This document shows, one piece after another, positions 1 to 30,678 of a DNA stretch of 30,678 nucleotides (positions are counted from its first letter, which is position 1; each line of letters starts with the position of its first letter). A program made the position numbers and the translations under genes. The DNA lies in the IMG/VR virus record IMGVR_UViG_3300030101_001822, positions 1 through 30,678 of that record. One strand, given 5' to 3'. The notes under the pieces are model-generated. The model was not told the DNA's origin and ran no database searches. It saw nothing but the letters and a program-made list of their open reading frames with translations. Origin of the DNA: a virus.

Positions 1-535
1 TGCCACTATCTCCACTATTAGGAAGCCTTAATGTGTTAGCTGCACTTGCAGAATGTGGTTGAGGTTGTAATGTTTGGAAGTGAGCGTTAGATGATTCACA
101 ATACATTTTAAGTGAAGCTGGTGAGCCACTGTTAGACTTAAAATCGATTACACCACCTAAAACTGTAAGATCATCACCTACAGATAAATCTGCACCTAAT
201 GTTGCATTACCACTAGCATCTAAAAACACAGTCTTTGATGCTGGTAATGTACAGAATATAGTTTTGGTTCCTGCACTAAAGTCTACTGCATTATCACTAT
301 TAGAACTACTTATTACTGTTGTCCTTGTTATTGTACTTGAATCACTATTCAAAGTTCCTAAACCGACTTCAAACTCAGCAGAACCTGGTAATGTTACTGC
401 ATAGTATGTTGTATTAGAATTACCAACGCCAGTTCCAAAAGTTTCAAAGCCAGTAACTGCACCCGCTAAAGTTAAGGCTCCAGTGCCCGTTGTGGTCGTA
501 GTTTCTTTTACTCTGTCGTTTAATACTAATGCCAT
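1..535 (-). CDS. Tail-type structural protein, 3' end missing (runs off left edge)
   Basis: The reading frame is open from an ATG at 535 to the left edge, 178 codons with no stop. It begins MALVLNDRVKETTTTTGT, an N-terminus I remember from tail or fibre proteins of uncultured marine phages. The rest is rich in Gly, Thr, Ser and Asn with short beta-type repeats and no membrane segment. The start overlaps the stop of the upstream gene as TAATG, so the two are translationally coupled. As the last visible gene of the late operon it is probably part of the distal tail. The function is inferred from composition and position, and the C-terminal part that would decide it is not in the window. Confidence 0.7.
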   Translation of the reverse strand, partial: MALVLNDRVKETTTTTGTGALTLAGAVTGFETFGTGVGNSNTTYYAVTLPGSAEFEVGLGTLNSDSSTITRTTVISSSNSDNAVDFSAGTKTIFCTLPASKTVFLDASGNATLGADLSVGDDLTVLGGVIDFKSNSGSPASLKMYCESSNAHFQTLQPQPHSASAANTLRLPNSGDSG

Positions 536-966
536 TATTTAAGCTCTATTGTTAAGTTGTTTGCATTTATTCTAAATATATCACCAGACTGAATTGTCTT
601 AGAAGCATCTAAAGCACCAACAAAAAGTATATTACCGCTACTCGATGCGTCTGCAATGAAGACATGAGTGATGGTATTATTAGTGCCGCCAGAGGCTGGA
701 AACTCGATATTAGCTGCATTCTTAGCAGTTTGTGTGTCTGTTGAATCTGCACCTATAGTTGTCCAATTAGAAGCTGTTACTTGTTGTCTTGCGTAGTTTG
801 TAAAGTTTGCCTCGGTAACAGATCCTGTCTCTGCCGCACTAACTGCTGTAGCTAGCCCCACATAAATACTGTCACCTGGCGATGAAAAACTTAATGAATT
901 ATTTTTAAAAAGAAAATGTAATAATCTTCTTTCTAGATAATTGGTTGCTGCATTTGCTGTTGCCAT
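535..966 (-). CDS. Virion-associated protein, probable tail component
   Basis: A 143-residue protein. The first part carries a YVGLATAVS segment followed by a NYARQ motif, a combination I recall from small structural proteins in phage tail regions that lack a named function. The C-terminal half is beta-rich (Gly/Ser/Asn/Ile), with no signal peptide or membrane span. It lies in the late operon between a connector-like gene and the edge fibre-like gene and shares a TAATG overlap with the latter. Virion location follows from context. A role as tail tip or fibre adaptor is a guess. Confidence 0.6.
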   Translation of the reverse strand: MATANAATNYLERRLLHFLFKNNSLSFSSPGDSIYVGLATAVSAAETGSVTEANFTNYARQQVTASNWTTIGADSTDTQTAKNAANIEFPASGGTNNTITHVFIADASSSGNILFVGALDASKTIQSGDIFRINANNLTIELK

Positions 967-975
967 CTTCTACTC

Positions 976-1623
976 CTATGTTCTCGGTCTTGATGGTAGA
1001 CCAACTCTATAACCATCTGTGTTTTCTCTAGCTTCCCCTAAGTCTTTTAGCCTTTGTAAGTTTGCTAAAAATAAATTTGTATAATTTGCAATCGTATCTG
1101 CTTCGCCCTTCATAAAAGCATACGCTTCTACAATAGAGCCGTATAATAAAGCAAACGGAGCATTAGTGCTTAACCAAGTAGTGCCACTATCAGCACCTGC
1201 CGTCAAACTAGCAGGTTTAAAATAATAATGTAATTCGATAGTGTAGTTACTGTTTGGAGTGGGAGCCAAAATAAAATTATTTTGGTCAAATCTAGCATAG
1301 TATTTTGGTAAACCTGTTGTTGTAGACGCAGGTGTATATTCTCTTAAAAAATTTACATCTTTTTTCAATAAAAAACTTTCAGAACCAGATGTAGTGATTT
1401 GTAAAGAGAAGGATGCTAGATAATCATTAGGGACTGTTAAAAACTCATCCGAGCTAGTTAAAGTGCTTGTTACGTTTTTTCTAAAAATTTCAAGATCAAC
1501 ACTTTCAAATATTTTTTGTTCTGCTCCCTTTATGAAATTATTTAAATTATTAACAAATGTTGTTTCAGAATTATCTACATAATCTTGAATTGCTGTTTTA
1601 AGTGTAGCTAATGTAAAACTCAT
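976..1623 (-). CDS. Head-tail connector/adaptor-like protein (SU10 adaptor type)
   Basis: A 215-residue protein with a helical start (LATLKTAIQDYVDNSE, then NNLNNFIKGAEQKI), a beta-rich middle with LTVPNDYLASFSL, and a helical end (LFLANLQRLKDLGEAREN). This order resembles podovirus tail adaptor proteins that sit below the portal. It overlaps the upstream 167-residue gene by four bases (ATGA). A second adaptor-like gene lies at 2123-2791, so the two may form successive rings of the tail stub. The family assignment is from remembered pattern, not alignment. Confidence 0.6.
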   Translation of the reverse strand: MSFTLATLKTAIQDYVDNSETTFVNNLNNFIKGAEQKIFESVDLEIFRKNVTSTLTSSDEFLTVPNDYLASFSLQITTSGSESFLLKKDVNFLREYTPASTTTGLPKYYARFDQNNFILAPTPNSNYTIELHYYFKPASLTAGADSGTTWLSTNAPFALLYGSIVEAYAFMKGEADTIANYTNLFLANLQRLKDLGEARENTDGYRVGLPSRPRT

Positions 1624-2123
1624 GGTGTAACACTCACTGGCCCTGCCGTTGCATTAACACCGCCACCTCTAACACCCCCGCTTGTGGCAGTTTGCCCGTT
1701 GGCACTAAAAGTGTAAGTGTCTGTTGTTACTACAGTTATACTATATCCAATAGATTGTGTCAAAACAGATGGAGTGAAGCCATCAAATCCATTTACTTTT
1801 TTAAAACGCACTGTGTCACCCGTAGTTTTCCCATGACTAGGCTCTGTTACAGTAATTACAGCGGAACTTGCTGATCCCGATAGAAAAGAGTCTGGATTTA
1901 GTAATCTTTCAATCGGGTTTTCTGTTCTAGCGGGTCTTGCATTTTTTATAGCTTGTCCATCAACTGGTAAATTAAACGGACCAAGTTGAGGATGTTTTCT
2001 TTCAAACTCATCTGGTCCCACCAAAGATCCATTCCACTCAAGTCTCATTTCTCTTAAATTGTAAACCATACCTGATCTATCTGATACACCTTTTGCAAAT
2101 TTACCTGATGCAAACTTTCCCAT
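1620..2123 (-). CDS. Structural protein with a short tail-type beta domain
   Basis: A 167-residue protein. Residues 1-75 are basic and polar (GKFASGKFAKGVSDRSG, LEWNGSLVGPDEFERKHP). From about residue 90 comes a beta segment: VITVTEPSHGKTTGDTVRF, then a Gly/Phe turn and TTDTYTF. The HG.TTGDTVRF signature recurs in phage tail and fibre proteins as a small repeat-like beta module. The gene lies between two adaptor-like genes, with ATGA and TAATG-type couplings on its two sides, which supports a virion role. The exact position in the particle is unknown. Confidence 0.6.
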   Translation of the reverse strand: MGKFASGKFAKGVSDRSGMVYNLREMRLEWNGSLVGPDEFERKHPQLGPFNLPVDGQAIKNARPARTENPIERLLNPDSFLSGSASSAVITVTEPSHGKTTGDTVRFKKVNGFDGFTPSVLTQSIGYSITVVTTDTYTFSANGQTATSGGVRGGGVNATAGPVSVTP

Positions 2124-2791
2124 TAATTACTCCTAAAATACTGATATTCTGGAGTTACAGTGAAACTGGACCTATCTCTATCCTCACCCATAGCTCTTTC
2201 AAACTCTTCTTCGTAAACAACTTTTAACATCTGAGTCAATTGTGGGTTTTTTTTCATCGACAAATAATACGCTAACCCAGCAGTTAGACATGGATAAAAC
2301 CTAAATGGTATTTCTAAAGTGTTTACTGGAGCATCTGCATCTTGTATTCGTGTCAAAGCATCATAAACAATAACGTCAGTACTATTTTCTGGAGCAGGCC
2401 AAATTTTTAAGTTTGGAGTTATTTGCCTGTCTAAAAAAAACTGCGTAGGTCTACCCGTCGTTGCTTTGTTTGGTATTGATAAATAACTATCCCTACTTAT
2501 TCGGCTTAAACTAAAATCTGTGCTACTACGTTTTACTACCGCTGATAATATATCAATAACATCTGTCCCTAAAGAATAATCTACATCGTCAGCTGTAAGT
2601 GCCTGTGTTCTTTGCTCAATAGTCCACTGATTTAGACCTCTATTGGCCCATTCCGCTAACATCAAATTAATTGATCGTTTAGCGGACTTTAAGTCATAAC
2701 CTGTCCTAACCTCCAAGCCACATCTTTCAAAAGCTTCTTCTATGTATTCTGCTACATCTAATTCAAAATCTGTTGAGCTTGAAGTTGCCAT
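2123..2791 (-). CDS. Head-tail connector/adaptor-like protein (P22 gp4 / SU10 adaptor type)
   Basis: A 222-residue mostly helical protein. It begins DFELDVAEYIEEAFERCGLE, followed by SAKRSINLMLAEWANRGLNQW, a pattern typical of the tail accessory factor that binds the base of the portal. The middle carries PTQFFLDRQITPNLKIWPAP and the end is a long helix with YEEEFERAMGEDRDRSS. I recall this layout from podovirus connector proteins. It precedes another adaptor-like gene, consistent with a stepwise assembled short tail. The start overlaps no gene; the upstream gene ends four bases away. Confidence 0.65.
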   Translation of the reverse strand: MATSSSTDFELDVAEYIEEAFERCGLEVRTGYDLKSAKRSINLMLAEWANRGLNQWTIEQRTQALTADDVDYSLGTDVIDILSAVVKRSSTDFSLSRISRDSYLSIPNKATTGRPTQFFLDRQITPNLKIWPAPENSTDVIVYDALTRIQDADAPVNTLEIPFRFYPCLTAGLAYYLSMKKNPQLTQMLKVVYEEEFERAMGEDRDRSSFTVTPEYQYFRSN

Positions 2792-2794
2792 TTT

Positions 2795-3463
2795 TTAATC
2801 CTTATATAAATTATCAAAAGTAACACTAGGATCCATGTAACTATTATCGCATTCGGCATTATGCATCCATTGACTTGGTTTAAAATCTGGTGCTCCTTCA
2901 CCAGTTTCCCATAACGCAGGGCTTGTTGCACGAACTCTATTGTTAGGTAATGCTACTATATTTCCTGTCCATTTACCAGCATCAGTTAACTCTAAGACAT
3001 GACTTTGTTTGTGTTGAGCAGGATCATCTGCAATATCTGACTCTGTATAATCTACCGTAAAAAGGTATTTACCCGTATAAAATTTACCATCAATCTTACA
3101 TATCCACGGGCTTGAGCTTACTCTGTCTATTTTAATAACTGAATGATGATGAGAACTACAATCCCACGGCTGAACTAAATGCACGGGCATGGGCTCCGGC
3201 CATTTGTCCAAAGGAGTATCCGCAACAAGAGCTGTAATAGGCATTCTAGCCCACATGGCACCACCGTTAACATTTTGACTTTCGTCAAAATCAGATTCAC
3301 ACCCTGTAAATATCATTTGAAAGCTTAAACACCTGTCTGGAACAGTGTTTACTGTTATTGCCATAGCATGAAGAAACTCACCATGATATTTTTCGTGATT
3401 GTGCGTATACTCTCTTCTCACCCAACATTTAAAATGAGGGATGTTACTTTGAAGATAAGGCAT
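2795..3463 (-). CDS. Conserved-looking structural protein of unknown function
   Basis: A 222-residue protein rich in Trp, His and Cys: FKCWVRREYTHNH near the start, WDCSSHHHSVIKID in the middle and SQWMHNAECDNSYMDPS at the end. There is no membrane span and no motif I can tie to an enzyme. It sits between the connector genes and the cluster of tiny basic proteins, so it is made late and is probably virion-associated. The composition is less repetitive than a fibre and looks like a folded globular beta protein. Function is not assigned. Confidence 0.55.
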   Translation of the reverse strand: MPYLQSNIPHFKCWVRREYTHNHEKYHGEFLHAMAITVNTVPDRCLSFQMIFTGCESDFDESQNVNGGAMWARMPITALVADTPLDKWPEPMPVHLVQPWDCSSHHHSVIKIDRVSSSPWICKIDGKFYTGKYLFTVDYTESDIADDPAQHKQSHVLELTDAGKWTGNIVALPNNRVRATSPALWETGEGAPDFKPSQWMHNAECDNSYMDPSVTFDNLYKD

Positions 3464-3466
3464 TTT

Positions 3467-3694
3467 TTAAGCTCTACCGCCTCTTTTCATTTTTTTAATA
3501 GCACCGCCTTTGGCAAAACCTTTTTTCTTCATGCCCGCAGCACCACCTTTGGCAAAGCCCTTTTTCTTCATGCCCGCAGCACCACCGCCCATCATTTTTT
3601 TAACGGCACCACCTTTTTTCATTTTTGTGGCACCTCTAACGACAGAACCGCCTTTAGTCATTTTTTTTGCAAAACCTTTTTTTTTCATAGCCAT
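3467..3694 (-). CDS. Tiny Lys/Gly-rich basic repeat protein
   Basis: A 75-residue, strongly basic, low-complexity protein made almost only of Lys, Gly, Ala, Met and Phe. The unit GGAAGMKKKGFAK is present twice in tandem, with degenerate relatives before and after it. No fold is expected. It has a strong ribosome site (GGAGG five bases before the ATG). It opens a run of six small basic genes in the late operon. Binding to nucleic acid or neutralising packaged DNA is a reasonable inference from charge alone; nothing else in the sequence shows it. Confidence 0.55.
   Translation of the reverse strand: MAMKKKGFAKKMTKGGSVVRGATKMKKGGAVKKMMGGGAAGMKKKGFAKGGAAGMKKKGFAKGGAIKKMKRGGRA
3501..3578. repeat. 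39-bp tandem repeat, two copies, coding
   Basis: Copies at 3501-3539 and 3540-3578 differ at only a few bases. The unit is 13 codons, so the repeat lengthens the basic protein in frame. Copy number is likely to vary between related phages by slippage or recombination. Confidence 0.85.
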
Positions 3695-3709
3695 TTGTAC
3701 CTCCTTTAT

Positions 3710-4093
3710 TTATGTACGACTTACTGAACCTTTTGTTTGTTTTCTTCTATTGGCCATGACCATGCCACAACCTCTAGCTACTACACTACCTGTTTTTACC
3801 TTACCTTTAAAGGGTCTTTTTGCTTTTGTGCTAGGTATTACACCTCCAGAACTCATTTTTTTTACTTTAGCTGCCGGGGTATTACCTACAACTGTTTTAC
3901 CTTTTGCACCCGCTTTCTTTTTTTTCCTGGCTGTGCTCGCTCTCTCTGATTGACTTAAACTATTTGCTTTTGCTCTTGGCAAACACCTATCAGGATTTTT
4001 TTTATCTTTTGACGTACCACACTTACCTTTAATCTTACCATCAGTGCCTATACGCACCCAATCTTGTTTCACCCAGTCTTTTAATGCACCCAT
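3710..4093 (-). CDS. Small basic protein with DUF5872-like N-terminus
   Basis: A 127-residue protein. The N-terminal segment (about residues 3-55) reads LKDWVKQDWVRIGTDGKIKG, then CGTSKDKK and CLPRAKANSLSQSERAS. I recognise this as the DUF5872-type pattern found in marine phages and giant viruses. The rest is Lys/Arg-rich and disordered, ending in RGCGMVMANRRKQTK, another recurring small motif. Two spaced Cys in the first motif could bind a metal. It is coupled to the upstream gene by a TAATG overlap. Its biochemical role is unknown; the position suggests a late product, perhaps packaged with DNA. Confidence 0.6.
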   Translation of the reverse strand: MGALKDWVKQDWVRIGTDGKIKGKCGTSKDKKNPDRCLPRAKANSLSQSERASTARKKKKAGAKGKTVVGNTPAAKVKKMSSGGVIPSTKAKRPFKGKVKTGSVVARGCGMVMANRRKQTKGSVSRT

Positions 4094-4311
4094 TATTTTT
4101 TACCTTTTGCTCCCTTTGCGTAATTAGGGTCTTTACAATATTTAGAAGCGGCCATATTTGCATATGCTGAGGGATAAGTATCAAAAGTTCTTTTTGCCCA
4201 AGCCTTACCAGCTGGACAAATTTTACTGCCTTTACTTTTAGCTGCACCACCTTTTTTAAAATAAGTAACCTTTTGTTTGCCCGGTTTGGGTCCAGTTTTT
4301 ACAACGGTCAT
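4093..4311 (-). CDS. Small basic protein with a CPAGK...YPSAYAN motif
   Basis: A 72-residue Lys-rich protein. Its core, ICPAGKAWAKRTFDTYPSAY followed by ANMAASKYCKDP, is a motif I recall from many marine phage and giant virus small proteins, often near DUF5872-type proteins. Two Cys bracket the motif. It is coupled at both ends (ATGA with the upstream gene, TAATG with the downstream one), so production at matched levels with its neighbours is likely. Function unknown. Confidence 0.6.
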   Translation of the reverse strand: MTVVKTGPKPGKQKVTYFKKGGAAKSKGSKICPAGKAWAKRTFDTYPSAYANMAASKYCKDPNYAKGAKGKK

Positions 4312-4604
4312 GCTGTGCTCCTTTGTTTTCTAATACTATCTTTACCTTTTTTGAATATATTTGCAACTTGAGTTTTCCCCATTACTTTTGCTCTTTGCTC
4401 ACCGACTGTAAGTATTTGTATCTTTCTCGCAAATGGTTTATTGATTTTTTTAACCTTGGCAACAGTTGCTCTGGCATCCGACGGCGTAGCAAATTTAATA
4501 CTAACCGTGTCCTTAGGGTTTTCGTCCGTATATAAACGTCTGTCAGAGCCTCTAGGCTTTTTTCCTGTTCCAACTTTAGGATCTTTTTTTCTTTTTTTTG
4601 CCAT
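4308..4604 (-). CDS. Small basic protein of unknown function (98 residues)
   Basis: A Lys/Arg-rich protein with a more ordered core: SDRRLYTDENPKDTVSIKFA, then TPSDARATVAKVKKINKPFA and QILTVGEQRAKVMGK. The alternating beta and helix pattern suggests a small folded domain, unlike its low-complexity neighbours. I recall near relatives in uncultured marine phages without assigned function. The first 29 bases overlap the 3' end of the upstream 50-residue gene in another frame. The downstream partner starts at its stop (ATGA). Confidence 0.6.
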   Translation of the reverse strand: MAKKRKKDPKVGTGKKPRGSDRRLYTDENPKDTVSIKFATPSDARATVAKVKKINKPFARKIQILTVGEQRAKVMGKTQVANIFKKGKDSIRKQRSTA

Positions 4605-4728
4605 TTTTATATCTTGTGCTTTGATCTTTTTTTATTTTTGTCAAAACTTTTGCCTGTTTGGCGTGTAACTTAGACGCTTTTTTTAAACCGCCTATAACTT
4701 TTTTTAATGGTTTTGTATAATGAGGCAT
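4576..4728 (-). CDS. 50-residue basic protein
   Basis: Reading from the ATG at 4728 gives MPHYTKPLKKVIGGLKKASK, a Lys-rich helical middle and a KKKKKRS end before TAA. The start overlaps the stop of the upstream membrane-type gene as TAATG, the same coupling used by its neighbours, and its 3' end overlaps the next start by 29 bases. It fills what would otherwise be a gap in a tightly packed operon, which supports it being real. A basic amphipathic peptide is visible; no function is assigned. Confidence 0.6.
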   Translation of the reverse strand: MPHYTKPLKKVIGGLKKASKLHAKQAKVLTKIKKDQSTRYKNGKKKKKRS

Positions 4729-4934
4729 TACTTAACTCCTATAAAAATAAATACTATGGAAACAAGTTGAAGGACAACACCAGCTATTAAAGCCCAGACC
4801 CTTCTATCTATTTTATCTACCTGAGCCTGTAAATGAGATAAGTGATTGCTTTCTAATCTTTGAATAATTTCTTCAAGGACTGCCATTCTTTTATCTAAAT
4901 TATGTAATATATCTTTTTCTCGTCTTGTTGCCAT
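4728..4934 (-). CDS. Small coiled-coil protein with C-terminal membrane anchor (holin-like or spanin-like)
   Basis: A 68-residue protein starting MATRREKDILHNLDKRMAVL. I chose the ATG at 4934 because it overlaps the upstream stop as TAATG; an in-frame ATG twelve bases upstream is possible. Residues about 1-45 form an amphipathic helix or coiled coil, and the last 20 (ALIAGVVLQLVSIVFIFIGV) are one membrane span. This layout fits small phage membrane proteins such as XhlA-like haemolysin/holin partners. Its place inside the basic-protein cluster, away from the other lysis genes, is unusual, so the lysis role is only a possibility. Confidence 0.6.
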   Translation of the reverse strand: MATRREKDILHNLDKRMAVLEEIIQRLESNHLSHLQAQVDKIDRRVWALIAGVVLQLVSIVFIFIGVK

Positions 4935-5218
4935 TAACACTTCCATCTTCTTCTTGCTTGTCTTAATCTACTATTAGGGTTTTTTGCTGCTTTTGGAAAC
5001 TTCTTCATTTGTCCTGCACTTCTTGCACAATATGATTTTCTTCTTTTTGCAGCAGTGGACCCCTTTTTAACTTTACCTGTTACTGCAGTTTTTAACTTAC
5101 TGCCCGGATTATCACGTCTGTATTTAGCCACACCCGCTGATGTCATGCCCGCCCCACTTTTAGTGGAGCGGTAATATTTTTTTGTTCTAGGTGGTTGTTT
5201 GTCCCTTTTCCTAGTCAT
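4934..5218 (-). CDS. Small basic Cys-containing protein (94 residues)
   Basis: Lys/Arg-rich with the motif SGAGMTSAGVAKYRRDNPGS, then LKTAVTGKVKKGSTAAKRRK and YCARSAGQMKKF, ending RRRWKC. I remember this pattern from marine phages and other large viruses, where it accompanies DUF5872-like proteins. The isolated Cys residues in conserved-looking contexts suggest metal binding or disulfides. It is coupled by TAATG to the following membrane-type gene. Function unknown; nucleic-acid binding is inferred from charge only. Confidence 0.6.
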   Translation of the reverse strand: MTRKRDKQPPRTKKYYRSTKSGAGMTSAGVAKYRRDNPGSKLKTAVTGKVKKGSTAAKRRKSYCARSAGQMKKFPKAAKNPNSRLRQARRRWKC

Positions 5219-5225
5219 GTTTATC

Positions 5226-5498
5226 CTAGTTAAAGAAAAAAGTTGCGGCTGTGATGTTAGTCAATGTGCTAACAAATATGTCACTAACCTTTATTCCCTC
5301 CGCAGGAATATTAACAGAATGAGTGTCTGAAGCATTAAAATCTAAATCAAGAACTGTAGCACCGCCACTTGCATCAGTCACGGTAAGCCGTGGCGTTCCA
5401 GATGCAGTTTTTAATTGTATTTGTCTTATTCGAGCAGGTCCCACAGCTAATGAACCTGTTCCAGTAATCCTTTTTGCTTTTACGTCAGAGCCTGCCAT
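5226..5498 (-). CDS. Small beta-rich virion protein
   Basis: A 90-residue protein starting MAGSDVKAKRITGTGSLAVG, followed by alternating short beta segments (RIRQIQLKTAS, PRLTVTDASGG, ATVLDLDF) and a hydrophobic C-terminus ending ATFFFN. There is no membrane span. A strong ribosome site (GGAGG, five bases before the ATG) suggests high expression, as expected for a particle component. A capsid decoration or fibre-base role fits its length and place after the capsid block but is not proven. Confidence 0.6.
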   Translation of the reverse strand: MAGSDVKAKRITGTGSLAVGPARIRQIQLKTASGTPRLTVTDASGGATVLDLDFNASDTHSVNIPAEGIKVSDIFVSTLTNITAATFFFN

Positions 5499-5510
5499 TA
5501 GAGCCTCCTA

Positions 5511-6017
5511 TTATTGATCAGCGAAAGCTGGAGCGTCTTCAGAAACTACATTACCCCAAATATAGTAATTTGTACTATCTTTACCTACTATATTTATTTC
5601 CATGCTACCAAAGTCTGTTAGTGTTAACTTTGAATTAGAGCTACCGTTTGCGTAAACGCTTACATTGTCTGCGTTTGTATCTAAATGCTGAACATTACCT
5701 AAGAAAAAGTTTGAGTTTCCAGGAGTGACTATTATCAAATTTTCTGCTTCCTCTGCTGCTCCTGCATAGATAAACTTAAAAGTAGCTCCTGCAACTGGTG
5801 CTGGTAATGTTATTGTTCTGTTAGATGCAAGTGCTGGAACTGCCAAAACTCTACCGCTATGTGTCGCATTATCAAGTGTTTTATCCTCGTCCCCTAATGC
5901 AACGGGTGCATCACCCATTGTGATTACTTCTGTGATTGTTCCTGTAGAAGCATTTTTACTCACAGTTTTGATTGTGCTTTCAGATCTCAATGGACCTGAG
6001 AAAGTTGAGTTAGCCAT
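5511..6017 (-). CDS. Beta-rich virion protein (decoration or head-fibre type)
   Basis: A 168-residue protein with repeated short beta segments: GRVLAVPALASNRTITLPAP, then GATFKFIYAGAAEEAENLII and VYANGSSNSKLTLTD. The LPAP..GATFKFI arrangement recalls surface and fibre-type beta domains of phages. It is the first gene after the terminator behind the capsid gene and has its own possible promoter, so its level can differ from that of the capsid protein. The exact role is unassigned. Confidence 0.6.
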   Translation of the reverse strand: MANSTFSGPLRSESTIKTVSKNASTGTITEVITMGDAPVALGDEDKTLDNATHSGRVLAVPALASNRTITLPAPVAGATFKFIYAGAAEEAENLIIVTPGNSNFFLGNVQHLDTNADNVSVYANGSSNSKLTLTDFGSMEINIVGKDSTNYYIWGNVVSEDAPAFADQ

Positions 6018-6072
6018 ATGTGTCTCCTTGTCGTGGCTATTGTCGAAGTTAATTCTTCGTCAAGGTACTTCT

Positions 6073-6078
6073 ATTATA
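6073..6078 (-). promoter_or_regulatory. Possible promoter (-10 only) for the post-capsid genes
   Basis: A perfect TATAAT on the minus strand follows the terminator and lies about 55 bases before the ATG at 6017. No convincing -35 is visible at 16-18 bases. The TATGTATAA context is also seen at 9753-9758 and near 26.92 kb. Confidence 0.35.
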
Positions 6079-6082
6079 CATA

Positions 6083-6112
6083 AAAAAAGGGGCCTGAAAA
6101 GACCCCTTTTTT
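6083..6112 (-). terminator. Intrinsic terminator after the capsid gene
   Basis: A ten-pair stem (AAAAAAGGGG with CCCCTTTTTT) closes a ten-base loop and gives a T-run on either strand. It lies just past the stop of the capsid gene and would lower transcription of the genes beyond it. Partial read-through is likely, as no strong separate promoter is evident. Confidence 0.8.
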
Positions 6113-6127
6113 AAAATGTAGGAATTT

Positions 6128-7033
6128 TTATGCTCCAGGAGTTGCGAATACACATCTCCAGTCAGAAACACCAAAGCTGTAACGCTCTCTGGCCTTAAAT
6201 CTCATGTTTCCTGTATCAAAATCGCCTTCCATAGCTGTTTTGATAGGTGAACGGTTGAAATATTTAAAACCGTTTGGTGCATCAGTCTTGATGAAAAACG
6301 CATCTGTGTCTGTTAAGAAGTGGTTTACAACCGCTCCTTCTGGTAACATACCCATATTTTTCATAGCGTTTGCATCGTTGTCTGAAGTTCCAACTCTCAA
6401 ATTACTGTTCATAATTCTTTCAGCAATAAACTGTAATTCTTTTGGAATTATTAGTTTTGTGCCTCTAACAGCAATTTTTAAGCCCCTCTCATCTTTGAAA
6501 CCTGCAATATCAATCAATGCCTGCTCAAGTGATGTCTCATTCAAGTCAGAAGCAACTGATAAGATGTTACTTTGGTTTCCGTTGATGGTTGGGTGAGAAG
6601 CAGATGCTAATGCTGCACCATCACCAACTGCATTACTTGTACTAAACGCATTGTTTAGAATAGCAGCCGCTTTGATCTGTTTGGTTTGTGCCATAGATCT
6701 AGCTAATGCTTTGGTGTATCTACTTGCGAGTCTATCATAAAGATTATCCTCTATAGCTTCCTCAGTTATTGAGAAAGCAAGAGCAATAGTCTCATGTGTA
6801 TATCTTGCAGTAAATGTTTCTTGTGCATCATCAAAGCTCACAGCTCCACCTTCTGATTTAGTCGGTGCAGTTGAAAAGCCTGCTAACATCACTTCTTCTT
6901 CAAACGCTCTATCTGATGATTCTTCATCAAATATTTCTGCGTGTTCGTTTTCATACCTGTCGTACTCAAGCCCAAATAAGGCGTTAAGACCAGGCTCTAG
7001 CTCTTTAGCTAATTGTGCTCTTGATATAGCCAT
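6128..7033 (-). CDS. Major capsid protein (HK97-like fold, Mu gpT-like)
   Basis: A 301-residue protein that builds the icosahedral head. It begins MAISRAQLAKELEPGLNALF and carries YTHETIALAFSITEEAIEDN with LASRYTKALARSMAQTKQ, the pattern of HK97-fold capsid proteins related to Mu gpT. The end (RFKARERYSFGVSDWRCVFA) is the usual C-terminal strand of that group. It follows a probable decoration gene and scaffold genes and is followed directly by a terminator, the common layout for a highly made capsid gene. There is no sign of a protease domain; the acidic N-terminal region (about residues 20-50) could be a delta-like segment. Confidence 0.9.
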   Translation of the reverse strand: MAISRAQLAKELEPGLNALFGLEYDRYENEHAEIFDEESSDRAFEEEVMLAGFSTAPTKSEGGAVSFDDAQETFTARYTHETIALAFSITEEAIEDNLYDRLASRYTKALARSMAQTKQIKAAAILNNAFSTSNAVGDGAALASASHPTINGNQSNILSVASDLNETSLEQALIDIAGFKDERGLKIAVRGTKLIIPKELQFIAERIMNSNLRVGTSDNDANAMKNMGMLPEGAVVNHFLTDTDAFFIKTDAPNGFKYFNRSPIKTAMEGDFDTGNMRFKARERYSFGVSDWRCVFATPGA

Positions 7034-7045
7034 ACTCTATTCTCC

Positions 7046-7678
7046 TTATATACCTGCATTGTCTGCTGTATTAACAGCAGCTGCAAAGCCTGAGTTAAAG
7101 TGTCCTAGAAGACGTACGATATACTGATGACCCACTGCGGAGTAATCGGTATTACCTTCATCTTCATACAACCCTACTATTCTGACATCTAAAGTGCCTG
7201 TTGTTGCAGCTGTTGAAATGTCAAGCATATCTGTGGATTGACCAGTATTGGTACTACCACTATTTACACTTGCCATAGTCGCATTTGCAAAAACATCCGC
7301 TAAAGCTGTCGCTCTATTTGTGTTGGTTCCGTCTGCAACTACAGTAAAGAGCTGCATAGGATTATCGTATACAAACGCCTTAATAGGAAAGTTTGTATCA
7401 ACACTGACATTATTTGATCCCGGCCAGAAATTTTTAAATGTTGTTTTCTTTGTGCCTGAGTCGACATATTCAACACCATAAAAAACGCCTAACGGGCTGA
7501 CCGCTTGGTCGGTGATGTCTATAACTCCCGCCGCAGTAGGAATAACAATGCCACCTTGAAAAATAGCATTTGTGTTGTTTGACGCAATTTCGTACTGTGT
7601 TGTACCAGTAGTGTTCGCGGCAGAACCTGTTAAACCTATTGGACGTAAACCATAGCCACCTGTTAAATTATTAGCCAT
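7046..7678 (-). CDS. Probable capsid decoration or head protein
   Basis: A 210-residue beta-rich protein starting MANNLTGGYGLRPIGLTGSA. It contains IFQGGIVIPTAAGVIDITDQ and ends in YIVRLLGHFNSGF, without membrane spans. I recall relatives of this protein directly upstream of the capsid gene in uncultured marine phages. Adjacent placement and a similar ribosome site suggest production in amounts comparable to the capsid protein. A role as decoration or head-completion protein is inferred from position. Confidence 0.65.
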   Translation of the reverse strand: MANNLTGGYGLRPIGLTGSAANTTGTTQYEIASNNTNAIFQGGIVIPTAAGVIDITDQAVSPLGVFYGVEYVDSGTKKTTFKNFWPGSNNVSVDTNFPIKAFVYDNPMQLFTVVADGTNTNRATALADVFANATMASVNSGSTNTGQSTDMLDISTAATTGTLDVRIVGLYEDEGNTDYSAVGHQYIVRLLGHFNSGFAAAVNTADNAGI

Positions 7679-7702
7679 TTAAGTCTCCGTTAAAGATTAA
7701 AG

Positions 7703-8188
7703 TTAAGATTTTTTCCCTCCGAAACTTACGCGAGATTGACGATCTGGTCTACTAATTGTCATAGTAGAATGAGCATTTTCTCTCATCATATCTTGATCCA
7801 CAGCCTGCATTTGATCTGAGCTTCTTTCGTTAAAATAAGCTGTTCTCTCTGCTACTGTTTCAAGAGGTATGCGAGCTAAAATTAATCCACCGACCCCAAA
7901 TATACCTTCATACTTACCTGACTCCACTACGGGTGCTTCAAAATCTGGATATTCATCTTTTCTTACGAGTTCCCAACCTTCTCGCATTTTTGCAGAGATA
8001 TTCTTTGTATCATCGAAACCTCTGGTTTCCGCTCTTATCCAGCGATGTTTAAAGCCTTCAGGTGCAGGAGGTGCATCCAACATAGATGGTGGAGCCCACG
8101 GTTTTCTTGCAGCTGTCTTTTCTCTTGTATTAGATGTTCTAGGAGACCTCGAAATAGGTTTCTCAAACATTTCGTCTTGCTTTTCCAT
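7703..8188 (-). CDS. Conserved-looking head-region protein of unknown function
   Basis: A 161-residue polar protein starting MEKQDEMFEKPISRSPRTSN. I chose the ATG at 8188 because GGAG lies nine bases before it; the in-frame TTG at 8194 is too close to that site. It has a basic, Pro-rich start (KPWAPPSMLDAPPAPEG), a central HRWIRAETRGFDD and GWELVRKDEYPDFEAPV, and a polar tail. It sits between the scaffold-like and decoration-like genes, so a role in head assembly is likely. Confidence 0.6.
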   Translation of the reverse strand: MEKQDEMFEKPISRSPRTSNTREKTAARKPWAPPSMLDAPPAPEGFKHRWIRAETRGFDDTKNISAKMREGWELVRKDEYPDFEAPVVESGKYEGIFGVGGLILARIPLETVAERTAYFNERSSDQMQAVDQDMMRENAHSTMTISRPDRQSRVSFGGKKS

Positions 8189-8194
8189 AATCAA

Positions 8195-9097
8195 TTACTC
8201 CTTAACATATTTCGCGTACTCTTCTAAAGGAACGCCTAGTTTTTTACTCAAAGCGACTTGTCGTGCACTTAGAGTAACTTTTTTCTTCCCACTACTACGT
8301 CCAGAACTTGATCTTGACGCGGAAGCTACGTTCTGGACGGGTTTTTTGCTTTGCGTCTTATCAGCAAACTTATGAGGAAATTCTTCACTCATACGTCTGT
8401 CTAATTCAGTATAGTATTCATCGGTCTTTGGGTCAACACCATCTTGTTCAACTAATTCTTTGTGTATGCCAAAAGCAGCATAGGTCATAGCACTATCATT
8501 ACCAAACCAATCATTACGCTCTGCCCAAGCCTGAGCTTTAGGGTCTGGTGGCGGTGGGGGAGCGGTTTGTTGTACTTGGGGTTGTCTTTGAGCTTGCTCA
8601 ACAGGTTGTGCCACCTTTTTCTCTTGAGCTGCTTTAGCCTGACTTGCTCTATCTGCTTGAACGGCTAATTGACTTATTTGTTTTTGAGCTGCAACAGCTG
8701 ACTCTGTGTCTCCAAGCTCCATAGCTGCTTTTAGTGTAGCCTCTGCCTGAGCCATTTGACTATCTACTCTACCAGTATATTCGCTCAAATAACTGGTATC
8801 CATTTTGTTAAGTCTATCTCTTAACTCTTGGTTTTCTTTTTCCTTTTGCTGTGCGAACTTAAGGGCGTCATCTGCGTTTTTTTCATGATCCCGCATTTTT
8901 TTAGTAAGCCTGTTAATACGCTTCTCAGTTTTGTTTTTAGCTTCTTCAAACTGGTCTTGAGCTGGTTCATCTTCTTGTACCACTGTAGTTTCAGCATTTT
9001 CAGCTTGGTTTTGGACAGGGATTTCAACATCTTGAGACTCCTCTTGCTGTTCTTCAATTTCTAAATCTAATTGTTCTTCTTTTTTTGGCTGGTTCAT
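8195..9097 (-). CDS. Scaffolding-like protein
   Basis: A 300-residue, highly charged, helical protein that would guide capsid assembly and then leave or be removed. Residues 1-60 are acidic and Gln-rich, residues about 55-160 are coiled-coil-type (EKRINRLTKKMRDHEKN onward), residues about 165-190 are Gln/Pro-rich with a PPPPPDP run, and the C-terminus is basic (SSGKKKVTLSARQVALSKKL). An acidic coil with a basic C-terminal helix is the usual arrangement of phage scaffolds. It lies two genes before the capsid protein. Confidence 0.75.
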   Translation of the reverse strand: MNQPKKEEQLDLEIEEQQEESQDVEIPVQNQAENAETTVVQEDEPAQDQFEEAKNKTEKRINRLTKKMRDHEKNADDALKFAQQKEKENQELRDRLNKMDTSYLSEYTGRVDSQMAQAEATLKAAMELGDTESAVAAQKQISQLAVQADRASQAKAAQEKKVAQPVEQAQRQPQVQQTAPPPPPDPKAQAWAERNDWFGNDSAMTYAAFGIHKELVEQDGVDPKTDEYYTELDRRMSEEFPHKFADKTQSKKPVQNVASASRSSSGRSSGKKKVTLSARQVALSKKLGVPLEEYAKYVKE

Positions 9098-9106
9098 ATC
9101 TTCCTC

Positions 9107-9520
9107 TTAAAAATGTAAAATATCTTCAGGTTCTTGTATTTTTGCTAAAATCTCATCATCGTTCAGTATTCTTACTTCACCACCATCTATTTTAAATCTT
9201 GATCCTGCGTAACGTGCAAACATCACCCAATCTTTTTCTGCACACCAAGGCCCAGAAGGAAACTTTTCCGGGTCTTTGTAAGCCATAGGACCCATCTTCA
9301 AAATAAATCCAACTTGGGTTGATATTTGATTATCTTCTACAACCTTATCCGGTAAGTATAAACCACCTTCTGTTTTACCTTTGCCCCTGTAAGGCAGAAT
9401 AAGCAGCCTCCAGCCAGTGGGACTTGGCATCCGGTCTATTAGGCTCTGATCTGCTAAACTCGGGTCTAGGACCCTATCTTTGGGCTCTACATATACTTTA
9501 TCTAATGCTGTATCATTCAT
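9107..9520 (-). CDS. GroES-like co-chaperonin
   Basis: A 137-residue protein with a Cpn10 domain from about residue 32 to the end. PTGWRLLILPYRGKGKTEGG is the first strand pair, EGGLYLPDKVVED the mobile loop that binds GroEL, and TQVGFILKMGPMAY plus DWVMFARYAGSRFKIDGGEV the barrel core, ending RILNDDEILAKI. About 30 extra N-terminal residues and a small insert (PEKFPSGPWCAEKD) distinguish it from bacterial GroES. Like T4 gp31, it probably replaces host GroES so that the chaperonin folds the capsid protein. It lies just upstream of the scaffold and capsid genes. A ribosome site (AGGAG) is well placed for the ATG at 9520. Confidence 0.85.
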   Translation of the reverse strand: MNDTALDKVYVEPKDRVLDPSLADQSLIDRMPSPTGWRLLILPYRGKGKTEGGLYLPDKVVEDNQISTQVGFILKMGPMAYKDPEKFPSGPWCAEKDWVMFARYAGSRFKIDGGEVRILNDDEILAKIQEPEDILHF

Positions 9521-9716
9521 CGTCTTTCTCCTGACGGTCCAGTAAACTTTTTAGTTCATCATCAACAAACTCTAAACCTTTTCTTTCACCCATAAGCTGT
9601 CTATATTGCTCCATATTTTTTACACTGTCGTACAACAAAGCCTCAGAAATTTGTTTCTTTCTTTCATTTATAATACGAAAAACAGCTTCTGCAAGATAAA
9701 TCTCACTTTTTGACAT
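9513..9716 (-). CDS. Small helical protein of unknown function
   Basis: A 67-residue charged helical protein: MSKSEIYLAEAVFRIINERK, then QISEALLYDSVKNMEQYRQL and an acidic end with DELKSLLDRQEK. It has no membrane segment. It overlaps the GroES-like gene by eight bases. The helical hairpin pattern suits a small head-assembly or chaperone-associated factor, but nothing identifies it. The first gene after a possible internal promoter at 9753. Confidence 0.5.
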   Translation of the reverse strand: MSKSEIYLAEAVFRIINERKKQISEALLYDSVKNMEQYRQLMGERKGLEFVDDELKSLLDRQEKDDE

Positions 9717-9752
9717 AATTAACTTATAACTTCCTATTTTGTCTTATATACT

Positions 9753-9758
9753 CTTATA
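9753..9758 (-). promoter_or_regulatory. Possible internal promoter before the head-assembly block
   Basis: The minus strand reads TATGTATAAGAG 37 bases before the ATG at 9716, in the only sizeable gap between the lysis-type and head-assembly genes. The -10-like TATAAG matches five of six consensus bases. A -35 box is not clear. Confidence 0.3.
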
Positions 9759-9771
9759 CATAATAACAGAT

Positions 9772-9906
9772 TTAGTTTTCTTGTTCAACTATTGTTTGAT
9801 CTTGTGGTAATTCTGTCACAGTAAAACACATGGGACATTGATAAACGTCTTTTAGTTCTATTTTTTTCAATACAACCTTACACCTAATACATAATTTATC
9901 CGTCAT
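9772..9906 (-). CDS. 44-residue zinc-ribbon-like protein
   Basis: Reading from the ATG at 9906 gives MTDKLCIRCKVVLKKIELKD, then VYQCPMCFTVTELPQDQ, ending in TAA at 9772. Two CxxC pairs (C6/C9 and C24/C27) about 15 residues apart are a classical single zinc ribbon. The start overlaps the stop of the upstream holin gene as ATGA, so it is coupled. It fills the gap between the lysis-type genes and the head-assembly genes. Its target is unknown; such mini-ribbons often bind nucleic acid or a protein partner. Confidence 0.65.
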   Translation of the reverse strand: MTDKLCIRCKVVLKKIELKDVYQCPMCFTVTELPQDQTIVEQEN

Positions 9907-10310
9907 TTTTTCATGTTCTCTCTGGCTACACCTTTTGACTTCTCATAAGATCTCATTCCTCCTAATCCTAGTAATGAAAGGGTTAAAGTCATAAGTTCAC
10001 CTGTCTTTAAACTTGGCAAAGTTATGTCTGGCATCCATATAGCTGTTGCCCACTCAGCAATTGGCATAATAAAAAACTGAGTTAATAACCCTAGAGCACA
10101 GATCCACATTATGGCGGGGCGAGCTCCGGCTACAAATAAGCTGGGGTGCTTCGCCTGTTCTGTATTGGCAGCTATCTGACCTTTGGCCAGTTCCTGGGCA
10201 TGTCGAGAGGCAAGCGTTGCCAAGTCGTGTGCCAATTTGTTTTTCTGATCTTTATCTTCTATAAATTTTCCTAGCAACTTAGTTGCCGGACCTATTAATG
10301 CTTGTATCAT
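9903..10310 (-). CDS. 3TM holin (GTA_holin_3TM type)
   Basis: A 135-residue membrane protein. I place the start at the ATG at 10310 because it overlaps the upstream stop as TAATG and GAGG lies eight bases before it; an ATG six bases earlier is too close to that site. A charged N-terminal helix (LLGKFIEDKDQKNKLAHDL) is followed by HPSLFVAGARPAIMWICALG, hydrophobic spans and a short basic tail. RPAIMW at the entry to the first span is a signature of the 3TM holin family known from gene transfer agents and phages. It would permeabilise the inner membrane for release. No endolysin was recognised in the window. Confidence 0.75.
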   Translation of the reverse strand: MIQALIGPATKLLGKFIEDKDQKNKLAHDLATLASRHAQELAKGQIAANTEQAKHPSLFVAGARPAIMWICALGLLTQFFIMPIAEWATAIWMPDITLPSLKTGELMTLTLSLLGLGGMRSYEKSKGVARENMKK

Positions 10311-10504
10311 TACCATAACCTCATTTCTTTGTTTACTTTTACTAATTTTACGAAACAGTCATATTTTTTCGTGTCCTCACCAATCCTTACGGTCTGGTTA
10401 TCAAGGTATGACTTAAAATAGTCTGCTGTTTTCACTGACTGAAAATGCAAGGTGCCCGCTGGATTTCCCGCCAAATAGCACATGAGCAGAAAAGCAGGTT
10501 TCAT
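10310..10504 (-). CDS. Small secreted or membrane-attached protein, unknown
   Basis: A 64-residue protein beginning MKPAFLLMCYLAGNPAGTLH, a short hydrophobic start resembling a signal sequence, followed by a polar domain (SVKTADYFKSYLDNQTVRIG, KYDCFVKLVKVNKE). A Cys sits in the hydrophobic start, but no clear lipobox is seen. It is coupled at both ends to membrane-protein genes, so a supporting role in lysis or in the cell envelope is plausible. It could be a small spanin-like partner, though there is no Pro-rich stretch to support that. Confidence 0.5.
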   Translation of the reverse strand: MKPAFLLMCYLAGNPAGTLHFQSVKTADYFKSYLDNQTVRIGEDTKKYDCFVKLVKVNKEMRLW

Positions 10505-10827
10505 TTTCCGTTTCTATTCATTATAGCCGATGCACCCATATATACAGACACAATGCCGCCACCAGTGAGATAGAAAAGATTGCTAATATCGGCAAGTGCT
10601 TTAACTCTTTCGAGATCGACAAAGAACATTGCAGCAGTAAAAGTAGCCATAGCAACCAAACTGGCAGTTGCCATCCGCCTTTGAGCTCTTTGCTTCCTAA
10701 GATCGTGCTCAAGTTTTTTGATATCTGCAACATGACTTAATTCTTCGTCAGAAACTATACCGTCACCATCTTCATCATATTCAGCATAAATGGATTGTTT
10801 CTGTAGTTTTTTTTGTTTGCTAGCCAA
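10501..10827 (-). CDS. Membrane protein with a canonical EF-hand
   Basis: A 108-residue protein. Residues 18-29 (DEDGDGIVSDEE) form a textbook EF-hand loop: Asp at 1, 3 and 5, Gly at 6, a hydrophobic residue at 8 and Glu at 12. A charged helix follows (DIKKLEHDLRKQRAQRR), then two membrane spans at about 53-70 and 83-103. It lies next to the 3TM holin with a four-base overlap to the next gene. A calcium-binding soluble head on a two-span membrane protein could make pore formation or membrane insertion sensitive to calcium; this is an inference. The EF-hand is single, so pairing would require a dimer. Confidence 0.7.
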   Translation of the reverse strand: MASKQKKLQKQSIYAEYDEDGDGIVSDEELSHVADIKKLEHDLRKQRAQRRMATASLVAMATFTAAMFFVDLERVKALADISNLFYLTGGGIVSVYMGASAIMNRNGK

Positions 10828-10897
10828 AATAAAACCCTGCTAAAAAGCTATAACTCCAAAACCCCAGAATAAGATAAACCCATTCTTCATTACTCAT
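10820..10897 (-). CDS. 25-residue single-span membrane peptide
   Basis: From the ATG at 10897 the frame reads MSNEEWVYLILGFWSYSFLA then GFYFG and TAG at 10820. It is a short acidic head with one membrane span. The start overlaps the upstream stop as ATGA and the end overlaps the next start by eight bases. It thus sits exactly between two genes, coupled on both sides, at the head of the membrane/lysis block. It is too short for routine gene calling. It may modulate the neighbouring EF-hand or holin proteins. Confidence 0.5.
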   Translation of the reverse strand: MSNEEWVYLILGFWSYSFLAGFYFG

Positions 10898-11079
10898 AAT
10901 AAGTCTTTGTAATAGTTGGGATCACCACGAACAAGTTCAACTGCCCCGCCGTCTGCCATCTTCATAGGCTTGACTAGATCACCACGACCTTTTTGAATAA
11001 GAAATTGCTCAAAGCTCATGCTGTCTGAAGCGGGTCCGTCAAAAAACTCTTCTCTTAATTCTTTTTCTTCTTTTGTCAT
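10894..11079 (-). CDS. Small protein with C-terminal GGAVELVRGD-type tail
   Basis: A 61-residue polar protein: MTKEEKELREEFFDGPASDS, then FEQFLIQKGRGDLVKPMKMA and DGGAVELVRGDPNYYKDLL. The tail resembles the GGVVEMKDKA...RG tag found twice in the 1004-residue protein two genes upstream. The gene is coupled to the portal gene by TAATG. It may be a minor virion protein that shares a localisation or assembly signal with the large protein; that idea rests on the short resemblance only. Confidence 0.5.
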   Translation of the reverse strand: MTKEEKELREEFFDGPASDSMSFEQFLIQKGRGDLVKPMKMADGGAVELVRGDPNYYKDLL

Positions 11080-13484
11080 TACTGACCTCCTTTTTGTTGT
11101 TTCATCATTTCACGCTGTTGAGCCGCATTTATTCTAGCCGCAGTCTGTCTTTCTTGACTATCCAGTCTCTTATCAAACTGTGCGTCTCTTTGCTGTACCT
11201 TCTGTTGCTCAAGGCCTAATTTAGCCGCATCAATCTGTGCATCGTTCTCTTCAGCTTGTGCTCTAACCTGTAGCTCTTTTTCTTTTAACTGTACCAACGG
11301 ATCAGGACCTGGTGCTGATAATTGTGCACTTAACTGCTTCAAGGCGGTCATGCCCTCTGCAACATATTGTGCTGTTTTGGCTTCTACATCAAGCATCTGT
11401 TCTTCTGATATTGCCTGACCACCACTAGCCTGTATCATCTCTACCGCAGCTTTCTCTTTGGCACTAATTCTTACATGATCCATAATATGTTTCTGTAAAG
11501 ATACCGCGATTTGCGGTGTGCCTGCTACGAGAGGTGTTGATCCAAAGACCATGTGTGACATAATGTGTGCCTCATGATCTTGACCCTCAAAAGCCACCAA
11601 AGGTAACATATCTAAAACATCTATGTTTTCTGAAGCAGGGTCTTTAGGCACAGCTTCTGGCTCAGGTGTTCTTTTCAGTATTCTGTCAATATCTCTTACA
11701 CCTAAGGCCTCGTACATATCTCTGAACACTTCGTACATATTGTGCATTTCAGGTGCCGCTGTAGCCATTTGCATCTTAGTCTGTGCCAACGCTATCCTTT
11801 GTGCCTGCGAAAATATATTAGGATTAGACACAGGTAGTACATCTACCCTCTCGTCAAAGTCCTCTGACTTAACAGCACTGTCTACACCCGCAATCGTATA
11901 AGGATAATTGTCTGGTAGAAACTCCGCCATGACGTTAGAAAGTAATTTAAACTCTAATCTCATCGCATAGTGCAATCTTTTGTGCACGGCTGACATGACC
12001 CGTGAGCCTTGTTCCAACATGGCAATCGTAGTACCGACCGCAGCCTGCTGATTACCATCGCCCACTTTCATGTCTGTAATTGTTGCGAATCGCCGTCCAG
12101 CGTCAACTACGAACCCCAACAATGCCATCAATGTCTGGTCTGGACCCTTGAATGGTAAAGACATAAGACTGGCTTTAATGTCCCCGCCCGGTGCATCGAC
12201 GTCTCTAAACTCTCCGGGTTGTAATGGCTCGTCATCATCCCTGATCCGTAGGCCGCGGGCCTTGAATCCTGCGGGTAAGTTCGATAGCGTACCTGCATCA
12301 ATCAACTGTCTGAGTGCAGCTGTCGCTGTTCTTGATAGTCCGCCTATAGTATGGATTAACCCTAGTCCGTAGAACCCGAACCCCGGTAAAAACTTATAGT
12401 GTACAAAATATTGTATCTTTTTCTTTTTCTCGTCGTCTTCTTTATAGTTTCTGCGTATGGATAAAATCTGACCATTATCTTGAGAAATAGTAACAACATA
12501 AGGAATCCTAATTCCTGTTGTTTCACCATCTTCGTCCTGTTCCTCAAAGCCTTCAAGGTCTAAATCCACATGACATTCAAGTAAAGTGCAATCATAGTCA
12601 ACATTCGATGCATACATACCGTCTATACGTTCCAGCTCTTCTTTGACAGAAGAAGTCTCGCCTTGTGCTGGAATAACAGGTATGTCCCTATAAAAGCCCG
12701 ATAGTTGCCGCTTCCTTAAATCGTTTAAGCTCATCTTAACGACATGAGTGATATTAGGGCAAGTCTCTAGATCAGATGTGCTATATGGTACAACTAAATC
12801 TTCAGCTGGTATAAATTTGCTTACAGCTCTATCTAGGTTCTCATCATAGTAAACTTTTTTAAATGTTGACCCTGCAAGTGGCAAATAAAATAACATCTGG
12901 TCAAATTCAGGTGTATATTCCTCCATGACCGACGTTACATAGTAATTCATAAATTCTTTTACTCTTTGGGCTTGGTCTTCTTTTTCTGGAGTGCTTGATC
13001 CCATAACAAGAGTTCTGACAGGTCCACCTGGTGGTAAGAGCTCATTGAAGGCTTGGGCTTGGAACTGCGTCGCACTTTCTGCCAAAAGTGGGTGCGTGAC
13101 GCCGCTTGCTCCCCTAAACGGTTGAGATCTTTCTTCGTAGCTAAACCCAAGTAATTCCAAACCATTTGCGAAAGCATCTTCCCACTCCTGTCTACTGCTT
13201 TTGTTTTCTTCAAATTCTGATGTCAACTCACCTGACAAACGACCAAGCTCTTCATCCGACATATCTTCGGCTAAGTTTGCATAAAAATCACCGTCCATGT
13301 CTTTATCTTCACGAGGATCAAAATCAACGACTACGCTGCCGTCTTCTTCTTCCATAATCTCTACATTGTCTGGTATTTCGTCAATGTCCATTGCTTCAGG
13401 TATTTCAACATTCATTTCAGCTTTAAGTTCTTGTTCATCGAGTTGAGTTGGAACTTTGTCCACCATGCTTGGTTTATCTGCCAT
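11079..13484 (-). CDS. Portal protein
   Basis: An 801-residue protein that forms the dodecameric DNA channel at one capsid vertex. The first about 75 residues are acidic, followed by SSRQEWEDAFANGLELLGFS and RSQPFRGASGVTHPLLAES, a pattern of P22-like podovirus portals. The central wing and stem carry YYDENLDRAVSKFIPAEDLV and, later, ADGRRFATI-type residues around VGDGNQQAAVGTTIAMLEQG. Residues about 690-801 are a long Gln-rich helix, comparable to the barrel extension of P22 gp1. Length fits that family. A well-spaced AGGAG precedes the ATG. Its place behind terminase and the large ejected-type protein and before the scaffold is the normal order. Confidence 0.85.
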   Translation of the reverse strand: MADKPSMVDKVPTQLDEQELKAEMNVEIPEAMDIDEIPDNVEIMEEEDGSVVVDFDPREDKDMDGDFYANLAEDMSDEELGRLSGELTSEFEENKSSRQEWEDAFANGLELLGFSYEERSQPFRGASGVTHPLLAESATQFQAQAFNELLPPGGPVRTLVMGSSTPEKEDQAQRVKEFMNYYVTSVMEEYTPEFDQMLFYLPLAGSTFKKVYYDENLDRAVSKFIPAEDLVVPYSTSDLETCPNITHVVKMSLNDLRKRQLSGFYRDIPVIPAQGETSSVKEELERIDGMYASNVDYDCTLLECHVDLDLEGFEEQDEDGETTGIRIPYVVTISQDNGQILSIRRNYKEDDEKKKKIQYFVHYKFLPGFGFYGLGLIHTIGGLSRTATAALRQLIDAGTLSNLPAGFKARGLRIRDDDEPLQPGEFRDVDAPGGDIKASLMSLPFKGPDQTLMALLGFVVDAGRRFATITDMKVGDGNQQAAVGTTIAMLEQGSRVMSAVHKRLHYAMRLEFKLLSNVMAEFLPDNYPYTIAGVDSAVKSEDFDERVDVLPVSNPNIFSQAQRIALAQTKMQMATAAPEMHNMYEVFRDMYEALGVRDIDRILKRTPEPEAVPKDPASENIDVLDMLPLVAFEGQDHEAHIMSHMVFGSTPLVAGTPQIAVSLQKHIMDHVRISAKEKAAVEMIQASGGQAISEEQMLDVEAKTAQYVAEGMTALKQLSAQLSAPGPDPLVQLKEKELQVRAQAEENDAQIDAAKLGLEQQKVQQRDAQFDKRLDSQERQTAARINAAQQREMMKQQKGGQ

Positions 13485-13503
13485 CTAAGTCTCCTTCCGA
13501 GAA

Positions 13504-16500
13504 CTATACCATATATTTGATAAAAGGTTCAATACCTTGTGTACCTCTGTACATATTAACAGCTTTATCTTTCATTTCAACCACGCCGCCTTTAGCCTTA
13601 TTTTGTTTTTCTCTATCTTTTCTCATTTTTTCTAAATATTTACTTCTTGCACTCATAACTTGAATATAGCTTGGGTCCTCAATTCCTTCTAAGTCATATG
13701 TTCTTTTTCTTTGTTCGTTGAAATAAGGTTTGGTTGGATCTGCAAACTGAGTAGGAAAAAGATTTGAATAACCTTTGATTGATGCTCCAGCCGGAGCTGA
13801 CTTTGACATTTCTAAAGCAAATTCTTTAGTGCCTGGTTGGTCCAACATCGTCGTGTTGAGTAAATTAAATATTTGTTTTAATTCTTTTAATGTAAAATTA
13901 TTTTCTACATCCTCTGCGTCCTCATCAAATAAACCTTTGTTCGGAAACATTTTATTCATTGATTGTTTAAATTTATCTTTACCTGATTGTTCCATGTAAA
14001 AGTCTGTAGATCGTCTAATTTCTTTTAATAAAGCTCTCTTTTGATTTCTCTCTACATATTTAGATTCAAATTTTATCGCATCTTCTGCAAGCTCTTTTTT
14101 AAAATCATCAGATTTTGGATCATTTAAAATTTTTCGAGCCTTATTAATAGCTCTGTTAGCGTAAATTGAAGACTGTGTTAGCATATTATCTACATAAGCT
14201 TTGTTAACTATAGCTTGAATGTATCTATGTTCAGCACGACCCGGTTTTGTTTCATCACCTATGTTTGCATAGTCATCTGTGTCTAACTTTTCTCTTAAAG
14301 ATTTTATATTTACGTTAGGATCTTTTTTTAAAGTCTCTGCTCCCTTGTGCAAAATTTCGTGCATAATTATCATGTCAGTAGGACTTTGAAAATAATCATC
14401 TGCTACGTTCATTGGGGCTACTACTACCATATTATCCAAAGGAAAATACATACCTTGAGCAAGTCCGAGGCCTCTTATCTGTTCTGTTAAAGCATCCTTT
14501 CTTTGTTTTTCGGTCATGTCGTCCGTAACTGTTGGATATATTGTTAAAAAATCAGACAATGTTCTATTATCTCTTAAACCAGCTTGCATCATTTTATAAG
14601 CCAGTGGATCGGAGCCTACTCTGTTAATTAATTCTAAACCCATTTCTTGGTCAGCAAGTTCTGATAGAGCCTCTGCCTCTGTTTTGGCAGGGACTATTTT
14701 TGGAGCTTGCTCTTCAAATATATTTCTTTCTGGCTGAACCTCACCTCCAGTTTCAAGATACTGTGCAAAAGGTCCTATGCCCCGTGGGCCGCGGTTCATA
14801 TTGATTGCCTTGTCTTTCATTTCAACCACGCCGCCTTCCTGCTTCATAATATCTGGATCATCCGCTGCGGAGGGATCTTTTTTAGCGAATGGGCTCTGCA
14901 ATACCTTTGTGCTACCCTTGGGCCTGTCTACCAGCATAATATATGAAAGATTTTTTGTATCCTCTACAGCATTTAAATAAGGAATATGTGTATACCCCTC
15001 TTCAGCTAGATCTTTAGCAAACTTTCTCATAAACATTTTTACGTCACCAATATCTACATCTGGATCTTCAGATAAAATATCATCTGCTGTAAAGTTCTTT
15101 CCTCTTGCCTCGCTATATTTCTCTGCCTGAAACTCCATTAATTGATTTTCAGTGAAAGGTTTTTTTGTGTCAGGGTTGAGAAGAGGCTTACTTAAATCAG
15201 CCTTCAAAGGTATTGATCCTCCTAATGTTTTTCTAGGTCGTGGCATATTAAATTTATTATAGCCTACATTCCCAGTTACAAGCGGAACTTCTAATTCACC
15301 TGATCTAAGCATATTATCAATAGCTTGGTCTCTATCTACGTCTAGCTCCTGCATTTTCTTTCTAATTTTTAATCGAGCACCAACCCCAAAAGTTTCATCT
15401 AAAAACCTGTCTTGTGCTGCTTTTGGCGTTGACCCAACATGAGGGCCTAAGTCAAACCAAGACAACCTCTTGGTATCAAACTTAGTAAAACCGGGGTCTG
15501 TGTTTTTAGAAAAATGATAGACAGGTGTGTCTATTTTGCTGAAAGGTGTTTTTATTGCATCTATAACAGACTTACGTTGATCGCCTATACCCCTGCCGCC
15601 CGGTATCTCATTAATCTTCAAGTCTCCCGCAGCTGCCCTAATAACATCCTTATACAAAGGTCCGCCTTGCACAATCACATCGTCATACCCTGTCATTGTG
15701 TTTTTTATCCTGTTTAATTGATCAGGATCGTTTTTAAACGCCTGTGCTTTAGCCACAGACATCTTTTCATTATAGTTTTTTAAAGGGGTGTTTGCCGTGA
15801 TAAGTCCGTGTTTCGCGGACATAATAGCGACATCTACGTTTTCTGGAACGCCTTGCTTTCTTAAACTCTGAAAGACAGGGCCTAAGTATCTATCTATCGC
15901 TTTCATATTCTTATCATCAGGACACTTCTTATCACTGCATGATACAATTAAAAGTTTACGTCCTTTTTTCTCTTTCGGATCAAATAAGCTTCCCGAACCA
16001 TAAGTAAATACATCGTCAGCTTTTTCACCTTTTACATCTTTTGTAGCGTAAATAGAACCCTGTATGTCATCTTCTTTTTTCACAGCTGAAGGAAAGAGCT
16101 CTTCCTGACCCAGCTCTCTTGCTTTTTGTGTGTCTGATACTTTGCCTTTAGGCTCAAATTTTGTAGGGTCAGGAAAAAATTGTGACATTAAAACAGAAGT
16201 GTCTACACCCTCCGCTGCTGGTTTTGGTCCAAGGTAAGGAATAAAACCCTCAAGTCCTTTTTTTGCATATCTTGCCACAGGTCCTATGCCCGGTGCAACC
16301 GCAGCTGTGCCCAAGGCACCTAAAGTTAAACCTGTCAACGCCTTCAAAGCATTAGGGTCTTGCATCAAAGTTTTAGCCTGAGATAAAATACCCGGTAGTT
16401 CATAAGCTGCTATAGCTTCACCTGTGCCCGGCATGACAGAAGCACCAAAATATTGCCCTTCCGCAAATGCTTCCGGGTCTTCTTTGTAAGCTTGCTGTTT

Positions 16501-16518
16501 TGCTAAATAGCTAGTCAT
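13504..16518 (-). CDS. Multidomain polyvalent-type protein: DUF6884-like, ADP-ribosyltransferase-like and HExxH metallopeptidase-like
   Basis: A 1004-residue protein. Residues 1-90 include a Gly/Ala-rich hydrophobic stretch (about 61-83). Residues 186-300 resemble DUF6884: LLIVSCSDKKCP, AIDRYLGPVFQSLRK, AIMSAKHGLI. Residues 331-545 resemble the ADP-ribosyltransferase domain of polyvalent proteins: PVYHFSKN, then DLGPHVGSTPKAAQDR, closing with NLSYIMLVDRP. Residues 685-775 carry DMIIMHEILHKGAE, with HEILH at 720-724 as a zinc metallopeptidase motif; a later Glu near RAEHRYIQAI may be a ligand. A tag of about 28 residues occurs at 562-589 and again at the C-terminus (977-1004). The rest is charged and helical. 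Its place between terminase and portal suits a virion protein ejected into the host. Domain calls are from motif memory; the HExxH is the most certain. Confidence 0.65.
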   Translation of the reverse strand: MTSYLAKQQAYKEDPEAFAEGQYFGASVMPGTGEAIAAYELPGILSQAKTLMQDPNALKALTGLTLGALGTAAVAPGIGPVARYAKKGLEGFIPYLGPKPAAEGVDTSVLMSQFFPDPTKFEPKGKVSDTQKARELGQEELFPSAVKKEDDIQGSIYATKDVKGEKADDVFTYGSGSLFDPKEKKGRKLLIVSCSDKKCPDDKNMKAIDRYLGPVFQSLRKQGVPENVDVAIMSAKHGLITANTPLKNYNEKMSVAKAQAFKNDPDQLNRIKNTMTGYDDVIVQGGPLYKDVIRAAAGDLKINEIPGGRGIGDQRKSVIDAIKTPFSKIDTPVYHFSKNTDPGFTKFDTKRLSWFDLGPHVGSTPKAAQDRFLDETFGVGARLKIRKKMQELDVDRDQAIDNMLRSGELEVPLVTGNVGYNKFNMPRPRKTLGGSIPLKADLSKPLLNPDTKKPFTENQLMEFQAEKYSEARGKNFTADDILSEDPDVDIGDVKMFMRKFAKDLAEEGYTHIPYLNAVEDTKNLSYIMLVDRPKGSTKVLQSPFAKKDPSAADDPDIMKQEGGVVEMKDKAINMNRGPRGIGPFAQYLETGGEVQPERNIFEEQAPKIVPAKTEAEALSELADQEMGLELINRVGSDPLAYKMMQAGLRDNRTLSDFLTIYPTVTDDMTEKQRKDALTEQIRGLGLAQGMYFPLDNMVVVAPMNVADDYFQSPTDMIIMHEILHKGAETLKKDPNVNIKSLREKLDTDDYANIGDETKPGRAEHRYIQAIVNKAYVDNMLTQSSIYANRAINKARKILNDPKSDDFKKELAEDAIKFESKYVERNQKRALLKEIRRSTDFYMEQSGKDKFKQSMNKMFPNKGLFDEDAEDVENNFTLKELKQIFNLLNTTMLDQPGTKEFALEMSKSAPAGASIKGYSNLFPTQFADPTKPYFNEQRKRTYDLEGIEDPSYIQVMSARSKYLEKMRKDREKQNKAKGGVVEMKDKAVNMYRGTQGIEPFIKYMV
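13568..13592. repeat. 25-bp direct repeat, copy 1 (C-terminal tag)
   Basis: Identical to 14813-14837. It encodes the start of the GGVVEMKDKA tag at residues 977-985 of the 1004-residue protein. Identity at the DNA level points to a recent duplication or to gene conversion between the copies. Confidence 0.9.
14813..14837. repeat. 25-bp direct repeat, copy 2 (internal tag)
   Basis: Identical to 13568-13592 and in the same reading frame. It encodes residues 562-569 and flanking bases at the boundary between the ADP-ribosyltransferase-like and metallopeptidase-like halves. Confidence 0.9.
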
Positions 16519-16921
16519 CTCTTCCTAAGACTTGTGATACTTGAGCCAAGAGCCGTGGGTCCTGGGCCGGGGCCCCTGCTTGTTTCATCATTCTTTGCAG
16601 GACAGTCATGTTCCTGTCAGGCGGCATCTCTTGTAGCTGTATAGTTGTTTGTTTCAAAGTTTCAATACCAGCATTACCTCCACTTTCTAGTCCAATAGAG
16701 CGAATGCCTTCTGATTCCATCGGTAGTTCTGTCGGGGCTTGGTAAGTAATATCATCGACATCGACGTCATAAAGAGGTGGTGCCATACCCTCATACTGTT
16801 CTTCTCTTAGATCAAACACTTCAGGCTGTACCGTTGTTTCCATTAAACGATCAAAAATATCGATTTCTGGTAGCTCTTCTATAGTTTCTTTATTTGCATT
16901 TTTTACTACTGATTTAGCCAT
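16511..16921 (-). CDS. Unknown late protein between terminase and the large multidomain protein
   Basis: A 136-residue acidic protein, mostly without predicted order: MAKSVVKNANKETIEELPEI, then YEGMAPPLYDVDVDDITYQA, and a more helical Met-rich end, RNMTVLQRMMKQAGAPAQDP. It has no membrane span and no motif I know. It overlaps the large gene by eight bases, so the two are likely made together, and it might chaperone or load that protein into the particle. Function unassigned. Confidence 0.55.
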   Translation of the reverse strand: MAKSVVKNANKETIEELPEIDIFDRLMETTVQPEVFDLREEQYEGMAPPLYDVDVDDITYQAPTELPMESEGIRSIGLESGGNAGIETLKQTTIQLQEMPPDRNMTVLQRMMKQAGAPAQDPRLLAQVSQVLGRDD

Positions 16922-16928
16922 TTTACCC

Positions 16929-18383
16929 TCAATAATACGCTCTTACTTTGACAGAATCAACCTCTTCGCCCCAATCATCACTCGGTAACTGTACAAAATT
17001 ACCCTGACGGTACCTCATTAAGGCTTGTGTCATACTATCTACAAGGTCATCATACTCTCCATTTGGAAAAGCTGCAACCTCTTCTATCATTTCGTCTGCA
17101 AAAGTTTCATCGGGGGCCCAAACCATCCCCGCTTCAAACAACGGAGACACAGAATGCACCCTTGACACCTTATCGTTACCTTTACTCGGTGTAAAATTGA
17201 CAACTGGAATGCCCATGTTCCGTAATTCGTGGGTCAAGGGCATACCTGACGCCTTCGCTTCAACGATTACTGTCTCGGGGTCCCAATAATTATACTGCTC
17301 CAACGCTATTTCTTTCAATTCTGGAAAATCCCACCGTCCTTTCTTGCTGTCAAGCAAGATTAAACCCGGTTGACCACCTTCTTCTTCTGGATAAAACACA
17401 CCCCACGTCGTAATCGCACTAAAATCTGCTGTTTCACGCTTCGAGAAAGCTGTATCGTAGCTCTGAATGACATATTGTAGGTTTGGAACGCTTGTTTTTT
17501 CCCATTTTTGCCACCATTCACGCTTGATGATAGCATTCTCTTCGCCCGTTGGCTGCTGCTGATACTGGGCGTTCCATTTGCTCGGAGGTATTGACGCTTT
17601 TACAGCCGTCAAATCTTTCAAGCTCCAGTATTCGGGCCAACACGGCTCACCGCTCTCGAATATTGCAGGCAGTTCCACGATTTCCCACTGATCGGCCAAC
17701 GGGTCTTTAGCCATAGAACGTATCAACTGACCGGTTAAATCTTTTTCGGACCACCGGGTCTGCACCAAAACGATCGTGCCCCCTGGTTGTAGTCTCTGTC
17801 GGGGGCCCCCAGTGTACCAATCCCACGCATCTTCAAAACCATTATTACTCATCGCGGTCTGTTCTGAATGCGGATCATCAATGATAACAAGATCACCACC
17901 ACGACCAGCTAAGTTTGATCCTACACCAACGGCATAATACATACCGCCCTTATTTGTATCCCATCTTCCTGACGCTTTACTATCTACTGCAAGTTTAACT
18001 TCTGGAAAAACTTCATGAAACTCATCCGTGTCCAAAAGGTTTTTTACCTTACGTCCAAAATTTACTGCAAGCTCTGTTGTGTGTGTTGCCTGAATGATTT
18101 TCATATTTGGGTTTCTGCCCATCATCCATGCCGGAAACAAAAAGGATGCGAACTCTGACTTCGTATGTCTTGGTGCCATATTGATAATAAGTCTCTTTAG
18201 TTCCCCATTCGCAACTCGTTCTAATTTGTCTGCGATGATTTCATGATGACGCCCTTGTATGAAAGACGGCCATATGGTTTTGACGAATGATAAAAAGTTA
18301 TTTTTACAAGCTTCATTTTTCTCTAACTGAGCTAATCTTAGTTCTAGTTTTAAGCGTCTCTCGTCGTGTCTATTACCATCCAT
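16929..18383 (-). CDS. terL: Terminase large subunit
   Basis: A 484-residue motor that cuts phage DNA and pumps it into the prohead. The ATPase domain has the Walker A-like loop MAPRHTKSEFAS (69-80), the Walker B stretch LVIIDDPHSE (165-174) and a coupling-type VLVQTRWSEKD (206-215). The nuclease domain has the three acidic sites of the RNase H-like fold: SYDTAF (D310), VIVEAKASG (E375) and YDDLVDSMTQAL (about D446-D449). Length and motif order are complete. It is the first gene of the late operon, behind a good promoter at 18427-18454. The small subunit is not adjacent but lies about 6 kb upstream. Confidence 0.92.
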   Translation of the reverse strand: MDGNRHDERRLKLELRLAQLEKNEACKNNFLSFVKTIWPSFIQGRHHEIIADKLERVANGELKRLIINMAPRHTKSEFASFLFPAWMMGRNPNMKIIQATHTTELAVNFGRKVKNLLDTDEFHEVFPEVKLAVDSKASGRWDTNKGGMYYAVGVGSNLAGRGGDLVIIDDPHSEQTAMSNNGFEDAWDWYTGGPRQRLQPGGTIVLVQTRWSEKDLTGQLIRSMAKDPLADQWEIVELPAIFESGEPCWPEYWSLKDLTAVKASIPPSKWNAQYQQQPTGEENAIIKREWWQKWEKTSVPNLQYVIQSYDTAFSKRETADFSAITTWGVFYPEEEGGQPGLILLDSKKGRWDFPELKEIALEQYNYWDPETVIVEAKASGMPLTHELRNMGIPVVNFTPSKGNDKVSRVHSVSPLFEAGMVWAPDETFADEMIEEVAAFPNGEYDDLVDSMTQALMRYRQGNFVQLPSDDWGEEVDSVKVRAYY

Positions 18384-18384
18384 G

Positions 18385-18396
18385 TAGGGGCCCCTA
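18385..18396. repeat. Perfect GC palindrome at the terL start
   Basis: TAGGGGCCCCTA lies one base upstream of the terL ATG and contains the only SD-like stretch (AGGGG) before it. GGGGCCCC recurs within terL at 17802-17809 and in the next gene at 16569-16576. It may be a protein-binding or packaging site. Confidence 0.6.
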
Positions 18397-18426
18397 AGCT
18401 ATATTATTTTATGCCATTTATCGCTT

Positions 18427-18454
18427 ATTATAATATAGTTAACGGCTATTTCAA
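18427..18454 (-). promoter_or_regulatory. Sigma70-like promoter of the late operon
   Basis: Minus-strand TTGAAA (18449-18454), a 16-base spacer and a perfect TATAAT (18427-18432), about 44 bases before the terL ATG. Just upstream the minus strand reads TTCACAAATATTCACATATAA, related to the CACAYATT element of the early leaders. Confidence 0.65.
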
Positions 18455-18681
18455 ATTATATGTGAATATTTGTGAAAAACTTGCACCTTGTGGCCGTACC
18501 GCAGACCGCTGTGCCGTGAAAAAATTGTAAAAAATAATTGATTCTAGCCGTATGAATTAACCTTTATTCTCTAAGGATCCTTAAACAATTCTACACGGCT
18601 CACGGCTCTTTATTTGGCGTCCTGATGCCGTTTTAATTTAAACTTTTTCCGCAGCTTAAACACTAAATAAAGTTAATAATA

Positions 18682-18760
18682 TCAATGGTTTTTGATTTTT
18701 GATTTGTGGATCTCTGGAAGCTGTCCAAATTGCTTTTTAATTTCTCAATGGTTTTTGATT
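18682..18760. repeat. 16-bp direct repeat pair
   Basis: TCAATGGTTTTTGATT occurs at 18682-18697 and 18745-18760, 63 bases apart. Each copy is followed by further TTGAT/GGTTC-type words. An iteron-like role is possible with only two perfect copies. Confidence 0.7.
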
Positions 18761-18864
18761 CGCGGTTCTCGGTTCAAGGTTCTACAGCTGTAAATATTAC
18801 GCCGTAGGTTTTAAACAGCTGTTTGCGTCCCGTTGGGCTGTGTTTAACTATTTAAAACATAAAA

Positions 18865-18889
18865 AACGCCGTAAATAATTAACGGCGTT
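18865..18889 (-). terminator. Terminator after the GP88-like gene
   Basis: AACGCCGT pairs with ACGGCGTT around a nine-base loop, followed on the minus strand by a T-run. It ends the leftmost early cassette. Unlike the terminators at 19624 and 20160 its loop has no -35 box, and no gene follows closely. Confidence 0.85.
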
Positions 18890-18915
18890 CTATAAGCTTC
18901 TAACAGCTGTTAAAG

Positions 18916-19581
18916 TTAATGCGTTTTAAATATTATTTGTTGGTCTTTTTGATTCCAACATAAACCGCAAGTTCCACAATTAGCGGTTTTATTTTCTTGA
19001 ACTGGGCATAATATTGATACGCCTTTAACAGGTTTAACAACGTCGTATGAATTCGCACTAAATGAAGCGGTTAGATCATTAGAAAATCTAATATGACAAT
19101 TATCACTATCATTTAATTTAATTATCTCTTTTGCAATTGCTCTAGATAATGGAATAGATGATTTAATGTTATTTGCTGTATATCCATATAAAGCAATATT
19201 ATTGAAAGTGTTTAACATTTTACGCCAGAATTTTACATATTTGACGCTAAAAAAATCGCCTAATATATGCAATCGAATTAATAAAAGTTGATTAGAACTA
19301 TTTAATAAATCGTTATATATTCTTTGCTCTAACAGCTGTACATTTTTTGCACTTATTCGATGAGCAAAGGGCATATTATTGCCGTAACAATCTGACCAAT
19401 GCAAACAATCTTTTGGGCATGTCTCACGCTCTACAAGTGTTAAAGTTACAAATTTATAATCTTTGTATTTGCCTTTTAAAACTTTTTTTCCAAGCTTTTT
19501 ATTTGTACTGGGTTTTAATATTTTGAATTGATAATTTTCTAATTCAAAAATATTTTTTTTATATATCGTAGTTGTTAACAT
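18916..19581 (-). CDS. GP88-like Cys-rich protein
   Basis: A 221-residue protein. An N-terminal Cys group is TLTLVERETCPKDCLHWSDC (C55, C59, C65). A central RLHILGDFFSVKYVKFWRKM then ALYGYTAN matches the 'GDF..S..Y..FW......YT' pattern. A C-terminal CGTCGLCWN (C202, C205, C208) is followed by a final ...FKTH. This order matches the phage GP88 family as I remember it. The two Cys groups suggest a bound metal or iron-sulfur cluster; no reaction is known to me. It is a single-gene cassette with its own promoter, leader and terminator. Confidence 0.65.
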   Translation of the reverse strand: MLTTTIYKKNIFELENYQFKILKPSTNKKLGKKVLKGKYKDYKFVTLTLVERETCPKDCLHWSDCYGNNMPFAHRISAKNVQLLEQRIYNDLLNSSNQLLLIRLHILGDFFSVKYVKFWRKMLNTFNNIALYGYTANNIKSSIPLSRAIAKEIIKLNDSDNCHIRFSNDLTASFSANSYDVVKPVKGVSILCPVQENKTANCGTCGLCWNQKDQQIIFKTH

Positions 19582-19596
19582 AAATTTACCTTTTTA

Positions 19597-19605
19597 AATG
19601 TGTGA
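19597..19605 (-). promoter_or_regulatory. Shared early leader element (GP88-like gene)
   Basis: The minus strand reads TCACACATT, then TTAAAAAGG before the ATG at 19581. This element also precedes the first genes of six other cassettes. Confidence 0.55.
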
Positions 19606-19611
19606 AGCATT

Positions 19612-19640
19612 AATATAAAAAAAAACGCCAGCAGAGTCAA
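19612..19640 (-). promoter_or_regulatory. Promoter fused to a terminator (drives GP88-like gene)
   Basis: Minus-strand TTGACT (19635-19640), a 17-base spacer and TATATT (19612-19617). The -35 occupies positions 2-7 of the eight-base terminator loop, and the spacer is the descending stem arm plus its T-run. Confidence 0.7.
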
Positions 19641-19651
19641 TTGCTGGCGTT
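19624..19651 (-). terminator. Terminator after the 39-residue gene
   Basis: A ten-pair stem (AACGCCAGCA with TGCTGGCGTT), an eight-base loop, and nine T on the minus strand. The loop carries the -35 of the next promoter. Confidence 0.85.
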
Positions 19652-19675
19652 TTAATCTGTTAGGGCTGTTAATTT

Positions 19676-19795
19676 TTATTTATCTTTTTCGTGTCTTAAT
19701 ATTAAATAAATCGTCCCTTTTTCGGTGTGGCAATGTTCAATTAAAAAATGTTTTGGCAATAATGCAAGCCATTTTTGAAAATTAAATTTTTTCAT
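19676..19795 (-). CDS. 39-residue protein, unknown
   Basis: From the ATG at 19795 the frame reads MKKFNFQKWLALLPKHFLIE, then HCHTEKGTIYLILRHEKDK and TAA. It overlaps the 3' end of the preceding gene by 14 bases and lies directly before a terminator, so it is probably the second gene of that cassette. A basic, amphipathic start followed by a beta hairpin-like end is visible. No family recognised. Confidence 0.5.
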   Translation of the reverse strand: MKKFNFQKWLALLPKHFLIEHCHTEKGTIYLILRHEKDK

Positions 19796-20111
19796 TTAAA
19801 ACTCCATATTGTTTAACTTTACTACTAAACCATTTTTTTATGCTGATCGTTCTAACATTAGTTTTTAAACCAATAAATTTTTTAATTAAATCTTGATCAG
19901 CTAATATTGATTTAGTTTCATTTTCAAAAGAATATATAAAAGGCGTACCATTAAACATTTCAGCTATTTTAATTCTATAAAAAATATCTTTAACATTTTT
20001 TTTGGTAAACTCTCCAACATCAATGACCATTGTAACATGAATCATTGTCTCTATAACATCGTTTGGAACATCTTTTAAATCGCATTCCGTGTAATCAAAA
20101 TGTAAGGCCAT
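19782..20111 (-). CDS. Early protein of unknown function (109 residues)
   Basis: It starts MALHFDYTECDLKDVPNDVI. I chose the ATG at 20111 because GGAG lies ten bases before it; the in-frame TTG at 20120 is adjacent to that site and so unlikely. The middle has TMVIDVGEFTKKNVKDIFYR and the end is Lys-rich (TISIKKWFSSKVKQYG). It has no membrane segment and no motif I know. It is the first gene of an early cassette with a fused terminator-promoter upstream. A small host-directed protein is a reasonable guess from position. Confidence 0.5.
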   Translation of the reverse strand: MALHFDYTECDLKDVPNDVIETMIHVTMVIDVGEFTKKNVKDIFYRIKIAEMFNGTPFIYSFENETKSILADQDLIKKFIGLKTNVRTISIKKWFSSKVKQYGVLNEKI

Positions 20112-20130
20112 ATCTAACAATCTCCTATAA

Positions 20131-20140
20131 AATATGTGAT
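20131..20140 (-). promoter_or_regulatory. Shared early leader element (109-residue gene)
   Basis: Minus-strand ATCACATATT followed by TTATAGGAG before the ATG at 20111. Confidence 0.55.
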
Positions 20141-20148
20141 ATTATGGG

Positions 20149-20177
20149 ATAATAAAAAAAAACGGCGTAAAAGTCAA
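20149..20177 (-). promoter_or_regulatory. Promoter fused to a terminator (drives the 109-residue gene)
   Basis: Minus-strand TTGACT (20172-20177), a 17-base spacer and TATTAT (20149-20154). The -35 is again at positions 2-7 of an eight-base terminator loop, the same geometry as at 19612-19640. Confidence 0.7.
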
Positions 20178-20189
20178 ATTACGCCGTTT
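20160..20189 (-). terminator. Terminator after the DUF932 gene
   Basis: An 11-pair stem (AAACGGCGTAA with TTACGCCGTTT), an eight-base loop and a nine-T run on the minus strand. It lies 25 bases beyond the DUF932 stop. Confidence 0.88.
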
Positions 20190-20213
20190 AAAGTAGGTTT
20201 TAAAGTTAAGTTA

Positions 20214-21374
20214 TTAGGAAGCTAAGGCGACTCTATTCCAATCATTAGATTTAAGGTTTAAAACTTTCCCTCCTAATTTTTGCCAAAAATCTACATTGTC
20301 AGCTTCAGCTGTATTTCCAACATTAGTGCAAGCATTAACTAAAGTTGCCTTAGATATTGGCTGTCCTTGTTCATAACCTCTTTGTCCTATAGTATTTAAT
20401 AAACCATCTAAAACACTAGAAGTTTCTTTTTTAGATAAAGACATAACCTTGCCTAAGTCCTCAACAGCTTCAGTATAATTTTTGCCAACAGCAATTTTAT
20501 CTTCTTTAGCTAATCTAATTTTCTCAACATTTTCATCAAATGTTTCTCTACTACCATAAGAGGAAATTATATCTCTTAATTGAAGCTTCAGGGCGTGGTT
20601 ATCGGCGTCCTTAGTTTCATCGGTTAAAATGTTATAATGGTCTCCAGTTCTAGCACTAGTAATATGTGCTTTCCTAGTTACATTTTCAGTTTGCATCCCA
20701 TTTGTACAAGCTAATGTCCAAGATATCCCAAAAACTGAAATACTACCAAAGCCTACTTCGCTGTTAGAAATACCAATCCCATGAGCCATAATATCATTAA
20801 CACCTGCATCAGCTGTTATAACTTCGCTTTTCAATCGAATGTAAAGCTTTTTATCGCTGTTGGCATAATTAACAATTTTCCATGAAGCACCAGACTCCCC
20901 AAGTGTAGGTAATGCAGATTCTAATAAATCAGAATTATCAAAAGTTTTAAATTTATCAGAAACAAATGCTCTAGCAATTCCAGTATGATGGTCATAATTA
21001 AATGGAGATAATGCATGAGGATTATCATAAGTTCTGATCATTCTCCTAACTGGATTTTTTTCAAATAAAGCATTAACAACGGCGTCCGTTTCCTCTGGAA
21101 CTTCATTTAATAAACGCCTAAATGTTGGGGCTTGGATTTCAATCTTATTTGCAATTTGATCTAAACATACTTGGTTTGCATTTAAGATTTGAGTTTTCTC
21201 TCCTCTATCAGCTTCCATAATAATCTGACTAATTTTAACGCCTTTGTCATTTTCTATGGTTTTAAACTGAAGTTGGTTTGTAGGTGCAATAAAGTCTTGT
21301 TTCATATCGTTATGACTTTTGATATCAATTAACAAACTCTCTAAAGTCCTACTATCGTTTTCTAAATGTCTCAT
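20214..21374 (-). CDS. DUF932 (phage/plasmid) family protein
   Basis: A 386-residue protein; start at the ATG at 21374, where AGGAG is six bases upstream, rather than the longer frame that begins in the terminator. Family signs are ARAFVSDKFKTFDNSDLLES, an NSEVGFGSISVFGIS segment and WTLACTNGMQ, all characteristic of DUF932 proteins in phages and plasmids (YfjQ-like). Length fits. Its biochemical function is not established to my knowledge. It is a single-gene early cassette, so it is probably made in quantity soon after infection. No membrane or catalytic motif is evident. Confidence 0.8.
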   Translation of the reverse strand: MRHLENDSRTLESLLIDIKSHNDMKQDFIAPTNQLQFKTIENDKGVKISQIIMEADRGEKTQILNANQVCLDQIANKIEIQAPTFRRLLNEVPEETDAVVNALFEKNPVRRMIRTYDNPHALSPFNYDHHTGIARAFVSDKFKTFDNSDLLESALPTLGESGASWKIVNYANSDKKLYIRLKSEVITADAGVNDIMAHGIGISNSEVGFGSISVFGISWTLACTNGMQTENVTRKAHITSARTGDHYNILTDETKDADNHALKLQLRDIISSYGSRETFDENVEKIRLAKEDKIAVGKNYTEAVEDLGKVMSLSKKETSSVLDGLLNTIGQRGYEQGQPISKATLVNACTNVGNTAEADNVDFWQKLGGKVLNLKSNDWNRVALAS

Positions 21375-21386
21375 ATTTTTCTCCTT

Positions 21387-21394
21387 TGTGTGAT
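21387..21394 (-). promoter_or_regulatory. Shared early leader element (DUF932 gene)
   Basis: Minus-strand ATCACACA followed directly by AAGGAG. A promoter is expected just upstream, but the TTGTTT in the terminator loop and a GTTTTA-type -10 are weak. Confidence 0.45.
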
Positions 21395-21410
21395 GGTTAA
21401 AACATAAAAA

Positions 21411-21437
21411 AAAACTGAGCAAACAATGCTCAGTTTT
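21411..21437 (-). terminator. Terminator after the 75-residue gene
   Basis: An 11-pair stem (AAAACTGAGCA with TGCTCAGTTTT) with a five-base loop and a nine-T run on the minus strand, between the 75-residue gene and DUF932. Confidence 0.85.
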
Positions 21438-21468
21438 TAATATATCAGATATTTCTTATATGTAAAGT

Positions 21469-21696
21469 TTAGTCTGTTTTAAAATCTTCTATAAAAAGAT
21501 GACCTCCACCATTTCCCTCTTCGTCTTGGCTTATAGCTACTTGAAAAGCTTTATCACCTTTTTTGACTAAAAGAACTGGAACGTATTCATTTTCATACCA
21601 TTCCTCTAATTTGAAAGCACATATTTTATATCCAATTAGTTGGCTATAATGTTTTTTTGCCCATTTTTCATAAGTTTTACTATAAGGTACACTCAT
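21469..21696 (-). CDS. Small early protein, unknown (75 residues)
   Basis: The start is the ATG at 21696, which overlaps the upstream stop as TAATG: MSVPYSKTYEKWAKKHYSQL, then YKICAFKLEEWYENEYVPVL and an acidic Gly-rich end (EEGNGGGHLFIEDF). It looks like a small alpha/beta domain with a beta hairpin. It is the third gene of the cassette 22252-21469, ended by a terminator. Function not recognised. Confidence 0.5.
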   Translation of the reverse strand: MSVPYSKTYEKWAKKHYSQLIGYKICAFKLEEWYENEYVPVLLVKKGDKAFQVAISQDEEGNGGGHLFIEDFKTD

Positions 21697-22055
21697 TATG
21701 CAAATCCCCATCTTTTTAAAACTTTAATATCATTTTCATCTACATTGTCTATTCGATCAATATAAACTTCAATCTCAGGGGAGTGCTGACAATCACCATC
21801 ATCGTCAATATATTCTCTAACCATAAAGAAATCATCATAGCCGTCTTTTTTAAAAACTTTAAAATTAGCATAAATTAATCTAAGTAAATCTATTTCTTTA
21901 ATTTGTTTACCGTCTTGATTTACTGCAACTTTCTCACTCCAAGTTCTGCCCTCAAAATCACGTTTGATTAACTTGCAATCTAAAAGATCAAAAAAATGTT
22001 TGTGGGAACGCTCATACGTCCCCTCATTTTCTACAGTTCTTATCATTACTGGCAT
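21696..22055 (-). CDS. Small early protein, unknown (119 residues)
   Basis: A polar alpha/beta protein starting MPVMIRTVENEGTYERSHKH, with VAVNQDGKQIKEIDLLRLIY in the middle and acidic DDDGDCQHSPEIEVYIDRID near the end. It has a strong ribosome site (GGAGG, seven bases before the ATG) and TAATG overlaps at both ends. No membrane part and no motif I can name. Likely a host-interaction or regulatory factor by context only. Confidence 0.5.
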   Translation of the reverse strand: MPVMIRTVENEGTYERSHKHFFDLLDCKLIKRDFEGRTWSEKVAVNQDGKQIKEIDLLRLIYANFKVFKKDGYDDFFMVREYIDDDGDCQHSPEIEVYIDRIDNVDENDIKVLKRWGFA

Positions 22056-22252
22056 TATTCATCCTCCTCATTTTCATCGTCATCTTCATCAGGTTCTCTA
22101 TAAAATAAAACGACATGTTCTATTTCACTATCATCGCCCTTTATCCAAGCAGTAATTTTTTTAAGATCCTGAGTGGTTGCATAAGACCAATTTGTATGGC
22201 CTTGCATTTCTTCACAAGCTTCGTCTAAAGCATCTGAATTATATCTCGACAT
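22055..22252 (-). CDS. Small acidic early protein (65 residues)
   Basis: MSRYNSDALDEACEEMQGHT, then DLKKITAWIKGDDSEIEHVV and a terminal run of Asp and Glu (EPDEDDDENEEDE). The strongly acidic tail resembles DNA-mimic or inhibitor-type phage proteins, though that is only a charge-based comparison. It is the first gene of its cassette, behind the shared leader and a promoter that overlaps a terminator. It overlaps the next gene as TAATG. Confidence 0.5.
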   Translation of the reverse strand: MSRYNSDALDEACEEMQGHTNWSYATTQDLKKITAWIKGDDSEIEHVVLFYREPDEDDDENEEDE

Positions 22253-22263
22253 AATTTTCTCCT

Positions 22264-22275
22264 ATAATATGTGAT
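22264..22275 (-). promoter_or_regulatory. Shared early leader element (65-residue gene)
   Basis: Minus-strand ATCACATATTAT followed by AGGAG before the ATG at 22252. Confidence 0.55.
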
Positions 22276-22285
22276 TTATCTTATA

Positions 22286-22314
22286 TATTTATCAAATGAA
22301 AAAGGCCATGTCAA
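22286..22314 (-). promoter_or_regulatory. Promoter overlapping a terminator (drives the 65-residue gene)
   Basis: Minus-strand TTGACA (22309-22314), of which four bases are in the terminator loop, a 17-base spacer and a weak TAAATA (22286-22291). Confidence 0.5.
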
Positions 22315-22323
22315 ACATGGCCT
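22303..22323 (-). terminator. Terminator after the 31-residue gene
   Basis: AGGCCATG pairs with CATGGCCT around a five-base loop, followed by TTTTTC on the minus strand. It lies just past the stop of the 31-residue gene. Confidence 0.75.
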
Positions 22324-22328
22324 ATATT

Positions 22329-22424
22329 TTATCTTCTACGTCTTGTTTTTGGGCGTTGGTTTTTATACTTATCGTAGTCTGATCCGTATAAAATTTTTCC
22401 AATCCAATCGAATAAAAAAAACAT
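22329..22424 (-). CDS. 31-residue peptide with hydrophobic start and basic tail
   Basis: From the ATG at 22424: MFFLFDWIGKILYGSDYDKY, then KNQRPKT and four Arg before TAA. A strong GGAGG site lies four bases before the start, and the gene begins one base after the upstream stop. A terminator follows at once. The aromatic hydrophobic start could insert into a membrane with the Arg tail in the cytoplasm. Too short for routine calling; the ribosome site is the main support. Confidence 0.55.
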   Translation of the reverse strand: MFFLFDWIGKILYGSDYDKYKNQRPKTRRRR

Positions 22425-22425
22425 C

Positions 22426-22632
22426 CTACCTCCTTTCATGTTGATTATCTATTACAGCATCGTTGTGTAATTCTGTATTGCTCTCCTGATCTTTCAATTG
22501 AGAATACAAAGTAATCCCATAGTCATATCCCATTTTATAAAAATACATATTTTCATGGTATTCAGATCTATGCCCCTCTAAAATTGCATCAGCAACACCA
22601 TCTTTAAAAGCTGATAGATCTTGATTATCCAT
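22426..22632 (-). CDS. Small early protein, unknown (68 residues)
   Basis: The start is the ATG at 22632 because GGAGG is six bases upstream; a longer frame would begin inside that site. It reads MDNQDLSAFKDGVADAILEG, then HRSEYHENMYFYKMGYDYGI and a polar end. The FKDGVADAILEG...YKMGYDYGITLY pattern is typical of small phage proteins with a helical hairpin. No function recognised. It is part of the cassette running from 24142 to 22329. Confidence 0.5.
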   Translation of the reverse strand: MDNQDLSAFKDGVADAILEGHRSEYHENMYFYKMGYDYGITLYSQLKDQESNTELHNDAVIDNQHERR

Positions 22633-22852
22633 TATTTTCCTCCTGATCATTTTCTATGAGTTCGTTCAGCAAATCTCTAAGCTGAAGTCTTTGTTGGGGC
22701 GTCCAAATATCTCGAGCAATATATGTGGTTCGCATCGTATTTTTTTCATGCTCGGCCACATCTATCAAAGAATTATATTCAAACTCTTTATGCTCTTCTT
22801 CATTGTGTTGAAAACCATCTCCCATCTCTTCTTTAGTCAGCCAATGTTTCAT
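22625..22852 (-). CDS. Small early protein, unknown (75 residues)
   Basis: A charged helical protein: MKHWLTKEEMGDGFQHNEEE, then FEYNSLIDVAEHEKNTMRTT and WTPQQRLQLRDLLNELIEND. It has no membrane part. It starts three bases downstream of the zinc-ribbon gene's stop and its end overlaps the next start. Function not recognised. Confidence 0.5.
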   Translation of the reverse strand: MKHWLTKEEMGDGFQHNEEEHKEFEYNSLIDVAEHEKNTMRTTYIARDIWTPQQRLQLRDLLNELIENDQEENNG

Positions 22853-22854
22853 AA

Positions 22855-23037
22855 TTAATCCTTTACTGCATCAATTTTGTAAGAATATGTATTAGGATAC
22901 GTTTGAGCTTCGTCCCAAATATAATCCTCATGTTCTAACCAAGATTTATGACAAGTCCAACATAAGTCCCAATTACTTTCAATGCGATATTCTGTGGTTT
23001 CAGTAGTGTTACAGCTTGCACAAATTAACTTTTCCAT
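22855..23037 (-). CDS. Small zinc-ribbon-like protein (60 residues)
   Basis: MEKLICASCNTTETTEYRIE, then WDLCWTCHKSWLEHEDYIWD. Two CxxC pairs (C6/C9 and about C26/C29) 16 residues apart form a single zinc ribbon. Overlap of 13 bases with the preceding Cys-rich gene, and a GGAGG site four bases before the ATG. Such small ribbons may bind nucleic acid or proteins; the partner is unknown. Confidence 0.6.
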   Translation of the reverse strand: MEKLICASCNTTETTEYRIESNWDLCWTCHKSWLEHEDYIWDEAQTYPNTYSYKIDAVKD

Positions 23038-23396
23038 AAAACCTCCATTTTTTTTAGTTTTTTTAATTGGTTTATAAAATACAAAGATGGTTTTTCTATG
23101 GTTTCGCCATTATCTTTTTTTGGAATTTCCATGAGATCAAACGCCAGTTCTAAAAACTCATTATCCGTACAATTATCAGGATAACAGTCTTCACAAAACC
23201 AACCTTGTTCACTTGTTTCATATTCAAAAACTTTTTCTTTACAAGAATCACATTCAACCATCTGACAATCAGCACACATAAATCCTGAAACTTCTCCGTC
23301 ATCAGCGGGAATACGGTTAACAAACTTACCTGATCCAAAACTTGTATCTTCTTTGCAATCGATACAAAGATTGCCTAAGTCTTTAATCTTTTCCAT
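23025..23396 (-). CDS. Multi-CxxC zinc-binding protein (123 residues)
   Basis: I chose the second of two adjacent ATGs (23396), which is six bases from GGAGG. Four CxxC pairs are visible in the first 80 residues: CIDC, CADC, CDSC and CEDC. They are set out like treble-clef or LIM-type zinc knuckles, then comes a helical acidic part (NEFLELAFDLMEIPKKDN) and a Lys-rich end. A protein-interaction zinc module is likely. It lies next to another ribbon protein in the same cassette. Confidence 0.6.
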   Translation of the reverse strand: MEKIKDLGNLCIDCKEDTSFGSGKFVNRIPADDGEVSGFMCADCQMVECDSCKEKVFEYETSEQGWFCEDCYPDNCTDNEFLELAFDLMEIPKKDNGETIEKPSLYFINQLKKLKKMEVLWKS

Positions 23397-23677
23397 CATA
23401 ATCCTCCTCTGTCGTAACCTTTTGGTAAATCTTTAAATCTGTGAATGTGCAAAGTTTTGTTTGTGTCGGTATCGTAAAATCCATCTGCTTTTTTAATACA
23501 AGCATATACATAAACTTCACAAACATGACTACGATCAGGACAATCTAAATCTAAGTCTGTGTTTAGATGGTAGTCGTAAGGTTTGCCATCATGCCAAACA
23601 CTACGCCACATATCTATCTCGCCCTTGTTTTTAAAATATCTAGCTGAGGCTACAGCTTTTTGAAATGCTTTATTCAT
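23396..23677 (-). CDS. Small early protein, unknown (93 residues)
   Basis: MNKAFQKAVASARYFKNKGE, then DMWRSVWHDGKPYDYHLNTD and a beta-type end (VCEVYVYACIKKADGFYDTD, HIHRFKDLP). It looks like a small folded alpha/beta protein. Its stop and the next start overlap. Function not recognised. Confidence 0.5.
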   Translation of the reverse strand: MNKAFQKAVASARYFKNKGEIDMWRSVWHDGKPYDYHLNTDLDLDCPDRSHVCEVYVYACIKKADGFYDTDTNKTLHIHRFKDLPKGYDRGGL

Positions 23678-23894
23678 CAGAAGTCTCCTTTGATGGTTTA
23701 TGTTTAATCAAAAGAGAAACCTCTGTCTGTGTGTCATTTAATTCAACTTCACTTAACAAGTCTTCATCAGAGCAATTAGCTAATCTTTTAATAATTGCTT
23801 TTCTAATGTCATCAGCTGTTACTGATTTGTAAGGATCTTCTGTTATATGGTTTACGGTAAAACCAAGGAAACCTAAGCTATTATATTGTTTCAT
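23670..23894 (-). CDS. Small early protein, unknown (74 residues)
   Basis: MKQYNSLGFLGFTVNHITED, then SVTADDIRKAIIKRLANCSD and SEVELNDTQTEVSLLIKHKP. It resembles a small helix-containing domain that may bind a partner. ATGA overlap with the upstream gene and an eight-base overlap with the downstream one. No family recognised. Confidence 0.5.
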   Translation of the reverse strand: MKQYNSLGFLGFTVNHITEDPYKSVTADDIRKAIIKRLANCSDEDLLSEVELNDTQTEVSLLIKHKPSKETSDE

Positions 23895-24142
23895 TCTTCT
23901 TCCTCCTCAACATTAACAACATCGAAACGTAAATCTCCAAAAGTCCAGTCTGCCAAATAATTTGCCAACAACTCTAATGATTTACCTCCATCCCTACCAT
24001 TGTAAACATCTGGGGCGTCTTCCAGTAATTTTTTCGCTACAGCTTTAGCTTTTTCTTTAGCTTCTTCTAAAGAATTAGCTTCAATATCAAAATTTTGATC
24101 AAGCCAAATATTAGCATCTAACTTAAAATAGTAATTTTTCAT
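23891..24142 (-). CDS. Small early protein, unknown (83 residues)
   Basis: MKNYYFKLDANIWLDQNFDI, then EANSLEEAKEKAKAVAKKLL and an end rich in Glu (FDVVNVEEEEE). The beta strand, 'NSLEEAKEKAKA' helix and beta strands pattern is common in small phage proteins of the DpnD/PcfM or similar 'ASLEEA' type, with no known action here. It is the first gene of a cassette of seven or more genes and sits behind a TTGACA-type promoter and the shared leader. Confidence 0.5.
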   Translation of the reverse strand: MKNYYFKLDANIWLDQNFDIEANSLEEAKEKAKAVAKKLLEDAPDVYNGRDGGKSLELLANYLADWTFGDLRFDVVNVEEEEE

Positions 24143-24155
24143 ACAATCTCCTATA

Positions 24156-24165
24156 TAATGTGTAT
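24156..24165 (-). promoter_or_regulatory. Shared early leader element (83-residue gene)
   Basis: Minus-strand ATACACATTA followed by TATAGGAG before the ATG at 24142. Confidence 0.5.
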
Positions 24166-24169
24166 AAGA

Positions 24170-24198
24170 GTTATCGCATACAATTAATTTATTGTCAA
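24170..24198 (-). promoter_or_regulatory. Extended -10 promoter, TTGACA-N17-GATAAC
   Basis: Minus-strand TTGACA at 24193-24198, inside the last codons of the nuclease gene, a 17-base spacer ending in TGC, and GATAAC at 24170-24175. The TATGCGATAAC core is identical at 27084. Confidence 0.6.
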
Positions 24199-24618
24199 AT
24201 CAAAAAGTTTTTTCCAGTCAAAAGGATATTGAAGTTGTAGGTATGGTTTGAGCTGAAGGCCTTTGCTTCTCAGCTCTACTGCATCTTTGCCTTGATACAA
24301 ATATAAATCCTCACGGCCTCTAACCATAATCCAAGTTGAACCATGTCCATGCCGAGTTAACCAAGCCACCTGATTAGGCGAAAGCTTCACAACATTACCA
24401 ACTGTAACTTTTAATTCTATAAAATGAAATTTACCTTTTGCGTCACAGACAAGTAAATCAGGTATGCCTAATGTCATCCAGTTTTCTATTCTTGTCAGGA
24501 TTATATTATCAGGCAGTTTTTCTACTGCTCTTTTGATCTCCTGATAGAAGCCGTTTTCCTTCTTCGGCTGAGGCGGTGTCTTCGTGGTCAATAACTCCCT
24601 CAACTCTTTTTGGTTCAT
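24184..24618 (-). CDS. VRR-NUC-type PD-(D/E)XK nuclease
   Basis: A 144-residue nuclease. The catalytic core is visible: GFYQEIKRAVEKL (first helix), IPDLLV with D54 as the metal-binding Asp, FHFIELKV with E68 and K70 as the E-x-K pair, and LSPNQVAWLTRHGHGSTWIM (motif with Gln and strand). Length is normal for stand-alone VRR-NUC proteins, which cut branched or nicked DNA. Its first 110 bases overlap the end of the small terminase gene in another frame; no later ATG would keep the core helix. A GGAG 13 bases before the ATG is weakly placed. A branched-DNA processing role before packaging is plausible. Confidence 0.75.
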   Translation of the reverse strand: MNQKELRELLTTKTPPQPKKENGFYQEIKRAVEKLPDNIILTRIENWMTLGIPDLLVCDAKGKFHFIELKVTVGNVVKLSPNQVAWLTRHGHGSTWIMVRGREDLYLYQGKDAVELRSKGLQLKPYLQLQYPFDWKKLFDLTIN

Positions 24619-25093
24619 ACGAATCTTTAATCTCCTTGAGAGCTTTTATTACTTCATCTTTAGACATACTGTCAATCGTGCCATGCCTAATCTCAGATTT
24701 ATTAATATAGATATTACCTTGTGCTTGTCCTCTTCTATACTCAGCCTGAACAGCGGCTGAATAAGCACCATTCTCTAAAGCTCTATCTCTAATTGTCTGC
24801 AAATCTTTTAAATGTCGTTTGTAATTAACGCCATATTTTTCATCCAGTTCATCCCTATAAAGTTGTATTGCTTTAACAACATGAGGACAGATTTCAGGAT
24901 TAGTCATTTCATAGGCTCTTGTATGAGCTGAAGAAACTGGAAAGCCCGCATTTATTGCAGCTTCTCTCATGGTTATCATACCATCATTAGAGACAAGTTC
25001 TTTAACAAACTTCTCTTGTTTACGAGAGAGCTTGCTATGTATGTCGACTTTTGGCCGACCTCTTCCTTTTTTCAAAGGTTTTAAAATACTCAT
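24509..25093 (-). CDS. terS: Terminase small subunit
   Basis: A 194-residue protein that recognises phage DNA for packaging and recruits the large subunit. The N-terminus is basic (KPLKKGRGRPKVDIHSKLSR), then a helix-turn-helix (RKQEKFVKELVSNDG, TMREAAINAGFPVSSAHTRA) and an oligomerisation core (YKRHLKDLQTIRDRALENGA, YSAAVQAEYRRGQAQGNIYI). The end (DSMSKDEVIKALKEIKDSYE) is the likely TerL-binding tail. The family pattern is clear. It lies about 6 kb from terL, in the early region. No ribosome site is seen: the predicted transcript start falls on the ATG, so the mRNA may be leaderless. Confidence 0.8.
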   Translation of the reverse strand: MSILKPLKKGRGRPKVDIHSKLSRKQEKFVKELVSNDGMITMREAAINAGFPVSSAHTRAYEMTNPEICPHVVKAIQLYRDELDEKYGVNYKRHLKDLQTIRDRALENGAYSAAVQAEYRRGQAQGNIYINKSEIRHGTIDSMSKDEVIKALKEIKDSYEPKRVEGVIDHEDTASAEEGKRLLSGDQKSSRKTA

Positions 25094-25099
25094 ATCTTA

Positions 25100-25128
25100 T
25101 ATATATAACAGAAATTATTTTTTTTCAA
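25100..25128 (-). promoter_or_regulatory. Promoter of terS, possibly leaderless
   Basis: Minus-strand TTGAAA (25123-25128), a 17-base spacer and TATATA (25100-25105). A start seven bases on would be at the terS ATG (25093). Confidence 0.5.
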
Positions 25129-25170
25129 AAAACTTTTTAGGCTCTTATAAGGCCAAACTTGATTTAACAG

Positions 25171-25276
25171 TATGGTTACATATTTGTATATCAGTAATGT
25201 AACCATATATGTAACTGCTATAATCCTTATATATAAAGGGATACAGAGTAAAAGTTACATGGTTACACTAGTTACA
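25171..25276. promoter_or_regulatory. GTTACA cluster upstream of terS
   Basis: Six copies of GTTACA or its complement lie at 25175, 25198, 25210, 25254, 25262 and 25271. The first two form an inverted repeat of 11-base arms (TATGGTTACAT at 25171-25181, ATGTAACCATA at 25197-25207). No gene is seen between 25094 and 25324. It is a candidate operator array or a packaging-recognition (pac) site next to terS. Confidence 0.6.
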
Positions 25277-25323
25277 CCTATTTTTTAATAAAATTATTTT
25301 TTTTATTTTTCTGTCTATATATA

Positions 25324-25351
25324 AAAGGCGATTACAAAAGTAACCGCCTTT
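25324..25351 (-). terminator. Terminator after the 105-residue gene
   Basis: AAAGGCG pairs with CGCCTTT, an A-C mismatch follows, then TTAC with GTAA around an AAAA loop. T-rich on both sides; on the minus strand it closes the 105-residue gene's cassette just after its stop. Confidence 0.75.
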
Positions 25352-25354
25352 TTA

Positions 25355-25672
25355 TTATTTAGCATAAATGTATTTATCTCTTAACTCTTCATATGTTATT
25401 CCCTCGTTTTTGTGAGGTACACATTTGCCTTCATATTTTTTGATAAATTTTTGAAGCTGCTTATGGTCTTTAGACCAATCTTTATAAGCTTCATCTTGTT
25501 TATCTAAGTCACTTAACATCTCTTCGACAATATACAATCGATACTTTGCTTCTGATAAAATATAACTATCAGGTAAAAGATCTTCAACCTGATCCCAAGT
25601 CATATCGTCAGATGAAATAAAGATATAATATAACTCATCGACTTTTTTTGCGTCTTTAACTATTTGTCTCAT
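25355..25672 (-). CDS. Early protein of unknown function (105 residues)
   Basis: A charged helical protein: MRQIVKDAKKVDELYYIFIS, then DDMTWDQVEDLLPDSYILSE and a Lys-rich helix (KDHKQLQKFIKKYEGKC). It has no membrane part and no motif I know. It forms a single-gene cassette with an extended -10 promoter, shared leader (ATCACACATTAAGGAG) and terminator, so it is probably expressed strongly and early. Function unassigned. Confidence 0.5.
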   Translation of the reverse strand: MRQIVKDAKKVDELYYIFISSDDMTWDQVEDLLPDSYILSEAKYRLYIVEEMLSDLDKQDEAYKDWSKDHKQLQKFIKKYEGKCVPHKNEGITYEELRDKYIYAK

Positions 25673-25684
25673 AATCTACTCCTT

Positions 25685-25694
25685 AATGTGTGAT
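25685..25694 (-). promoter_or_regulatory. Shared early leader element (105-residue gene)
   Basis: Minus-strand ATCACACATT followed by AAGGAG before the ATG at 25672. Confidence 0.6.
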
Positions 25695-25746
25695 TAAATT
25701 TTTTCTCTTACGATTTCAAACAGATATGAGATTTCTCTCATAATCT

Positions 25747-25775
25747 ATTATACCATATTTAAAAACTTTTTTCAG
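25747..25775 (-). promoter_or_regulatory. Promoter with extended -10 (105-residue gene)
   Basis: Minus-strand CTGAAA (25770-25775), a 17-base spacer ending in TGG and TATAAT (25747-25752). The leader from about 25740 to the ATG is close to 70 bases. Confidence 0.65.
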
Positions 25776-25877
25776 ATTTAATTTTATTTAGGAAAATCAA
25801 TAAGTTACAAATTAAAATTTTATAAATTTTATAATTTTGGCAATCGATTTCTGCCGATTCGCAACTTAACGATTCGT

Positions 25878-26600
25878 TTAATTTTTTGGAAATAAGTCTC
25901 TTTGCGAGGCGTGACTTGTGGACTTAGAATATGATGCTCCCAAACTCTCTTCGTAGTCCCCTTCCTTTTCAAGCTGACTTCTACATGGTGGTATCCAAAC
26001 CAAATCTGTTCCAAACGACCTTTCATCTTCTTCAAAGCCTTTCCAAACAAACCAAGCATAGCTCGTAGCTGTGGACGCCGTTGCCGATAGCTTTCCTTTA
26101 AGGATTGGTACTCGCTCTGTAAACTGAGCCACAAAATCAGGATGTGTTTCTTTAAATAATCTTTCATATCTTCCTACACTTTCTAAAAACTGTGTTCTTG
26201 CAAAGATAGCAACACAGTATCTTGCTTGTTTTAATGCTTTTAATACAAATTCTTCAGCCAGGTTAAATGGTGGATTGGTTACAATATAATGATACTTCTG
26301 CTTTTCGTCTGTTTTGAGAAAATCTGCAATTCGGTCTTGTCCATAATCATCTATGTCAGCTGAAACAACTGTATCAAAATACTCTTTTAATACTTTTGTC
26401 ATGTGACCAGCTCCGCAAGCTGGTTCCAAACAATTGATATGTCCATATCGGCCAGTAAACTTATCAGGTATACGCCAATATTTTTTTAAAACTTTTTCAA
26501 ACAACGCTCTCGTTGCCCAAGGCGGAGTAGGAAAGTAGTCTTTACTATCCTTATCTTCGTGCCTTTGGCTCATAACAGCGTGTGTTTTATTTTGTCCCAT
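25878..26600 (-). CDS. DNA methyltransferase (adenine-type), orphan
   Basis: A 240-residue SAM-dependent methyltransferase. It has YFPTPPWATRALFEKVL near the start, motif I LEPACGAGHMTKVL (58-71), an acidic motif II VVSADIDDYG (78-87) and motif IV IVTNPPFNLAEEF (106-118). NPPF is the catalytic motif of N6-adenine or N4-cytosine enzymes. No restriction enzyme is nearby, so it likely protects phage DNA or regulates it. It overlaps the preceding Cys-rich gene by 14 bases. Start alternatives: an ATG nine codons in (26573) is also possible, as neither has a good ribosome site. Confidence 0.82.
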   Translation of the reverse strand: MGQNKTHAVMSQRHEDKDSKDYFPTPPWATRALFEKVLKKYWRIPDKFTGRYGHINCLEPACGAGHMTKVLKEYFDTVVSADIDDYGQDRIADFLKTDEKQKYHYIVTNPPFNLAEEFVLKALKQARYCVAIFARTQFLESVGRYERLFKETHPDFVAQFTERVPILKGKLSATASTATSYAWFVWKGFEEDERSFGTDLVWIPPCRSQLEKEGDYEESLGASYSKSTSHASQRDLFPKN

Positions 26601-26889
26601 CAGGAACTATCCATTCTAAGTGATCCGTGTACCGTGCTTCAGGATACCTTTCTCTGATTTGTTCTGCTTCACAATCCCAACAAGTGTATTCAACATCACA
26701 GCTGGTACATTCTTTATTAGGCTCATAGTCATCATTTTCGATAAGCTTATAATTGTAAATACGTTTATCATCTATATAATAAATTTCACACTCTTCACAA
26801 ACTTCAGGCACTTCATCATCCCCAAGCATAGAGCTGTAGGTAAAATTACAATTAGTGCAAACAAATTTACCTTGTTGTTCTCTAATCAT
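26587..26889 (-). CDS. Cys-rich zinc-binding protein (100 residues)
   Basis: MIREQQGKFVCTNCNFTYSS, then VPEVCEECEIYYIDDKRIYN and ECTSCDVEYTCWDCEAEQIR. Four CxxC pairs (CTNC, CEEC, CTSC, CWDC) form two zinc ribbon-like sites in an acidic protein. It is transcribed just before the methyltransferase and overlaps it, so the two are a cassette with the shared leader. A zinc-dependent protein or nucleic-acid interaction is likely, but the target is not known. Confidence 0.6.
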   Translation of the reverse strand: MIREQQGKFVCTNCNFTYSSMLGDDEVPEVCEECEIYYIDDKRIYNYKLIENDDYEPNKECTSCDVEYTCWDCEAEQIRERYPEARYTDHLEWIVPDGTK

Positions 26890-26899
26890 TTCATCTCCT

Positions 26900-26906
26900 A
26901 TAATGT
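26900..26906 (-). promoter_or_regulatory. Shared early leader element (methyltransferase cassette)
   Basis: Minus-strand ACACATTA followed by TAGGAG before the ATG at 26889. Confidence 0.5.
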
Positions 26907-26918
26907 GTTATGCGATAT

Positions 26919-26946
26919 ATCTTATACATATAATTTGGTATGTCAA
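26919..26946 (-). promoter_or_regulatory. Promoter of the methyltransferase cassette
   Basis: Minus-strand TTGACA (26941-26946) directly after a terminator T-run, a 16-base spacer and TAAGAT (26919-26924). A TATAAT on the plus strand (26929-26934) lies in the same spacer. Confidence 0.55.
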
Positions 26947-26952
26947 ATAAAA

Positions 26953-26987
26953 AAGCTGCATAAAACGAAGGAGGTTCTATGCAGCTT
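26953..26987 (-). terminator. Terminator with a CCTCCTT loop
   Basis: A ten-pair stem (AAGCTGCATA with TATGCAGCTT) closes a 15-base loop. On the minus strand a T-run follows. Read leftward, the loop shows CCUCCUU, complementary to Shine-Dalgarno sites. Read rightward, the loop shows AAGGAGG four bases before an ATG. Confidence 0.8.
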
Positions 26988-27023
26988 CTTTTCATCACAC
27001 ATTATATAGTTCTTTATTTTTAA
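26979..27023 (+). CDS. Possible 14-residue hydrophobic peptide, opposite strand
   Basis: On the plus strand AAGGAGG lies four bases before an ATG, and the frame reads MQLLFITHYIVLYF and TAA. The start sits in the descending arm of the hairpin, so it would be masked when the stem forms. A TATAAT at 26929 is the only promoter hint. It resembles the layout of a type I toxin gene facing an antisense RNA, but may be chance. Confidence 0.25.
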   Translation: MQLLFITHYIVLYF

Positions 27024-27083
27024 TTAAAGTCATAAAATAAAGAATCTTGAAAAAGGTAGTTTTATGTTTCTTTTTCAACACCA

Positions 27084-27112
27084 GTTATCGCATATGATCA
27101 CATATGTGTCAA
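27084..27112 (-). promoter_or_regulatory. Extended -10 promoter, TTGACA-N17-GATAAC
   Basis: Minus-strand TTGACA (27107-27112) overlapping the stop of the membrane-protein gene, a 17-base spacer ending in TGC, and GATAAC (27084-27089). Same core as at 24170. No gene starts within about 190 bases downstream other than through a terminator. Confidence 0.6.
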
Positions 27113-27588
27113 TTTTTATTTACATAAAGATAACCTAGAAGCGTAATAAATCCGATAAGCGTGGCACACAATATAACAATACCGATCCATTCCCATATTT
27201 TTCTAATCAGTTCTTGGCGTTCATAAATATCTTGTTGACGTTTCTTCCTAATCTCCCCTTCCATTTTAAGGATCTCATTCCATGAATTGCTTCCATAGTG
27301 AAAATTAATAAAAGTTTTCAGCTCTTGTCTTTGCTGTTCCAGTTTCTTTTTAGCTGTAAAAGCTTCGATGGCCGAGGCTTCTATTTCTTTGCCCTTGAAT
27401 AATTTCTGTAGAGCTGACGCGTTTTTCGTGGTCTTCTCGGCATTATCCACATCACTTAGGGCTCCCATCCAGCGTGACAGGTCTTTTCCCATAGACTCTA
27501 TGTCCTTGCCGACTGCAAATCCATTTTTAATTGCGGTAAAAGCCGATTTAGCAACACTCAATGCCGCGGTAATCGTTACAGGGTCCAT
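27109..27588 (-). CDS. Helical protein with C-terminal membrane anchor (holin-like or virion-like)
   Basis: A 159-residue protein starting MDPVTITAALSVAKSAFTAI. I prefer the ATG at 27588; the 46 residues before it look unlike a protein start and overlap the divergent promoter region. It contains GKDIESMGKDLSRWMGALSD, a Lys/Glu coiled coil to about residue 125, and one membrane span near the end (IGIVILCATLIGFITLLGYL). I recall this type of protein from uncultured marine phages without a tested function. Its single C-terminal anchor suits a holin-like or structural role. Confidence 0.55.
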   Translation of the reverse strand: MDPVTITAALSVAKSAFTAIKNGFAVGKDIESMGKDLSRWMGALSDVDNAEKTTKNASALQKLFKGKEIEASAIEAFTAKKKLEQQRQELKTFINFHYGSNSWNEILKMEGEIRKKRQQDIYERQELIRKIWEWIGIVILCATLIGFITLLGYLYVNKN

Positions 27589-27681
27589 TTGTAAACTTTC
27601 TGCGGTTGTTATGATTCGATTATAACTTTTTTTAATGTCAAGTCTATTAATTTGTAAAAAGTTATTTATAGTTAAAGGTTT

Positions 27682-27855
27682 ATGAATCAAGTTTTTAGAG
27701 GAGAGCCGTGTGTCATTTGCCACCATTGTGGTCGAAAGAAGTATTCAAGCGGTTGTACCTGTCACAAAATACAAAGGAAAATAGCTCATGTCACGAGAAG
27801 AAAAGAAAGAGGAAAAAATGAACATACCGAATCACACAAAATTACCAAACCGTAG
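27682..27855 (+). CDS. 57-residue Cys/His-rich basic protein
   Basis: The plus-strand frame reads MNQVFRGEPCVICHHCGRKK, then YSSGCTCHKIQRKIAHVTRR and a basic end. C10, C13, C16 with C25 and C27, plus His, form a plausible small zinc site. A weak AAAGG precedes the ATG. It overlaps the next plus-strand gene by 38 bases or more, in another frame. The Cys spacing argues against chance, but the ribosome site is poor. Confidence 0.45.
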   Translation: MNQVFRGEPCVICHHCGRKKYSSGCTCHKIQRKIAHVTRRKERGKNEHTESHKITKP

Positions 27856-28063
27856 ACCGTGTATCACAACTGATGTAGGAGAGGGCCTATCGATAACAGT
27901 ATCGTATCATCCTGATACGGAAGAACCTGTTGAGCTGTTTGTAACCAGTAGAGGTAAGAAAGCGTCAGACGGGCCCATGACGGACGCTTTATATAATTTG
28001 GGCGTTGCGGCCTCTAAATTGATGCAGAAAGAAGATTTTCATTCGGCTGATACAGCTGACTGA
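27818..28063 (+). CDS. TSCPD-like protein
   Basis: An 81-residue protein starting MNIPNHTKLPNRRPCITTDV, where GAGG is five bases before the ATG at 27818; an in-frame ATG at 27788 with an AGGA nine bases away is possible and would add ten residues. The core LSITVSYHPDTEEPVELFVT followed by GPMTDALYNLGVAASKLMQ matches the TSCPD pattern found at the end of some ribonucleotide reductases and as stand-alone phage proteins. Its role is unknown. It is one of very few rightward genes and converges on the ribbon-helix-helix gene, overlapping its end by 25 bases. Confidence 0.6.
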   Translation: MNIPNHTKLPNRRPCITTDVGEGLSITVSYHPDTEEPVELFVTSRGKKASDGPMTDALYNLGVAASKLMQKEDFHSADTAD

Positions 28064-28245
28064 CGTTTTCGTTCCATATGAGCGTCAACCATTTCTTCAA
28101 CTCTAGCTTGGTCTTCTGACTTGTACTGTGAGAAGATATGCCTGAGCTGTCCGCCAATGGTACGGCCCTCTGTTTTTGCAATCATTTTTATTTTTTCATA
28201 TGTATCTTTTGGTACAAGAACGCTTTTCCACTTGTTTGTATCCAT
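28039..28245 (-). CDS. Ribbon-helix-helix DNA-binding protein
   Basis: A 68-residue CopG/Arc-type regulator. Residues 5-11 (KWKSVLV) are the DNA-contacting strand, PKDTYEKIKMIAKTEG the first helix and GRTIGGQLRHIFSQYKS the second; the end is a charged helix. The size is typical. GAGG is five bases before the ATG. A direct repeat (AAGATATTA at 28264 and 28284, exactly 20 bases apart) covers its promoter, a classic operator layout for a dimer-of-dimers autoregulator. The 3' end overlaps the convergent TSCPD-like gene. Confidence 0.75.
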   Translation of the reverse strand: MDTNKWKSVLVPKDTYEKIKMIAKTEGRTIGGQLRHIFSQYKSEDQARVEEMVDAHMERKRQSAVSAE

Positions 28246-28263
28246 GTAAACCTCGTTTTTTCT

Positions 28264-28295
28264 AAGATATTATGCGATTTTACAAGATATTACAA
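28264..28295 (-). promoter_or_regulatory. Promoter and probable operator of the ribbon-helix-helix gene
   Basis: Minus-strand TTGTAA (28290-28295), a 17-base spacer and TAATAT (28267-28272). AAGATATTA at 28264-28272 and 28284-28292 overlaps both boxes. The 20-base spacing puts both sites on one DNA face. Confidence 0.55.
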
Positions 28296-28392
28296 GAAAA
28301 AGGTTGCAATTAACTATTTTATTTAGTACTTTTTAAGTCTCTCAATTTTTCTCCTTTTTAGTATTGAAATTTTTTGAGGGGTGTAAATGGTA

Positions 28393-28422
28393 AAAAGGCT
28401 CAAGATTTGCTCTGGGCCTTTT
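28393..28422. terminator. Terminator downstream of the polymerase gene
   Basis: AAAAGGCTC pairs with GGGCCTTTT (one T-G pair) around a 12-base loop, T-rich on both strands. It can stop leftward transcription from the polymerase gene and rightward transcription from the plus-strand island. Confidence 0.7.
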
Positions 28423-28479
28423 ACTTTTTAAGTTGTAATAAAGTATTTTATCTGTTAGTTTATAAAGATCAATGTTACT

Positions 28480-28513
28480 AAGGCCCAGTTTTTACGCTGG
28501 GCCTTTTACTTTT
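28480..28513 (+). terminator. Second rightward terminator
   Basis: A nine-pair stem (AAGGCCCAG with CTGGGCCTT), an eight-base loop, then TTACTTTT on the plus strand. Its 3' half repeats 17 bases of the previous hairpin (28412-28428 and 28497-28513). Confidence 0.7.
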
Positions 28514-28532
28514 GGAGGATTGTTATGCGATT

Positions 28533-30425
28533 TCACTCACATTCGCCCCATGAAGGTCCAACTTCCACATCAACCTTGCTAGGGACATTTAATTTTACCG
28601 CGTCTTCCATGATAGATGCAACCTTTTTTGTCTCATCTGTTGAAGTAAATGATACGGCTATCTCGTCATGTATTTGAATTAACGGGATAATCCCCTCAGA
28701 ATAAATATTAACCATAGCTTGTTTTGTCATGTCAGCTGCGGAGGCTTGGATCAGTCTATTAAGTGCTTTGTAAGTATAAGCTCGTTTTAATCTTGTCGTT
28801 GGTCCATATTCATTGACCGCTTCTTTATAAGGCAGAGCCTTGTTCATAGCAAAAGTATCAGGCTCCCAAAGGTCAAATCTGCACTTACGACCGAGTATAG
28901 ACCGAATCGAACCTGAGCTGGTGCGATTGTTTAGCTTATTCATGACGCCGTTCATTAAAAATTTTACGAACGGGACTTTGTCATGGTATTGTTGTATTAA
29001 TGTTTTAGCTTCATCTACGGGTATATCTAGTTGATCTGACAGCTTATTTACGCCCATGCCATAGATCAAACCTAAGTTAATGGTTTTGGCTTGCTTTCGT
29101 GGTATCTTTGCCATTTCAGCTACCATCGTATGAAAATCCATGTCAGGATCATTGATGTAACCATCTACAAATTCATTGACGCCTTTCATGTTTTGGTTTT
29201 GCGATCGGGCGAAAGCATGAGCGTAATGAACCAAGATCCGTGGTTCCTGTTGCGAGTAATCTAAACTAGCCCACTTGGCTCCCTCTTCAGGTAGGAACAA
29301 CGAGCGTATCATTGGTCCCAGCTGTGGATCACGGGCTGGTATTTGCTGTAGGTTAGGATGGTTCATGCTGATACGTCCTGAAACTGTACCGCCATCATCT
29401 GATCTAATCTGATTAATATGCCCATGTATACGGCCTTGAGGCGTGGTATATTTCATAATGGTGCTGATAAACGTACCGTGCGTCTTGTTAAGCTCACGGC
29501 ATCTGAGGATCAGCTTTGGTAATTCGTGTGTATGTTCTGCAAGGAACGCTTTGGTGAAACTTGGTGCACCTTTGTCGGTCTTTGGATATGGTAGACTGAC
29601 GTTGTCGAAAGCTTTGGCAAGCGAAGCAGCTGCCCATATCTCTACGTTTTCATTGGTAAGGTCTTTGATCCGTGAATAAACTTTCTTTTCTTCTTTAAGC
29701 AGATAGTCTCTAGTACGTTCCACACGGTTTGTATCGATACGAACGCCTTTCCATGTCATGTCGATAAGCACAGGTAGAACGCCCAGTTCTAGATCGACGA
29801 TAGATTGTAGGTCTTCTTTTTGTATAAGTGCCTTGAAACAATTCCAAAGTTCTAAGGTTACTTCGGCGTCGGTCTCTGCATAGGGGCCAACATACATCGA
29901 CGGTAGCTTCCACAGCTCGGCTTTCGGATCAACACCGAACTCCTGTGCTGCTTCAGTCAATCCTTTCTCTGACTTGGTTTTCGATATATAATCATAGGCC
30001 AGTGCGTTGAGGCTATAGCTGAACCTGTTCTCATCAAGGAGTGATGCGATAACCATAGTATCTATAATACGGCCATTAATTTTAAAACCCGTGCGACGTA
30101 GCCAACCCGCATCGTATTGTGCGTTATGCATGATTTTATCAGCGGGGCTTTCGCAGACCTTCTTCATCCAGTTGTTGACGATACGTTCGTCAAGGTTACC
30201 GCCACCAAGATGTTTAATTGGCACATAACATTTAAAACCATCGACAGCTACGGCGTAACCTACAATCTCTCCATTACCTGTAGGCCAACCTGGACCGCTA
30301 CCTTTAATATCGGGATCTTTAGTCTCGACGTCGATTGCGATGGTTTTAGCTGAAGACAGATCAGGAAGTTGCTCAGGTGGTATCCATTCGCTCTTCGGTG
30401 TAAACATTGCCATTTGTAGTGTCAT
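28533..30425 (-). CDS. polA: DNA polymerase, family A, with 3'-5' exonuclease
   Basis: A 630-residue replicative polymerase. The exonuclease domain has IAIDVETKDP (D32, E34), MHNAQYDAGWL (99-109) and YAETDAEV (Y182, D186). The polymerase domain has TVSGRISMNHPNLQQIP (347-363), motif A WASLDYSQQEPRI with D389, motif B RKQAKTINLGLIYG (R443, K447, L451, Y455) and motif C IQIHDEIAV (H586, D587, E588). There is no 5'-3' exonuclease domain, as usual for phage enzymes. The residue equal to E. coli Phe762 is Leu451. The start overlaps the preceding stop as ATGA. Confidence 0.93.
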   Translation of the reverse strand: MTLQMAMFTPKSEWIPPEQLPDLSSAKTIAIDVETKDPDIKGSGPGWPTGNGEIVGYAVAVDGFKCYVPIKHLGGGNLDERIVNNWMKKVCESPADKIMHNAQYDAGWLRRTGFKINGRIIDTMVIASLLDENRFSYSLNALAYDYISKTKSEKGLTEAAQEFGVDPKAELWKLPSMYVGPYAETDAEVTLELWNCFKALIQKEDLQSIVDLELGVLPVLIDMTWKGVRIDTNRVERTRDYLLKEEKKVYSRIKDLTNENVEIWAAASLAKAFDNVSLPYPKTDKGAPSFTKAFLAEHTHELPKLILRCRELNKTHGTFISTIMKYTTPQGRIHGHINQIRSDDGGTVSGRISMNHPNLQQIPARDPQLGPMIRSLFLPEEGAKWASLDYSQQEPRILVHYAHAFARSQNQNMKGVNEFVDGYINDPDMDFHTMVAEMAKIPRKQAKTINLGLIYGMGVNKLSDQLDIPVDEAKTLIQQYHDKVPFVKFLMNGVMNKLNNRTSSGSIRSILGRKCRFDLWEPDTFAMNKALPYKEAVNEYGPTTRLKRAYTYKALNRLIQASAADMTKQAMVNIYSEGIIPLIQIHDEIAVSFTSTDETKKVASIMEDAVKLNVPSKVDVEVGPSWGECE

Positions 30426-30595
30426 AATTTACTCTCTCTATACTTTTTTATAATGTCATAATATTTGTTTTGTATAATTTTTTGTTTTTTAATTTTACCA
30501 TTTATGTCCTTATGTCCTATTGCTGGAAACCTACAAGCAATCTGTTCTAGTACATCTATAAATTTTTTATTGAGTTTATCTTCTTCAATTTTCAT
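30422..30595 (-). CDS. Small Lys-rich protein, unknown (57 residues)
   Basis: I chose the ATG at 30595, which overlaps the upstream stop as ATGA: MKIEEDKLNKKFIDVLEQIA, then CRFPAIGHKDINGKIKKQKI and a Lys-rich end. It is coupled to the polymerase gene by ATGA at its other end, so it is expressed with it. A small helical DNA- or polymerase-associated factor is possible; nothing proves it. Confidence 0.5.
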   Translation of the reverse strand: MKIEEDKLNKKFIDVLEQIACRFPAIGHKDINGKIKKQKIIQNKYYDIIKKYRESKL

Positions 30596-30678
30596 AATTT
30601 TTTTACCTCTATACATTCACCCATAACAATATTGTGATATGGCGGTACTTCTTTAGCACGATAATATATTAATCGCAT
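30592..30678 (-). CDS. Small gene at the right edge, possibly incomplete
   Basis: The frame is open from the right edge to TGA at 30592. The last three bases of the window are an in-frame ATG, giving MRLIYYRAKEVPPYHNIVMG, then ECIEVKKL. Whether that ATG is the start or an internal Met cannot be seen. The stop overlaps the next start as ATGA, in keeping with the operon. Confidence 0.4.
   Translation of the reverse strand: MRLIYYRAKEVPPYHNIVMGECIEVKKL

Follow-up and report, generated by a model that had tools for sequence, protein, structure and literature searches.

What a phage encodes in the gap between two of its genes, ORF A (27109-27726) and ORF B (26587-26889), when that gap holds signals for transcription and no obvious gene, is the question raised by this locus. 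The window, meaning the whole stretch of DNA that was analysed (30,678 nt), forms part of a 49.9-kb record of an uncultured marine phage whose closest cultured phages by terminase are the Pelagibacter phages HTVC027P, HTVC023P, and two more (54-63% protein identity); a run of N at 30679-30688 of the record, just past the window end, marks an assembly gap. An earlier note on this DNA had described a promoter pointing into a gene-free stretch that ends at a hairpin terminator, and had proposed either a small RNA that targets translation or an antisense/toxin-like pair. The minus strand from 27079 to 26945, within this gap, is likely to be the gene of a trans-acting antisense small RNA predicted to repress translation across a regulon made up of the phage's own mRNAs. 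Its features are as follows:

27084-27112, minus strand: sigma-70-like promoter, TTGACA-17-GATAAC, recognized by sequence, with its layout kept in relatives and sister clades
26945-27079, minus strand: predicted small RNA gene of about 134 nt, from a transcription start near 27078 to the terminator U-run, based on fold and alignment
27047-27078, minus strand: hairpin 1, UUGAAAAAG...CUUUUUCAA, invariant in clade A
27010-27044, minus strand: hairpin 2, the most variable part, whose pairs survive double changes in L024 and L025
26994-27011, minus strand: unpaired linker AACUAUAUAAUGUGUGAU, the predicted anti-leader (target-pairing) segment, invariant in 13 sequences
26949-26991, minus strand: intrinsic terminator hairpin and U-run, based on folding
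26970-26974, minus strand: CCUCC, an anti-SD-like motif in or beside the terminator loop, kept as CCUCC or CUC(C) in relatives and in clades B and C

The promoter begins right after the stop of the 27109-27726 gene, with its -35 box TTGACA at 27112-27107, a 17-nt spacer, and its -10 box GATAAC at 27089-27084. The earlier note's promoter is borne out by a -35/-10 layout that is kept in relatives, though GATAAC is a weak -10, which is why a simple promoter scanner did not list it. No convincing gene is present in 27108-26890, and the stretch does end at a terminator hairpin, with arms at 26974-26991 and 26949-26966 (17-18 bp) and a predicted fold of -21 kcal/mol (z -7.5). The 7-nt loop of this hairpin reads CUCCUUC on the minus strand and is preceded by a C, so that the CCUCC reported earlier is present; it is the sole long terminator-like hairpin with such a loop in the 49.9-kb record. 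The 136-nt RNA (27077-26942) is predicted to fold into three hairpins at -35.3 kcal/mol (z -7.3), a value equalled by none of 200 shuffles, leaving the linker unpaired after hairpin 2 and before the terminator. As read from the sequence, the locus has the parts of a stand-alone transcription unit, namely a promoter, no conserved ORF, and a terminator with a U-run. No family in Rfam 15 matched the small RNA at or above its gathering threshold.

The element was found in about 15 IMG/VR contigs, and a linker-pattern search gave candidate matches in L235 and L236. It was found in no cultured phage, and no equivalent RNA was found in the stretches searched of the nearest ones, HTVC027P, HTVC023P, 023Pt_psg01, and DSL-LC04. 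In an alignment of 13 sequences the linker does not change, while hairpin 2 and the terminator vary by compensatory or G-U changes. Across 37 base pairs, 98.9% of cells are paired and four pairs are double-changed, compared with a mean of 1.1 in shuffles, of which 1 in 500 scored as high; the secondary structure is thus conserved with compensatory change. Terminator loops of different lengths occur (CUCCUUC, UCCUCC, ACCUCC, and UCCUC), all of which keep UCC. Gene content switches abruptly after the small RNA terminator among close relatives (26953-26890 and the corresponding positions in relatives), and each newly placed gene retains a similar promoter and leader, as at a modular insertion point. 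Since the gene content 3' of the terminator varies in this way, the small RNA unit ends cleanly there.

This pattern of conservation bears on the second of the two original proposals, a type I toxin-antitoxin-like pair in which a 14-residue hydrophobic peptide on the plus strand would be controlled by the minus-strand RNA as its antisense regulator. The mini-ORF MQLLFITHYIVLYF (26979-27023, plus strand) is literally there with GGAGG before it, and it persists in part of clade A. Against such a pair, its start codon is gone in L028, no hydrophobic counterpart occurs in clades B and C, a consensus scan yielded no plus-strand promoter reading into it, and conservation tracks the RNA structure instead. 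The conserved hydrophobic ORF expected on the opposite strand of a type I system is thus not found, and the toxin reading, rejected because the mini-ORF is not conserved, is extremely improbable. The earlier interpretation consequently survives in part: the translation-targeting small RNA is well supported by compensatory structure, linker-leader matches, and a CCUCC loop carried on differing stems, whereas the antisense/toxin-like pair falls away.

The main feature of the locus, absent from the earlier note, is the complementarity of the linker (26994-27011) to the leaders of several phage genes. A repeat search found 26993-27006 to be complementary to 26899-26912, which is the leader of ORF B, and AACUAUAUAAUGUGUGAU is complementary to the leaders just before the SD of about seven genes in the same phage. 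The leader motif, AUCACA(C)AUUAUAUA-GGAG, lies directly 5' of the SD and often runs into it; copies occur as ACACATTATATAGGAG at 24163 and ATCACACATTAAGGAG at 25694, and more variable ones precede the genes at 22252, 21374, 20111, and 19581. The predicted target leaders are:

26895-26908, minus strand: ACACAUUAUAGGAG, leader of the gene at 26587-26889
25679-25694, minus strand: AUCACACAUUAAGGAG, leader of the gene at 25355-25672, with 11 contiguous pairs and a likely promoter about 70 nt further upstream
24148-24163, minus strand: ACACAUUAUAUAGGAG, leader of the gene at 23891-24142, with 13 contiguous pairs
22259-22275, minus strand: AUCACAUAUUAUAGGAG, leader of the gene at 22055-22252
21381-21395, minus strand: CAUCACACAAAGGAG, leader of the DUF932-like gene, which starts at 21374
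20122-20140, minus strand: AUCACAUAUUUUAUAGGAG, leader of a gene starting at 20111 or 20120
19589-19605, minus strand: UCACACAUUUAAAAAGG, leader of the GP88-like gene, which starts at 19581

These genes encode mostly small unknown proteins, in addition to the DUF932-like and GP88-like ones, and all lie between the DNA polymerase and the terminase.

Other control signals are present in the same region. The terminator hairpins at 19620-19660 and 20160-20200 (minus strand) carry TTGACT in the loop, 17 nt before TATATT/TATTAT, so that each appears as a terminator fused with the next promoter and holding its -35 box in the loop. The DUF932-like gene has an apparent promoter, TTTACA-TATATT, upstream of a leader hairpin with a long T-run (21475-21381, minus strand), an attenuator-like layout that is also seen in sister clades. 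An operator-like motif, TATRMGA-N-TCKYATA, is common to several promoters (26905-26946, 24163-24198, and 27084-27112, minus strand), with the spacer of the small RNA promoter containing a TATGYGAT direct repeat in its place, and suggests a common regulator for several phage promoters.

The pairing between linker and leaders exceeds what chance would give. At a cutoff of -13 kcal/mol, 14 initiation regions in four clade A records pair with the linker, compared with none in six related records that lack the element; dinucleotide-shuffled versions of the linker, 300 in all, average 1.7 with a maximum of 10. When the cutoff is relaxed to -11 kcal/mol, 23 are observed against a shuffle mean of 7.2 and maximum of 26, so that some shuffles reach the observed count. 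The clade A duplexes are AU-rich and modest, at -13 to -18 kcal/mol. Contiguous linker matches of at least 9 nt are concentrated 19-27 nt ahead of start codons. In records that carry the element, TCACACA and ACACATT occur upstream of starts 17 and 18 times, respectively (about one expected for each), and neither ranks with the most enriched words in records that lack it. The motif followed by GGAG is found in all eight records with the RNA and in two of ten without, while a scan of viral contigs by leader alone returned mostly background. The linker is thus complementary, above chance, to mRNAs encoded elsewhere. Matches upstream of terminators in L191, L243, L285, and L294 were set aside because they resemble the reverse complement of the gene's own leader.

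These counts also weigh on the simplest account of the locus, an ordinary intergenic terminator amid chance or neutral sequence, whose loop and linker would have no regulatory role. A terminator here does separate two transcription units, and relatives diverge in gene content immediately downstream of it. Such an account is very unlikely, given that a 134-nt promoter-to-terminator unit is conserved along with its structure, that the linker-leader matches exceed those of shuffles, and that a syntenic RNA persists in other clades with matched changes, as described below.

The main rival to an RNA-level role is that the leader motif acts as a DNA element, either a transcription-factor operator or a phage promoter where transcription units begin, with the linker as another copy in inverted orientation. 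Its standing stems from the overlap of some leader motifs with the operator-like promoter motif: several target promoters share that motif (TATAAGA-TATATCGCATA and similar) adjoining the leader, which also bears a superficial likeness to a T7-type promoter (CACTATAGGGAGA). The leader motif, however, keeps its place relative to the SD and start codon (19-27 nt) rather than to the promoter, which for the gene at 25672 probably lies about 70 nt upstream; the spacing from CACA to GGAG within the motif varies from 3 to 16 nt; and the inverted copy, which differs along with the leaders between clades, falls within an unpaired stretch of a structured RNA. A DNA element is for these reasons unlikely, and its T7-type promoter version is disfavoured by the variable internal spacing and the SD anchoring. 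A search for the single-subunit RNA polymerase family gave no match, with the control failing likewise.

The joint divergence of RNA and leader was followed in sister clades that were reached through the DUF932-like target gene. Clade B (G018/L274 and others; about 71% protein identity) has a syntenic RNA of different sequence, with a promoter ending in GATAAC, one hairpin, the linker CCUAUAUAAAAUGUGAUA, and a terminator stem, AAAGCUCCGAG, that is unrelated to the window's and again carries CCUCC in its loop. Clade C (L315) has the linker GUAUAAAAUGUGUGAUG and the loop CACAAUCCUCCGUA. Members of clade E (L305, L308, G021, L296, and L300) carry UACUCCUAUU exposed on a small hairpin, with GUUAAAUUGCAAAAC coming after it in most of them, and clade F (L010 and L013) has the exposed segment GACUCCUUUCGG. 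The leader of the DUF932-like gene is AACCAUCACACAAAGGAG in clade A, UUGCAUUUUAUAUAGGAG in clade B, AACACACAUUUUAUAGGAG in clade C, and UUUUGCAUUUUAACAAAUAGGAG in clade E, and between these four clades the anti-leader and this leader differ together.

A further set of DUF932-bearing phages, more distant and termed lineage D (L332, L334, L322, L327, L337, L343, and others), has an RNA in which a stem, GGGUUC/GAACCC or GGAUUC/GAAUCC, is capped by a loop carrying UUUUCUCCCAAAGUGA or a UCCCAAAGUG variant. Across 11 lineage D sequences the core UCCCAAAGUG does not change, while three of the six stem pairs are double-changed and 100% of cells pair. Genes of this lineage share leaders with CUUUGGGAG, and the loop UCCCAAAGUG faces shared CUUUGGGA leaders. 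Of the nine CTTTGGGA copies in L332 (0.6 expected by chance), eight have an ATG or GTG no more than 14 nt away, though some shorter lineage D contigs hold one such copy or none. At the level of sequence, lineage D shows the same logic as clades A-C, with an invariant loop, a covarying stem, and shared leaders. Separately, a copy of the anti-leader core, CTTCCCAAAGTG, lies directly after the DUF932-like gene and just before its terminator in this lineage (L320 4530, L321 2407, L322 9049, L337 7742, and L341 4549, plus strand), and is possibly a second, 3'-UTR-derived antisense element or sponge.

When five RNAs were assigned to five leaders (A, B, C, D, and E), pairing each RNA with its own leader was the best of the 120 assignments, both with and without the SD. 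A matrix of raw energies for all anti-leaders against all genomes was too noisy, because CUCC pairs with any SD, and an SD-free comparison and a contiguous-match test were used in its place. With the SD included, the clade A leader is matched slightly better by the clade C RNA than by its own (-17.3 versus -15.6), and with the SD removed its own RNA is marginally the best (-15.6 versus -15.5). The anti-leaders of clades A, B, and C resemble one another and match each other's targets, so that most of the discrimination comes from B, D, and E; correspondingly, the contiguous-match test separates D well and A, B, and C poorly, and by its strict 8-nt form the SD-free part of the clade E anti-leader has no target. 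The anti-leaders are more unpaired than the average of the RNAs that contain them.

The loop itself is open to a different reading, in which CCUCC would serve mainly as a general 16S anti-SD mimic that blocks host or phage SDs or binds S1/30S, with the linker secondary. In clades A, B, and C, loops with CCUCC or CUC(C) are retained on stems that are unrelated to one another, and folding predicts almost no pairing within these loops. It had been suggested that conservation of the stem without the loop would count against a functional loop; the opposite was found, as the loop is retained in sister clades while the stem is entirely replaced. The linker is nevertheless the invariant, phage-specific element, the leaders occur specifically in phages that carry the element, and in lineage D the anti-SD belongs to a longer, specific anti-leader, all of which makes a general mimic quite unlikely. 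The contact between loop and SD emphasized in the earlier note therefore gives only part of the picture, and it is the linker and leader that make the specific contact.

The proposed mechanism for the antisense small RNA begins with transcription from its own sigma-70-type promoter, which we infer would stop at the intrinsic terminator. The unpaired linker AACUAUAUAAUGUGUGAU would then pair in the cell with the leader motif before and partly in the SD, and the resulting duplex would keep the 30S subunit off about seven phage messages. Because this duplex would cover the sequence bound by 30S, the natural interpretation is that translation initiation is repressed, an effect established for antisense RNAs at ribosome-binding sites such as c4 of P1/P7 (PMC12197685), and the gene set between the DNA polymerase and the terminase may be tuned or shut off at some stage of infection. 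The CCUCC of the terminator loop would probably provide a second contact to the SD. In D and E the anti-SD CUCC lies within the anti-leader or in line with it, whereas in clades A-C the terminator loop carries it, not collinear with the linker. With the segments of clade A in the wrong order, the linker-leader duplex cannot run on in line into the loop; a second SD contact in clades A-C would require the terminator hairpin to lie alongside the duplex, which is plausible in length. The small RNA is probably a built-in dimmer of the phage's own protein production, since its exposed segments match about seven of the phage's own start signals and the versions in relatives are retuned to theirs.

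CU-rich anti-SD loops of the CCUCC type, which can pair with the SD, are a feature of the CcsR/"cuckoo" and alpha-r type RNAs of alphaproteobacteria. The small RNA described here presents a similar motif, but those RNAs are host-encoded, whereas here a separate, phage-specific linker would give specificity, and no Rfam match links them. Phage-encoded antisense RNAs are, to our knowledge, known singly and mostly from E. coli phages. The c4 RNA of P1/P7 is a phage small RNA whose exposed segments are the complement of a phage mRNA's ribosome-binding region and block its translation (PMC12197685). The small RNA shares this complementarity, a likeness that does not by itself make it a c4-type RNA, and differs in facing about seven separate leaders rather than one gene region, ant, involved in temperate-phage immunity, and in having its own promoter and terminator; no c4-type Rfam match was found at gathering scores, a result that counts only if the library includes a c4 model. 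PreS of lambda and VpdS are likewise phage-encoded and thought to act in trans by base-pairing, as is predicted here; according to a review, VpdS is a competitor for host Hfq that disturbs the action of host-encoded sRNAs (PMC12197685). The predicted targets of the present RNA are instead the phage's own messages, reached through a shared leader. No description of this RNA was found in the open literature, and a shared-leader regulon with lineage-matched anti-leaders goes beyond a plain new member of the known phage antisense RNAs.

As a tentative and rather doubtful extension, the leader and anti-leader may form a lineage-specific code, by which the syntenic RNA would time the phage's own expression and silence sibling phages with the same leader in co-infection. 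If so, phages with unrelated leaders would escape silencing in co-infected cells, and the RNA would be a superinfection or timing switch across a group of uncultured marine phages, reached at least twice with unrelated RNA sequences. The linker-leader pairing is a prediction that is directly testable in a laboratory reporter strain, and the arrangement would provide a computational handle for uncultured phages, in which a shared leader can be found and its reverse complement then sought before a terminator. If true, the control of a set of phage messages by one RNA through a common leader, with RNA and leader differing together from one phage lineage to another, would amount to a new level of gene regulation in marine phages.
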